The notes below the pieces were generated by a model, which made no database searches, was not told the DNA's origin, and saw nothing but the letters and a program-made list of their open reading frames with translations. A program made the translations under genes and the position numbers. A DNA stretch of 64,000 nt, from contig BGKB01000232.1 in NCBI GenBank assembly GCA_003116975.1, positions 1 through 64,000 of the forward strand. Reading direction: 5' to 3'. The DNA comes from Aurantiochytrium sp. KH105. Lineage: Eukaryota; Sar; Bigyra; Thraustochytrida; Thraustochytriidae. Below, in pieces: positions 1 to 64,000 of this stretch; the stretch's first letter is position 1, and each line of letters starts with the position of its first letter.

Positions 1-2231
1 CGACCATCGCCGCCCTGGTACAAGAGATTACGCGCGTCGCCAACGATCTTTTTCGTCTTCTTCTTGGTTTTGTCAAGAATCACGGTGAGTTGCTCGACGC
101 TCAACGGCTCGCGCGCTGCCACGATGGGAGTTAGCAATGACTGATAGGCATCCTCACCGCCCATCTTGTCGCGCAGGCGCTCAAAGTACTCTTCGAACAT
201 GCCGCCAAGCCCATTGGGGATGGCGTCTTTGTGAGAGATGTCCTGCAAGGTCAGCACTCCACCTTGTTTCTCCTCGTGCATCCGGTTCAGGGTCTCGGGA
301 AGGAAGCTCGCCCAGAGAAAGAGACCTTCGGATCGCTCGGAAAGAATCTTGGCGCAAGAAGCAACGTCTTTTTGCTCCACGGTATCTTTCATGTCGCACA
401 GCAAATGCTCGATGTGTTTTTCGATGTCGCGAAAGTTCTCTTCGTCCTTGAGCTCCAGCACTTTAGAATCAAGGCTATTGTTGGTGATGCCGCGCTGGAT
501 CTCGCCTTCGGGACGTGTGCTCACGACCAAGCTGAGCCATGCCGGCATCGCATCCTTCCACGTGCGAATGACCTTTCGCAAAACATCGTCGCTCTTGCTG
601 CACTCATCGAGAGCGTCGAGCACGACCACTTGTCGCATCTGGTCTGACCCGAGCTTGGTTGCAGGATTGACGAGAATGGTCTGGAATACGTCGGCCAGAG
701 GCTTGTCACGAATACCGTCCAAGCTCTCGGAGTCCAGTGCATCGGTAAAGCCAGGCACGCTCAGGCAGAGCTGCCATGCAATGCTCACAAGAGCCTCTTT
801 CGGCGCAGCGGTCGTGACTTGATCATGCCGAAAGAAATGATATGCCGCAACAAAAATAGGATGGCGCTCTTTCTTGCTACGGCGCCACAAGCTACGTACA
901 CGTGACGACTTTCGGCGCGACTCGGCGCGTTCATCAGCCTTGCTCTTTTCGACATCTTCGTCAGTTTTCAGAGCGCCTCCGCGGTGGCAAAGCTCGGCCA
1001 TGATGACGCTTTTGCCGACGCCACCGTCGCCCACAAGAATGAAGACGGCGCTCTTGTTGTCGCTGTACCACTTGCAGAGTTCGTCGACGATCCAGCTCCG
1101 CGTGCCGAGGGTAAAGTTTTCCGCCTTGCCCTTGGCCCATGCCTCTGAGCTGCACGGATTCAGGCGAGGATAAACGTCGCGCATTAGAGGAGTGAGGTCC
1201 GATGAAGCCTCGGGCGTCTCGATGCGCATGTGAACGGCATTGACGAGGCTTTCGATCGCCTCGTCCGAAAAACTGCCATTCGAACATTGGGAAAGATTCA
1301 CCGGTGCTTGCCTTGTGAGCGCGAGCTGAAATCGCCCATTCCACCCGGTTGCGGGCTTAGTCATGTCCTCTTCCAGCGCAGCGACCACGATGCGGTCAAA
1401 TCGTTTGTTGCCAGCATATTGGAACTCCTTGAGGCAGTTATCGGCATAGTTACCGCTGTTGATCTTTTCCATGTACCTTTTGGTCGCGAGAATGAGGAAC
1501 ACCTTCGATTTTTCGATGCCCTTTGCCATACTCTCGTCAGTGCTTCCAGACATCTCATTGTCATCGAGCCACGCTTCAAGACCTTGGTCACGCAGTTTTA
1601 GAGCAATTTCGATGGCTTTATCGTGAACGCCCCACTCATGCGAAACGAAGAAGTGAAACTCCTTGCTATCCAGAGCTGGCGAAACACGAACTTGGGCGGC
1701 ATCAACTTGGGCCATGATCGCACGAATGTCAGCCTTGACGGGGTCACAGAAATCGACATAGAGTAGATTGGGCATGTACCACGCAATCGCGCCTTTCCAG
1801 TCCTTTTGTTCATACATTGTATCGTCGATGAGGATGGGTACAAGCGCGTTCGGGAGGATCCTCGCCACTGCCTCAACGAGCTTCCAATTGTCTTCGAGTT
1901 TTTTGCTCACGAACAGTAGAGCGACCTCGGCATTTTTGGCCTCCTCTTCTGCCTCTGCGGCGTGGCTGCCGGTGCGCACGGGCACGCTGAGGTAGGGCTG
2001 AATCGCGTCAACCAGCTGCTCGGCCACGGTCTCGTCAGCGGGATCGTGTACGACGAGGACGGCGACGTCGGCGAGCACCTCAGGGGGACTGCGAAGCGCC
2101 TCCGCCTGCTCAGACGCGGCAGTATAGAGCTCTGCCCCCGCCTGCGCGGCATCGTCAACCTCGACCTCTGCGTGCGCTCCGCCGACGCGACCTCCGTTGA
2201 AGAACGCAATCAAGCTCTTCACCCTCACCAT
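1..2231 (-). CDS. TIR-TIR-NACHT STAND (NLR-like) protein, 3' part off the left edge
   Basis: Read on the minus strand from ATG 2231 (good context, AAACCATGG), the frame stays open to base 1, giving at least 743 residues. A first TIR-like domain spans about residues 57-165 (strand A DVAVLVVHDPADE). A second, more canonical TIR spans about 190-310, with FFVSHEWG, the AWLDDNEMSGS loop and a CLKEF helix; that Glu aligns with the catalytic Glu of NAD-cleaving TIRs (inference). A FTLGTRSWI linker leads into a NACHT NTPase with Walker A GDGGVGKS at 401-408 and Walker B VVVLDALDEC with its first Asp near 539. STAND proteins of this kind use NTP-driven oligomerisation to bring TIR domains together in innate immunity or cell death. 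The C-terminal sensor, expected to be LRR, TPR or WD repeats, lies outside the window. The domain calls are solid; the signalling role is inferred. Confidence 0.88.
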   Translation of the reverse strand, partial: MVRVKSLIAFFNGGRVGGAHAEVEVDDAAQAGAELYTAASEQAEALRSPPEVLADVAVLVVHDPADETVAEQLVDAIQPYLSVPVRTGSHAAEAEEEAKNAEVALLFVSKKLEDNWKLVEAVARILPNALVPILIDDTMYEQKDWKGAIAWYMPNLLYVDFCDPVKADIRAIMAQVDAAQVRVSPALDSKEFHFFVSHEWGVHDKAIEIALKLRDQGLEAWLDDNEMSGSTDESMAKGIEKSKVFLILATKRYMEKINSGNYADNCLKEFQYAGNKRFDRIVVAALEEDMTKPATGWNGRFQLALTRQAPVNLSQCSNGSFSDEAIESLVNAVHMRIETPEASSDLTPLMRDVYPRLNPCSSEAWAKGKAENFTLGTRSWIVDELCKWYSDNKSAVFILVGDGGVGKSVIMAELCHRGGALKTDEDVEKSKADERAESRRKSSRVRSLWRRSKKERHPIFVAAYHFFRHDQVTTAAPKEALVSIAWQLCLSVPGFTDALDSESLDGIRDKPLADVFQTILVNPATKLGSDQMRQVVVLDALDECSKSDDVLRKVIRTWKDAMPAWLSLVVSTRPEGEIQRGITNNSLDSKVLELKDEENFRDIEKHIEHLLCDMKDTVEQKDVASCAKILSERSEGLFLWASFLPETLNRMHEEKQGGVLTLQDISHKDAIPNGLGGMFEEYFERLRDKMGGEDAYQSLLTPIVAAREPLSVEQLTVILDKTKKKTKKIVGDARNLLYQGGDG

Positions 2232-3008
2232 GGTTTCACGGAGACAGGGCACTCGCCGCGGCCGTCTTTGTTCGTTCAGCCGCGCTCCCCTTCTCGTGCT
2301 CGCCTGCCCCGCCTCGAGCCCCGTTCCCCTCGCCCCCGCGGTGGCGGCTGCGCGTCCTCGACCTCGCTCTCCGCCCTGCCTCGAGCGGCGAATTGGTTCT
2401 GCTGCTCGCATCGCGCTCTGCTCCTACCGCCCTCGGCGGCTGGAGCGAGGGGATAAGAGTTCCGGAATACTCCCTGGTTTAGGCTTCCCATGCATAAATG
2501 TCTTAATGAGTTTCTGCTGGAGGGAGTTAAACGAGAACTGTATGCTACGCGTGCTGCGCATTTTTTCCGAAGCCCTTCTTCTTCTTTCCATATAAAATCA
2601 GGGGGGCGGGTGCGCGTGCACAACGCACTTCCAATGGCTGTGGCTGGCGGCCGTTCTCCGGCGTGTCCAGCGTGCACACGTCGCGCGAGCCCGTCCGTCC
2701 GCAGCCTTTCCCCCTCCCTGCCTCCGCGAGTGGTAGTGGGCTTGAAGGGAAGGGAAAGCGTGCCGGGCCTGGAAGGAGAAGGGGGAAGGGGGGGAAAGGG
2801 GGATGACAGGAGTGATTGGGATGTAAAGGACGAAAGTGTGTGCTCGCGGTTCCGGACGCAGTCGCTGCGTATTTAACTTAAATTTAAAAAAAAATTGACT
2901 ACGCGCAAGACTTCTTGTCATGATCTAGCGGGGAAAACACCCTGGGCAATAGAAAGATAGACGATAGTTTGGTATGGTCTACATCGTGAAGGCGCGGTAT
3001 ACATACCT

Positions 3009-3048
3009 TGTGGAGGTTGAGCTTGGTAGTACTTGGTGCCGGCCATCT
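3009..3048 (-). other. Possible orphan first exon ending at a consensus splice donor
   Basis: On the minus strand an ATG at 3048 encodes MAGTKYYQAQPPQ and runs straight into AAG|GTATGT, a consensus 5' splice donor. The peptide looks coding-like, with a Gln/Pro-rich start as in small XYPPX-type proteins. No matching second exon was found downstream between 2232 and 3000. It may be a gene fragment, a pseudogene remnant or chance. Confidence 0.25.
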
Positions 3049-3195
3049 TATCTTCCTCAGCTTCATGGTGCGATTCACACCCTATGTTGTGCGTGCTCTT
3101 TGGGTTGGCGTCTCGTTTCGGGTTCTTCACGAACGAGGCTATCTGAAACTGTCCGGTCTGCGACATGCCAGCGCCCTAGACCTCATCGTTTAACA

Positions 3196-3279
3196 GATGT
3201 CCTGCGTTGAACAAACAGCCTGAAAACACTTTACATTGATGTCCTGCGTTGAACAAACAGTCTGAAAATACTTTACATT
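3196..3279. repeat. Two tandem copies of a 42-bp unit
   Basis: The unit beginning GATGTCCTGCGTTGAACAAA occurs at 3196-3237 and again at 3238-3279 with only a few substitutions. It does not overlap a recognised gene. Confidence 0.85.
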
Positions 3280-3999
3280 GATGCGCAGGTGGTTCTTGTT
3301 CACCTCATGACATTGCTGTTCCCGTAACGAAGCACTTGTGAAGCTTGATCACGATGCCTGAAATGACTTTCTCTCTGTCACAACTCTGTGTGCTCGGCGA
3401 GAAGCGGATTATTGCTGAGAACGGTGGACCCACGACTCGGACGTGTTTGCCTCTTCTCCCTTGCTCTCGTCCAAATCAAAACAGGCCACCATGAACATAG
3501 TCCGAGAGGTTGTCGACCGCCGACACCGTCGATCCTCGTGCTCTCTAGGATGATGCAAGATGACAAGGATTGGTCTCAATCTTGCAAAAGGTGGAGCCAT
3601 GAAGGCGACAATCGTGGCAAGGGATGTGCGTCGTGTGTAGACAGAGCACACGAAGGGAATAGAATTCAAGGCAAGAAAAATAGTAGTAGCAGCAGGAGAA
3701 AAAGAACAAAACAAAGGGCTAGGCCCGCGGCTTTATCGTTGCGACACAAGATATTTTTGGATGAAGGGGTGGGGTGCGATAGGGTCTGGAGGCGGCGGCT
3801 GTGTCCTTTAAAAGTCGCGCGAATTCCGGGCGCCGAGCTTGCCCCGAAAGAGGGACGAAAGGCGGGCGGCGCGGCGCCAAGAGACGCGGCGGCAAAGACG
3901 TCGACGCTTCGGGCGGCCGAGAGGGTGGGGGCTGAGGAGAGAAAGAAAAAAGAGACGAGAGGAGAAGGATGGGCAGGAGCGCGCTGCGGCGCGAAACGC

Positions 4000-5609
4000 T
4001 TAGGCGTACACGCGGAGCAGGGTGTCCCAGGAACCTGTACAGAGGGCCTGGCCGTCCTTTTGAACACCGACAGAAGAGACGCGGTTATCGTGCATCTGGA
4101 GAATCTGGACCGGGGAAGTGGAGTCGAGTCCGTCGGATTTAAGGGTATCCCAGACGTTGCACTTGAAGTCATCGTAGCCGCCAAAGAGCAAGCGACCAGA
4201 GTGTGAAAAGGCCACCGAGGTGATGCCGCAGAGGATGACCTCGTTGTTGAAGATGTTGATCTCCTGGAAGGCGCGGAGATCGTAAAGGCGGCACGAGGAG
4301 TCATCCGATCCGGAGCCAAAGGCGGTGCCGTTGGGAAAGAAGGCGACGTCATTGATGTCGGATTCGTGGCCGGTAAAGGTGATGGTGGCACGCGGGGTGC
4401 GGATATCCCAGAGCTTGCAGGTGGCGTCGCAGGAGCCCGAGACAAAGAGGTTGGGGTCAGTGGGCGAGGGCGAGACACTCATAACATCACCGCCGTGGTC
4501 GGTGAACTGGCGCTTGACAGAGGTTGATTCGACGTCCCAGAGGATGCAGGTGCTGTCACCGGACGAGGTGATGACGCTGCGGGTGTCAAGGAAGCGGCAG
4601 CAGCTCAGGTAGCCGTCGTGGGCGGCCAGCTCGCACGATGCGCGGTTGAGCGCGGTGTCATTGGACAGCTGGTAGATGGAGCACAGGTTATCCAAGCCAC
4701 CGCAGGCTACCATGCGGTTCTCGGTCTGCTCAAAGGCGCAGGTCATCACCCACGAGGAGCGCAGAGGGATGGCCTGCACCTTGTTTGTGGTGTTGGCGTT
4801 CCAGATGATGAGCTTGCCATCCTGAGACGCGCTCACCAGCTTTTCGGTGCCGGCTCCGGCCCAGTGGAGAGCGTACACCTTGCCAAAGTCTGTGTGTGTA
4901 TGTGTGGGTGGTTGTCATCACATCAATCGAACGCGAGATGCATCAGTCAGTCAGTCAATCCGTCAGTCAGTCATTGTGTTCACAAATCCTCGTCCCCTCG
5001 ACTCCGCCGCTCTCCGTGCCTTCCGTCTCCTTCTTCTCTTCTAATCTATCCTTGTTCTTCTTTCTTCTGCGCCATGCCACGCCACGCCACGCCATGCCAC
5101 GCCACCGCGCACGAGCGTACAAAACAACAAGCCAGCCAGCGGGCCGCCTCCACTTTGGTGCCCCCTATAGCTCTGTGTCGCGCCGTATACTCGTGTGTGT
5201 ATGCCCGTGTGTGCGCATGTGTGCACGGCGCGTGCTCGCTCGCTCTTGAGCGAAAGAAGAAAAGAAAGGAAGAAAAAAGGAAAGAAACAAGGGAAAGAAG
5301 GCGCGAAAAAGTGGACTCTCACCACGCGCACGCGGCGACCTCGCGTGGGCGCCGGCGGCTCCGGCGCGCCAGCGCGGTCGCCGCCGTGCGCCGCGGACGC
5401 TCTCTCTTGCTCTTGCTCTCGCTCTCTCTCGCTCGCTAGCTCTGTGTAAACTTACGGCCCTTGAGCGTGCGGCGACTCCGCAGGTTGTTGACGGGCCCGC
5501 CCTTGGACGTGCTGTCGAAGGTACCGTCGTTCTTGTCCTCGCGCGCGGCGTCGAGCTGCGCCTTGAGCGAGCGGATCTGCTCCTGCATCTCCTGGATGTC
5601 GCTGCCCAT
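4000..5609 (-). CDS. Heterotrimeric G-protein beta subunit, two exons
   Basis: Exon 1 is complement 5456-5609 and exon 2 complement 4000-4889, joined as GGCC|GTAAGT ... CACACAG|AC in phase 1, giving 347 residues. Exon 1 encodes the N-terminal coiled coil ([19 protein letters not shown]) that pairs with G-gamma, ending LKGH at the junction. Exon 2 encodes the seven-blade WD40 propeller, including the near-invariant [24 protein letters not shown] and ACGGLDN, and it ends in a WD repeat ([12 protein letters not shown]). An in-frame TAG lies upstream of the chosen ATG, so the start is secure. Length and motifs match metazoan and fungal G-beta (about 340 residues). It would bind G-gamma and G-alpha at the plasma membrane downstream of GPCRs. 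The 566-bp intron is notable in an otherwise nearly intronless neighbourhood. Confidence 0.96.
4890..5455 (-). other. Intron of the G-beta gene (566 bp)
   Basis: Donor GTAAGT (5455-5450) and acceptor CACACAG (ending at 4890) are both consensus. The joined reading [13 protein letters not shown] restores the conserved first WD repeat. The interior is rich in short repeats, such as CCACGCCACG near 5072-5104 and A/G-rich tracts near 5250-5310. Confidence 0.93.
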
Positions 5610-5822
5610 CTTGCCGAGCTGCTGGTGCTGCTGCTACTGCGTCTCGCGCGCGCTGTCGCCGGGGAGGGAAGGAGGGAGGGAGGGAGGGAGGGAGGTCTCG
5701 CCGTGCACACGTACGTGCTCGATGAATGCGCTCCCGCTCGCCGCGATCTGCCGCGCCGGCCCCGCGCTGCGCCGCGCCGCGCTGCGCTGCGCTCCGCTGC
5801 TGTCCGCGCCTCGCCGCGCTCC

Positions 5823-5896
5823 GCTCGCTCGCTCGCTCGCGCTGCTGCTCTGCGCGTGCGGCGCGTGCGGCGCTCGCTCGCTCGCTCGCTCGCTAG
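5823..5896 (-). promoter_or_regulatory. GAGC tetranucleotide runs upstream of G-beta
   Basis: Two runs (5823-5841 and 5870-5896) read GAGCGAGC on the strand that codes for G-beta, about 215-290 nt upstream of its ATG. The same tetranucleotide in sense orientation precedes several other genes here. A regulatory role is inferred from recurrence only. Confidence 0.35.
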
Positions 5897-6095
5897 CTCC
5901 GGTCGAAATGGATCTGATCGCCGCCGATCCCGAGGGACGACGCGGAGCGCGCGCGGCCGGGCCTGCCCGCTGCCGTCGCTCGCCGCTCGCTCGCCGCTCG
6001 CTCGCCGCTCGCGCGCCGCGCTGCCTGCGTGCGTGCGCGTCTCCTGCGTGCGTGCGCGTACGTGCCTGCCTCGTGCCGCTGCCTGCGCCCGTTCG

Positions 6096-6440
6096 CTGTC
6101 TGTCTGTCTGTCTGTCTGTCTGCCTGCCTGCCTGTCTGTCTGTCTCGGCGCGCGCGCTGTGCTCTCCTGCCTCCTCCTGCTGCTTTTTTATTTAGACTGG
6201 CGGCAAGCCGGCCGGCCGCGCGATAGCCCACTTGCGGCGGCGGCGAGGCGCACTTGCGGAGCCGCCATTGTGCACTTGCGCGCCGCTTTCTTGTCCTTTC
6301 TTGCTTGTCCTTCTCCCGACCATTTCTGTTTCTTTCTTTTATTTTCTTTTTCTTTCTTTTTCTTTCTTTTTCTTTTCTTTCTTTTTTTTCTTTCTTTTTT
6401 TCTTTTTTTTGGTTGAGAGTTTCTTTTGCTGTGCGCTTCT
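6096..6440. repeat. CTGT/CTGC run followed by a long T/C-rich tract
   Basis: A tetranucleotide run covers 6096-6146. A nearly pure pyrimidine tract covers about 6296-6440, apart from a few interruptions. Read from the minus strand it is a purine tract lying upstream of the G-beta start. Apparent Phe/Ser-rich frames through it are compositional artefacts. Confidence 0.8.
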
Positions 6441-9400
6441 TTTTTTTGGTTTGATTTGGTTTGGGCCTGGCGCCGGGCGAGGCGGGCGGGCGGGCTCGCG
6501 CGCGGGGCCGAGGGCGGGCGAGGGGGAGGGCGCGGCGGAGAGCGCGCGGCGAGGAGGGAGGGTAGGAGCAAGTGCCGGCGCGCGGAGTGGAGCGAGGCGG
6601 CGAGAGCGGAGAGGAGCCGAGCGCGAGGTGTGAAAAGGCGAGCGATAAAAGAAGTAAAAAAGGAGGAAGATGAAAAGGCCAGCCGGGCGTGCAGTGCAGA
6701 GCAGAGCAGGGAAAGAAACGCGACGAGGCGGAGGAAGGAAGGAAGAAAGGAAGGAAGTGAAACTCCGGCGGCGGAACAGTGGTGAAGGGCGGGCGGCAAG
6801 TCGAGATTGGCCCAGAGAAAGGCATCTAAAAGTGGAATCAATGACCGACCGAAAGAATCGAAAGAATAGAGTGAAGAGCGAGCGCGCCCTCTCACGCCCA
6901 CTGGCGCGCGCACTTGCCCTCTTAGCGCGTTTTCATTTTAATTTTCACAGTGCTCGCCGAGAGAGGGAAGGCGGCCAGTGCAGCAGCGATAAGTAGTGAA
7001 GGAGAAGGCGCACGCGCGACGCGAGAGAACTTGGCCTAGCGAGCTCGCTCGCTGCGAGGGAGGGAGAAATCGGCAGCGGAGCGCGGGATGCGAGCTGCGC
7101 TGAGATGCACTGCGCTGCGAAGTATGATCTGCGAGGGTCGATCGGGGCTGATGAAGTGCCGAGGATGCATGCCAATTTTGGGTCGTGTTGCGGCCGAGTC
7201 CTTCCCTCGCTCATCGCTGCTCGGCGGACTCCAAGTTGACCTTGGCATCGATCGCATGTGCTTCACTTGGCACGCATTCTTGATGATGGATGGAGAACTC
7301 GAAGTCGAAGGAGGCCTTGAAGGTAGAAGAATGATGACGAACAACAACCTGGCAACAGCAGCCAGCAGTAACAGTGGCGGGTGCAGCCAACAACAAGAAC
7401 AAGAATCCTTGCAAGTCTTGATTCATTTCGAGGCTTCGCCTGACTCGGCTGTTCACCTGGCTGGCGACTGCGGAAAAACCAAAGGGGTCCGGGGGATCCA
7501 AGGGCATCTTCTAGGCCTACTTCGAGCTCGCGCACTGCAGCCGATCTGAAAAGAAAAACTAGCTGCAGCTGCATGGTGGGTCGCTCCTTCTTCTGGCTCG
7601 TGTCATACGTCCACTGGCGAGGCCTGCTCGGTGATGGTGTTGTTGAAAGGATGATAATGGTGATGTGACTCTCGATCCCACTCAACTCCATTTCACTCCA
7701 TTTCCACACATCATGAACGCAGCAGCAGCTAGCGAGCTCCTCGAGACCTCGGAGCGGGCCACGAAACCGCCCGCGCAGACGTCGCTGCTAGTCACAGCCA
7801 AGCCAGCACGTCCCGCCAGGCGAGAACGAAAAAACCTCCGCGCGAGCGAGCGAACTGTGGCTTTCTTTCGGCCGGCAACACGTGCACGCGCTCGCTCGCG
7901 GCCACGCGCTGCACAAGCAAAAGGCACGCACGCACGTACGCACGCACGCACAGCAAAGCAAAGCAAAGCAAAGCAACACAAGCAACAACGCGGGAGCGCA
8001 CACGTGCGGAGGTTTCTTTTTTCTTTTCTTTCTTTTTTCTTTTATTCTTTCTTTCATTCTTTCTTTTTTTCTTCATTCTTTCTGGGAGGCAGATGGAATG
8101 AATGAATGTATGAGCAAGCTCACGGTGCGTGGCACGCTTCGGCTCGCCTCGGCTCGCGCGCGCGCGCGCGCGAAAGTCGGCCGCGGGAGGGACGATGCAC
8201 GCGAGCTGCTGCTACTCTGCTGCTGCTGGTGCAGGCCTTTTTTATAAGGCCAGGTGGAGGCGCAGGAGCGGCCAGAGGTGATGAAAAAGGATGATGGCGA
8301 GGAAAAGAGCGGCTCCGCGCAGGAGGGCCTAGTGGGCCCAGGCAAAACTTGTAGCTGTGATCGCAGGCAATATTCTTTCGCGCGCACCTGCCTCCGCGCG
8401 CTCACGCATAAACCATTTGCGGCCCGCTTTGTGTCCATTGCTGCGTGAATCCGAAAAGGGGAAGCTGCGCTTGCCTGCGGACCCAAAGTACGTACTGCGT
8501 CCTCACTCGTCTCTTTAGAAGGAATCCACGGCATACTGATCAGCACGGCGCGACGGCAGATTGGGATCCGCAGCCGCGTGTCCACTTTTTTAAGATTCCC
8601 TCGTCGGCAGAGGAGATTTCCGCCATGTGGAGCTCGGGTGAAGAACATACAGGAACGAGGGTGTGGGGGGAAAGAAAAAGTAAAAATCACGAAAACAAAC
8701 TTGAAAGAAAACAATAAAAAGGTGGCGCTCGCAGCGCTCGTGCGGAGGTTTTTTGACATTCATTCATCAGTGTCAGGCAGACGGCCGGGTCGAGCGAAAA
8801 GTCAAGACCGGGGGACGGACGCCTGGAGCGGCCAGCGGAGCGGCTCCGCGGCGGGCGGCCAAACAGCTCGGCAAGCTTCGAGCGCCAGGCTGCAAAGGAG
8901 CAGGAAGCCGACGAGGCGGCGAGGACCGAGGCCGGCCGAGCACGTGCGTGCGTTTATGCGTGTGTGCGGGCGAGAGTGAGTGAAGGTGTGTGCGCACGCG
9001 TGTGTGCATGTGTGCAGTGCAGAAAAGGTGTGTGCTGCGGTGGGTGGGTGCGCAGGACCAGAGGCGCCCGCAGCTGTAGTGGACGCAGGGGGTGCGGGAC
9101 GTTTCGGATTCCCGCAGCGGACTCGATCGAGAGAGGAACGGAGAGATGCCTGGCCCCCTCCGTGAGGTAGCTGCGGTATGTAGACGCCAATGTGGGGCCC
9201 CGCATACGTCGAGCACGCGCGGATTGTATTGCATATACAAGGCTCAGGCTCATGCTGAATCACAGTGGAGTAGGTGGACAGGTGAGGGATGCTGCGGAGT
9301 CGCGCGCGCGGCGTCTGCAGGTCCGAACGTCAAGGCGGACGAAAACGCAAGACAAGACAAAAACAAGACAGAAGAGGGCAATGAAATCGAGGCGGCGAGA

Positions 9401-9649
9401 CTCCGATGGATAGCAAGTCGAATTGATCCATGGCGTGGCAAGGCCTGGCGCGCGTTGGTGCAATCTGCGCCAACTCGTTCTTTTTTCGCGAAGAACTCTG
9501 CTTTTTCCTTGCCTTTGATGCCAAGGTATAGACTCTTCTTCTACGTTTGGCGCAAACGTAGTATAGAGATTATTCAACGAGAACAAGTCTGTATCTTTCC
9601 AAGATTTATCCTTGGGATCCTCGCTGTCTCTGAAGATTGCAAAGACAGC

Positions 9650-10195
9650 GAGGCTGCTATGCGCAAATCACAAGCCTTTACGTTTCCCTGTCAGTTTGCA
9701 ATGCAGACGAGGGAAGCTCCAGCAATGTGAATGTTGTATGGCAATCGTGTCCTCCCCAAAACGTAGGCGAATCACAAGCCGCTGTGCACCAAGAGTTACT
9801 TCTTGGAAACACATCATGTGCGTTTAGACAACCATCGACTCTCAATACGCCGATCTGCAAGACCGTAATTCAGGCGAATCACAAGCCGCTGTGCACACCA
9901 AGAGTTACTTCTTGGAAACACGCGTCGATCATGGGCATTTAGACAACTATCAGCTCACAACACGGCGATCTGCAAGACCGCAATTCAGGCGAATCACAAG
10001 CCGCTGTGCACGAAGACTACGCCTATTTTTGGTGACTGTAAATACAAATAAATACAAATAGATCATGTTCATCAGCTCACAACACGGCGATCTAGAAAAC
10101 CGCAATTCAGGCGAATCACAAGCCGCTGTGCACGAAGACTAGACCTACTTCTGGTAAACACAATTCGAGCATGTTCACCAATTCACAGTCTATAC
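9650..10195. repeat. Degenerate tandem array of a unit of about 110 bp
   Basis: Four to five copies of a unit starting CGAATCACAAGCCGCTGTGC are seen, with starts near 9768, 9872, 9988 and 10114, and a diverged copy near 9664. Shared blocks include AAGAGTTACTTCTTGGAAAC, CGGCGATCTGCAAGACCG and CAATTCAGG. Later copies differ internally, one carrying an ATACAAATA-rich insert. The array ends about 460 bp before the uL15m start. Confidence 0.85.
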
Positions 10196-10625
10196 ATTTG
10201 CTCTAGTACGGTGTTCTTGCTCGCTTGCAGCATCACTCTCTCATTTGCTCTCATATATTTGATCTCATCAATGTGCTCTCATCCATTCGCTCTCATTCGT
10301 TTGCTCTCATTCTTTTGCTCTCATTCATTTGCTCTCACTTGCTCATGCCGTCCTGCTCTTCCCAGCCTTCCGGGTTTGTTTGCAAGCAACGCTATTGCGT
10401 TTGCCTGCCTGCCTGCCTGCCTGCCTCTTGCCCTTCCGCCAATGGGCCCCCACCACGCCACTCCACAATGCGCGCGGCCGAAGTGGACAATGCGGCTGCG
10501 CAAGTGGAGCAAAGGCGCGCAAGGGCGGCAGGCCTGCGGCTTTGCCGGGGCCACGAAAGCAGCAGAAGCGAGCGCAGCAGAGACGCGGCGAGGCAGCGGC
10601 GGCGAGCGAGCGGCGGCTGCGAGCG

Positions 10626-10646
10626 GAGCGAGCGAGCGAGCGAGCG
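10626..10646 (+). promoter_or_regulatory. GAGC run directly before the uL15m start codon
   Basis: Five tandem GAGC units end 8 nt before ATG 10655 on the coding strand. This is the closest case of the recurrent element to a start codon. Confidence 0.4.
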
Positions 10647-10654
10647 GCGGGAAG

Positions 10655-11725
10655 ATGCGCGCGGCCCTGCGCGGCGCGGCCGCGGCGCTGGCGCGGGCAG
10701 AGGCCCTGCGGCGGCCGCAGATGATGGCGGCGGCGAGCCAGAGGACGACTGCGAGCGCGACGCGCGGCTTGACGACGACGACGACGACGCTGGCGCGGGC
10801 AGCACCGCTGGCGACGCGCAAGGCCGGAGCGATGGGAGCTCCCGCCAGCGCCACCCGTACCGCGATGGCCATGGCGCCGGCCGCGCTCGCGACGGCGGCC
10901 CTGCCCGGTGCCCGAGGCATGGCGTACCTTGCGCTCAACAACCTGGCCGACAATCCGGGCGCTCGCAAGAACCGGAAACGCGTCGGCCGCGGCTCAGGTT
11001 CTGGCCTCGGCAAGACCGCCGGCAAAGGTATCAAAGGCCAAAAGGCTCGCGCCGGAAACAAGGGTCTTCGCGCTGGCTTCGAGGGCGGCCAGACCCCGCT
11101 CCATCGCATCCTGCCCAAGTGGGGTTTCACAAACGCGCGCAACAAGAAGGACATCAAGCCAATCAACATTTCCGTTCTCCAGAGCTACATTGACCAGGGC
11201 CGTCTCGATGTTAGCAAGGTCATCACCATGAAGCAGCTGCACGACGCTGGTATCTGCGGCAAGGTCAAGGATGGTGTCAAGCTCGTCGGTGACGGCAAGC
11301 TTTCCCAGCCCATCGTCATCGAGGTCACGCGTGCCTCCAAGAACGCCATCAAGGCCGTCGAGGAAGCCGGAGGTCTTCTTGTCACTGCGTGGTACAACCG
11401 TTCCAACCTCAAGGTCCTTCTCAAGCCGCACCAGTTTCACCCCAACCTCGTGCCGCGCCGTGCGCGTCCCATTGACGCAAAGGAAATGGCCTACTACCTC
11501 GACTACGAGAACCGGGGTTATCTTTCCCCTGAAATGCAGTTCAAGCTCCGCGAGCTTGGTCTCAACTTTCTCCACATTCCGTACCCCTTTGCATCCGTGG
11601 AAGACTACGAAACCTACACCACGCAGCTCGCTCAGTCCCGTGCTCTCCCGCACGTCCCGCGTCCTGCGCCCATCGAGAGCCCATTCGAGAACCCTTTGGC
11701 GGCCAAAGCGCCTTCATCAGCATAG
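10655..11725 (+). CDS. Mitochondrial large-subunit ribosomal protein uL15m
   Basis: The 356-residue protein begins with about 88 residues rich in Ala, Arg and Thr and without acidic stretches, typical of a mitochondrial transit peptide. The uL15 core follows: the glycine- and basic-rich RNA-binding arm at about 97-133 (GRGSGSGLGKTAGKG), GFEGGQTPLHRILPKWGF, then the globular domain and a C-terminal extension as in mitochondrial L15. ATG 10655 (MRAALRG) is chosen because it starts the transit-like segment. An in-frame ATG near 10441 (MGPHH) would add a low-complexity leader and is judged less likely. The protein would bind 23S-like rRNA in the mitoribosomal large subunit. It is convergent with the sulfatase gene. 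Confidence 0.93.
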   Translation: MRAALRGAAAALARAEALRRPQMMAAASQRTTASATRGLTTTTTTLARAAPLATRKAGAMGAPASATRTAMAMAPAALATAALPGARGMAYLALNNLADNPGARKNRKRVGRGSGSGLGKTAGKGIKGQKARAGNKGLRAGFEGGQTPLHRILPKWGFTNARNKKDIKPINISVLQSYIDQGRLDVSKVITMKQLHDAGICGKVKDGVKLVGDGKLSQPIVIEVTRASKNAIKAVEEAGGLLVTAWYNRSNLKVLLKPHQFHPNLVPRRARPIDAKEMAYYLDYENRGYLSPEMQFKLRELGLNFLHIPYPFASVEDYETYTTQLAQSRALPHVPRPAPIESPFENPLAAKAPSSA

Positions 11726-12875
11726 TTACCTATTACCAAAAAATTATACCAAATAAAATTAGAACTGGCGTTGGCAGAAAGACGCCTCATTCTTGTCAGA
11801 CGCGACATAAAAGTGGGGACGCGAAGAAAATCGAGGAAACGCACAGAAATCAGTGGCTCGATTACGAAAGCATATCAGAATATTCTGTTCACGATTTGCT
11901 CGCGTGCATCGTGCAGAGTAAGCCTAGGCCCAGACCTAATTCTGTTCACCCGATTGTGAAAATTTGATTTGCCCCCCCCCCCCCCCCCCCCAAAAGGAAG
12001 CAATAAGAACGAAAGTAATGGCTTCATTACGAAAGCATTGTGGCAATATTTTGTTCCCCTTTACTCGCGTGATTCATGCCGGATAGGCCTAATTTTGCTC
12101 CCGATTGTCACGAGTTGACTCGCCACACTCTTGAGTCGAGAGGGAAAAAATAAAGCAAAAAGCAAATAGTTTTCCTCTTTTTCTTATCGGAATCAATCTC
12201 GATCGCTTTCCCTGTACTTTATCCACCATCCATCGTATGCTCTTCTTGACATAAAGAACCTAATTTTTTGTCTTGTCTTGTCGCGCCCGTGGATCACTGG
12301 GCACCATCATCGTGCGTGCGCATTCCGTTCAAGTTCCATTCTCTCAAAGCCCCTCATCTTTCCCTTGCGCTTACAATCCGAGTCCGTCTCCGTCGTCATC
12401 CCTTCCTTCCCTCCCGCCCCACCCACTCTCCCTTTCCCGCGGCTTCCCTCCTCTCAACTCGCGACAAGCTATTCTTTGAGTTTAGCTGCGGCTGCTTCGG
12501 TAAAAGGAACAAGAAAGAGATCGTAGAGCACTATTAGTGTTTTGCCTATAAGGCGCAATGTAACCTGTCAGCGGGGGGCCAAGTGCTTGTGCTGCCCTCA
12601 GCCTCAGTTGGGGGTCAAGGAGGAGAAATTTGCCGCCGAGACCCGGGTGCGCGTTGGAAAGAGAAAGCATACGCCAGGACGAGAATAAATCGCCTGCCGC
12701 GCGTTCGCAGTCGGCTGCATCGCATCTGCGAAATAAGAAAGCAAACCCGGATGACTCGCATGACAGAAAAAAATATTCGCGTAACTTCGTCACCTCCCAC
12801 ACCATCACTCAATGCAAACACTTTGAATCAGGAACCTGAAAAAGTGAAATTTGTTACAAATTTTTAATCAGCTGG
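11726..12875. other. Convergent intergenic region with imperfect repeats and a C20 tract
   Basis: This separates the 3' ends of uL15m and the sulfatase gene. It holds two diverged copies of a block of about 110-130 bp and a run of 20 cytosines. Reading frames at 12268-12537 and 12583-12867 have no domain signal and are not called. Confidence 0.6.
11854..12130. repeat. Two diverged copies of a block of about 110-130 bp flanking poly-C
   Basis: Copy 1 (about 11854-11970) and copy 2 (about 12020-12130) share ATTACGAAAGCAT, AATATTxTGTTC, CTCGCGTG, TAGGCCxAAT and CCCGATTGT in the same order. A homopolymer of 20 C (11972-11991) lies between them. Confidence 0.75.
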
Positions 12876-15800
12876 TCAAGCCAAGACCTGAGACACTTGA
12901 TTCGACGTCAGCGAGACGTCACTGGGCGGACGCAACTTCCACCATGTCTTTTTGCTTGGAACGCAAGATTCGTCCAGATAAAAAGAAGAGGCAGTCATGT
13001 CTGCGCGAGCCTGAGCCTTGGCCCAGCTGGTGCGTGGTCGCAGACTATGGTCGTATTGCGTTGAGCTCGTGTATTCAATGAGAGCATCTAACATTCGGTC
13101 AGCCACTGCCTGAACCGCGGCGTTACCTGCCTGGGTCCACAGCAAATTGGTCGACTCGAAAGGGTCCAACGTGAGATCGTACAATTCCATGCGCATCGTT
13201 TTCGTCCGTAAGTTCGGATACCAATCGGTCACCTTTTGGGGTTCCCAAAGTAGCTTATAGGTTCCGTTGCGCACGGCAAATCGCGGTGAGATGCCAAGGC
13301 AATCGCCCATGAACTCGTTGCGGAACTCAAAAAAAAGCGGCTCCGCCGGCGCGGCCTCGGCAGGCGCACACGTCCGTAAAAGACCACAGGAAATGTCTCG
13401 ACCTTGCATGCGAGACGCATCGGGAAGTGACGCAAAGGCATTCGCATACCCAGCCAAGCCCGCCAGCGTTGGAAAGAGGTCGACGCCAGACGCCACCTCG
13501 CCAAAGACTGACCCTGCGGGAATGTGGCCCGGCCAACGCATGAGCATCGGAACGTGGATGCCGCCCTCGTACAAGGACCGCTTCGCGCCACGAAAGGGCG
13601 CCACGTCGCCGGCAAGCGTAAAGTACACAGCACGCTCCTCCGGCCCGTTGTCCGCTGTATGAATGACGAGCGTCTTGTCGTCGAGCCCAAGGTCTGCCAA
13701 TCCATCAACTAGATCCATCACGGCGCGCTCGTGCTCTCTCAAGAGCGTCTGATAGATTTGGTGCGGTGCATGGGGATCAACAAAGTCAAACGGTAAGGAT
13801 CGGTCCCCACGGTGTGGCCACGGATTGCTCGAAGCACTTGCAAATCCATTCGCCGCAGCTTGGTCATACGAGGTGGCAAGCACTAATGGCGCGTGCGGGT
13901 TCTGAAGACACAGCTGCACATAAAATTTGCGCTCGTCCGCTGCTCGATCTGACAGAAAAGCAAGAGTGCGATTTACCATGAGTTGCTGCGCATAAGACGA
14001 GAAAAGTGGGTCCCGATTATCGAAATAGGTGTCGTGCGGGCTCGAGGCTGTCGGGAACACGTGCTGCGTCTTGTTCAATGCCTTGTTGTGTCCGTACAGC
14101 TGGTACTCGTCGAGGCCATACAGCGCACCGTCTGCACCCCAGTCGTCGGTTGCCGTGTAGCCAAGGTGCCACTTGCCAAAGTGAGCCGTCACAAAGCCTT
14201 GGTCGTGAAAGAAGCGCGGCATCAGACTGAACTTTGACGGCGAAACGCCCTCGCCAAGGTACGCGGGCACGCCGCGCCGTTTGTTGTTGAGGGGCTTCTT
14301 GTCCACAATGTTGTGCATTCGCACGTCGGCATGCGAGGGCAGACGCCCTGAAAGCATCGCTGCGCGGCTCGGGGAACACACGCAAGAGTTTGCATAAAAT
14401 TGCGTGAATTGTACGCCCTCGGACATGAGACGGTCAAAGTCCGGAGTACTGGGCGTGTATGCAAAGCTGCCCGTTTCCGCGCGTCGCGCGTCGTGATTCG
14501 CAGAAATGTCTCCAAATCCCATGTCATCTGCGAGAATAAAGACGATGCCCCGCAGCGCAGAGCGCAGACTGCTCTGCGGCCATGATGCAGCTGTTGGGGA
14601 GGCGTCCGGACTTGATGTCACGCTGGCGGGGCCGCCCGCGCATCCCGTGTGCGCAAGAGCCGTCGGCGACGATGGAACGCGCGCGACCCATGCAAGCAAG
14701 TCTTGCTCCATCTCTTCTGAAATTTGTTCGAGTCGTTTTTGCGACGCCGAGGCTTTCGGCGTTGCTCCCCACAAATTCGTTAATTCAAATTCTCCGCGTG
14801 AAAGGTCATACAGTTCGTAGCGTGCCTCAACGCCATCGCTTTCCGAGGCGGGTTCATAAAAGAGCTTGAATGAGCCCTTGAGAATCGCAAACCGCGGCGA
14901 CTCGTTCATGCAATGCCCAGGGACGCCAAAGCGCCATTCCCACACAAGTGGCTGTTCTCGCGTCACCCGCGAGCAGCCTTTGACGAGACACATGCTGGAG
15001 AGATCCACGCCAGCCATCTGAGAGGCTTGCTTGACCTTGACATTTGCCCAGCCAGCCAGCGTTGGCAAAAGATCGACGCCCGCCACGTCGGCCTTCTGCG
15101 ACTTGCGAACTAGCGCACGCTTCGAACCTTGCGGAGCAGAAAACCTCAAAATACCACGCAGACCGCCATCGTACAGAGATCGACGTTCGCCGCGGTGCCC
15201 GAAGCGGCCTCGTGCATGAGCATCCACCTGCTCGGCTTCGCCGCCTGTGGAAGAATACACGACGCGAAGGGCGTCGGACCCAAAGGATTTGGAGACCAGG
15301 CTCATCAATTTGGCGACTTGTCGCATCTCGTGCACGCGATTCGCCTGATATACCTGACGTGGGCATGTTGCGTATCGTGGTTCGTAAACCTTGGCACGCG
15401 AAACGTCTGGACACGTGGACCAGCGCTCCTCGGAAGGACCTTCGATGTCTGCGTTCCAATTGTCCGCCGTCACATCGTCAAGGCCGTATCCAAAAGCGGC
15501 ATCGAGGCGGGGCAGCATGACGACCGTCAAAAAGTCCTCTCCGTCGGCGACACTCTCTTTGACAAAGGCCTTCGCGGCATCGATGACATCCGTAAAGTCG
15601 TCACTTTGCAGGACAGAAGTGGTGTACGTCTCGAGAGCTTCATCGGCAAATGCCCAGCGTCCGAAGTGGCCGACTTTGTAGCCTGCTTCGAAGAAGCTTT
15701 GGTGAAGACGCGGCCCAAGCGCTGGTTTCGTGCCGTCGTCATTGTGAATTCCAAGCAGCGCTGGAAATTCGCCCGTCACGACGGCAGCTTCAGCGGGGAC

Positions 15801-16016
15801 CAGATCCGGGCTGGACGACCGAAACGAAGCAAAGTCCACAGGCACGTCGTCCTCTAGGTCTTTCCGCAGGTCCGAGGGCAAGGCCTCCCAGTCTCCGCGA
15901 GTGAACTCCCGCACTTGGACCAGGCAGATCCCCTTGCCAGCAGCCGACCCGCAAGAGCTCAGGGCCGCCACGAGAGCGGCCAAGATCGACCATCTCTTCC
16001 TGCGCTGAGCCGCCAT
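12876..16016 (-). CDS. Secreted two-domain sulfatase (pseudo-sulfatase fused to active sulfatase)
   Basis: This single-exon 1046-residue protein has an N-terminal signal peptide (SILAALVAALSSCGSAAG). The second half, about residues 485-1000, is a complete type I sulfatase with metal-binding FILADDMGFGD, the formylglycine motif CSPSRAAMLSGR (Cys at 547), HFGKWHLG and DNGPEE. The first half, about 30-470, aligns in layout (TGEFPALLG, HFGRWAF, ending ARYELYDLSRGEFELTNL) but lacks the Cys-x-Pro-Ser-Arg motif, the DD metal site and the Lys/His of GKWHLG, so it is probably a pseudoenzyme. Closing blocks of the two halves (RMELYDLTLDPFESTNLL versus the above) indicate internal duplication. It probably hydrolyses sulfate esters of glycans outside the cell or in the lysosome; the substrate is unknown. 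Confidence 0.92.
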   Translation of the reverse strand: MAAQRRKRWSILAALVAALSSCGSAAGKGICLVQVREFTRGDWEALPSDLRKDLEDDVPVDFASFRSSSPDLVPAEAAVVTGEFPALLGIHNDDGTKPALGPRLHQSFFEAGYKVGHFGRWAFADEALETYTTSVLQSDDFTDVIDAAKAFVKESVADGEDFLTVVMLPRLDAAFGYGLDDVTADNWNADIEGPSEERWSTCPDVSRAKVYEPRYATCPRQVYQANRVHEMRQVAKLMSLVSKSFGSDALRVVYSSTGGEAEQVDAHARGRFGHRGERRSLYDGGLRGILRFSAPQGSKRALVRKSQKADVAGVDLLPTLAGWANVKVKQASQMAGVDLSSMCLVKGCSRVTREQPLVWEWRFGVPGHCMNESPRFAILKGSFKLFYEPASESDGVEARYELYDLSRGEFELTNLWGATPKASASQKRLEQISEEMEQDLLAWVARVPSSPTALAHTGCAGGPASVTSSPDASPTAASWPQSSLRSALRGIVFILADDMGFGDISANHDARRAETGSFAYTPSTPDFDRLMSEGVQFTQFYANSCVCSPSRAAMLSGRLPSHADVRMHNIVDKKPLNNKRRGVPAYLGEGVSPSKFSLMPRFFHDQGFVTAHFGKWHLGYTATDDWGADGALYGLDEYQLYGHNKALNKTQHVFPTASSPHDTYFDNRDPLFSSYAQQLMVNRTLAFLSDRAADERKFYVQLCLQNPHAPLVLATSYDQAAANGFASASSNPWPHRGDRSLPFDFVDPHAPHQIYQTLLREHERAVMDLVDGLADLGLDDKTLVIHTADNGPEERAVYFTLAGDVAPFRGAKRSLYEGGIHVPMLMRWPGHIPAGSVFGEVASGVDLFPTLAGLAGYANAFASLPDASRMQGRDISCGLLRTCAPAEAAPAEPLFFEFRNEFMGDCLGISPRFAVRNGTYKLLWEPQKVTDWYPNLRTKTMRMELYDLTLDPFESTNLLWTQAGNAAVQAVADRMLDALIEYTSSTQYDHSLRPRTSWAKAQARADMTASSFYLDESCVPSKKTWWKLRPPSDVSLTSNQVSQVLA

Positions 16017-17253
16017 CTTTGCCGAGTTGCATCACTGCCTGCCACACACACGAGACGGCGTCGAAGCTGAAGCCGATGCATGTTTGACCGCTCTTGCGCC
16101 CACATTTTGACATTTTGGTCGAGCGCGCGAACAGATGGGCGCCTTTATGACGCGTCCAGTATATCCGGTGATGCCGGGGAGGATGGCTTGCTCTGGCTGG
16201 ACGACGTACACGAGGGCCGGCGAAGGCGGACGAGGCGTGTCGAGGCGAGATGGGTCAACGGATGAGCCGAAGATCGAAAGCAAGGATGACTGCAGGTTCT
16301 CATGGTTCGGGCTCAAAAGAAAATCGCATCATGTGGCCGTAGTAGGCCTGATCCACAGAAGCGGTGACGCATCGGTAGCGTTGGATGTTGGAGAAAGCGC
16401 AAAGAGTTTGAAGTTGAGAACGTCTAGCGACTGGCAGTTTTCTCAAAGCTGGCCGATCCAGTCACTCAAAGTTGGCCTTGGGCAAAGAATAAGAACGGAG
16501 AGACTTCGTGACTCTTTGGTCGAATTTTTCTTGAAAAGAAGAGATGAGCATCACCGACCGTGTTTTTTCTGCGAGAATCGCATGTGGCACATAAGGTTTG
16601 CGTGTCGCTCTCTTGCATCTCCCTCTCTCGGTTTTACTTCTCTGCCCATTGCTTTTTCTTTTTTGTTTTCCTTTTTCTTGTTCGAGCGATGATGACAAGA
16701 GTTGTTCGATGTGTGATTGTGATCAAGAGACCTTGTCGAGGTCATTCATTCTTCATTCATTTATAGAGAGACGCACTCTACAGAGCTGCAGAGCGAATCT
16801 CTGGCACAATAGTCTCGTTGAAAAGCTTCGGGAAAGGACTTTTCCTCCGTCAACGACCGACCTTCAACCTCTCGATCATGCCTCGATCTGGCGCACGAAA
16901 GTGACCCGTCGCTCCCGGCCCCGCGCATCGCATCATCCAGCAATTGTCCCAGCCTGGCGCGCTACAGAACCGTCGCTACCGGCCGCGTTTTGCGCACAAA
17001 CCCTTCTGCTCGAGGCCGGATAACTCTGATTAAGAGTCCGCCATCGCACACTGGCATCCCATCCCACCCAAGTGGATTCACGCGCGCGACGCATCCACTG
17101 TCCTCACCTGTCCGTGAGCCCGAGTGACCGGCCGGCCAGCGCGCACGCCGAGGCTGGCGCGGTGACCTGGCCGCCCGGCGCTCTCTCCCGCCCCGAGTCG
17201 CTTGCGTCGCGCGCGTCTCCTCTCCCCCCCTATCGTATCCTCTGCGTGCTGCA

Positions 17254-17286
<33 letters not shown>

Positions 17287-17912
17287 CGGAGCGCGCAAGG
17301 CGGTCGCTCGCAACTCGCAAGTCGCTCGATCGCTCCCGAGGGACTGCTTGATTCCTCGGCGGCGACGGCGGCGGGGAGCGCAAGATCGCGAGACCGCAGA
17401 GCGTGCGGCGCGCTTCGATGCGCAGGATTGCGTTCGCGCGCGCACGGTCTGGGACAGTACCCCTGGCCGGGTGGTACTGTCTCGGATTGGAACAGCGCCC
17501 ACACTGAAGTAATAGTACGCGATGGAGGAGGTGGCGTATAGTGTTGCGCTCCGGCAGCGGGAAAAGAACACAGAGGCGACGACGAGCGCGACGAGCAGGA
17601 GCTTGGCGACCTGGACGCCGGCGTGAACAGCAGCAGCAGCCAGCTCGCACCGCAGTCATTGCGCAAGATTGCAGTTGCGGCTGGTGCTGGCGGATATCGA
17701 AGGAGCACAGCGGAACTGGCGAAGAGGACGCGCAGTCCGGCAACGAGCGAGCGCGAGCAGAGACAGCATCGCCCGCGAGAGCGTGAGCGGCGGGGAGGAG
17801 AAAGAGGAGGAGGAGGAGCGGCAGACGTGGGCCGTTCGGCGCGGAGAGAGCTGGCCGGGAAGGAGAAGGAGAAGGAGAAGGAGCGCTGTTGCCGTCGTCG
17901 TCGGTTCGCGAC
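16017..17912. other. Divergent intergenic region between sulfatase and acyl-CoA synthetase genes
   Basis: About 1.9 kb holds both 5' regions. It contains a run of CTG triplets at about 17249-17285 and a short GAGC run at 17744-17752, in sense orientation 160 nt before the acyl-CoA synthetase ATG. No further gene is supported. A long minus-strand frame (16962-18350) is low-complexity and mostly antisense to the synthetase. Confidence 0.6.
17249..17285. repeat. CTG/CAG trinucleotide run
   Basis: About eleven nearly perfect CTG units lie in the non-coding region upstream of the acyl-CoA synthetase. They would read as CAG (poly-Gln) on the minus strand, but no gene is supported there. Confidence 0.85.
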
Positions 17913-19808
17913 ATGGACGCAGAAAAGGTCATCAAGGCGGGCGCAGCCGCGGGCGCGGCGTACCTGGGATGGAAGTATCTCGATGAGAAGCACGGCATCA
18001 GCAACGACCTGGAGCTGGCGCGGCGCCTGCTCAAGCTCAAGAAAGAGATCAACGAGCGCAACACGAAACGCGTCTTTAATGTGACCAACATGTGGTACGA
18101 GGCGTACGCCAAGAACCCGAAAAAGCCGGCGCTCCTCTACCTCGACGAGGTCGTCACGTACCAGGACATGGAGGACCGCTCGAACCAGGTGGCCAACTGG
18201 CTCCTGAGCAAGGGACTCAAGCGCGGCGACACCGTGGCCCTTCTCATGGAGAACCGTCCCGAGTTCGTCATCTCGTGGCTCGGCATGACCAAGATCGGCG
18301 TCAAGGTCGCGCTCATCAACACGAGCATCAAACAGAAACCGCTCTTGCATTGCCTGAAAATCTCGGGGTGCAAAATCGTTCTCTTTGGAAGCGAGCTCGC
18401 GGAGCCCATCCGCGACATCAAGGACGAGCTCGCCGACCTCGGCATCGAGCTAGCCGCCGAGGGCGCGCGTGAAGCCTCGCCCGACTGGATCGAGGTCGTC
18501 AACCCGGAAATCGACGCCTCGCCCAAGACCGCGACCTCGCCCAAGCTTCGTGAAGGCATCGGTATGCAGGACGTCTTTGGCTTCATTTACACCTCGGGCA
18601 CCACGGGTCTGCCCAAGGCTGCTGTCATTCTTCACCAAAAAATGTTTAGTTTTGGCGCCCTCATGACCAACGCCTTCCAGTGCACTCAGGACGACATTGT
18701 CTACACCTGCCTTCCGCTCTTCCACAGCGCGGGCGGCGGTCTCGGTATCGGCATCATGCTCTACACCGGAGCCACCGTGGTCATCAAGCGCAAGTTCAGC
18801 GTCACGGACTTTTGGAGCGATTGCGTCAAGTACAATTGCACTGTCGTGCAGTACATTGGTGAGCTTTGCCGGTACCTCGTCATGGCCGAGCCGCGGCCCG
18901 AGGAGACCCAGCACAAGGTCCGCATTGCCATCGGCAACGGCCTGCGGCCCGAGATCTGGGCCGAGTTTCAGGAGCGCTTCCAGATTCCGCAAGTTGGCGA
19001 GTTCTATGGCGCCACCGAGGGCAATGGCGCCCTCGTACAGCACTGCACCAAGCCCGAAGACCGCGGCGCCGTCGGGCGCATGGGTTCGCTGCTCATGCGC
19101 GTTACGGGCGTTAAGTTTGCTCGCTTCGATGTCCTCGAGGAGGCCCCGGTGCGCGGCGCTGACGGCTTTTGCATCGAATGCGACGTCGACGAGCCTGGCG
19201 AACTCCTTTTTCCTATTCGCGACAACGACCCCAGCTCCGCCTTTGCCGGCTACAACGACCCCAAGGCCACAGCAAAGAAGATCATCACGGACGCCTTTGC
19301 CAAGGGCGACAAGTACTTTCGCACCGGCGACTTGCTCAGTCGTGATGCCCGCGGCCGCATCTACTTTCGCGATCGCATCGGCGACACCTTTCGCTGCAAG
19401 GGCGAGAACGTTTCCACCAGCGAGGTCGCCGAAGTCCTTTCTACCTTTCCGGGCATCGAGGAGCTCAACATCTATGGCGTTCAGATCCCCAACAACGAAG
19501 ATGGTCGCTTTCCCTGTGCTGCTCTTACGCCCAAGGATAGCGACCTTTCCAACGTTGATCTCAAAGGATTTTACGAGCACGCCAAGAAGAACCTTCCGAG
19601 CTACTCGATTCCGATGTTTATTCGCGTACAGCCGGTCATGCCTGTGACTGCCACGATGAAGCATCAAAAGGTGCAGCTTCGCAAGGAAGGCATGGACATC
19701 CACGCCATCAAGGACCCCATGTACTGGCTCCATGACGAAAAGAAGGAGTATCTTCCCTTGACCGAGGAGGACTACGCGCGCATCATCGGACAACGCGCGC
19801 GTCTTTAA
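17913..19808 (+). CDS. Very-long-chain acyl-CoA synthetase / fatty-acid transport protein (FATP type)
   Basis: The 631-residue protein activates (very) long-chain fatty acids to acyl-CoA using ATP. The N-terminal segment (VIKAGAAAGAAYLGWKYL) resembles the short membrane anchor of the SLC27/ACSVL family. The AMP-binding P-loop YTSGTTGLPK is at 226-235, FYGATEGN near 365, YFRTGDLL near 468, then the RDRIGDTFRCKGENVST linker and a C-terminal subdomain. FATP-type length (about 620-650) and the FYGATEGN block favour this family over plain long-chain synthetases. ATG 17913 (MDAEKV) is the first ATG in frame. The C-terminus ARL fits the type 1 peroxisomal targeting consensus, preceded by basic residues. 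It converges with the GH114 gene, 208 bp between stops. Confidence 0.94.
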   Translation: MDAEKVIKAGAAAGAAYLGWKYLDEKHGISNDLELARRLLKLKKEINERNTKRVFNVTNMWYEAYAKNPKKPALLYLDEVVTYQDMEDRSNQVANWLLSKGLKRGDTVALLMENRPEFVISWLGMTKIGVKVALINTSIKQKPLLHCLKISGCKIVLFGSELAEPIRDIKDELADLGIELAAEGAREASPDWIEVVNPEIDASPKTATSPKLREGIGMQDVFGFIYTSGTTGLPKAAVILHQKMFSFGALMTNAFQCTQDDIVYTCLPLFHSAGGGLGIGIMLYTGATVVIKRKFSVTDFWSDCVKYNCTVVQYIGELCRYLVMAEPRPEETQHKVRIAIGNGLRPEIWAEFQERFQIPQVGEFYGATEGNGALVQHCTKPEDRGAVGRMGSLLMRVTGVKFARFDVLEEAPVRGADGFCIECDVDEPGELLFPIRDNDPSSAFAGYNDPKATAKKIITDAFAKGDKYFRTGDLLSRDARGRIYFRDRIGDTFRCKGENVSTSEVAEVLSTFPGIEELNIYGVQIPNNEDGRFPCAALTPKDSDLSNVDLKGFYEHAKKNLPSYSIPMFIRVQPVMPVTATMKHQKVQLRKEGMDIHAIKDPMYWLHDEKKEYLPLTEEDYARIIGQRARL

Positions 19809-20016
19809 GCCTTGCACGGCACCAAAATATAATAAGGTCAATCATTTTTTTTTCTTTATTTGTCAGAAGCACATGCTTCATTGCATCCATTTTCCTAATT
19901 CCATTCAATTCATTCCGAGTCTTTGCATTGTATGGTCAAAAATTATGATCCCATGGAAAACAGGAAAGCTTCTCTCGTCTTCTTTTTTCACGTTCCACAT
20001 CTTCCCTTCTTTGAAT

Positions 20017-22383
20017 TCATGTCCCACGCGGCCCAAGCGGATTTCCTGACATACGCTGTTGCTGGGACGGCGGTGGTGCGCCCCACGGTGACCACGCCTG
20101 ATACTGCGTTTGTTCCGGACCACCATTTCCTGGGCCCGAATAGGCACCTTGCGCAGTCTCACGAAGCCATCGAGAGTACGAACCGCTTCCTCCTGGACCA
20201 CCCACGCCTGGAGATACTGCTGCTGCTGCAGGCGCCATTGCCATCTCGGGAGCACGAGACGTTGATGATCGAAACCAAGAACGACGCACGGGAACATCAA
20301 CAACGACCTCGCCAGGACGCAGACCTTGATTTGCCGCAGAGGCCTGCGGCGCAAACTGAGACGCCTGCTTACTTTCCGAACCTTGCGAAGCGCGACGTCG
20401 GCGCCAAACGACAAAGGCCACCGCAGCCATGCCTGATAGCGTCACCATGGCCACGCAAAGAAAGGCGGCGAGCATGAGAACATCGACGGAATCATCATCT
20501 GCATCAGCCGGGGAGGCCGTCGGCCACGGCGTCACGGTCACGGCTGCAAAGCAGTTCGAATAGTTGCTCTCATTGTCACAAAGTCGCTTGCTTACCGACC
20601 CCTCGCACGACTTGACCGCAATCGAAGACGACATGTACGTATCGCATTCAGACGTGCTGAGCTGGTACTCTTGCGACATGACCGACTTGCCATTGTCGAG
20701 AAAAACATCATATTTGCTGCACAATCCGCGACTCACACAAGCTTCTGCAAAACCAAAGTCAAAGACTGGTTCCAGGTCTTTGGCGATAGAGTGCGCCGAG
20801 TAAAGACCGACGAGGAGCTCCTTGGACGAAGCGTACTCGGCAATGTAGGTGTTCAAGTCGATTTGAAAGTCTTCTGCAGATGCACGATTGGTGATGCTGT
20901 CGACGCCCAAGTTTGATCGGCACGAACTATGCTCCAAGCAGTCCGTGTCGAGTGGCAAGACGCCATGGCAGCCGATTTCGGCGGCTGTATCAATGCGCGC
21001 AGCAATGAGTGGGCGCAACGCCGGGTCGGTCATGTTCAGCCAAAGGTCGCCGCGACGGTTCGTCGCATCGTTTTCTGCGAGAACCGCTTCCCAAGCAGAC
21101 GGGTTCGCCTGGTAGTCGGGCCTCCACGTTTCGAGTGCGCCCGCGCTAAAAGTACAAATGGCGTGGTGGCCTCGCGCAATGAGATAGTCGACCTCGGCGC
21201 GATTGGGCCCGCTTGCGTCGTGCAAGCTCATGAGCACGACTTGCGCGCCTGTAATGTTCTCGTACGTCGGCGCAGAGGCATTGACAGTCGCCGTCGCCAA
21301 AGCACGGCGACGCGACGTCACGCCGTTCTCCGAAGCCGCCATTTCTGCTGCCTCGACGATGCGATCGTCCATATCCGAGAATCCAAAGGCGAGGTTTGCC
21401 CATGCCGCAGGAGCCTCTGGGAACCAGACTTGATAAAATGTTGGCGCGGCAGTAGGTATTGGCGACGGCCGAGGCGTCGGCGAGCTCGCAACGGTAGGCG
21501 TTGACCCCGAGGGAGTTGGCGATGCGCCGGGTGATGGCGTCACGTCGACTTCGTCAAAGCAGTTTTTCCACGATCCGCTCGTGCAGACGCCTCCGCTTCC
21601 CGAACAGTATTTCGTGCTCATCGAGTACGACGAGGCTTCCGTGCAGGTGTCCGAGGCTGTCCTGTATTCGACATTAAGAATCCCCTTGTTTTGCGCGGCG
21701 AAAGGGGCAAGCTGTCCGCACTCATTGTATTGCTGGCACTGCTCATTGACGGCAAAGTCGTAGACATCGGCCATGTCGTCGACAAGAGCAAGAGAGTTTT
21801 TCAAGCCGATGGCGAGCCCGAGGTTGTGAGCCGCGTTCACTTGCCAGAGGTTGTACGTGTACTGGGCGGCTTTGGCCTGGGCCACCGTCGAAAGCGAGCT
21901 GATCTTACCATAGCAGTCCGAGTTGTCGTAGCAGTCGGTGTTGTCAGGTTCGATACCGTCGCAGCCATAGGCTTTTGCGCGCTCAAAACGAGGCAGCATG
22001 AGCTCGGCCAGGGCGTCGACCTTGGTAATGTCGAGCCACTCTTCGTTCCACGAGTCCATCTCGCCGACGGCGGCGGCCATCCAGGCCTCCTCATCGTCTT
22101 TGCAGTCTTCGCGCCAGGGTTCAAGCGTCCCCGTCGAGATATAGCAGATCACCTTCAAGCCGGCGGCCTTGTAGCCCGCGATTGCGTCCTTGTGGTCGTC
22201 GAGGTCGACGATGACGAGCGCGCTCCCGTCCGTGGAGTCCTTGCCGCCGCTGTTCCAGCCCCACGCCAGCAGCGACCACGCGATCCCGGTCTCCACCTGC
22301 ACGACGCCCCGTGCCACGCCGACGAGCGCCGCGAGCGCCGCCGCCGCGAGGAGCCCCGCGGGGCCTCCGGACCCCGTCCGCAT
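20017..22383 (-). CDS. Two-domain GH114-like membrane protein
   Basis: From ATG 22383 the protein is 788 residues, with a signal peptide (1-26). A first GH114-type TIM-barrel domain spans about 33-277: WSLLAWGWNSGG, VICYISTGTLEPWR and DGIEPDNTDCY at 142-151. Then come a Ser/Thr/Pro linker (281-315), a second diverged GH114-like domain (about 318-610) where the same site reads GVLPLDTDCL, a transmembrane helix near 632-660 (VLMLAAFLCVAMVTLSG) and a Pro/Ser/Gly-rich cytosolic tail. GH114 enzymes are endo-alpha-1,4-polygalactosaminidases and related hydrolases. The paired cysteines in both domains suit extracellular folding. The neighbouring gene at 23159-26284 is a paralogue in the same orientation. 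The family is clear; substrate and activity are not. Confidence 0.85.
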   Translation of the reverse strand: MRTGSGGPAGLLAAAALAALVGVARGVVQVETGIAWSLLAWGWNSGGKDSTDGSALVIVDLDDHKDAIAGYKAAGLKVICYISTGTLEPWREDCKDDEEAWMAAAVGEMDSWNEEWLDITKVDALAELMLPRFERAKAYGCDGIEPDNTDCYDNSDCYGKISSLSTVAQAKAAQYTYNLWQVNAAHNLGLAIGLKNSLALVDDMADVYDFAVNEQCQQYNECGQLAPFAAQNKGILNVEYRTASDTCTEASSYSMSTKYCSGSGGVCTSGSWKNCFDEVDVTPSPGASPTPSGSTPTVASSPTPRPSPIPTAAPTFYQVWFPEAPAAWANLAFGFSDMDDRIVEAAEMAASENGVTSRRRALATATVNASAPTYENITGAQVVLMSLHDASGPNRAEVDYLIARGHHAICTFSAGALETWRPDYQANPSAWEAVLAENDATNRRGDLWLNMTDPALRPLIAARIDTAAEIGCHGVLPLDTDCLEHSSCRSNLGVDSITNRASAEDFQIDLNTYIAEYASSKELLVGLYSAHSIAKDLEPVFDFGFAEACVSRGLCSKYDVFLDNGKSVMSQEYQLSTSECDTYMSSSIAVKSCEGSVSKRLCDNESNYSNCFAAVTVTPWPTASPADADDDSVDVLMLAAFLCVAMVTLSGMAAVAFVVWRRRRASQGSESKQASQFAPQASAANQGLRPGEVVVDVPVRRSWFRSSTSRAPEMAMAPAAAAVSPGVGGPGGSGSYSRWLRETAQGAYSGPGNGGPEQTQYQAWSPWGAPPPSQQQRMSGNPLGPRGT

Positions 22384-23158
22384 GCTCTTGCCTCGCGGCC
22401 TCCGAGCCAGGCCCGCAAACACCCGCTCCCGCGCGCTCGCTCGCTCGCTCCCGGGTTTGGTCGCGGCGACCCGCGCTCGCGAAGGCTTTCAGGATCGCGC
22501 GGAGGCTTTCCCGCGCACGCGAAGGCTTTCGCGCGCAGGCCGCGCCGCGACAGCCCGTGGCGCGGCGGTGATGCGGATGTGAACGCCGCAGCGCGTGCCT
22601 CGCCCTGCGACTGTCTCCGAACCGCGGCTTGGCTTTGTGTGGTTGGTTAGCGGTAACCGGGGTGTGCACGCGCCGGGTGCACAGCGCGTGCACGCGAGGA
22701 CGACACCGAGCGCGGCGTCGGAGCGGAGCGCGGGGAAACCTGCAGCTGCTGCTGCTGCTCCGCGTTCCAAGCCGCATCGCGGCCGGGGCGCGGCGTGCAC
22801 GTGCTCGGCCGGTCGCAGGGAGCGGGATGCGAGGAGGCGCGGCTCGTGCGGGTAGGTATAGGGTACGAGCGCGAGCGAGGGAGCGAGGATGGGGAAGGCG
22901 GGACACAAGGACGGCCCAGGAAGGTCGCGATACCTTCTGCCTGAAGGCCGGGCCGTAAAAGACGCAGGAGCGCCAAGGACATCGCGCTTGTTATTGTCGA
23001 TAAGAGCGGCCACGTCAACAAACACGACAGAAGAAGGGCGAGCGAGCACAATTCAGTGGTGGCCGCAGTTTGCCGGCAGCCGTAACCGCTGCCGGCTGCG
23101 AAAAGGGGAGAAAGAAAGGAAGAAATGAGAGTTGTGTTACAGTTTATTTTACCATTTT
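22384..23158. other. Intergenic region between the two GH114-like genes
   Basis: It holds the 5' region of the two-domain gene and the 3' region of the three-domain gene. A GAGC run in sense orientation for the downstream gene lies at 22435-22450. No additional gene is seen. Confidence 0.55.
22435..22450 (-). promoter_or_regulatory. GAGC run upstream of the two-domain GH114 gene
   Basis: Four GAGC units on the coding strand end 51 nt before ATG 22383. The placement matches the runs before other genes in the window. Confidence 0.35.
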
Positions 23159-26100
23159 TTAGACGGCAGCTCCAGGTTGGGCGCGCTTCGCAGGGACAGC
23201 AGCCTCGACAGATACGAGGTGGTCTTGCCGCTTGCTGACGCTCCCGTGCTGAGCGTGCCGCTTGGCAGCCGCAGCCGCCGACTTGCGGCGATGACGACGG
23301 TAAACCAGGATCGCGACGCAGGCAATCGCCGCGCCGAGCATTCCGGCGATGAACGGCGTGAGGGCGAGCGCGTGGTCACCCTGGGTAGACGCCGGCGAGT
23401 CTGCGCTTTCAGTGGTGGCCTCGAGCTCGAAGCAGTTCGTTTGCGTTGAGTTCGCGTCGCAGCGCTGGGCTCGCGAATCTCCAGTGCACATCTTTGTCGA
23501 AACGCCCCACGCCTCGGACGCTGTGCAAAATTTCGCATTGACGTCGTACTCGCGGTTGAAGACGGGCATGCCGCTCTCCAAAAAGGACATGTAGTGCCAG
23601 CAGTTGCCCCGGGAGATGCAGCCCTCCGCGAGTGCAAAGTGGAATTTCGAGGCCAAGGCGTCAGACAGCTTTGCGTCCGCGTGCAGGCCTACAATGAGAC
23701 CAAAGGATGCCGCGCGCGAGGCGAGCCAGTCGTTGTAAGCGTACTGCGACGCGTCGGCCTCCTCGCGTGAGAGCGAAAAGGCACGTCGGCACGAGGAAAA
23801 CATGTGGCAGTACACATGAAGCGGTAGAACGCCATCGCAACCGATCGCAGAGGCCGCAGCGATGCGCTCGCCCATGAGGGTGCGCAGCGCCGTGGTGCGA
23901 ATGTCGAGCCAGTTGCGACTCTTTTGCGTCGAGGTCAGCGCCGCCCACGTCTCGGGGTCCGCCACGTCGTCAGGCCGCCACGACTCGCGGAGGCCCGCGC
24001 TAAACGTGCATACCACACGCCGGTCTGTGTCTGCGCTGACGAGCTCCTGCACCAGTTCTGCATTGACCGCGCCGGTCGCGTTGTTGTGGAGGTCCACAAG
24101 AACAATCTTGACGCCCGTTACATTGTCGGTGCGCTCTTCGTATGTTGTGGTAGTTTTCGACTGGACGCGGCTGGATGGACGAAGCGCAGTCAGCTCGGAT
24201 GAATTACCAGAAAACGAAATGGCTAGATCCGCCCAAGGAACGGGACTCGGCGCCACATAATCAGCAGGAGGCGACGTCTTCACTTCTGAGCTTGAATTGA
24301 AGCAGTTCATCCACTGCCCGGTTTCGCAAATGTCGTTGACCGAATGATTGCCACCGTCGCAATACTTGAGCTGGATGCTAAGCTCTTGCGCGTCGAGGCA
24401 TACTTGGGTCTCGTTCTCGAGACTGTAGTGATGCACCCAGATCGACTTGTTTTGCGCGTGAAAAGGGGCGTACAGACCACACTCGTCATAGTAAAGACAC
24501 TGCTCATTGATGGCCCAATCAAAATCGTCGACGAGGTCGTCAATGAGTCCCAAGGCGTTCTTTAGGGCGACAAGCAGGCCACGCGCGTGCGCCGCGCTGG
24601 AAAGCCAGCGATTGTACACGAGCTGGTCTGCACGTGCGCGCGAGGGATCTGCAAGGTGCGAGGTGCACGAAGACTGAAGCGCACAGTCCATAAAGTCAGG
24701 CTCAATGGCTGAACATCCGCGTGCCACGGCGCGATCGAGCCGCGGAATCATCAGTGCTTGCAGCTGCGTCAGATTGCCGATGTCCAGCCATGCGTTTGTC
24801 GTGTCCTCGGTCGCATTGAGGACGGCGGCTTGCCATACTGCGGGGTCTGCCAGCACATCAGTGCGGTGCAGCTCCCGCGAGCCGGCACTAAAGTAGCACA
24901 CCACCTGTTTACCACCTTCTCGCCACTTGGCAATTCTCGTCTCGTCCATGGTGTCGAGATCCACCATGATGGCATCCATATTACGCGTCGAATCTTGGCC
25001 GCCCATGGCCCATCCCCACGCAAGATTTGCAAACGTAGTGTTGGGCGGCATGACGCTGAGGGTAGAATTGCTCACGAGGACTTCACTCGACGCACTCGTA
25101 GGCGCTGCCGTTGTAGGTGATGCCGTTGTCAGTGATGCCGTGGTGGGGGATGCCGTGGTGGGTGGTGGTGTGGTAGGAGATGGCGTAGTGGGCGATGCCG
25201 TTGTCGGTGATGCCGTTGTCGGTGGTGCTGTGGTGGGCGATGCTGTGGTGGGCGATGCTGTTGTAGGCGATGCCGTGGTGGGCGATGGCGTTGTGGGCGG
25301 AACTGCCGTGGGATAAGGCGTGGGCGCTGGAGTGCTGAGCAATGTACTATCCCCACAGTCGATCCAAGTGCCATTCTTGCATATGCCATCAGCGCCTGCG
25401 CACATTTTGGAGCTGAGACTCCTAGTAGTGGCTTCGCTACAGGTGGTGTTGGAGAGCTCGTATTCGACGTTGAAGATGGCCTTGCCTTGCGTTGTGAAGG
25501 GTGTCAAGAGTCCGCACTCATCGTTCACGACGCACTCTTCGTTGACGGCAAAGTCGTACAGCGAGGCCATGGACGAGACGAGCTGGAGTGAGTTTTTTAA
25601 GCCAATGAGCAGACCCTGTTCCCGAGCCTTGGTCACTTGCCAAGTATTGTACTCGATTTGAAGCTGCATGGCCTGGTAGGCGCTTCCTGCTGCGGCGGTG
25701 ATGTTCATGTAACAGGTGGGGTTGGCATAACAATCGGAGTTGTCTGGCTCAATGCCGTCACAGCCAGCCAGAGCTGCGTTTTCGAATCGCGGGCTCATGA
25801 GCTCCTTGAGTTGGTCTAGCATGCTAATGTCGATCCAAGCCTCGTCCCAGGTGGTCATATTGTTGAGAGCCACCGCCTTCCACGCCGAGGCATTGGCCAA
25901 GACATCTGCGCGAAAGGGCTCAACGGTCCCTACAGACATGTAGCAAATGACGGTCTTGTTCTGCGCCTTGAGCTCGGGCATTATCGCGGCGTGGCTCGCC
26001 ACGTCCGGGTCCACGAAGACGACGTCGCGGCCGTCCAGGTCGTCGTGCCCGCCGTCGGCCCAGCCCCAGGCGAGGAGGGCCCACGACGCGCCCGTCGTTG

Positions 26101-26284
26101 TCGCCACCGCGGCTGCCGCTGCCGCCGGCACCATCGCGCCGCCAGCCCCCGCCAGGACCGCCACCGCCGCGAGGGCCGCGGCCGTCGCCGCCGCCGTCGC
26201 CCTGCGCGCGCGGCGCGGCCGCGTCCTCTTGCGCGACGCGGACGGCGGCGGCGCCGCCATCTCCCTCGTCATCGTCGTCCGCAT
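23159..26284 (-). CDS. Three-domain GH114-like membrane protein
   Basis: From ATG 26284 the protein is 1041 residues; ATGs at 26272 and 26260 are alternatives. A basic N-terminus is followed by an Ala-rich hydrophobic segment (about 30-60) acting as signal or anchor. GH114-like domain 1 (64-310) has DGIEPDNSDCY at 176-186. A Thr/Pro/Ser linker (316-400) carries a TTASP-type repeat. Domain 2 (about 416-665) keeps AIEPDFMDC. Domain 3 (about 680-960) reads GVLPLHVYCH, losing the acidic pair. A transmembrane helix (FIAGMLGAAIACVAILVY) and a short basic tail end the protein. It looks like a paralogue of the adjacent two-domain gene with an extra barrel. An extracellular glycan-active or glycan-binding surface protein is inferred. 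Confidence 0.83.
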   Translation of the reverse strand: MRTTMTREMAAPPPSASRKRTRPRRARRATAAATAAALAAVAVLAGAGGAMVPAAAAAAVATTTGASWALLAWGWADGGHDDLDGRDVVFVDPDVASHAAIMPELKAQNKTVICYMSVGTVEPFRADVLANASAWKAVALNNMTTWDEAWIDISMLDQLKELMSPRFENAALAGCDGIEPDNSDCYANPTCYMNITAAAGSAYQAMQLQIEYNTWQVTKAREQGLLIGLKNSLQLVSSMASLYDFAVNEECVVNDECGLLTPFTTQGKAIFNVEYELSNTTCSEATTRSLSSKMCAGADGICKNGTWIDCGDSTLLSTPAPTPYPTAVPPTTPSPTTASPTTASPTTASPTTAPPTTASPTTASPTTPSPTTPPPTTASPTTASLTTASPTTAAPTSASSEVLVSNSTLSVMPPNTTFANLAWGWAMGGQDSTRNMDAIMVDLDTMDETRIAKWREGGKQVVCYFSAGSRELHRTDVLADPAVWQAAVLNATEDTTNAWLDIGNLTQLQALMIPRLDRAVARGCSAIEPDFMDCALQSSCTSHLADPSRARADQLVYNRWLSSAAHARGLLVALKNALGLIDDLVDDFDWAINEQCLYYDECGLYAPFHAQNKSIWVHHYSLENETQVCLDAQELSIQLKYCDGGNHSVNDICETGQWMNCFNSSSEVKTSPPADYVAPSPVPWADLAISFSGNSSELTALRPSSRVQSKTTTTYEERTDNVTGVKIVLVDLHNNATGAVNAELVQELVSADTDRRVVCTFSAGLRESWRPDDVADPETWAALTSTQKSRNWLDIRTTALRTLMGERIAAASAIGCDGVLPLHVYCHMFSSCRRAFSLSREEADASQYAYNDWLASRAASFGLIVGLHADAKLSDALASKFHFALAEGCISRGNCWHYMSFLESGMPVFNREYDVNAKFCTASEAWGVSTKMCTGDSRAQRCDANSTQTNCFELEATTESADSPASTQGDHALALTPFIAGMLGAAIACVAILVYRRHRRKSAAAAAKRHAQHGSVSKRQDHLVSVEAAVPAKRAQPGAAV

Positions 26285-27892
26285 CGTCCCGCGCGAGCTC
26301 GAGGTCTGCTGCCGGCCGCCGCGCGCGGGCGGTCTCCGGGCGCGCGTCTCGCGGAGGCGCGTCTCGCGGGGGCGCGTCTCGCGGGGCGGGGAGCGGGGTC
26401 TGCTCTCGCCGCGCGTCGCTGTCGCGTGCGGCGCCCGTGACGGCGCCGCCGCGCGTGCAGGCGCGGCGCGTGAAGTGGCGTTCTCGACGCACGAAAAGTG
26501 CACCAAGTGTGGGCCATCACTTCTTCGGTGGGGCCGACGGGCGGGAGAACGAGTATACGTATGGTATACTGGTAAAGTTGACTACTATACGCTGGGACGG
26601 GCAGCGGTGGCAGCTGCGCAGCGGCGGGACCAGCAACGAGGGCCGAGGCGAGTTTGTTGCGCCCTGGAAGTCTGGCTGGCGAGTCCGTGGCAGCGGCGGC
26701 CGCGCGTGTGTGCATGGCAACTCCCACCTTCCTCGGCGGCGGGCCGCAGCCGCCACTGCCGCGGGACAGACAGCCAGCCAGCCAACCAGCCAACGAGCCA
26801 GCCTACCAGCTAGCTAGGGCCGGCCGCTCGAGGTGTCCTGACGAGCCCAGCGCCCATGTGGTTGGTTGCTTGCTAGGCTGGCTGCTTGGTGGGGCGGGCG
26901 TGGCAGCTGGACAGCAACTCGATCGTCAGGGGCGTGCGGAGATGCGGCTGATTGGGTCTAAAGAATACATCATGTCATGGTTGTCAATTTACTTCAGGTG
27001 CCATCAATCTGGCTGTCATAGATCATGTGTTTGAGTCGATCATTCATTTCTTTCTTCCTTCGTTCGTTCGTTCGTCTCGTTCTTGGCCTTAATTCGCTGC
27101 CAAGTCCAGGCTCGCTTGCGCGAAACGATGAGTTGCGGGCGCCGTTTCATCATCGAATTCATCTCCAATGATCAGCCAGCAATGGCAAATGATCGGTCAA
27201 TGCCAGCCTGCCTGCAGCAACATCAACCACTTCTAGATCGGCCTAATTGAGTCTTTGCGCGTGCGTGCTAGTTGGACTGTCTGCATCTTGGACTGTCTGC
27301 ATCTGCCTCTAGTTAGGCGCTTCTGCTGGCCGTTCAGAGCATCATCACCTCCCAATCAGCCAGATCGAGACATCGCATCGCGTGGGTACCTAGTGTGGTT
27401 GGGCAGCTGGCTGGTAGGCCGACTGCTCGGCCGGCCCGGCCGCAGCCGCCGCAGGACCGCAGCCGACACCGGGCCGAATCCTCCCTCCTTTCCCTCCCTC
27501 GCCGTCACTTGCTCTAATCCCGCCTGCAGTGGCAGCTAGCTTCTCATGGCGGCCCCCGCGCTTCCTTTCGTGGAAACCACAATGGGTGGCACCTGCGGTA
27601 TTTTTCCCCACAGAAGCCGCCTCGAAGACAGACGCACGCACAAGGCTGGAGACTGGACGGATGGATGAATGGTGGCTGGACCATCTTGATGGGGGACGGA
27701 GCCTCGCGCGTCGTCCGCGGTGGCAGCGTCGGAGCGATGTTTTTCTTTTTCGCGACTGGCTCGCTGATGGCTCGTCTTTGTCAAGTTGGTCTCTCTAGGC
27801 CTCAGGCTGTTCTTTATCAAGTCGGCTTTCTCGTTTCGATCGTCGTTTATCAAGTTGATCGCGAGGCCTCGGCCAAGCTAGCCCCGAGAAGC
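26285..27892. other. Intergenic region, low complexity
   Basis: It lies upstream of the three-domain GH114 gene and downstream of the UPF0489 gene. It contains CAGC/GCCA-type runs near 26768-26815, CGTT runs near 27058-27080 and several GGCTGGCTGG-like repeats. Frames across it are short and without domains. Confidence 0.55.
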
Positions 27893-29614
27893 CTAGGCTT
27901 CGTGTTCGCCGCCGACGGGAAGACTCAGAAGTGAGCCGCGCAAGAGGTCTGTATCTGCACGCGGAAGCACCTCTGCCGAGCGATCAACGGGGGCCACAGC
28001 GAGAGTCGTGACGGAGGTCGAGGTCGAAGATCCATCGCGAAAGCCGCGGTGGTCATAGGCAGCGCCATCAAAGTCGCTATGAAAAGTGAATTGGGCACCC
28101 CGGAAGAGGCGACGCACCATGCCGATAACAAGATACTCGATCAGATTTGCGAGCGACGTCGGCAGGTAGTGGTCGAACTTGTGCGACTTGGACAGCGTGA
28201 CGCAGACAGGAGGACCGCGGGCCGCCACCTCGCGCTGGATCCAGGCTTCTAGACGCGCAGCTTGTGCGCGAACAGCGGACTTGGTCGGACGGCCCACAGG
28301 ACCAAGGTGTGGCATTTCATCGAACATGGACACCATAAAGTCTGCAGACCATTCGAGCATGTCCCGTGAAAAGATAGCTTTCCAAGCCTTGCGCTCACCC
28401 GGCGAAAATTCTTTCAGCGCCCTGAGCAACAGCTCCAACTTGGCGTGCTGCGAAACCTTGCATGTCGAGTCCGCGGTCAAGGTCTCTTCCACGGCCGCGG
28501 CGTTCGTGGGCGCATTTGGCTCCACGAGCAAGAGAAAAAGCTTGCGCAAGCTCAGCATCTCTGCCTCCTCGTCCTCCGATGGGCAAAACACCGCGCCCTG
28601 CAGATGCTCCTGGACCCATTCAAGAGAGAACCCATGAATCTCGAAGAGCTCGACGCATGGGTCGTTGGTGGCGAGAAAGTCGAAATCAATATCCAAGATC
28701 CATGGCGAGCCTGCTCGACGCGGATGATCGATAGGAATTCCCAATGTCGAAACCACTATCTCCAAGGGAACCGTGTAATCGGGCATGAGCGAGTCTTCTT
28801 CGCAAGTTGCAAGATTCTCAGTCGCCCCATTTGCAGGCTCTCGACCGTGTCCAAATTTCGACGCGCTAGTGAAGATCTTGCCCTTGTCGATGCTGCCTTG
28901 TGGGTCTACGTCTGGCAAGGGGTTCACGGCGGCAAAACAGCCGAGCTTCTCGTCCCTATCGATTCCTGCCTTTGCCGAATAGCGACCAACGTTCGGACCA
29001 TTGTACATGCCCATGGTAAAATCTGAGCGAACCCAGTGGACCATATCGACGATGCCAGCAATAATGGCGCGAGTGATGAAGTCGCCAATCCCTGCGTCCT
29101 TGAGGATATTGCGGTGCATGCGTGCGGCAGCCTCGGGGGTGAGCCAAGGCCTGTCCGCACCGCGACCATCGACGTCGTCGTCGACGTCCATCATGTCGCT
29201 GTGCGAGTCAATGTGTACGATTGATACGCCTCTGCGCCCTTGCAGCTTCTCGATCCAAAAGTCAAGCACATTGCCGTGCTGCTCCACGACAAAGACCGGC
29301 ATGCGTGCGGGCTCCGGCCGGACCATCGTCTTGCTGGTCTTGGAGCCGCCCTGCCTCCAAAGCAAGACTGCGCTCAGAACCAGCAAGACGAGCGCCGCGG
29401 CCACGGCGCGGGGTCTGCTTTCGCGAGCTCTCCGCCATGCCTTGACGGCGCGCTCGCGCCACCCGCGAGCGCTCCCAGGCCCCTTCGAGGTCGTACGCGG
29501 CGTCCTTCGGCCCGCGCCGGCGCCGCCGGCCTCGTCGACCTCGCCGAAAGCGCCGCGATTCCGCAGCGCGCCCTGCGACGCCGGCGTCCGCTTCTCCGCG
29601 CCGGAGGAGCTCAT
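27893..29614 (-). CDS. UPF0489 (C5orf22-type) membrane-anchored protein
   Basis: The 573-residue protein starts at ATG 29614 with a basic, Arg-rich cytosolic N-terminus. A single transmembrane anchor follows at about 70-86 (VAAALVLLVLSAVLLW), giving type II topology. The UPF0489 domain begins with EQHGNVLDFW (111-120) and HIDSHSDM (134-141), and has a second acidic motif DIDFDF near 300. The two His/Asp-rich motifs resemble metal-ligand positions of the arginase/deacetylase fold, so a metal-dependent hydrolase is possible, but no activity is established for this family. The membrane anchor is an addition relative to the soluble animal homologue as I know it. Confidence 0.85.
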   Translation of the reverse strand: MSSSGAEKRTPASQGALRNRGAFGEVDEAGGAGAGRRTPRTTSKGPGSARGWRERAVKAWRRARESRPRAVAAALVLLVLSAVLLWRQGGSKTSKTMVRPEPARMPVFVVEQHGNVLDFWIEKLQGRRGVSIVHIDSHSDMMDVDDDVDGRGADRPWLTPEAAARMHRNILKDAGIGDFITRAIIAGIVDMVHWVRSDFTMGMYNGPNVGRYSAKAGIDRDEKLGCFAAVNPLPDVDPQGSIDKGKIFTSASKFGHGREPANGATENLATCEEDSLMPDYTVPLEIVVSTLGIPIDHPRRAGSPWILDIDFDFLATNDPCVELFEIHGFSLEWVQEHLQGAVFCPSEDEEAEMLSLRKLFLLLVEPNAPTNAAAVEETLTADSTCKVSQHAKLELLLRALKEFSPGERKAWKAIFSRDMLEWSADFMVSMFDEMPHLGPVGRPTKSAVRAQAARLEAWIQREVAARGPPVCVTLSKSHKFDHYLPTSLANLIEYLVIGMVRRLFRGAQFTFHSDFDGAAYDHRGFRDGSSTSTSVTTLAVAPVDRSAEVLPRADTDLLRGSLLSLPVGGEHEA

Positions 29615-30194
29615 CGCCCTCGTCCGCCTGGCCGCGCGCGCCGCAAAGAGGTCGCGCGGTCGAGCCAGCAGACCTCGCGGTTTGCCTTTCTTGCAATTAG
29701 CTAGGCTGGGCTCGGCTCGAGGACGTTATGGATGACGATGATTCGACGAGGATCTCTTTGCAAAAGCCAAAAGGCCCACCCAGGCATTCACGGTCAGGCC
29801 GACGCGAGGCAGGCGTCGACCACGCAGCGAACGACACTGCTGCGGAGCATCGCCGAGTCCAACGTTGCGATTTGCTTTTCCGGCAAATGTTTGGGGTGGC
29901 AGCAAGCTTGAAGAGAGATATTGGACCTTGGGTGGGAAACACTCAGGGAGCGATAGAAGAAGATGATGATGATGCGCCATGCAACAACCAGGTATATCTA
30001 TCTATCTGCTCTGCTGACTTGAGTCGGGTCGATGCTTGATCCTTTCTATCGCTGAGGGAGGAAAGACGTCGAGCTCGTGATGAAGAAGAAAAGTATCCTG
30101 CATCAAGTGCGAATGACCTTTCTTTCGGAAAGTATCTGTCGAGGTCTCGAAAAAGCTTTTCTATTCGATGGATCCCTCAAACAACCTCCCTCAG

Positions 30195-30196
<2 letters not shown>

Positions 30197-30228
<32 letters not shown>

Positions 30229-30245
30229 ACAACAACAACAACAAT
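30197..30245. repeat. ATC then AAC trinucleotide run
   Basis: About eleven ATC units are followed by about six AAC units in non-coding DNA. Poly-Ile, poly-Asn and poly-Asp frames through it are artefacts. Confidence 0.9.
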
Positions 30246-30805
30246 AAGAACAGCGCACACCTGCTTTTCCTTTTGTACATACTTTCTCGCCTCCCTTTTC
30301 TTCGTCCACCGGTGAGCTGTGCCAGGCCGGCTCGTTCGCGCAGCCTCGCACGGCGCGGGAGGCGATCCCGCGCGAGCGAGGCTGCGTACGTCGCGCCGCA
30401 CCGCGCGCCTCCGACAGCGATGGGCGGCACGCCTCGCTCACACTGCCGGCAGGCATAAAGGCAGAAATAAGGCTCGACGCGCACACGTCCTCCTTGTGCG
30501 TAGGGAGTACTAGGGTTTGTGGTGGCTGGGCCCTAGGCGCGGCGCGTGCTTGTTTCCAGTGCGAGCGGCACGTGCAAGCAAGACCATCTACTTCTACTTC
30601 TACTTCTACTACTACTACAATTACTACGCAGCAGGGCGAGCTTACTTGGCATAGCGCGATCAGCTTGCTCGCTCGGTCGCCCGCTCGCCCGCGCGTGCGC
30701 AAGGGAGAGGCGGAGAGGACGCACGCACGTGTGCCTGCACGCGGGCGCGTTCGCACGTGCAGGCGCGGAGGGAGAGAGAGCCCAGCCCCGTCTATCACCT
30801 CTTTG

Positions 30806-30820
30806 GCGAGCGAGCGAACG
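30806..30820 (+). promoter_or_regulatory. GAGC run before the BAR-like gene start
   Basis: GCGAGCGAGCGAACG on the coding strand ends 20 nt before ATG 30841, as in the other genes with this element. Confidence 0.35.
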
Positions 30821-30840
30821 GAAGCAAGGCGACGCGCAAG

Positions 30841-31833
30841 ATGGAGGGCTCCGCAAGGGCGCCCTGGACGCCCGTGCAGCTGACCGTGAGCGAGCGCGTG
30901 ACCGTGATGAAGGAGCGCATGCTTCGCGGTCGCGCGAGCAACGAGTCGGAGGAGTTTCTTGAAGCCTTTAACAAGCTCGTGCGCCTGCGCGGCCAGCTGC
31001 GCACCGTGGAGAAGGGCGTGAAAATGTGGCTCGCCAGCAGCAAGTCTCTCTCCAAGTCGGCGCGATTCCTCGCGCAGGCCGTCGAGACGGAACGCGAGGC
31101 GTTTTTCCAGCTTTCCACCGACATGGATCAAGAGCTCGATAACCCGTCGACCCTGGCCGCCATCAGCAAGAAAATCGCCATGCTGGACGAACTCATCTCG
31201 CACCGCTCTACCCTTGCTGCACTGCGCCACCTGCGCAACTACCACATGCGCAGGTCCAAGGCCGTCGACGGTCGTGACATTGACGAGGAGACCAAGGAGG
31301 GACTTCGCCAAGCCGAAGAAGCCGCCAAACTTCGCTATGATGAGCACTACGCAGAACTCCTCGAGTCCATTCGCTTTGTCGTCGGCGAGGCCGACGCGCA
31401 CGGCCACTGCCGTCTCATTTCCCCCGAGCTCAGCGCGTTCAAGCTTTCTCAGTTTCAATTCTTCCTTAATGCGCAGAAAATCATCCAGGGATCAGAAAAG
31501 GAGGACGCACAGGACCTCAACGACGAATGGAACAAATTCACCGTCGGCCTCACGGAAACGCGCGAGCGCGCAAAGAGTAACATTCAGGCCGCACGCAGCA
31601 CCATCAACAGCGGTGCTACGGCGGACGCCAAGGTTGCACAGGTCAGCTCCGATTTTGTTGATGAATACCAGACTGGACTCCAGGACGATGCTCTCGAAGA
31701 TGACGAGACCAATGATGACGACTACGATGAGGAAGATGACAGGTCCAGCTTCTCGCTCGACGACAGCGATCTCGGCCTTTCCCCGGAAACACAGCTCACG
31801 GAACACCCGGATCCTCCTCGTGTCACGCTCTAG
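30841..31833 (+). CDS. BAR-domain-like protein with acidic tail
   Basis: The 330-residue protein starts at ATG 30841 (MEGSARAPW), the first ATG in frame. Residues about 15-280 are almost entirely helical and heptad-like, with blocks such as FNKLVRLRGQLRTVEKGVKMW and SKSLSKSARFLAQAVETE, and later FKLSQFQFFLNAQKI. This pattern, a layered coiled-coil bundle of 200-250 residues, is that of the BAR (amphiphysin/endophilin-type) fold, which senses or bends membranes. The C-terminus is strongly acidic (DDALEDDETNDDDYDEEDD) and there is no SH3 domain. The BAR assignment rests on pattern rather than a diagnostic motif; another helical-bundle family is possible. It is convergent with the AAA ATPase gene. 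Confidence 0.6.
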   Translation: MEGSARAPWTPVQLTVSERVTVMKERMLRGRASNESEEFLEAFNKLVRLRGQLRTVEKGVKMWLASSKSLSKSARFLAQAVETEREAFFQLSTDMDQELDNPSTLAAISKKIAMLDELISHRSTLAALRHLRNYHMRRSKAVDGRDIDEETKEGLRQAEEAAKLRYDEHYAELLESIRFVVGEADAHGHCRLISPELSAFKLSQFQFFLNAQKIIQGSEKEDAQDLNDEWNKFTVGLTETRERAKSNIQAARSTINSGATADAKVAQVSSDFVDEYQTGLQDDALEDDETNDDDYDEEDDRSSFSLDDSDLGLSPETQLTEHPDPPRVTL

Positions 31834-32383
31834 ACATCCGTACTCTTATGATTTCTGTCCTTCGTCCGCAGGCACATTCTTCTTTTCCCTTTTTTTCTTT
31901 TCCTTTCTAACTCGTGTTTGATCTGCACGGATAGCAAGCAACTTGTGCGCTATCGAGGGGGAAAGTGACTCCCTTTCCCGAGAACATAGGAAAACGCTTG
32001 CGCGGTAACACAAAAGCTGTTTAACTACACACATTCTTCGTTTGTTTTGCTATGTTTTGTTTTGTTTTGTTTTGTTTTGTTTTGCTTTGTTTGTTTTCTT
32101 CATGTTCTCGATCTCACCCTCGCCCTCTCTCTCTCTCTCTCTCTGCTTGTCGATACATTCTCTATTTCATCAGATTACAAATGCATTGTCTTCTGACAGA
32201 CAATCAACGCGAGTTGTTGATTTCTGTCATTTCAGTCTTATGCGCGTCTTGCACACGGTAAAAGTACCGAAAGAGAAGGATCCCCCCCCCCCCAGTTCGT
32301 GTTTTCAGGTCTCTGGCCATGCATGCGAGGGGCGTATCCTTCCTCAAAATATGTAATCTCGGACTATCTCGAACGAAAGAAAC
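31834..32383. other. Convergent 3' region between BAR-like and AAA genes
   Basis: It contains a TTTTG pentanucleotide run (about 32041-32090), a CT run (about 32128-32143) and a tract of 12 C (32282-32293). No gene is seen. Confidence 0.6.
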
Positions 32384-34639
32384 TCAGGCCCGCAAGGCCT
32401 GAACGCGCTCAAGGGCAAACTCAATGTGTTCTCGAGTCACTTCGAGCGCCAAAGGATCTCCTGGGTTCGACGAAGCTCGCATTGCCGCAAGCACAGCCTC
32501 TGTATTCACAGCACGAACCTCTGCACACGAATAACCTTCGAGCTCCTGCGCGAGCAAATCGAGATCCACACCAGGAGCCCATGGCGTGCGCATGGTACGA
32601 AAAATAGCGCGCCGATCTTTCTCGTTCGGAAGCGGCACATGCACAGCTGTGCCAAGGCGACCTGGCCGTAAAAGTGCAGCGTCCAGAGCGTCCGCTCGAC
32701 TACAGGCGCCAAGCACAAGCAAACCTTGCTGCGTGTCAATGCCATCGAGTTCATTCAAGAAAGTGCCCAAAACCCGATTGCTAGCCGCGCTCGTCTGCTG
32801 CAAACCACCAGTGCCCAGGTCTCGGCGCGTCGCAATGCTGTCAAGCTCGTCAAAAAAGAGAATGCAAGGCGCCGCGCGCCGCGCGCGTGCAAAAAGATCG
32901 CGAATGAGACGCTCGCTCTCGCCCACGTACTTGGAGACCAAATCGGACGACTTGACACTGACAAAGTTGCACGCCGCCATTTGCCCAAGCTTGTGCGCCA
33001 GAAGCGTCTTGCCGCATCCCGATGGACCATGCAGCAAGACGCCGGTCGGAGACTGAGCCCCGAGACGCCGACTCGAGTCTGGCTGAAGCCATTGCCATTG
33101 AATCAGCTGCCGCAGCCGCTCTCGGACCTCCTTGTACCCCGCTAGTTCTGGGAGCGCATTTGCCGCGCGCTGCGCTTCTTGAATATCCCCTGCAGTTACC
33201 AGCGCGCGAGGTCTTGTTGAGGCTGCACGCACAAGCATGGTCTCTACTGACTCGCGCTGTGGGTCCCAGCTTCGCGCCAAGAGCGCAAAGTCACCGGCCA
33301 CGAATCCAGCCGTGCATTCCGCAAGAGAATCGATTGTCTCCTCGTTCGAGTCATTGTGCAAGAAACCCCGCGCAAGAAGAGCCCGCTCTTCCCGTGATGG
33401 AACGTCGAGCAAGAGATGAAGTGGAAAGGCCGTCGCACTGCTTGACGCAACCAGTCGTGGCGGAAGTCTGCTCACCTCTGAATCGGCACACGTGCCAACG
33501 ACAAAAACGCGGCCACCTGCTGCGTCGTCGCGCTGCAAAAGCGTGCAAAGCCAATCTACAACCCGTGTTCGGGCCTCTCGAGCCTCGTCGTCACGCAGAG
33601 AAACGATCGCGTCCAAATCATCCACCAAAATGACGTGCAAGTCTGCTGCACGAGGTCCCACTCGACGCGGAAGTGGCGATCGTCCAGCTTCAAGCAACAA
33701 GGAGGCGCAGTTCACTCCGGTGACGTCAATGCTTCTCTCCTGCGAGGCATACTTTGACCTCAAGCGAAGCCGAAGTTGCTCGAGACAAAAAGACTTTCCA
33801 GACCCAAGTGGTCCGCTCAGCAGAGCTCCACACGGCGCCATGGCATGCTTGCTCCTACCAAGAGCGACAAGCTCTTCCAGGTCAGAAAGCAAAGATTTCA
33901 TGGCATTTCCAAAGACGAGATCATCCAAGTCAAGTTCCATCGCAGCTGCCTCTTCCTCGACTTGAATATCGGAGCTGAAACGTAAGAAACCGGCCGTCGT
34001 CGATGCCACTCGCAAAACGATCAGCACGCCAAGCACGCGCACAAGATATACAGCATTTGGGGCGATGTATAGCCCGCAAAGACGTCTCCGCACGGCTGCA
34101 GCTACGTTGACGTGTTCGAGTCCTGTGCGAGGTGGTATCGGTCTCCCGCGAGGCCCGCTCAGAGCAAAACGAACGAGTCCTAGCGGTTCTGCTCTCGCTG
34201 TCGCCAGCGATGGCTTTGCCCGATTCTGCCATCGCACATGGACTTCATTCTCCAGACCTGTCGAAGCCGCAAGGGCCTCATCGACCACGATCGTCCTCTC
34301 TGGCACATTTTCGTCAAGCACGAGGCTACATGCCGTGGCCGGCGGGTCTTCGTTTTCTGGCAGTGTTTTCTCGGTCGTCTTGAAGAGAAGCACGGCCCCC
34401 GACGGCGCTTCGAGGCCCTTGACGGCGAGGTCTTCGTCGACGAGGTCTTCCTTGTCCTCAAGGTTGTCCTCCTCGTCGTTTCCGCTTGTGTCGCAGAGCT
34501 CGCGTCGCGCCGCGTGGTCTTCGTCGAGCAGCCTGCGGGCCGTCTCGGGGTGCACCCGCGCGACGTGCAAGAGCTGCGCGGGTGCGCGGCCGCCGTTCGC
34601 CCAGCGCTCGAGCCGGAGCCGCGCGCGAGCGGCCTCCAT
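32384..34639 (-). CDS. AFG2/CDC48-like double AAA+ ATPase
   Basis: From ATG 34639 (MEAARARLRL) the protein has 751 residues. A divergent N-domain (about 1-240) is followed by two AAA+ modules. D1 has Walker A GPLGSGKS at 276-283 and Walker B VILVDDLDAI. D2 has Walker A GPSGCGKT at 538-545, pore-loop SSDLVSKYVGESE, Walker B ILFFDELDSI and the RPGRLG arginine-finger region. The two-ring layout and length fit the AFG2/SPATA5L1 branch (ribosome biogenesis unfoldases) better than canonical CDC48/VCP (about 800) or PEX1/PEX6. The family branch is inferred; the double AAA architecture is certain. The gene shares a 187-bp divergent 5' region with LYRM7/MZM1. Confidence 0.85.
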   Translation of the reverse strand: MEAARARLRLERWANGGRAPAQLLHVARVHPETARRLLDEDHAARRELCDTSGNDEEDNLEDKEDLVDEDLAVKGLEAPSGAVLLFKTTEKTLPENEDPPATACSLVLDENVPERTIVVDEALAASTGLENEVHVRWQNRAKPSLATARAEPLGLVRFALSGPRGRPIPPRTGLEHVNVAAAVRRRLCGLYIAPNAVYLVRVLGVLIVLRVASTTAGFLRFSSDIQVEEEAAAMELDLDDLVFGNAMKSLLSDLEELVALGRSKHAMAPCGALLSGPLGSGKSFCLEQLRLRLRSKYASQERSIDVTGVNCASLLLEAGRSPLPRRVGPRAADLHVILVDDLDAIVSLRDDEAREARTRVVDWLCTLLQRDDAAGGRVFVVGTCADSEVSRLPPRLVASSSATAFPLHLLLDVPSREERALLARGFLHNDSNEETIDSLAECTAGFVAGDFALLARSWDPQRESVETMLVRAASTRPRALVTAGDIQEAQRAANALPELAGYKEVRERLRQLIQWQWLQPDSSRRLGAQSPTGVLLHGPSGCGKTLLAHKLGQMAACNFVSVKSSDLVSKYVGESERLIRDLFARARRAAPCILFFDELDSIATRRDLGTGGLQQTSAASNRVLGTFLNELDGIDTQQGLLVLGACSRADALDAALLRPGRLGTAVHVPLPNEKDRRAIFRTMRTPWAPGVDLDLLAQELEGYSCAEVRAVNTEAVLAAMRASSNPGDPLALEVTREHIEFALERVQALRA

Positions 34640-34826
34640 GGCGACCACCCACGCGCCTTGCTGCAGTTCTCGATCTACGACCGCGACGTCGTGCCCGACC
34701 TCGTCGCGCGGAGCGAGCGAGCAAAGGAGCGAGCGAGCGAGGGCGCAGCGCGCAGCAGCGAAGAGGCTTTGGCGCCGAGGCAGGCGAGGAGGAGATCGAG
34801 GGAGGTCCCTGGCTTGCTTGGGCAAG
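34640..34826. promoter_or_regulatory. Compact bidirectional promoter region (AAA ATPase / LYRM7) with GAGC runs
   Basis: Only 187 bp separate the two divergent ATGs, so both promoters and 5' UTRs must be here or overlap the genes. GAGC runs at 34711-34722 and 34727-34741 are in sense orientation for LYRM7, ending about 86 nt upstream of its ATG. Confidence 0.55.
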
Positions 34827-35204
34827 ATGCAAAAGGCCGCGGTCGTGCAGGGCTACAGGCGGCTGCTGCGCGCGCGCGGCAAGCTCTTTAACGGAGACAC
34901 GCGCGCGTTGCGGGAGTCGCAGGTCGCGCTGCGGGCCGCCTTCGAGGTGAACCGCCACGAGGCAGATGCGAACCGCATCAATGACATGATCAAGGACATT
35001 GGCGAGGCCGAAGATATGATGCTCCACGGTCTCGTCCAGGCTCGCCTGAACGAGCGCGGTAACTACGAAATGCAGGACGTCAAGCCCGTCGATCTCGGCA
35101 GCGGAGAATTCCAGCCCATCGACCCCGCAGAGCTCGAGGAGCAGCAGCGTGGAGACAGGTCTGGCATTATTAGCTCGAGCAAGGACAAGCCGAGCTCAAA
35201 CTGA
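34827..35204 (+). CDS. Mitochondrial complex III assembly factor, LYR family (LYRM7/MZM1)
   Basis: The 125-residue protein starts at ATG 34827. It has the LYR-family helix with a GYRRLLRAR variant of the Leu-Tyr-Arg motif at about 9-16, then FNGDTRALRESQ, the hallmark FEVNRHEADANRI (charged Arg/Asn/His block of MZM1) and a third helix (IGEAEDMMLHGLVQARL). The family chaperones the Rieske iron-sulfur protein in the matrix before insertion into complex III. Length is slightly above the usual 105-120 because of a hydrophilic tail. The first position of the LYR motif is Gly. It is convergent with PAN3, 463 bp between stops. Confidence 0.88.
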   Translation: MQKAAVVQGYRRLLRARGKLFNGDTRALRESQVALRAAFEVNRHEADANRINDMIKDIGEAEDMMLHGLVQARLNERGNYEMQDVKPVDLGSGEFQPIDPAELEEQQRGDRSGIISSSKDKPSSN

Positions 35205-35667
35205 TTTGCTCGATTGATCGACCGCAACATGCTGCGGCCACTCGGCAACAAAGGCGCTGCTTGCCTGGCTAGACCAAATGCACAGTCGCGGTGCATCACT
35301 CTTCTTAAAAGTAGATGTACTGTGCTTGTTGAACGCGCTCGTGAACCACTTCACCGAGTCTTTACAGGATGAGGCCAACCAAGCTGAGAGGTTTCGTTCG
35401 ACCACACCACGCCACGATGCTGAGTGATGAAAGTAGTACACAATGAACACATTTGATGACGGGACACAAGTAAAGAAGAAGGAAAAGAAGAAGAAGAAGA
35501 AGAAGAGGGTAAAATGGGGGCAAGCCACCACTTGTTAGTAAAGAGGCATGTTTTTCACTTGCATCCAAACGTTGAATTTGGCTCGCTTGCTCCTTCTATA
35601 AAAAGAAACGTCTAGACCAGGGAGCGATCAGTTCGAAGGGTGAAAAAAAAATCAGGCTTATCTCACG
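35205..35667. other. Convergent 3' region between LYRM7 and PAN3
   Basis: It contains an AAG-rich tract (about 35473-35507) and no supported gene. Confidence 0.6.
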
Positions 35668-37245
35668 TCAGTACATTTGATGATGCGCGTAGGGATTTGC
35701 GGCGGCGTGACCCGCAGCGGCAGCAGCGGCATACGGATTGCCGCTGCCCGCACCAGCCTGGTGAGCGTAGCTCATGTGGCCAGGATGCATCATGGGGCCG
35801 CGTCGGCCAGGCATGCCGCCCACGGCTGCAGCCTGCGCTGCCGCAAAGCCCTGTGCCGGCTTGGGCGGCCCACCCGCCATCTTGAGCTGAAAATACTGCG
35901 AGGAGCGGTGCGCCTCGTGCAACTCCACAAAGGCCTCGTCGATGCACTTGCGGACGTCTGCATAGGTGACCATGAGAATGGAGCGGCCGTCCCGGCTGTT
36001 GAGCAAGATCTTTTCCATGGAACCAACGTCTAGCTTTTGCAGACAAGTGACAATGTGACCGATATCCAGCCACGGCTTGCCGTCGTCTGTGGTTTGGTGA
36101 AAGACGTAGTCGCGGAAGAGCTTGATAATGTAGCGGTCGCCCGTCTCGGCCCATGACGCAGACTCAGACTTGCCGTACTCGGGCCGCTCCGTAACGAGGT
36201 TGATCTTGAACAAGAGTCGATTCAGCCGGCTCGTTTCGAGCTGCTTGCACAGCTGCTCCTCCAAGGCGTCCGAGTGACTGTACATTTCGTCTAGCTCCGA
36301 AAGTAGCCCGCGCGAGCACAGACCCAACATGTCGTACACCGTGCAGGACTTGTGAAGCGGGAGCGCCACCATGGTGGTGAACTCCTTCGAGTACCGCGAC
36401 GAGACAAAGTCGACGGCATCCTGCCAGCTGTCCTTGACTTGCGTCGACATGCAGGCCAGCATAAGCATGAGCTTGGAGACGGCTTGAACATCCTCTAGCA
36501 CGTGTTTGTCCTCGGTGTCGGAGAAGGGGCCCTCTACAACATGCATGAGTCCCGAGCACGCCACCCGGACCCGGTTCCGCCCGGTGAGAAGCACTGTGTG
36601 CGGGGAAATGCCGCCCCGGAATGAAACCTTTTGCTCGTGCGTTGCGCGCAGCGCAGACAAGAGCTGCACAGCCAAGGACCACAAAATGTTTTCTGGGAGC
36701 GCATTCGACATGCTCCGTGCGTTGACATAGTCGTGCAGGGTTTGCGCGCCTGGCCAGTAGTCATGCACCAAGAAGACGGCGCGCTGGTGCACAAACGCTT
36801 GGCGCAGAGGAACCACATTGGCGTGCCGTACACGCTTCCAGAGACCCACCGCCAGCTCGCAGCACTGCTCTAATGCCTGCACGTTGCGCATGTTGTCGAT
36901 GCGCCGCAGCGCATACACGTGTCCGTCGCGACGGTTGACTACCTTGAAGACGCTTGTTGGATATCCGCACGAACCCGCGGCACCGCGCGTCTTGCCCGGA
37001 TCGTCGAGCGGGTTCACCAGGTTGAACCACTTGGGAACCTCTTTGTTGCGTGCGTCCGAGAGAGGCAGTCGTTTCATCGTCAGCTTGAGGCTGTGTGCAA
37101 AATACGAACGCAGATCGGGACTCATTTGCGTTGTGCCAAACGTCCTTCGTGGCGGCAGCGGTTCGCACGCCTTGCACTGAAGCCTCTCTGATTCAATCAT
37201 GTACTGGCTTTGCTGCATCTCCATCTCGTGCTCTTGCTGCTCGCG

Positions 37246-37276
<31 letters not shown>

Positions 37277-37917
37277 TGCGATGATCCGTGCTGCCCCTGG
37301 TGTTGCGGATGAAAGTAGGCCTGCTGCTGCTGCTGCTGCTGCTGCTGATGTTGCTGTTGTTGTTGATGATGATGGTGCACTTGATTCATGCCATCCTGGT
37401 CATCCGTGGACGGCAGCGACGAGGTCGCCGACAGGGACGTCGACCCGGAGAGCGGCACGAACGAAGGCGAGTCGCTCTTTGGCACAAAGGGCGCCGAGGT
37501 GGACCTGGGCACGAAGGACGCCGCCGAAGATTTGAGCGCCCCGGGCATTTCGTCCATCTTGTCCTCGCCCGCCGCGATCTCGCGCGGGAGGCTCCGGTCG
37601 TCTCCTGGCCCCTTCTCCTGCTCCCCGGCCCCGCGCGCCCGCGTCTGCCAGCCCCGCCCGCGGCCGAGCGGCTGGCGCGGCAGTAGCGGCGCCGCGGCAG
37701 ACGAAATGGCGGGGCCCAGGCGCCTCTCCCTGCGCGCTGCGCGTTCCTCCGGGGCGCGGGCCGCCGGTCTGCGCCGCGCAGGCAGGCGGGCGGGGGAGGG
37801 AGCGGGCGGGCGAGCGCGCGCGCAGCCAGGTCGCAGCCACCCGCCGGGCGACCGCGTGCGCGCGGCGTCCGGTCGCTCCAGATCGGTCTGCTTGCTCGCC
37901 GCGGCCGCTTTTTCCAT
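35668..37917 (-). CDS. PAN2-PAN3 deadenylation complex subunit PAN3
   Basis: The frame gives 749 residues from ATG 37917. Residues 1-120 are Arg/Ala/Pro-rich, so ATG 37557 (MDEMPGALKSS) is a credible alternative start. Three evenly spaced FVP motifs (135-137, 144-146, 153-155) resemble PAM2 sites for poly(A)-binding protein. A poly-His/poly-Gln segment (about 180-235) follows. The pseudokinase domain (about 300-560) has SVFKVVNRRDGHVYALRRIDN and HDYWPGAQTLHDYV, with degenerate catalytic motifs as is normal for PAN3. The C-terminal knob (GDRYIIKLFRDYVFHQTTDDGKPWLDIGHIVTCLQKLDVG) that binds PAN2 is highly conserved. It recruits the PAN2 exonuclease to mRNA poly(A) tails in the cytoplasm. Confidence 0.94.
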
Positions 37918-39099
37918 GCCCTCCTTTTTCCCGCAGAGAGAGACGAGCAGAAGGCGGCTAGGTACGGGCTACGACCCGCTAGGCGGCGCCGAAGGCGAAG
38001 GCGCACGGCGAGAGGCGAAGAGCCCCGGCGGGCGGGGGAGAAGCGAGGCGAGGATGCGGAGGGATCCGAGGCGACGAGGCGAAGCGGAAGAACGGAGATT
38101 GGTCTTGTCGGCAGAGGAGTCTTCGAGCGTATCGCCGAAGAGAGACTCGGGCGTCGGAAGATGAAAGAACGAAGCGAGGCTTGAGATCTGGAAAGAGCGA
38201 GATCTCAGTCAAGTTGTAGGCCTTGACGAGTGCTCTTGTAGTGCGAGGCCGGATAAAGAAAAGGGGAGAAGGTGATGTCTTTACGAGCTATGCATCTCAT
38301 GCTCTTTACGAGAAAAGAGTGTAGAACGATGATTGTCGAAGATTGAGGAAAGAAACTCATGGACAAAGATCATTTCCAAACAAAATATCTCTCCCAAGCA
38401 AAAATGCTTATAGTAACCCTTTCGCATTGTGCCAATGCATGAAAGATCGCATTTCTTGCTAGGCTCCACCACGAAAAATGATAGGGGTCACGCAATCGCG
38501 AGTGCGTGTTTATCTCTGCATTCATCATGTCGTGTGTAGCCCCCACGCGTGAGAGGATCGTCATGGACAGATGACCCCATTGAACCACTCAGGCTGCTAC
38601 CGATGGAGGCAGAGCGCATGGCATTCGCAAAACGGGTTTACCAATCCAAAAAAGCGACCCATCCACGTCATTATGTAGTAGTACTACTATTCGCCGGACG
38701 CGCCAGCTCGCGCAAGCCTTGTTGCAGATCGCAAAGCCCGAAAGAGAAACAGTTCGCGAGACTGCGCGGCGCCGAGGCCTCGCCGCAGAGACGCTCGGTG
38801 AGAGCGCGCGCGAGCGTGGCCCAGTCCGCGGCGCCCGAGGTGAGCGCAGTGGTGGCGACTTCCACTTCGGCCGTTCGTGCTTTCCCAACACAAGGAAACT
38901 TGCAAGGGAAGACACAGAGCAATCAATTCCGCATCGCTTCCAACGCTCGAACCAAAAGCGCAAGTCTTGCTCGAGACCTTCGCGGCAGCGCGCGCAAGTG
39001 CGGCACGCGCGCGCGAGCGAGCGAGCGAGCGAGCGAGATAAGTGGCAGCCTTCAACGTTGGCAAAGAGGTTTCTCGCCAGGCAGGAGAAGGTAAGAACG
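37918..39099. other. Divergent region between PAN3 and polyprenyl synthase
   Basis: It holds the 5' regions of both genes, with a GAGC run at 39013-39037. The in-frame extension upstream of ATG 39100 (from 38719) has no ATG and is Arg/Ser-rich, so it is treated as leader. No other gene is supported. Confidence 0.6.
39013..39037 (+). promoter_or_regulatory. GAGC run upstream of the polyprenyl synthase
   Basis: About six tandem GAGC units on the coding strand end 62 nt before ATG 39100. Confidence 0.4.
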
Positions 39100-40521
39100 A
39101 TGCGTGGGGCAGCGACAAGAATCGCGAGACTTGGGACGCAGCGGGCCCAGGGGACGACGCGTCCCATCTTGGTGCGGCGCGCGAGCAGCACGACCGTGGA
39201 CGGCCGCGACAAGGGCGACGAAGGAGGATCGACCGTGCAGCGCGTGACGGTCTCGGACTCGACCGGCGACGATCGGCTGCGCAAGTGGGAAAAGAGACTC
39301 GAGCCTGCGCTCCAACGCGTCACGGCTCAGGTGGACGAAGCGCTGCGCGAAATCAAAGAGCTGCGCACGAATGTGCCTACCTGGGTCAAGGCCATGGAAG
39401 CCGTGGAGAAGATTGCGATCTCAAAGCGCAAACATCTCTTTCGCCCGCAACTTGTGCTCCTCGGATTCGCCGCTGGCAGCGGCCAAGAAACCTGGGACTT
39501 TGCGCGCGAACTTCCAGAAGGCCTGACGGCATTCGCCGCTGGAGTTGAGCTCCAACACCTCTTTATGTTCGTGCACGATGATATGATGGACAATGCTCGT
39601 ACGCGACGCGGTCACGATACGGTGCACGTGGCGGTGGCCAAGAGCGGTCGCGACAGCAATGAGCAGACATCGCGATCCTCGTCTTCGGCTTCATCATTGC
39701 GGCCGAGCCCTCTGGATCCGAGCTCCGTACAATACCTCACGACGCTTGTAGGTGACGTGTTGCAGGCCAAATCCGCCGCGCTGCTCGCCTCTGGTGAGCG
39801 ATCCATGTCATCCAAGGGCGGGACGGCGCTCCCGAGCGCCGCTGAGATCGTCTTTGCAGGCGCCTTGCGAGCGGGTGCCGCTCAGTTTGACGATATCCTG
39901 GGCTGGCCCGGAATCGAGCGCACGCTTTCACTTGCTTCGCTGGACGCAGGAAATGATAATGCCGTCGTCGATGCCGAAGTCTCGCTGATGCTGCGTCAGA
40001 TCATGGACAAGGCCTCGTCTCACAGCTTTGCCGCGCCTCTTGTTGGTGGTCTTCGGCTTGGAGCGCAGGTTCATCCGGCCACGTCTCTCGATGATCTCGA
40101 AGAGTGCTGCCTTCACTGGGCCGAGCATGCCGGTGCGGCCTTTCAGGCACTTGATGATGCGATGGATCTTGTACTCGACCCGCAAGATTCTGGCAAAGAC
40201 CGTCTTCAGGATTTTCAGGAAGGTAGGCTCTCGGTTCCTCTCTTTGTTCTTCGGCAAAAAGCCACGCCTGACGAATGGAACAGCGTTTTACAGATCTTTG
40301 CAGCCAAGGCTCTCATGACGCCCTCGGAGCGGCACATGCTGCTCAAGCTCGCAAGCAAATACCGTCTTGCTGAGGCCACACTCGACGTTGTCGACAAGGA
40401 GATCTATTTTGCAAAGACCTTTAATCCTTCCAGCGCCCCTCTGCTTGCTGAAGGCCTCGACGTCTTTCTTCACGGCCTTGCCAGGCTCTCTGCATCTCTT
40501 CGCGAGAGACTTCAGCAATAA
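39100..40521 (+). CDS. Mitochondrial polyprenyl diphosphate synthase
   Basis: The 473-residue protein starts at ATG 39100 with an Arg/Ala/Thr-rich, acid-poor leader (MRGAATRIARLGTQRAQGTT), typical of mitochondrial import. The trans-isoprenyl synthase core has KHLFRPQLVLLG, the first Asp-rich motif HDDMMDNARTRRG (DDMMD 160-164) and the second, FQALDDAMD (352-356), followed by KDRLQDFQEGRLSVPLF. It condenses isopentenyl diphosphate onto allylic diphosphates. The location suggests a long-chain synthase for the ubiquinone side chain. A Ser-rich insertion (about 185-210) and further loops before the second motif make it longer than typical 320-400-residue enzymes. The usual GGKRxRP box is weakened to SKRKHLFRP. 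Chain length cannot be read from the sequence. Confidence 0.85.
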   Translation: MRGAATRIARLGTQRAQGTTRPILVRRASSTTVDGRDKGDEGGSTVQRVTVSDSTGDDRLRKWEKRLEPALQRVTAQVDEALREIKELRTNVPTWVKAMEAVEKIAISKRKHLFRPQLVLLGFAAGSGQETWDFARELPEGLTAFAAGVELQHLFMFVHDDMMDNARTRRGHDTVHVAVAKSGRDSNEQTSRSSSSASSLRPSPLDPSSVQYLTTLVGDVLQAKSAALLASGERSMSSKGGTALPSAAEIVFAGALRAGAAQFDDILGWPGIERTLSLASLDAGNDNAVVDAEVSLMLRQIMDKASSHSFAAPLVGGLRLGAQVHPATSLDDLEECCLHWAEHAGAAFQALDDAMDLVLDPQDSGKDRLQDFQEGRLSVPLFVLRQKATPDEWNSVLQIFAAKALMTPSERHMLLKLASKYRLAEATLDVVDKEIYFAKTFNPSSAPLLAEGLDVFLHGLARLSASLRERLQQ

Positions 40522-41187
40522 GAGAGATACACGCCTTCGCTTCTTACTGTTCTTGTTAGTATGTATGTATACCGACTGACAGACTCATCACTCATCAGGC
40601 TCGGGCTTCGACCCGCCATCATTATCTATTTTCTTCGTAACGCCTCAACGGGTCACCTTGTTGATTGGATGGTCGGTTGGCCAACTAGCTTCAACGACAT
40701 GCTTTCTCAAAAGCGAACCTAAAAGTATCCGTTGGAGAAAAAAAAAAACTTGAACTACGCGAATTTGGGCGGGCCCATCAGCAACGAAAGGCCTGCGAGA
40801 GTGGAAGAAATGCCGAGTCGTGTGTCAACGCGAAACGGTGACTTGAGCTTGCTCACGCACAATGTTATAGTCGTTTTCGCTCAGTCGTCTTGTCCACCCC
40901 GTGCCAGCGGAGGAGACCTGAGCGAGCACATCCGTGAGCGCTCTTGCCTCAATAGCAAATACGATTTTCCTTTTTTGTACGCACCTGTGCGGGCGTCCGC
41001 GGACGCGCTGCATCAAAGGCGCTCGGGCAGGCAAGCCGAATCACACGCACAAAGGCTCAAGTAATTGGGTGAGTGCGTGAGCGAAAGAACGAACGAGCGA
41101 AGGAGCGCGAGCGTAAAGACGCCAAAACCTTGACGAAATACCATTCTTGTCAGGACGTCTGTCTAGAAAAGACGAGAGAACGGCATC
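40522..41187. other. Intergenic region between polyprenyl synthase and CTL-like gene
   Basis: It carries a mixed GAGC/GAAC run (41079-41112) on the coding strand, 75 nt before the CTL ATG. No gene is called in between. Confidence 0.55.
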
Positions 41188-43803
41188 ATGGGGTGCGTCG
41201 CATCCAAGGTCACCGATGGTGACAAGGCCAAGCCTGTCATGGTGCCGAGCAGCGAACGCAAATGCCGCGACATCTTCTGGCTCATTCTTTTCATTGCATA
41301 CTGGGCCGGCATGGTCGTCGTTGCTATCATGGGTCTGAACAACGGAGATGCAGCGCGTCTCTTGTATGCTACCGACGCACACGGAAATCAATGTGGAGGT
41401 ACCGACAGCCAATGCGTCGGCAACTCTACGTGCGGAAAATACATTGTCTACCCTCGCATCGAGAAAGATTTGATGGCCGCCCTCGAGACCAACAGCAACC
41501 TCCTCTCCGACCCAACCGCGCTTCTTGCGGTTCCATACACGGGCTACTGCGTTTCCTCGTGCCCTACAGGCATCTCTACGGCTCATCTCGACGCCGATGT
41601 GCACGATTGGGTGTGTGATTACGAAGCCATGCACCTTCTCAATACGCTGTATGACCCGGAGAACCCCGTCGTGGACACTCCTCGCGCTGCAGGACGCGCC
41701 ATTCTCGAGGAATGCAAATCAAGGACAGGTTCTTATCCTTGGGGGGAAACCGCAGTGTCTGATGATGAGGACAACGTCGAAGGCTCGGACGGCACCATCC
41801 ATAACAATGTCCAATGCCAAACCTTTATGACGAGCTGCTACAAAATGTACGTCCAGCAAGAGTCTCTCTTTTTCCGCTGCATCCCCGAAACGGAAACCAA
41901 TTCCACCTGTGCAGAATCGGCGTACCTGGAGTACCACGGCATTCCTGTCAACACCATGACGCTTTCAAGTGGTGAGGTCGTTGCGCGCCCTGTCTCGAAC
42001 GAGTACTGCGGCACCTGCCTTGACCCCGAGCTTGACGACTCCGGCGCGCCAATGGACCCGTCGAGCGATTTGTGCAAAGCCAAGCGCACGCTCGGGACCT
42101 CGCAGACCATGGAGGAGACCCCCAACCCGATTTATGAGCAAATCAACACCTGGACCTCGATCTTTACGCGTTGGATGGGCGACATCACGCTCTGCATGAC
42201 GCCCATTTTGGTGTCTGGCGGCGCTGTCGCCATTGGACTGGGCTGTGTATGGCTTGTGCTGCTCCGGTTCTTTGCAGGTGCCTTCGTGTGGATCTCCATT
42301 TGGGCGCTTCTTCTGAGCTTTGCGTTCTTGACTGTGCAATTTCTCATTCAGGGTAACGTCATTAGTGTCACGGCCATCTCTGACGTGCTCGCATCAATCA
42401 CAGATGTCACGAACGGCGCTGTCAACGCCACGACTGCCGTTGCAGCAGAGGACATTGTCGGGACGCTGCAAGTGTTTGCAGATCAGGAGGAGAGTCAGGA
42501 GAAAATGTACCGTATTCTTGGCTACATTATGCTTGGCATCACGGTCTTCTTCCTTTTGCTCATTTTGACCATGCTCCGCAAGATCCGTCTTGCCATTGGC
42601 GTTCTCAAGGAGGCTACCAAGGTGGTCGCGGCAATGCCCTCAATCCTTTTCTTTCCCGTGACGACCATTGCGGCCTCCCTTACGGTGTGCATCTACGCCA
42701 TTTACGTTTCCATGCTCATCCTCTCTTCGGGAGAGATCACGCAGATCACCGTTGCTGGTTTCCAGATGAATGTCACAAACACGGACGCCTCGTCGCGACG
42801 GCTCGCAAACTCAACAGTAGCCGTGGAGATTGGCGATGCCATTGTGTCTGAGTTCGCTTCGAGCAACCTGAACACGTGGCTTTTCGTGTACAACTTTTTT
42901 GGTTTCCTTTGGACTAATCAGTTCATCGCTGCAGTAGGAGCCACCACAATCGCAGGCGCAGTGAGCTCATGGTACTGGGCGTCCGAGTTCGAAAAGGAGA
43001 AGCGCAAGAAAATGCCCAAGCGGCCCGTCCTCGCTGCGCTGCATCGCACCTTTCGTTTTCATTTGGGCTCGCTCGCCTTTGGTGCCTTTGTCATTGCTGT
43101 AGTTCAGCTCATTCGAGCCGCGCTAGCGTACCTGGACAAGCAGACGCAATCGCTTCAGAAAAGCAACAAGGTTGTCAAGTACGTCATGAAGGCTGTCCAG
43201 TGCTGCCTCTGGTGCTTTGAGAAAATCCTCAAGTTTATCACCAAGCATGCCTACATTATGATCGCGCTCAAGGGCTCGAGCTTTTGCACAGCGACGCGCG
43301 ACGGCTTTGTGATTCTGCTCACGAATCTCGCAAAGATCGGTGTTGCCACAGCAATTAACAACCTCATGCTGCTCGTGGCCAAGTTGGTCATTACCGCTGG
43401 CTCGGGTGTTGTGTGTTGGCTCTATGTGACGAATTTGCTGACGGACGAAGATCAACCTTCGAGCGCCATCGTCCCGGTCCTGGTTGCCGCTGTTCTTGGC
43501 TGGTACGTTGCCTCCTCGGTCCTTTCCGTCTACGCTCTTGCTGTGGACACGATCATGGTGTGCTTTTGCGAGGATGAGCGCCGCAACGACGGCAGCCCGA
43601 ATAAGCCGTACTACATGTCTGCCTCGCTTCGTCGCATCGCACGCAAGAGCAACAAGATCCACGACAAGGAGCAGTCCGTCAGGCGCACGGCGCGCAGCAA
43701 CAATGACGAAGACGAGGACGAGGAAGATGACAACAAGGTTGAGAAGAAGGCGAGTGAGCCCACGCTCCAGCCCAAGTCTCCCAGCAAGGCGCCCATGCTG
43801 TGA
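41188..43803 (+). CDS. Choline transporter-like (CTL/SLC44) membrane protein
   Basis: The 871-residue protein starts MGCVASK, a combined N-myristoylation (Gly2) and palmitoylation (Cys3) signal. A first transmembrane helix (IFWLILFIAYWAGMVVVAIMGL) precedes a large Cys-rich extracellular loop (about 60-310) with several Asn-x-Ser/Thr sites, as in SLC44. About nine further helices follow. The second half carries CTL hallmarks, namely FHLGSLAFGAFVIAVVQLIRAAL, CLWCFEKILKFITKHAYIMIALKGSSFCTATRDGF and CFCEDERRNDG. The C-terminal tail is charged. CTLs move choline and ethanolamine across plasma or mitochondrial membranes to supply phospholipid synthesis; the substrate here is inferred from the family. 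It is convergent with the P450, 209 bp between stops. Confidence 0.93.
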   Translation: MGCVASKVTDGDKAKPVMVPSSERKCRDIFWLILFIAYWAGMVVVAIMGLNNGDAARLLYATDAHGNQCGGTDSQCVGNSTCGKYIVYPRIEKDLMAALETNSNLLSDPTALLAVPYTGYCVSSCPTGISTAHLDADVHDWVCDYEAMHLLNTLYDPENPVVDTPRAAGRAILEECKSRTGSYPWGETAVSDDEDNVEGSDGTIHNNVQCQTFMTSCYKMYVQQESLFFRCIPETETNSTCAESAYLEYHGIPVNTMTLSSGEVVARPVSNEYCGTCLDPELDDSGAPMDPSSDLCKAKRTLGTSQTMEETPNPIYEQINTWTSIFTRWMGDITLCMTPILVSGGAVAIGLGCVWLVLLRFFAGAFVWISIWALLLSFAFLTVQFLIQGNVISVTAISDVLASITDVTNGAVNATTAVAAEDIVGTLQVFADQEESQEKMYRILGYIMLGITVFFLLLILTMLRKIRLAIGVLKEATKVVAAMPSILFFPVTTIAASLTVCIYAIYVSMLILSSGEITQITVAGFQMNVTNTDASSRRLANSTVAVEIGDAIVSEFASSNLNTWLFVYNFFGFLWTNQFIAAVGATTIAGAVSSWYWASEFEKEKRKKMPKRPVLAALHRTFRFHLGSLAFGAFVIAVVQLIRAALAYLDKQTQSLQKSNKVVKYVMKAVQCCLWCFEKILKFITKHAYIMIALKGSSFCTATRDGFVILLTNLAKIGVATAINNLMLLVAKLVITAGSGVVCWLYVTNLLTDEDQPSSAIVPVLVAAVLGWYVASSVLSVYALAVDTIMVCFCEDERRNDGSPNKPYYMSASLRRIARKSNKIHDKEQSVRRTARSNNDEDEDEEDDNKVEKKASEPTLQPKSPSKAPML

Positions 43804-44012
43804 TGTAGAAAACAACAGAAAAATGTTTGATACTGTAAACCCAAAACAAAATTGTGTGAACAGATATTTTGACGACAGGAACCAAAAAGCAAGAACAAGA
43901 ACAAGAACAAGAGAGAGGCTGCTTTCTTGGTCTGCTTGTTAAAGTAGGCTGCACTTGCCATCGTTTTAGATATAGACGGATAGACGAATGAACGATAGGC
44001 AAGCACTTGCTG

Positions 44013-45497
44013 TCAAAGGCTGGGGGCTGCCGAGAGCGCGCGAAATACAATGCGATGGGCGCCCGGCCGCAGCGAGACAAAGTTATACGGACGCACGTCT
44101 TCGGGCGACGTACTCGAAAGCGAGAACTCTGCCAATAATGCTGCGATGATCGCCTTTGATTCGACACTGGATAGCGGGCGTCCAATGCAAATGCGTGCGC
44201 CGCCTCCAAATGGTCTTGGTGGCGCATCGTCACGCAAGTGAGCTCGCGGACACTGAAACGAACCAGCCTTTTCCCCGAAGAGAGACGTGTCGCGATGGTA
44301 GCCGTAGAGACTAAAGATGACCTCTTGGTCTTTGGGAATGCGATGACCCAGCAGCACTGTGTCACGCGCAGGCCGTCGCGTCACCACGGCTACACTTGGC
44401 ATAAGCCGCGCACTTTCCAAAAAAGCAGCCTCAAGGGACTTGAGCCGCTGAAGAGCCGTCCAAGCTGGAATGTCTTGCATCTTCTCGATCGCATCCCAAT
44501 CTGTCTTGGTTGGACCGCGAGAGCCCGTCGCAAAGAGCCCAGATTGAAGGACTTCGCTGCGAACCCGATCTTGGACGTCGGGGTTTTCGGCAAGGTGAAT
44601 GAGACACCACGAGATGGACGTGGAAATGTTTTCATGACCCATCGTGAGGAAAGTGAGGCAAAGGTTCTCGACCTCCTCATCGGAGAGGCCTGCAGGATCA
44701 TCGACAAAAAGCTTGACCCAAGGCGCTTCGTCCCGATCTTGCTCACTTTCGAGCGGTGCAACCGCTCGAGCCTGCTCGATCGCCTCTCGAAGGAGGGGTT
44801 TCAAGACATTGAGCGGACCGGTGGCCGCGCCTGTACCGGACGGCTGCGTGCGCCAGTCCCGGTTTGTCATGTCGACGATGCGCCAGTGAAGCACAATCAT
44901 GAGCTGCCGAAGCGCGGATACGCGCGGATCGATCTTTCTGCGATCGAGACCGGTCAACGAGCCCCACGGCTCGCCCAACACAAGCTCAGTGATAATATCA
45001 GTCGTGGTTGCGCGCACGGCCCGATCGAGAGCAATTGTTTCATGCGATCTGTCGGGGCGTGCAGACTCGCGAATGCGACGCGCCCAGAATGCTCGCAGAC
45101 GCAGAGCATGCTTGTATGCCACCCTTGTCACTCGGCTCTGCACCTGATCATTCATGGATCGCTGTGCCGCGCGGCGAAGTTTGGTGTGCTCTTGGCCATC
45201 GAGTGCAATCAGGTGCAGCGGGACTACCGAGCGAAAAGGTTCAATCGTCTGCGGACCTTTGAGCCAGAGTCCGTCTTCGCCCTCAAGTACTTGATGCAAG
45301 GCCTCTGCGTCGTGTACGTACACGGAGTCGACCTTGCCGTCCGCGGCCTCTGAAATGACTCTGAAAATGCTCGGATTGCCCATGAGCATGCGCAGGCTAT
45401 CCAATCGCATGAAAGGGTCCGCAACCTGCGGTTTGTACGTGGGCTCGAGGCCGATCTCCGCCGTGGGGATCTCCTCAAAGTCCAGAGGCGCGTCCAT
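44013..45497 (-). CDS. Cytochrome P450 without an N-terminal membrane anchor
   Basis: The 494-residue protein from ATG 45497 has the I helix at LTFLTMGHENISTSISWCL, the K-helix ExxR as ESAR, and the heme loop PFGGGARICIGR with the thiolate Cys at 437. The N-terminus (MDAPLDFEEIPTAEIGL) is acidic and lacks the hydrophobic anchor of ER P450s, so the enzyme is likely soluble. The conserved I-helix Thr after the acid (AGHET-T in typical enzymes) is Asn-Ile-Ser here, which can signal altered oxygen activation, as in P450s that rearrange peroxides. Length and the central ExxR-heme spacing are normal. The substrate is unknown; acquisition from bacteria is possible but not shown. Confidence 0.9.
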   Translation of the reverse strand: MDAPLDFEEIPTAEIGLEPTYKPQVADPFMRLDSLRMLMGNPSIFRVISEAADGKVDSVYVHDAEALHQVLEGEDGLWLKGPQTIEPFRSVVPLHLIALDGQEHTKLRRAAQRSMNDQVQSRVTRVAYKHALRLRAFWARRIRESARPDRSHETIALDRAVRATTTDIITELVLGEPWGSLTGLDRRKIDPRVSALRQLMIVLHWRIVDMTNRDWRTQPSGTGAATGPLNVLKPLLREAIEQARAVAPLESEQDRDEAPWVKLFVDDPAGLSDEEVENLCLTFLTMGHENISTSISWCLIHLAENPDVQDRVRSEVLQSGLFATGSRGPTKTDWDAIEKMQDIPAWTALQRLKSLEAAFLESARLMPSVAVVTRRPARDTVLLGHRIPKDQEVIFSLYGYHRDTSLFGEKAGSFQCPRAHLRDDAPPRPFGGGARICIGRPLSSVESKAIIAALLAEFSLSSTSPEDVRPYNFVSLRPGAHRIVFRALSAAPSL

Positions 45498-46232
45498 CTT
45501 CGCCCCTGTGTCGCTGTCGCTTTACGTCGCGCTTTACGGAGCAAACTAGCTGGCAATCTCGCGCTTTGCGGCCCGGCCTATGGCGCCAGAAAGCCTGGCT
45601 CTGGGCGCTGGCCGTTCCGCCGCGCGGCTGGCCCCAGCGCCGCGTGCGCGCCCGCTCGCAGGCCCGCGCAGTCCGGCAGCCTCGGCGGGTGGGCGCGGCG
45701 CTCGATGCGGGTCTGCGAGTCCGCCAGGGCCTGCCTGCCTGCCTGCCTGCCTGCCATCCATGGCGCGCCATCTGCCGCATCCCGCGCCTTCTCCGCCTCC
45801 GCGCGCGGCCGATCCGCGGCGGATCGCGGCCCCGCGCGCGCCGCCGGGACCGCCGCGGCGCGCCGCGCGATCACCCGTCGCCCGCGGCGCCGGAGGCCGC
45901 GGCGGCNCACCCGTCGCCCGCGGCGCCGGAGGCCGCGGCGGCGCAGAGGTCGGGCGCGCGCAAGCGGGCTTGCGCGCGGCTCGCGGCATGGCGCGCTCGG
46001 CATGGGCGCGAGCTACTACTAGCAGAACCGCATCGAGGCCGAGGAGCACGCGCCCGAGGCCCTGACGCAGAGCGAGGCCGCGGCCGCCCCGGAGAGCAGA
46101 CGCGCGCAGAGCCGGGCCCGGGGAGGAGGAGGAGGAGACCGCCGTCGCGACGAAGAGCGGCGCGAGCAGGCCGCGGAATCGTGGGGATCTCGACGACGGA
46201 CGCTGGCTTCGCGTCACGGACGCGCGCGCGAC
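45498..46232. other. Divergent region between P450 and ankyrin-SAM genes with a one-base gap
   Basis: Extremely GC-rich, with a CTGC run (about 45728-45755). A single N at 45907 is flanked by two identical 35-bp copies. No gene is supported. Confidence 0.6.
45872..45942. repeat. Identical 35-bp copies flanking a single N (probable assembly join)
   Basis: Bases 45872-45906 and 45908-45942 are identical, separated only by N at 45907. This is what remains when two overlapping contig ends are joined without collapsing the overlap, so the duplication is probably artificial. Confidence 0.8.
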
Positions 46233-47744
46233 ATGAGGCTCCTCTATGAGAGCGTGCAGCGCGGCGACGTGGAGGCCGTGGTGGAGGCGGTGACGGCGAA
46301 GCCGGAGAAGCTGGACAAGGTGCTTACGCAGGCGAATGACACGCCTCTGACGTGGGCGTTGAACCCGAACAGCGGCATGCATCCGGAGATCGCGCGGGTG
46401 CTCATTGAGCGCGGTGCCAATGTTGACGCGCAGCAGAGCGATGGATGGACGCCGCTCATGCTCGCGTGCAGATATTCACAGCCCGAGGTTGCCAAAATGC
46501 TGGTCGAGCGCGGGGCCAAGCTTGATTTGCAAAAATGCGACGGCTGGACCGCGCTCATGATCGCCTGCAGCGAGGGAGAGACGGAGATTGCGACTCTGCT
46601 CGTGCAGCGCGGCGCCAAGCTCGACGTGCAAAACAACCAGGGATGGACCGCCCTCATGTTCGCGTGCGAGCTTGCACAGCCCAAGGTCGCGCAAGATATC
46701 ATTCGCCGTGGGGCTCAGCTCGATACCCAGCAAAAGCAAGGCTGGACCGCGCTCATGTTCGCCGCTCGCCATGATCAGCCCGAGACGGTACGCATGCTCC
46801 TGGAGCGTGGCGCCAAGGTCGATATCGAGGACCAGGACGGCGTTACAGCACTCATGCATGCTTGCCGCAAGCCGACGTCGACTGCTCATACGTGCCAAGG
46901 ACTTCTCGCTGCTGTCAAGGCGTGCTGGGCCGCAGGCGCTAGTCTTGAGAGCCCGTCGAGCAAAGCGAACGATGTCGCAGAGGCTGAAACATCCACGACG
47001 ACGGTCGAGGAAAGCGGCATCGACGCAGGTCGTGGCCCTGCCGCGGAAGATCTTAGTGATGACGACGATGACGACGTTCCTGAACTTATTGGTGGGAGCT
47101 CGCGTCGGCTCCGCGCACAGAACAGCGTCGCAGAAGACACTCCTGCTGCTGTTGACGCGCCTGACAGCGACAAGGCCAGCGAGCCGCGCGACGAAGAGAT
47201 TTCGGGCACGGCTGAGACAGTGGGTGACGAGGAACCTCTGCCGACGGCTGTCGACGTCAATGAGCCAACATCGACCAAGTCTTCAACGCAGAGTGCTTTG
47301 AAGATTGCTCAGGAAGAGCACAGAGCTGATGCGGTTGAGTTTCTTACGTTTGTGTCAAAATCAGACGTGGCATCTCTTTTGCTGGACGAGCTCAAAATGC
47401 CGCGCGAGGTCGTTGTGTCCTTTTTCGACAACGAAGTCCGAAGCGCCGAAGACTGCGCAATTCTCACCGAAGCGGATCTCCAACACATGGGCGTTGACAC
47501 GGTGATGAAGCGTCGCAAGATTCTCCGGCACTTTCAGCCCTCCAAGGCGCCAGAGACGCAAGAACAAGAAACAACAAAGGCGCCTGTCACGCCTGCTGAG
47601 ACCAAAGAGAAGGAAACAGAGCCTGTGGCAAGAGCCGCCTCGCCCGATGCTGCCAAAGCAGGCTTTGCGGATCGTCTGAGCCAGGCGCAGCAGCAACAGC
47701 AAAAACAACGCCCGGCTGACGACCCGCAATGCTGTGTGCAGTAA
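46233..47744 (+). CDS. Ankyrin-repeat and SAM-domain protein with C-terminal CaaX-like box
   Basis: The 503-residue protein starts at ATG 46233. About six ankyrin repeats (residues 5-215) are very regular, with the recurring module DGWTxLMxAC...ARVLIERGA. An acidic, disordered middle (about 220-370, DLSDDDDDDVPELIG) follows, then a SAM domain at about 377-432 (LLLDELKMPREVVVSFFDNEV...LTEADLQHMGVDTVMKRRKILRHF). The tail is Gln-rich and ends CCVQ, which fits a CaaX prenylation signal (Gln at the last position favours farnesyl transfer), so membrane attachment is possible. Such proteins are scaffolds; no partner can be named. It is convergent with the selenoprotein gene, whose SECIS lies in the shared 3' region. 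Confidence 0.88.
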   Translation: MRLLYESVQRGDVEAVVEAVTAKPEKLDKVLTQANDTPLTWALNPNSGMHPEIARVLIERGANVDAQQSDGWTPLMLACRYSQPEVAKMLVERGAKLDLQKCDGWTALMIACSEGETEIATLLVQRGAKLDVQNNQGWTALMFACELAQPKVAQDIIRRGAQLDTQQKQGWTALMFAARHDQPETVRMLLERGAKVDIEDQDGVTALMHACRKPTSTAHTCQGLLAAVKACWAAGASLESPSSKANDVAEAETSTTTVEESGIDAGRGPAAEDLSDDDDDDVPELIGGSSRRLRAQNSVAEDTPAAVDAPDSDKASEPRDEEISGTAETVGDEEPLPTAVDVNEPTSTKSSTQSALKIAQEEHRADAVEFLTFVSKSDVASLLLDELKMPREVVVSFFDNEVRSAEDCAILTEADLQHMGVDTVMKRRKILRHFQPSKAPETQEQETTKAPVTPAETKEKETEPVARAASPDAAKAGFADRLSQAQQQQQKQRPADDPQCCVQ

Positions 47745-47985
47745 GCGTCGATTTGCAGTGGGAAACAGGGAGAGACCATCCAAGGATAACATAATAATCA
47801 CAATCAATCTAACAAACAAACATGCATTTCAACATACATACAGAGATGAGACTTTATACTTTTACCTCTCTTCCTAACCAATCTATCCCTTGTCACGTCT
47901 CGGCGGGTCGACGCGCAATCCCCACAAACCACCAGTTCATGTTTACGATCGCACGCGTCATGTACGAAACTTTTTCCAAAGAGAT
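47745..47985. other. Shared 3' region of ankyrin-SAM and selenoprotein genes
   Basis: Only 241 bp separate the two stops. It contains the SECIS hairpin on the minus strand (47892-47970). The rest is A/T-rich on the side of the ankyrin-SAM gene (47785-47830), fitting a 3' UTR or polyadenylation region. Confidence 0.6.
47892..47970 (-). promoter_or_regulatory. SECIS element in the selenoprotein 3' UTR
   Basis: Read on the minus strand, 15 nt after the TAG stop, the hairpin has all core SECIS parts. The 5' quartet half is ATGA (47961-47958). A ten-pair helix joins GCGTGCGATC (47956-47947) and GATTGCGCGT (47920-47911), all Watson-Crick or G-U. The 3' quartet half is CGAC (47910-47907), matching NGAN. 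Unpaired AAA (47944-47942) opens the apical loop, 13 nt after the quartet. A lower helix of about seven positions with one mismatch is possible between GTTTCGT (47970-47964) and ACGTGAC (47898-47892). This is the eukaryotic signal that recodes UGA as selenocysteine. Confidence 0.8.
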
Positions 47986-48369
47986 CTACTGTCGGTCCTT
48001 GGCACTAGTCATGGCTGACTCTTGCTTGGACATGAGATAGGCGTCAAAGACTTGAGCGAGCTCGCCCGGTTGCGGCAAGCGTCCTTGCGTCGCGAGAGAC
48101 CACAATCGAAGTCCCTTGGTGACGCCGTCAGCTTCCATTACATATACATCAAAGGCGTAGCCCCCACTTGCTTCCATGCCAGCCTCTTGCTTTTTGCCTC
48201 GCACACGAACGTTAGGCCACGCAAGCTGCTTTGCGGATTCCTCGACGAGCTCGTCGCGCGCGTCCGCAAAATCGTGGTACGTGACACCAGCGCCGCATCA
48301 TTTGCACGGCCAGTATACGTGCACGAGGGCCTCCTCGCGCGGCGATGGCGATGCTGCTTCTTCTACCAT
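47986..48369 (-). CDS. Selenoprotein of the Rdx (SelW/SelH-like) thioredoxin-fold family; TGA at 48300-48298 read as Sec
   Basis: From ATG 48369 (context GACGCCATGG) the frame runs to TAG at 47988-47986 with one internal TGA, giving 127 residues with Sec at 24. The site reads HVYWPCKUCGAG. Downstream are a helix (DARDELVEESAKQL), then GGYAFDVYV, LRLWSLATQGRLPQPGELAQVFDAYL, which resemble the GSFEVTL, ELWTG and FPEPQEVVEEL parts of selenoprotein H. The coding pattern is equally good on both sides of the TGA, no AG acceptor allows an intron to remove it, and a SECIS follows the stop. The motif Cys-x-Sec-Cys differs from the usual Cys-x-x-Sec. Likely a small redox protein; localisation unknown. 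Earlier in-frame stops block a longer N-terminus. Confidence 0.82.
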
Positions 48370-48852
48370 GGCGTCCACGAGATGGTTGTATGTCCGGCTG
48401 AGCGTTGCGGAATTGTTGATGACTCGAGTCGTTGTCCCTGTTTTTTGCCGATGTCTTTCATCCGGCTTTCGCGATTCTTCTCAAACTCACGGGTCGCTCG
48501 CTCGCTCGCTCGCTCATCGACGGTCGAACGCGAACTGTCAAGGAGAAGAGAAGCCCTCGTCACGTCGACGCGACAGCCAGCACCTATGCTTTTTAACGCC
48601 CCGGACGACCGTCTACGGCCCTGGTTTGGGGGAAAGCTCGAAGTCTGGCGTTCCCATGTCGATGGAAAGCTTTGAGAACGGAGATGTGTGCACCCGCTGA
48701 AGTGAAAATGACGAGTGAAGGAGGTCACTGCGAGCACGGGGTCCGTGGCGCGTGCGCCAATCGTCAGCAAACGCGCGAGGTCGGAGAGCGAGGGAAGCGG
48801 CCCGACTGCGACTACTCAAGGAGACGAGCGAGCGGCGCGCCAGCTGAGAGAC
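48370..48852. promoter_or_regulatory. Divergent 5' region of selenoprotein and TTL-like genes
   Basis: It spans 483 bp. A GAGC run (48494-48515) in sense orientation for the selenoprotein gene lies 125 nt before its ATG. A potential splice donor (CCC|GTGAGT, minus strand, near 48488) lies just downstream of that run and could mark a 5'-UTR intron, but no acceptor was assigned. Confidence 0.45.
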
Positions 48853-50052
48853 ATGCCGGTGCTGTGGACGTGCTCGCCGAGCTGGGAGTGGGCGTTCCGG
48901 GCGGCCGCCGGCGGCGGTGATGAGAATGTGGGCGGCTCTGAAAACAACGCCGAAGTCGCGTGGCGCGCGTGGGAAAAGGTGGACAAGCTCACGGCACTGC
49001 CCTCGTACGATCGCAGCCAGGGCAACGCGTTGCTACGCATCGAGGCTGTCGATGATGAAAGCTGTCAAAGTGCTGAGGAGCGGAAGACCCCGAGCGTGAC
49101 GTGGTTTGGAGCCGGATGCTTTGACAGTCTCGGGGACAAGGACATGCTCTGGATGGTGCTCGAAAGGCTCGGTCTTGAACGCTTCGTGCCTGCGACCAGC
49201 GTGCTCGTATGGGATGTGGACGAAGTCGATCAAGTCCTTTTGCCAGCGACAGCCGATGATCTCGTCGTCCTCAAGCCACCTCTTGGGTGCCATGGTGAGG
49301 GCATTGTCTTTTTTGAAACGGGGCCTAGCAAGGCACGCGAGACGCAAGAGCGCATCCTGGCCATTATAAGCGAAGACGCTAAACGAGCGCGTGCAGAACG
49401 CGGTTTCCTGGAGCATCTTTTGCAGCGCAAGGGCCGGTTGCCGGGATGGGTCCTGCAAGCACATATCCGAAGCATGCTCTTGCAAGGGGACCGCAAGTTT
49501 CACTTGCGTGCTTATGTGCTTGCGGACGATGCTAAACAAAGTCTCTTTCGGTATGCCACCATGGAAGCACGTGTTGCCGAAATGGCATACAACGCTACGG
49601 ACTGCAACGATCGCGCATCGCATATTACCAACGGGGCTGGCGGGGATCGCATTCAGCGCGTGCTCGTGCGTGAGCTTCCCGAGCTGGCGGCGATGCAAGA
49701 TCGACTCGATAGCTTTGTGGACGAGCTTTTGGCTGAGCCAGGATTCCGCGACGCTGTCTTTAATCACGCACACCGCCCACCCGAACGAAAGGCCCGTTTG
49801 GGGGGACGCTTTGCGATTGGTGCTCTAGACCTTATGATCGACGACACGGGCCGTCCTTGGATTCTCGAAGTCAACGCACGAAGTCCTGGGTGTGCCCCTG
49901 AAGGAACGGGTTCGGCAGCGTTTCAGACCCACATGTGTGAGCTTGCTGGCGAACTCTTGCGCTTCGGCGCTGCATCTTTGAATGATGAGCCTGTGGAGGT
50001 GCGGGAAGATGGTTTCCAGCCAGTCGCACAGGTTTGTGAGAGTGACAAGTAG
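48853..50052 (+). CDS. Tubulin-tyrosine-ligase-like ATP-grasp protein
   Basis: The 399-residue protein starts at ATG 48853 (MPVLWTCSPSWEWAF); the frame upstream lacks an ATG. TTL-family features are VVLKPPLGCHGEGIVFF (ATP-binding loop), GWVLQAHIRSMLLQGDRKFHLRAYVL (the KFxLRxYVL block), the metal-binding end GALDLMIDDTGRPWILEVNARSPG and a short C-terminal helix region (FQTHMCELAGELLRFG). Family members ligate Tyr, Glu or Gly to tubulin or other proteins. The beginning (PVLWTCSPSWEWAF...GNALLRIEAVDDE) is not typical of animal TTLLs, and protists carry several divergent forms, so the acceptor is uncertain. It is convergent with the MFS gene. Confidence 0.82.
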   Translation: MPVLWTCSPSWEWAFRAAAGGGDENVGGSENNAEVAWRAWEKVDKLTALPSYDRSQGNALLRIEAVDDESCQSAEERKTPSVTWFGAGCFDSLGDKDMLWMVLERLGLERFVPATSVLVWDVDEVDQVLLPATADDLVVLKPPLGCHGEGIVFFETGPSKARETQERILAIISEDAKRARAERGFLEHLLQRKGRLPGWVLQAHIRSMLLQGDRKFHLRAYVLADDAKQSLFRYATMEARVAEMAYNATDCNDRASHITNGAGGDRIQRVLVRELPELAAMQDRLDSFVDELLAEPGFRDAVFNHAHRPPERKARLGGRFAIGALDLMIDDTGRPWILEVNARSPGCAPEGTGSAAFQTHMCELAGELLRFGAASLNDEPVEVREDGFQPVAQVCESDK

Positions 50053-50412
50053 TTCTCAAAAGAATGACAATTTCGAAACGTACCCTGCGAATGATCAAAA
50101 CGTGGTGAAAAGAAAAAAATAAATGCGTGTGCAATGCGAGCAATTTTTTTTCTCTCCTTCATGCAAGCTTTCACATGTGTAACAAAGCATTTTCCGATGA
50201 TTTCAAACCCCGAAAGTGACTGATGTGAAGAAGAAGAGATGACATTGAAAAGATAACTTTGACGTCTTTGATGCACGCGTGAACGTCGCACTTCGGTGTA
50301 GATACGCTCAGACATTCGTGTCCTGCATCGATGGATATTCCATTGCGATTGCTTCACGTGCGAGCTGAATTGTGCGATCCTAGCAGACATTCGTTTTGAT
50401 TTGCCTCACTAT
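50053..50412. other. Convergent 3' region between TTL-like and MFS genes
   Basis: A/T-richer than the coding flanks and without a supported gene. Confidence 0.55.
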
Positions 50413-51798
50413 CTATGTTGCTACAAGGGACTTTTCCTCAATGTCAGCCGTTTCTTGCGGCGAACCACTATCGTTGCTCTGGTCTTCGTTCGCATCGTCA
50501 TTCTCAACGTCATTGCTATTGCTACTATTTGTTTGCGGAAGGTACGGATGCGCGGCACAGACGAGAATAAGGGAAACTACAGCCGCCCCGATGCCGAGAA
50601 GACTTGTGGAAAGGATTTCACCATTTTTCCACAGACTCTCGGCAATAAAAGCGCCAATCGCCCGGCCGAGGAAATGGCATTGAAAGTTGATGCCCAGCAT
50701 GGTCGTTCGCAGATGCTGAGGAACAAATTTTTCCGCGAGGGCAATCTGCGCCACAATAAAAGTCTCACCAGGCAGGAAAAGGAGCGCGGCAAGGGCAATG
50801 CCTGCAGCCAGCGAATGGTCGGCGGCAAGGATGAACATGCCCACAAAAAAAGCAAAGAGGACGCTGGCAATTTTGGTGAGCCGCATGAGACCGACGCGAT
50901 CACCAATGAAGATGACGAGAAGGTCGCCAATCATTTCGGTCGCGCCAATTGCAAAGCTGGCGGCGCCCATTTTCTCCGCCTCAACATCGTAATATTCGTA
51001 CGCCCAATCTGCAAAGGCGAGAAACATGACATTGTGACCCGTGTTGAAGATAAGGCTGGACAGGTTGAAGAGAAGAGGTCCTGTCATGAAGAGGCAGGTC
51101 CAGTACGTAGACTTGCGCAGCGAAGAGAGACCGCGAAAGATAGACCCGCGCGACGTGCCCTTTGTTTGGTCATCGTCACCGTGAAGGGGGGAGGCAGCGG
51201 CAGCAGGAGCGTTATGTTCAGTGCGCACGGTGTGAGCAAAGCGCGCGTCCTTGGGATACTTGCGGTAAACCTCGATGCAAAGGGGCGCAATAAGTGCGCT
51301 GAGAATGCCAAACATGGGTCGCCAGCCAGTGTGCTCGTACACAACCGTGAGAATGGGCACGAGGACGAGAATGGAAAATCCCCACCCCATCTCGGTAATA
51401 CCGGTGACAAAACCGATTGCCGAGTCGTCGGTCTGCTCGACGAGCGATGACTGCGACACGGTGAGGAAGAGCGTGCCGAAGAGACTCACGAGGACGCGAG
51501 CGCAGACAATGAGGGCCAGGGACGACGGAGCAAGGATCATGAGGCTCCCGGCAAGGAAGACATACCATGCTGAGATTGCCACGACGCGGTTGCCAACGCG
51601 GTCGCCCATTGCGGCGATCAGACCGGCAGGAATGGCCGCCACCTCTCCCGCCGCGAGCACATAGCCCATCTCCTCGCGGGTGAGCCCCCAATCATCACCG
51701 AGATAGTTGACCAAGGGGTAGACCACGCGCACCGACGTGTACACGAGGAGCTTTTCGAGCAGCGTCACGAGCACGAACCTCGACAACATCTTGCGCAT
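50413..51798 (-). CDS. Major facilitator superfamily transporter
   Basis: From ATG 51798 (MRKMLSRFVLV) the protein is 461 residues with about twelve predicted helices in two halves, separated by a cytosolic loop rich in Asp and Ser (about 205-230). The first half carries GDRVGNRVVAISAWYVF, the MFS loop 2-3 signature in degenerate form, and the second repeats it as GDRVGLMRLTKIASVLFAFF. Helix LLFLPGETFIVAQIALAEKFVPQHLRTTMLGI resembles sugar/drug-type MFS carriers. The C-terminal tail is Asn/Asp/Ser-rich. The substrate cannot be told. An out-of-frame ATG at 51818 could form a short upstream reading frame. Confidence 0.87.
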   Translation of the reverse strand: MRKMLSRFVLVTLLEKLLVYTSVRVVYPLVNYLGDDWGLTREEMGYVLAAGEVAAIPAGLIAAMGDRVGNRVVAISAWYVFLAGSLMILAPSSLALIVCARVLVSLFGTLFLTVSQSSLVEQTDDSAIGFVTGITEMGWGFSILVLVPILTVVYEHTGWRPMFGILSALIAPLCIEVYRKYPKDARFAHTVRTEHNAPAAAASPLHGDDDQTKGTSRGSIFRGLSSLRKSTYWTCLFMTGPLLFNLSSLIFNTGHNVMFLAFADWAYEYYDVEAEKMGAASFAIGATEMIGDLLVIFIGDRVGLMRLTKIASVLFAFFVGMFILAADHSLAAGIALAALLFLPGETFIVAQIALAEKFVPQHLRTTMLGINFQCHFLGRAIGAFIAESLWKNGEILSTSLLGIGAAVVSLILVCAAHPYLPQTNSSNSNDVENDDANEDQSNDSGSPQETADIEEKSLVAT

Positions 51799-52531
51799 TT
51801 CCCCTCCCGTGTGCACATGCAGGCCAGACCTCGAGGGCTGTTGTTTGCGTCGGGTCGCCCGCGTCCGCTTCGAGGCAGGCTGCTCTTCTCCGCCACCCGG
51901 TTGTCTTGTCTTGACTTGACTTGACTCGACTTGGACTTGTCGACGATGCGAATTTGCTCACCAGTCTCGCGCCGCGGCGACTGACAGGCAGGCCACAGGC
52001 CCTGCGGCTCAATGGCCGACGGCACGCGGCGGCGGCGTATGCAACGGTGGCGCGTTCCGGGCGCTTTCCTTGTCTGCTTTCATGCGCGTGCTCCGCTCGG
52101 CTCGGGAAGCCCGATCGGTCTCCGAGACTAGAGTTCTCACCTGCCTTCGTGGTGTTGTGCTATTTATGCTATGCTATACCTACGCCCTACAGTCTGTCAG
52201 TACAAAGTGGAAGTGTCAGCGGTCGCCAAGCACCAGTCGGGAAACAAGATTAGCTACAGCCACCATGACCACAGTCAGCTGCAGTGCAGCTGGCTATTGC
52301 TGCAGCAGAAGAAGGCCTAGGTCGTACTTCTTTCGTTCGTTCGTTCGTTCGCTCGCTCATACTTTCTTTCTTGTTCTTCTTCTTGTCCGCTCAAACGCAA
52401 GCAAGAGCATGGCGAGAAGATGCAACAGATAGTCCATCATGGCGTGACAGAGGCAAGAAAAGACACTCCACCTCGATTGCCCGTATACATTGTGTTATAC
52501 ATTACAGAAAATAAAAAGCAGGTAGTTGCGA
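51799..52531. other. Intergenic region upstream of the MFS gene
   Basis: It contains a CTTGA/CTCGA run (51904-51935) and a mixed TTCG/CTCG run (52333-52359), whose GAGC/GAAC strand is the MFS coding strand. No gene is seen. Confidence 0.5.
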
Positions 52532-53197
52532 CTAGCTCATGGCAAAAGGGTTGGCAATTTGTCGTCGCAGCTGCGAATGTGATGGTGCGCTTGCGCTGGT
52601 ATGCTGACGCTGATGGTTGCGTGGCCGGGCAAAGCGCTCCGTGGGGGAAATGCGCTCGCGCAATAATTCTTGTACACGCTTGGGTTTAGGCATGGACTCA
52701 TCCGTACTGTGGCGACCCGCGTCCCGAGCGGGCTGACCTAGGCAGTAGGATTGGTGTTGATGTTGATGTTGGTGCTGATGCGACTGATGCGGCTCGTGTG
52801 GGCCACTGCGCTGACAGTACTGCATACTTTGATTTGGCGGCGACAGAGGAAATTGCCGGTGCTGTGTTTGCCTTGCTGCCTGTTCTATTTGTTGGCACCT
52901 CCTGGTTCCGACTTGCGACATGGACATCGGAATGGGGGTCCGAAAGTGCATCTGATGGTGGTGTTGGGCAAGCAGCTGCTGCATGTCGGCGATGGCTTCT
53001 CTGCGGAAGCGTTTTGCTGAGAACTGCCACGGCTGCAGCAGCATGTCACCAAGCTGCGACCTCTGCCGCTTCACTGCAAGTTGCTGCAGCTGCAGCTGCT
53101 GCCCCTGGTCGGTATACGAGTGTCCGTGTCCGTGAGGTCCGGCGCCGACGTCTGGCCCGCAGCCTTGCGCCGCGCTCAACATCATGAGCTCGCCCAT
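52532..53197 (-). CDS. Uncharacterised Gln/His-rich protein
   Basis: A 221-residue frame from ATG 53197 (GGGCCCATGGGCG context, MGELMMLSAAQ). It is rich in Gln and His (QLQLQQLAVKRQRSQ, HQSHQHQHQHQHQ), with two less repetitive basic stretches, FSAKRFRREAIADMQQLLAQ and KPKRVQELLRERISPTERFARPRN. No known domain is recognised; the composition suggests an intrinsically disordered nuclear or RNA-binding protein. The reading frame continues upstream without stop but only as low-complexity sequence. The non-repetitive basic motifs favour a real gene, but a compositional open frame is not excluded. Confidence 0.45.
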   Translation of the reverse strand: MGELMMLSAAQGCGPDVGAGPHGHGHSYTDQGQQLQLQQLAVKRQRSQLGDMLLQPWQFSAKRFRREAIADMQQLLAQHHHQMHFRTPIPMSMSQVGTRRCQQIEQAARQTQHRQFPLSPPNQSMQYCQRSGPHEPHQSHQHQHQHQHQSYCLGQPARDAGRHSTDESMPKPKRVQELLRERISPTERFARPRNHQRQHTSASAPSHSQLRRQIANPFAMS

Positions 53198-55432
53198 GGG
53201 CCCTAAACCTGCACAACGTCTGCCGCTCGCTGCACGTGCGCACGCGTGCACGCCAAGGCCACGCAAGCCTGTCTGTCCTCTGCTCCTGTGCAGGCTGGGA
53301 CACTCGGTCGGGTGCGTGCGTGCACCGCCTCGCCAGGCCCTCGCCTCCTCGACAAAGCGAGCCTCCACTTCGCGAGACAGGCCTTGCCCGATCGCGAGCC
53401 TCTTCTCTCCTCTCCTCGCGCGCTGCGTCGCGCCGAAGCTCGCTCGCTCGCGCCCTGGGCTTCTCGCTTGCTCGCTTGCTTGCTTTTCTCCTCGTCGGGC
53501 TGGGGCAGTGGTTACTCCCTCCCCCCTTGATCAGGCCCGCCCTCCGGGTCTCGCCGCCTTCCCAGGCCTCGCCGCGCGCCGTGCGCAGCGTCTCCCGGCC
53601 GGCCTCCGCCGCTGCCTCGCTCTCGCGCTTGGCTCGCGCCGGGACGCCCCGCGGGCTCGCTCTGGGCGCGTCGGGGCGGCGCGCGGAGTCGGGCTCGAAG
53701 GAGTTTTGCGGCGCCTCGAGGCCGCGCTGGGGCGGCAAAAACTGCCGCGCTCCCCGCGTTCCCGCCGGCCGTTCTCTCGCGCGGCGTTCGTTCTCTCTGA
53801 TTGACGCGGCCCTGCCGCGTTCTCTTTACTCGCGATCGTTCTTTTTTTTCCCCCTTTTTTTTTTTCCATTTTGGCCAAGCGCGAGGCTCGGTTTCTGCAC
53901 GCGCGGGGACGCGGCTGGGGCCCCCAGCGCCCGCCGCGCCGAGCCCGAGCCCGAGCGCGGGCCCCGGGAGGGGCGGGGCGGGGCGCAGGGGAGGGGAAGC
54001 CGCGGTCGCGTGCGCGCGGCCAGGCGCCGAGAAGAAGAAGAGTCCCCGCCGGCGGCGGCGTCGGCGCTTCGCGTGCGCGGGACTCGAAAGGTCCTCTCTG
54101 CCAGGAGGGACGATTTTTTCTTCTTGTACTTGTTCTTGTTCTTCTTCTTCTACAACAACAACAACAACAATAACAATAACAACAGAGATCAGTTTAGCTT
54201 GACTTGACTGGCCGCTGAGGGTCGGCCATCGTAAAAGGGCGTAAATAGATTGATGTGAGTGAGTGAGCCAGCAGCCAAGCAGCTAGCTAGAAAGAAGAAC
54301 ATGTTGCACGACTCGAAAGGACTGGGGAAAAAAGTGGGACGACCTACCCTGCCTGCCTGCAGTATGCAGCTGCTGCTTTTCACCCACCCGTCGACTTTCT
54401 ACCCACCCTCCGTCCCTTGCAGAAAAAGAAAAGGAAAGACGTGCGTGGACCCAACCACACGTGCGCCCGTTGCCCCACCCCGGGTGGGTCACAGCGCTGA
54501 CCATGTTTCAGGAAGATGATCCGTCGACCAAAAAAGCCTTGCTTTCCGTATGCGTGATCGATGGGCTTCGGGCACCGAGCAGACTCGTACTGGGGGATGT
54601 CCCCCAGGGAAAGAAATTGCGCGGACAACTTGCTCGAAGAGCTGAGCTTCTACGATGAGCTGAGCTGAGCTGCATGCTCTGACCCGTTGCCGACCGCGAG
54701 TGAACCGCAGAACATCCTCGGGAAGACTCGTGGTGGGGCGGGGCGGAGCGGAGCGGGGCGGGGCGGGGCAGGTCGCTTCCCGGAAACGCGAACGGATGTG
54801 CAGATAAAGACGCGGGACGGATGTGCAGACGCGCTGCTACACTTCATGGAGCAAGAAAGGGCGAAAAATGAGACACGGGCTGAGTCCTTTTCTCGTTGAA
54901 GATGGCAGAAACTGTCCTTTTCATCAAATTTAATTGCTGCAACTGTAAAACACCGCGACAGCAAGCTTTCAGGATGGCAGCCAAGTTGCGTGCAAAGAAA
55001 AGCTGTCTTCGTTCGAAATACCGCCGAGAAACAGCGAATCTGTTCTCGTTCGTTCGAGTTACCGACACGAAAACGCTGATCTGTTCGCCGTGAAAAGCCC
55101 GCTCTCGCCACTCCAGCCAACCCCACCTCCCCTTTCCACCCTACCAAGTTGAATAAAAAAAACTTGAAGGGGAAGAAGCCTTCCAAGTAGCTCGAGGTTT
55201 GGCCTACTTCTCATTCGATGTTCATGTCGCACTCACACAATTCGCAGGACAAAATCTCTCTTTCGCTACATGCAAGAAGGGCGGGAAATCTTCTTTGTTA
55301 AAGAAGAGCGTGAGCGCAACTTCAAGCAAGACATTCGCCACAAGTAGGCCTACTGCTTTTGTTGTTGCTGTGGTGAAGGTGGTCGATGATAATATTGATG
55401 CTGCAAAATTCTGTTCTTATGGTGTCTTTCGC
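53198..55432. other. Low-complexity intergenic region
   Basis: About 2.2 kb of very GC-rich DNA, then an (AAC)n run (54147-54183) and A/T-richer sequence. Long apparent frames at 53236-54207 and 53046-53738 are Arg/Ala/Ser-rich artefacts. Confidence 0.55.
54113..54183. repeat. TTCTTG/TTC tract followed by AAC/AAT run
   Basis: A TTCTTGTTC-type tract is followed by about twelve AAC/AAT units in non-coding DNA. Confidence 0.85.
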
Positions 55433-58228
55433 CTAGATATTATCGTTCGCACACGCCTTGGGACTGTTCTCATAGTAGGAAACCTCAAGAGGGGTGAGGT
55501 ACTTTTCATCAATGCAGCTGGCCTCAATAATGTCGTCGACGGCATCAGTAAGGTTCTGGAAGGTGGCCGGCACCATTTGGATGGAAAGCGGCTGACCACC
55601 CGTCGGCGTCTCCTGCGTAAGACAGTACTTGAGAAAGTTCGTGTCGAAATTGTCCCCGATTTGGACATTAATGATGTACGACTGCGTATTGTTGACAAGC
55701 TTGGCCACTTGCCATTCCGTGCAGGCATGGTCCTCCGGGTCCTCCTTGTAGTTTTTGTCGCGATTCGAGTACGACCTGTAGTTGATGTCTCCACAATCCG
55801 TGCCCCAGCGCTGATTCGGGTTGCCATCTGTCATGAGAATGACGATGCGAATCACACCCTCGCTTGCGTCACGTGGACCCTCCGGAGCAGCAAGCCCCAT
55901 GGTGTACAAGGCACCCTGGAGGGCCAACGGAGTGTTCGTGTTTCCACCGTTGTCCATGGTGTCGGCAAAAGAGTACCACTCGTCGTTCACGTTGGTCGAC
56001 TGGTCCTCGTTGAAGTTGAAGGGTGTGCTGTCCGAACTTCCTTGGTAAGGGTTATTACCCAAGGGTTTGTTGCGCGTGAGACTGGCAGTCGGGCTGACAC
56101 CCTGGATCTTGGTGTTGTAACGCAGTCCGGCAAATCGCGTCGCGTCTTGCGAAAGCGTATAAGCATCGGTCAGCCGTTCAAGAAGCTCCTGAAGAACTGC
56201 AGCTCCTTCTTCAGCGATGGAATTGCTGTTGTCCATGACCCAGTGAATATCAAGCTTGCGATCCGGGCAACCATAGATTGGGGCTCCAGTCGGGGCCAAC
56301 GAAGTTGGGGCGGGCGTAAGCTCTTCAATCACATTGGGCTCCGGGGTAGGCTCAGGCGTTGGCTCCGGAGTGGGCTCGGGGGTAGGCTCTGGAGTGGGTT
56401 CCAGGGTAGGCTCTGGGGTTGGCTCAGGGGTAGGTTCCAGGGTGGGCTCTGGAGTGGGTTCCGGGGTAGGCTCTGGAGTGGGTTCCGGGGTGGGCTCAGG
56501 GGTGGGCTCAGGCGTCGGCTCAGGGGTAGGTTCCGGGGTGGGCTCAGGCGTCGGCTCTGGTGTGGGTTCCGGAGTGGGCTCAGGCGTCGGCTCAGGCGTC
56601 GGCTCTGGTGTGGGTTCCGGAGTGGGCTCAGGCGTCGGCTCTGGGGTAGGTTCCGGGGTGGGCTCCAGAGTAGGCTCTGGAGTCGGCTCCGGGGTCGGTT
56701 TAGGTGTCTCACTGCAGTCCTTCGTACCCGAGGTCCACTTGCTGCTTGTGGGCATAGTGTTGAACTTGCCGGGATTGCTGTAAAAGACGCAGTTGCGGTT
56801 ACCGGTCTTCTGCGCATCATGGAAAGACCATGCGACACAGTCATCGTCCTCGGAGCAGTTGTCACTGCAGTCCTCAGCGGTGGCGACTCCAGAAGTGTCG
56901 GTGTCGGCGGCGCCGGTCCACTTGCCGGATGCAAAGCAGACCGAGTCATCACTCGACTCGGGAGTAGGGGCATCCGTGGCGGCATCCGTAGGGGCATCCG
57001 TGGGAGCATCTGTAGGAATGTCGGAGCAATCTTCGTATCCAGAGGTCCACTTGCTGCTTGTGGGCATGGTGTTGAACTTGCCGGGGTTGCTGTAAAAGAC
57101 ACAGTTGCGGTTACCGGTCTTTTGCGCATCATGGAAAGACCACGCAACACAGTCATCATCCTCGAGACAGTTTGCTTGGCAGTCCTCTGCCGTGGCGACG
57201 CCCGACGTGTCGGTATCGGCGGCGCCGGTCCATTTGCCGGACGCGTAGCAGGAGGTGTCGACCTCTTCCGTGGTGGTCTCGGCCGTGGGCGCATCCGTAG
57301 GCGCATCCGTGGGCGAATCCGTGGGCGCATCCGTAGGAATATCGGAGCAATCTTCGTATCCAGAGGTCCACTTGCTGCTTGTGGGCATGGTGTTGAACTT
57401 GCCAGGGTTGCTATAAAAGACGCAGTTGCGGTTTCCGGTCTTTTGCGCATCATGAAAAGACCACGCAACACAGTCATCATCCTCGAGACAGTTTGCTTGG
57501 CAGTCCTCTGCCGTGGCGACGCCCGACGTGTCGGTATCGGCGGCGCCGGTCCATTTGCCGGACGCGTAGCAGGAGGTGTCGACCTCTTCCGTGGTGGTCT
57601 CAGCCGTGGGCGCATCTGTAGGCGCCGAAGTAGGCGCCGGGGTGTCGACCTCCGCCGGACAGTCGCGAGTACCCGAGGTCCACTTGCTGCTCGCAGGCAT
57701 GGAGTTGAACTTGTTGGGATCGCTGTAAAAGACGCAGTTGCGGTTGCCGGTCTTTTCGGCGTCGTGGAAGGACCATGCAGCACAATCGTCGTCGGCGAGA
57801 CAGTTTGTGTTGCAGTCATTGGCCGTGGCGACGCCCGAGGTCTCGGTGTCGGCTGCGCCGTTCCACTTTCCGGACTCGAAGCAGACGGAGTCGGTGGTGG
57901 TCTCGGTACAGGACATGTCCTTGGAGCTCCACTTTTTGTTGCTCTTTTGCTTGGTCTCCTTTTTCACCTTTTTGTAGGTGTAGCACTTCTTGTTCGAGCC
58001 GCAGTACGACCAGTACTTGCAGCCGGACATGGAGTCACAGAGGCTGTTGCATGCCGATTCGTCGCTGATGTCCTTGGTGTACGCTGACTCGCCCGAGACC
58101 TTGTTTCCCTTGTACTTGACGTCCTCGCTGACGCACGACGAGGAGGTTGCTCCGGCGCTGACGGCCAGGCACGCCACCACGAGTGCGAGGACCGCGCGGG
58201 GCATCTCGGCCTTGCGCATCATCATCAT
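55433..58228 (-). CDS. Secreted PAN/apple-repeat and von Willebrand A-domain protein
   Basis: The 931-residue protein has a signal peptide ([19 protein letters not shown], after MMMMRKAE). A first Cys-rich PAN-like domain spans about 31-108. Four near-identical PAN/apple modules follow, each with SGKW(T/N)GAADTxTSGVATAxDC, CVAWSFHDA and GNRNCVFYS, joined by Thr/Pro/Asp linkers. A PTPE repeat stalk of more than 25 units follows (about 505-640). The vWA domain starts [11 protein letters not shown] (DxSxS MIDAS), with the second MIDAS loop at NTPLALQ and the third Asp in LMTDGNPN. Each part is typical of adhesive extracellular proteins: PAN modules bind glycans or proteins, and vWA binds ligands through Mg2+. 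There is no C-terminal anchor. The near-identity of the PAN modules indicates recent duplication or homogenisation. Confidence 0.9.
56334..56700 (-). repeat. Coding repeat of the PTPE stalk
   Basis: A degenerate 12-bp repeat (GGCTCAGGGGTA-like on the plus strand) encodes Pro-Thr-Pro-Glu units in the PAN/vWA protein. It also opens a spurious Gly/Val/Ser frame on the other strand. Confidence 0.9.
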
Positions 58229-61200
58229 TCTCCTTCTTTCCGAGCTCTTTGGGGTTCGCTCGCGAGTTGCGGTTTTGCTGACTGCTCATGTTTGCTCCAC
58301 GCGGTGGGTCTCGGTTTTCTGCTCCTGCCCCTGCATGTATGCATGTCAAGACGGCGAATCGATCGATCTGCTGTCGGTGCTGCGACAAAGAGTGGCTCGG
58401 CCCGGAGTCGGCGAGCCCGTCAAGGCCGAGGTCGACTCGAAGTGGAAGGTGCGGCATGCACTCCTACTACCAGTGGTGAGTGTATCGCTATACACAGACG
58501 CGTGGCACACGCTGCAATCTCCGCTACCGCAAGCCTGGACGCGGTCCCGCGCGAGCGAGCGAGCGAGCGAGCGAGCGAACGAACGAACTCGGCGCTGCGC
58601 GTCGTGACGGCGTGACGAGTCCGCTGCCGGCAGCTGCAGCGCCGCTGCGAGACGCTCGCTCACGGCGCCCGCCGCGCCCGCGATGCGACCGACAGATAAA
58701 CAGATCCCGAGAAGCATGAAAGTCCGGCTCTCGCGTGCGGCCGCACCGTGACGAGGAGATTGATTTCATCCCGACCACATCCGAGTCGAGGACGGGGACG
58801 CGGAAAGCAGCGCGTGTACTTGATATATGTATGATAGCAGAGCAGCGCATGCAAGGCTGCGCATTCGAGTGCGCACGTGCCGCCGCCGCGCGCGAAAAAC
58901 TCGGCTTTCAGAAGCGGGCTCGGACGCGGCTAGTCGCCGTCCGAGGCGAGGCGAAGCGAAGCGGAGCGCGGCGAGGGGAGAGGCGCGTTCCTCCGCTCGG
59001 CGACCCGAGTCCGTGCAGCGGCGGTGCGGCGGCTTTGGTTCGGGTGGCCGGCCGGCCACTGGATCCCGGCCGGCCCCACAAAAGTCACCGGGCCTGCAGT
59101 GCAGAGTCTGTTACTGTTAGCTAGTGGGAGGGAGGGGGGGACGAGACGTCACTTGCGGTGCGGGATGAAGTGAACGCGAACGCGAACCCTCCGCCGCGGC
59201 CGAGGCGAAGACGCGGGAGCGCTCGGTCCCGGCGTCACGGCGACTTCGAGCAGGGCGCGGCGGGCGGACGCGGACACGCGGCGCGGTGCTTTGGTTTGCT
59301 TTGCTTTGCTTTGCTTGGCTTTGCTTTGCTTGGCTTTGCTTTGTGTTCGTCGTGTTCACGCACTCCATCAGGGCTGGGTCACCCACCCACGATGCCCAGC
59401 TGCAGCTGGCAGTGGCTTTGTCGACAAAGCCATCGATCGCTCCCTGCAGAGCACCAGCGAGACGACGCCTGGCTGCTGCGCGGCGACGACTCGCGACCCG
59501 AGGCGGCAGCCCTCTCCCTCCTCCGCCGCTGCGCCAGCCCGGAGGACGCGACGGAGCGATCGCCGCCGCTGCCGCTACCGCAGCGCGATGCCGCGCCCTG
59601 CTCCGAACCCGGGGTGCCTCGTTGCGCTGCTGCCGCTGCAGCTGCAGCTGCAGCTGCAGCTAGCTAGCAGCCCGCTCCAAGCCAGGGTCGCCTCCGCGCC
59701 AGGCCCGGTCGAAGCCGCGGCGTGGCGGGTGTTCCGGGTCCGTCGTTGCGGGCCGTTCAGGCGCGCTGCTTCTGGTTCGAGGGGAGCAGCTCGAAGAGCC
59801 GTCGTCTCCGCGAGCGCCATGGAGGCAACGCAAGCGTGGTGGCCGCACCGCCCGTGCAGCTTGGCTGGGCGGGGCGGGGCTAGGCTGGGCGGCAGGCAAC
59901 TTGACGCGACGGAGCGCAGCCGCCGCAGCAAGAAAGAAAAACATGAAGTCTTCAACCAATGCGAGATCGTGCGAGTGTGAAGTTATTGCTCGAGGCGCGG
60001 CGTGTATACGTAGTAGGCCTAGGATAACAAGTCAGTGCAAGCACGCGACGTAGTCTCCATGTATAGCATACTAGAAGGTGCGAGTTAGAAAGAAGGCGAG
60101 GAAACAAGAAGAGGAAGCGAGCGCGCGCCGACTCGAGACTGACGCCGAGAACGAGCAGCAGCAGCTCGAGCGTTGTTGCGGGAAGAGCCACTTCGGCAGC
60201 GGCAGCGGTTGAATAGCGTGATAATCGCTTCTGAAACGAGACGGCGAGACAGACGTCGAGTGGCTGTGGCTGTGGCAGAGGCAGTGGCAGCCGCATTCGC
60301 GTTCGCATCTGCATGTCGTTGTCGTGGTCGCGTGCAGGTTTGTCTACGAAGCAAGTCTAGCACTGCGAATCCGGGCTCCGGGATGGGTGGGCCAGTAACG
60401 CGCCTCGGCCGTCCACCACCCACTGTGGCAACATTGGGGGCCGCCTTTTCTTCCAGCGCGCAAACCAGGCCTGTCGCCGCAAATCGATCCGATCCAGCCT
60501 GCAGCCGCGACGTGGCCCAAGCAAAAACCTCCTCCTCTAGAGTAGAGCAGCAGCAGCAGAGCAGAGCAGAGATTAGATCCAAGCCCAAACTACCGAGGAG
60601 ATCCGGGCTAGAAAGATGCACTGATCAGCGGCCCGCCATCTTTGGTTTTTCAGGTATATCCATCCATCATCTTCAGCAGTTTTCGACCCCTCCCAATCAC
60701 GCCCGCCGGCCACTGCCAGCAGCAGCAGCAGCAGCAGCAGGGTGTGGAAGACAACATGAAGATGACTCGTTCTCCCAGAACCGCTCACGGACCGGAATCT
60801 CGAGTGGGTGAGGAAGCGCTTTGGCAATTTGGGTCATGACAAGATTGGATAGCGGCCGGCTTCATCGATGCTGATCACGCGCCACCATTGTTTTAGGCCT
60901 CACCTGCGACGCCGATCGGTGGTGATCGGTGGCGATGATGATGTCTAATGATGCGAATCCGGAGCCGAATGCAAGCAGTACTGGCAAAGGTGTTGTGCTG
61001 AAGCTAATGGTGAGTCGGTGTCGCGCACCACTGCAGAAAAATAGAAGTGCAGGCCTGCACGCCCACGGATGACAAGAATCATTTCCAGCTGTAGACGCTC
61101 CCCCTTTTTCACACACAGTCGCTGCCGTGGCGCCTGGACATGATAATGATAAATGCCGGTTGCGGCAAATTGAAGTGGATCACGACAAAAAGATCCAAAG

Positions 61201-62311
61201 CCGAACCCGGGATTACCTGTGATATGGAAAAGCAAGACGAATCGAGGCGAGGCGGATTCTGAAGATTTGCAATTCGGTCCATCATCTTGGGGAAGGTATC
61301 ATCCAAAAGTATACGGTGGTATCGATTTTTTTATCCATGCTGATCACGCCCGTGGTTGTTATTGCTCGGCACCATGGTGATGGCAATGCCTTGGCAGTAT
61401 GAATGGATTCACGGTGAGGTTCGGAGATAAACTGCCACGATAACGGACCTTGTGAAAGTTGCATACTAATCTCATAATTCCTCGCGGTGGACTTGGGATC
61501 GAGAAATCCATCATTTGGCTGTTCTCAACATCACCTCCAAAAGTACGGTGGTATCGATGTTTCTAGCAATGCTGATTACGCCCGTCGTTGTTATCGCTCG
61601 CCGCCATGCTGACGGCGATGCCTTGGCAGAATGAATGGATTCACGGTCAGGTCCGGAGCTGAACCGACGCGCAAGCGGGCCTTGTGAAACTTGCTCATCA
61701 ATCTCATATTTCTTCGCGGTGGGCTTGGGATCGACGAATCCATCATTTGATTGTACTCAGCATCAACCTCCATCCTTTTGATTGTGCCCAGCATCGCTAC
61801 AACTGCCAACCGAAACAGCATTCTAAGTCTAATTTAGGTGGCGATTTTGTGAATGATGACGATAACGATGACAATAGTGTCAACTATCTATTGCTTCCGC
61901 TCTCGTTGACAGACAATAGTATAGGACCTTTTTGTCTCATATCGGCTGCTTATTGATGTCGCTCTCGGATCTCCTGAGCGCTTGCAAACGATCTTTACGT
62001 GCGAAAAGTTCGCATAAAAGCATTGAACTGGAATTGCCAGTGCAGACGTCTCGTTCACGATGATTTGATAATTTGCCTCGGTTTGCCTGGCTTCTGTTGG
62101 GTTGATCATATCATTGCTTTGCGCTCGCCCTTTCGACCGTCTGGCGAGTCGTTCGCAAGCAGGTATAAGCAGGCAAGGTTTTGCTGGGCGAACGTTGGGT
62201 CAACCGCACTTCAGAAAATGATAAAAACGAAACCAGGTGAGAGAAGAGGCGAGGCCGCGCAGCTCGGGCGGCAGAGCGCAGACGCGCGCGGGCAGCCAGC
62301 GACCAGGGAGG
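58229..62311. other. Long intergenic region with repeats
   Basis: About 4.1 kb. It includes a GAGC/GAAC run (58551-58588, antisense to the downstream PAN/vWA gene), GCTTT runs (about 59295-59342), a CAGCTG run (about 59637-59663), a CAG run (60718-60740) and the 230-bp duplication at 61299-61770. Frames are short or low-complexity. No RNA gene was recognised. Confidence 0.55.
61299..61770. repeat. Tandem duplication of about 235 bp
   Basis: Copy 1 (about 61299-61530) and copy 2 (about 61535-61770) share, in order, CCAAAAGTA(TA)CGGTGGTATCGAT, a GCTGATxACGCCCGTxGTTGTTAT block, GCGATGCCTTGGCAG, GAATGGATTCACGGT, CTCAT(A)ATTxCTTCGCGGTGG and ATCCATCATTTG. Divergence is roughly 15 percent by eye. 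A weaker relative of the GCTGATCACGC block occurs near 60865. Confidence 0.8.
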
Positions 62312-62575
62312 ATGAGCATGTACGTGCGCGTGAAGCGCCAGGACCAGACGGTCTTCCTGCGCGCCGAGGCAAGTGATACCTTTCGCACCGTCAAGGTAGC
62401 GCTTGGCGACATTCTCAGCCTCGTGCCAGACGACATCAAGCTGTACGGCAAGGACAAGGAGACGGTGCTCGAAGACGAGGGAACCTTGGGCGGCTTTGAG
62501 ATCGGAAATGACGACGTCATCTTCTGGGGCCAGCGCATGGACGGGTCCACGTTCGAGCCCGCTAGCGGCAACTGA
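62312..62575 (+). CDS. Elongin-B-like ubiquitin-fold protein
   Basis: The 87-residue protein starts at ATG 62312 (MSMYVRVKRQ); ATG 62318 is an alternative. The whole chain is one ubiquitin-like domain: first strand MYVRVKRQDQTVFLRAEASDT, helix TVKVALGDILSLVPDDIKLY and the later DETVLEDEGTLGGFEIGNDDVIFW-type block, aligned with Elongin-B (strand, RRHKTTIFTDA, then LYKDDQLLDDGKTLGECG). Elongin-B lacks the processing GlyGly of ubiquitin, as here. It normally pairs with Elongin-C in cullin-RING ligases and transcription elongation. This protein is shorter than the animal protein (118) because it lacks the C-terminal tail. It is convergent with the UBX gene. Confidence 0.75.
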   Translation: MSMYVRVKRQDQTVFLRAEASDTFRTVKVALGDILSLVPDDIKLYGKDKETVLEDEGTLGGFEIGNDDVIFWGQRMDGSTFEPASGN

Positions 62576-62838
62576 TTTCTCGTTCATTCCTGTTTCTTCT
62601 TCTTCACTACCAGCCAGCGTCCGTCCAAAGAACAGGAACAAACAATGACTGGAGGAAACATCAAACGAAAAGGTCAAGAAAGATAAGAGAGTGAAGTGTA
62701 GAATGAATGCTTGGGGGCCGAGCTTTTCTATAGAATATATACCTAAAGGGACGCAGCCAAGATCAAGACCTGGCCCGATTATATTTTGCGCATGCGAGCG
62801 AACCAAAACGAAGCTCCAAAAGACGAATCACACGGTCT

Positions 62839-64000
62839 TCAGGCATCGAGATTCTGTACGTAGAGCACTGCCTGCGGCACGAGACCATTGTCCTGAAGGG
62901 TCGCGGTCAGATCGTCATCGGGCCCAAAAGTCTTTCTCGGATAATTGAGCGAAACAGAATAGTTTGTAATCGAAGGGTCCATTTCGTGAAGTTGGCAATC
63001 CACATAGTTGCGCAAGGTCTCCATGCTTGTGTCGGCCGTAAAACGCCGGTTGAAGCGACCACCGTTGGGTAGCTGAAAGCGAATGGTCGTCGTCGAGCCG
63101 TCCGACTGCGCGGGCGGCTCGGGCGGCAACGAAGCCAATTTGGAGGCCACAGCCTCCTCGTAATCAGCCTTGGCGCGCTCGGCAGCTTCCTCCTTTTGGC
63201 GTCGCTCCTCCTCGACGCGTCGCTCTTCCTCCTCCTTTTGGCGACGCTCCTCTTCCCTTCGTCGGTCCGCCTCGAGCGATTGGCGTAGCGCCTCGTCTTG
63301 TTCTTCACGGAGCCGCTGACGAGCCTCGGCCTCGGTACGCTGCGCGACACGGTTTGCGACGACAGTGCCGAATTTATCCACCGTATTACTCAGCTTGTCG
63401 TAGAGAACCCCAAACTCGGCGGCACCCTCGATGCGCTCGACGAGTTTAGCATTCGTGTCGCGCGGATTAGACGGCGGCTCCAGCACGGCCACGTACGGAA
63501 AAGTGGCCGTCTTGAGGAGGACGCTCAGTCTGTATGCTTCGGCAAACTCTACACAGCCACCCCAGGCCACCATGCGCTCGTTGATGAGCTCGGCCACGCG
63601 AGGCTCGGTCAAGACTCTCGAGCAGAATCGATCCGTGTCCGGGTGCTGCCGCGAGTGCAGGTACACAAGCAAGAGCCTTTCGCTGCGCGACGCCTCGGCC
63701 AGAGCATCGCGGTAAGAGAGATTTACAAAAGTGGGTCTGGCGTCGCGCTCTGCCTCTGCCTCGTTTGTTTCATCAGAGGCGTCTCGTCGTTCGGCAACGG
63801 GCGATCGCTCCGACGCACCGGCGCCTCTGGCCGTGCAACGTTTTGCAAATTCCGCAAGGAAATAATCGACTGCTGTCTGCACATCCACGTTGCCATTGAA
63901 CCCTGTCAAGAACCGGAGCGGCGCCAGCACAAGCGTTGCCAGGAGCTCAAAGAGGTTCCAGCGAAAAGGGCCTCGTCGCGAGTTTGAGACAGATCGTGCG
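62839..64000 (-). CDS. FAF2/UBXD8-like UAS-UBX protein, 5' end off the right edge
   Basis: The frame is open at the right edge (at least 387 residues). It begins within a hydrophobic segment (WNLFELLATLVLAPLRFLTG) like the ER/lipid-droplet hairpin of FAF2. A UAS thioredoxin-like domain follows (ERLLLVYLHSRQHPDTDRFCSRVL...FPYVAVLEP), then a long Glu/Arg-rich coiled coil (REEQDEALRQSLEADRRREEERR) and a C-terminal UBX domain (TTIRFQLPNGGRFNRRFTADTSMETLRNYVD) ending VLYVQNLDA. The family recruits p97/CDC48 through UBX for ER-associated degradation and lipid-droplet turnover. An N-terminal UBA domain is expected beyond the edge. An animal-type FPR p97-contact loop is not obvious in the last segment. 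Confidence 0.88.
   Translation of the reverse strand, partial: ARSVSNSRRGPFRWNLFELLATLVLAPLRFLTGFNGNVDVQTAVDYFLAEFAKRCTARGAGASERSPVAERRDASDETNEAEAERDARPTFVNLSYRDALAEASRSERLLLVYLHSRQHPDTDRFCSRVLTEPRVAELINERMVAWGGCVEFAEAYRLSVLLKTATFPYVAVLEPPSNPRDTNAKLVERIEGAAEFGVLYDKLSNTVDKFGTVVANRVAQRTEAEARQRLREEQDEALRQSLEADRRREEERRQKEEEERRVEEERRQKEEAAERAKADYEEAVASKLASLPPEPPAQSDGSTTTIRFQLPNGGRFNRRFTADTSMETLRNYVDCQLHEMDPSITNYSVSLNYPRKTFGPDDDLTATLQDNGLVPQAVLYVQNLDA

Follow-up and report, generated by a model that had tools for sequence, protein, structure and literature searches.

SELENOH is selenoprotein H, known as BthD in Drosophila, and CxxC is the usual thioredoxin-type pair. In the available part of the literature, SELENOH is defined by a Cys-x-x-Sec motif together with an N-terminal RKRK nuclear signal, and the Rdx selenoproteins are characterised as CxxU (PMC10650576). 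A UxxU version of SELENOW has been reported in a source likewise available in part (PMC7539508). The accessible text on SELENOF describes a CGU motif, in which Cys and Sec are one residue apart, and this CxU pair is redox-active, its potential being about -256 mV (PMC9304195). In the literature searched, accessible in part, no description of a CxUC selenoprotein site was found; among the literature matches listed, also seen in part, there was no selenoproteome of a thraustochytrid or of the stramenopile genera searched.

The locus was analysed within a window of 64,000 nucleotides, which is the whole stretch of DNA presented above, and within the genome of 76 Mb in 367 contigs. The predicted product carries the motif C-K-U-C and is called the CKUC protein here. 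It resembles SELENOH in size, motif order, F-x-V strand, LW and P-x-P-x-E helix, the sequence used for comparison being presumed to be that of human SELENOH. The two differ in the redox motif, which is CxxU in SELENOH and CxUC in the CKUC protein, in the RKRK signal, which the CKUC protein lacks, and in the Rdx profile score, which is 39.5 bits for the presumed SELENOH sequence against 12.6 bits. Assignment to SELENOH itself was rejected on the position of Sec, C-K-U-C not being Cys-x-x-Sec, and on the N-terminus without RKRK. With SELENOW and SELENOT of the same genome the CKUC protein shares a Sec in an Rdx-type loop and a similarly built SECIS element; these two have the canonical CxxU (CGGU and CTSU), however, and their pairwise similarity to the CKUC protein is weak. 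The single residue between Cys and Sec is as in SELENOF, whereas a third Cys adjoining Sec is not described for SELENOF in the part of its literature available, and SELENOF is not a detected relative. The coordinates of the features are summarized in Table 1.

Table 1. Features of the CKUC gene, in positions of the window
Feature	Position	Strand	Basis
Coding sequence, ATG to TAG, 127 residues with predicted Sec at 24	48369..47986	minus	translation, codon score, second copy
TGA read as selenocysteine (predicted), residue 24, C22-K-U24-C25	48298-48300	minus	translation; kept in second copy
Final stop TAG	47986-47988	minus	
SECIS element, form-2 type	47970-47897	minus	minimum-energy fold, descriptor scan, second-copy fold
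SECIS core 5' side, ATGAC	47957..47961	minus	coordinates
Unpaired GTAAA with conserved AA of SECIS	47942..47946	minus	minimum-energy fold, coordinates
SECIS core 3' side, CGAC	47907..47910	minus	coordinates

The in-frame TGA and the two gene copies

The minus-strand frame was translated into a conceptual product of 127 residues including U, which begins with MVEEAASPSPREEALV and ends in RQ, with a single in-frame TGA at codon 24, where the product reads WPCKUCGAG. The preliminary description had reported this codon, and it was borne out by the translation and by its retention in a second gene copy. The codon-usage score, trained on 3044 codons from six other genes or frames of the same genome, was +30.9 bits for the 103 codons downstream of the TGA, the best of the six frames; the next-best frame there, an antisense frame with one stop, reached +9.1 bits. 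The maximum among 2000 base shuffles was 6.1. Upstream of the TGA the score was a weak +2.2 bits for 23 codons, again the best of six frames, the other five being below zero. Strong coding character had been claimed earlier for both sides; the frame ranks first on both, and the upstream signal is weak. The in-frame UGA lies inside a coding frame according to the translation, the codon score and the second copy.

The second copy is located on another contig and shows 98% protein identity with the TGA kept. The copies differ at 5 coding bases, all 3' of the TGA, giving K47R, Q48K and three silent changes. By region, the differences were 16 in the 300 bases before the ATG, 0 in the 69 bases from ATG to TGA, 5 in the 312 bases after the TGA and 5 in the next 120. 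Paired copies were seen for most genes searched, the exceptions being one Sep15/SelM match and some single weak matches, and because most searched genes occur in such pairs the two copies are probably haplotypes. A sequencing error for TGC (which would give CKCC) or a TGA arising by chance would fit with the codon after the TGA being TGC, but the identical TGA in two diverged copies, together with the SECIS element, leaves this explanation a practically negligible chance.

When the second copy (L002/L032, G000 C234) was aligned with positions 47190-49190 of the window, the match began near 48690, continued across the 3' portion of the ankyrin gene and lasted until the aligned stretch ended. 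Towards the TTL/ATP-grasp-like gene the second copy does not align to the window, and unrelated sequence and a 438-base run of N are present instead. Elsewhere in the window, at 45546-46382, long frames overlap in several readings with PPRPPAPRATG-type peptide repeats around an unknown base; this stretch is more suggestive of a GC-rich repeat than of coding sequence.

The removal of the TGA by an intron was also considered. The preliminary description had stated that no splice acceptor could remove it, which was too strong, as 41 frame-keeping GT..AG pairs span the TGA on paper; introns also exist in the genome, for example the one inferred in SelW. Against splicing, the 20 pairs listed among the 41 would all excise coding-scoring stretches, all 41 remove at least about residues 22-40 (the redox loop with the beginning of the next helix region), and the SECIS element would be left without explanation. 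An intron at this site is therefore exceedingly unlikely.

SECIS element and selenocysteine machinery

A hairpin of SECIS type, absent from the preliminary description, lies shortly beyond the TAG stop. In its minimum-energy fold the 3'UTR forms stem I (GUUUCG/CGAGAC), an internal loop of AUGAC opposite CGAC, a 10-bp helix II, the unpaired GUAAA opposite GG and then an 8-bp apical helix. The 3' stretch of the second copy gives a like fold, and the sole substitution inside the element changes a U-G pair to C-G. The folding energy is ordinary, the region having a z of -1.02 (second copy -1.24; stretch lacking the 5' arm of stem I -0.11), and the values for the GPx, SelT and SelW elements were -3.8, -3.2 and -2.3 respectively. 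The SelT element (L010, L011) starts with GUGAC, not AUGAC, and has a helix II of 13 bp. In Ostreococcus, the available part of the report describes SECIS elements with an unpaired G ahead of the core (PMC2375036).

A strict descriptor (ATGA, N, 10-13 perfect pairs, AA within 3 bases, NGAN), drawn up from general SECIS rules after the element had been spotted by eye, gave a single site over the two strands of the window (128 kb), which is the element of Table 1. It matched both GPx copies and did not match the SelT or SelW elements. The 23 other loci scanned, 165 kb counting both strands, had no site; many of them are copy pairs, and one shares 4 kb with the window. Shuffled windows gave 2 sites in 300 windows, and shuffles of the 400-base 3'UTR gave a strict match in 2 of 20,000, rising to 21 of 20,000 with one mismatch allowed. 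A relaxed descriptor, accepting GTGA and two mismatches, found exactly one site per 3' stretch in all eight copies of four selenoprotein genes including the CKUC gene; as background, it matched at 6 further places in the window and at 3 in other loci totalling 167 kb. The Rfam model SECIS_1 did not match the element of the CKUC gene and was likewise blind to those of GPx and SelT. A SECIS 3' of the frame is hence indicated by the scans and folds, though Rfam SECIS_1 is silent.

These data bear on the reading of the TGA as a true stop, in which case the open frame would span 23 codons and what follows it would be a remnant, either decayed or started downstream. TGA is an ordinary stop at the end of the window's P450 frame, and no orthologue of the CKUC protein was found in the viral, prokaryote and phage collections. 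Termination at codon 24 is nevertheless very unlikely, given the SECIS-type element just past the later stop, the downstream coding signal with low divergence between the copies, and the TGA retained in both.

The preliminary description had proposed a genome search for, among others, tRNA-Sec, SepSecS and EFsec, and these three were present, with SelD in addition, so that the genome contains Sec machinery. The tRNA-Sec with anticodon TCA (UCA) occurs in two copies. SepSecS is also present in two copies, scoring 407.7 bits over positions 2-387 of the 389-position model (PF05889), and this model passes its cut-off with Bacillus subtilis, used as a control, as well. One of the two eEFSec copies was scanned and showed the eukaryote-specific domains PF21208 and PF21131, and the bacterial selB model matched the eEFSec region with a score under its cut-off. 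Two copies of SelD were above the cut-off. A KTI12-family match could be either PSTK or Kti12, the model being non-specific and also matching 7 of 14 control genomes. The genome also encodes three standard selenoproteins, each with a SECIS element, namely GPx (ATTUG), SelT (CTSU) and SelW (CGGU), the CGGU of SelW being interrupted by an inferred intron.

In SelW (L012, L013) the intron appears to follow the UGA codon and one further base, which would divide the redox loop between exons. The domain scan of L034 placed SelD behind a Pyr_redox_2 (NADH-dehydrogenase-like) domain at L034:1-2562 (G000 C170; partner L033 on C78), and the tRNA-Sec shares both SelD contigs at about 63-66 kb from SelD. 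Fusion of SelD with a Pyr_redox_2-type domain has already been described, according to the available part of the source (PMC4561486).

The SECIS element, the Sec machinery and the TGA in both copies give strong support to the claimed selenoprotein with a Cys-x-Sec-Cys site. Because the TGA is kept, a SECIS lies 3' of the stop, and the genome holds Sec machinery and standard selenoproteins, the product of the gene is very probably a Sec-containing protein some 127 residues long.

Possible relation to the Rdx family

The relation to the Rdx family was analysed by profile, pairwise and structural comparisons. The Pfam Rdx model (PF10262) gave 12.6 bits for the CKUC protein and 12.4 bits for the second copy, below the gathering cut-off of 22.6. 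The best Pfam match was the unrelated PGM_PMM_III at 15.8 bits, above the Rdx score yet below its own cut-off, and the sole NCBIfam match was Arch_GlmM with an E of 0.047. The AlphaFold model was poor (pLDDT 46.5, pTM 0.33) with a predicted order of strand-helix-strand-strand-helix. The structural matches of this low-pLDDT model were weak, with selenoprotein W-related PDB chains at ranks 12 and 27, and peroxiredoxins, thioredoxins and unrelated domains were intermixed at similar Z. Searches of viral contigs, prokaryote genomes and phages, which are collections without eukaryotes, turned up no relatives.

The pairwise similarity was best to the presumed SELENOH sequence, with an E of 4e-4 for the single pair; in separate shuffle tests this similarity was equalled by 2 local and 1 global shuffles of 500 each. 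The similarity to SelW of the genome was equalled by 127 local and 21 global shuffles of 500 each, that to SelT by 20 and 98, and that to the Rdx protein of locus L008 by 205 and 416. Against a small Rdx profile, hhalign gave an E of 0.0034 with a probability of 9.6% and a score of 21.9, the best of 100 shuffles reaching 20.2; against SELENOH alone the probability was 1.4%. The alignments placed C22 on the Cys and C25 on the Sec of SELENOH, so that the CxxC/CxxU spacing after the first strand is present and Sec stands one residue early.

The low Pfam and hhalign values, the poor model and the weak or absent similarity to the three other proteins of the genome would suit a selenoprotein that is an unrelated small Sec protein instead of an Rdx member. 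That such a protein is encoded is considered unlikely, as the similarity to SELENOH is rarely equalled by shuffling, the hhalign score exceeds all 100 shuffles, and selenoprotein W-related chains occur among the weak structural matches. The Rdx layout closest to SelH, put forward in the preliminary description, thus stood in the best pairwise match to the presumed SELENOH sequence and fell short in the Rdx score, the hhalign probability and the model quality. From its sequence the protein is perhaps Rdx-like and nearest to selenoprotein H, a placement weakly to moderately supported. Taken jointly, it is likely that this is a nuclear eukaryotic selenoprotein gene with a thioredoxin-like (Rdx-type, SELENOH-like) oxidoreductase as product.

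Proposed mechanism and meaning

From the UGA, the SECIS element and the machinery, we infer insertion of Sec at codon 24. The SECIS would recruit SBP2 and eEFSec with Sec-tRNA, and the ribosomes would then continue to the full-length protein. Less certainly, this protein may act as a thioredoxin-like oxidoreductase of Rdx type, in which the C22-K-U24-C25 loop would alternate between a reduced form and one with a selenenylsulfide or disulfide. There are two candidate mechanisms because the loop contains both CxU and CxxC spacings. In the slightly favoured one, C22 and U24 would form a selenenylsulfide, as in the CxU of SELENOF, which C25 would resolve; in the other, C22 and C25 would form a disulfide, as in CxxC proteins, and U24 would serve as the first or an extra nucleophile.

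The CKUC gene is a very probable selenoprotein gene overlooked by both the PF10262 genome search and the Rfam SECIS model. It is tentatively suggested, at slightly less than an even chance, that its product is the first known member of a SELENOH-like Rdx subfamily with Sec shifted by one position, an intact CxxC with an adjoining Sec forming a three-chalcogen C-x-U-C site. If true, a natural CxUC site would mean that Sec can be displaced by one residue with both cysteines of the CxxC preserved, and that the roles of Sec and Cys are separable within one protein.
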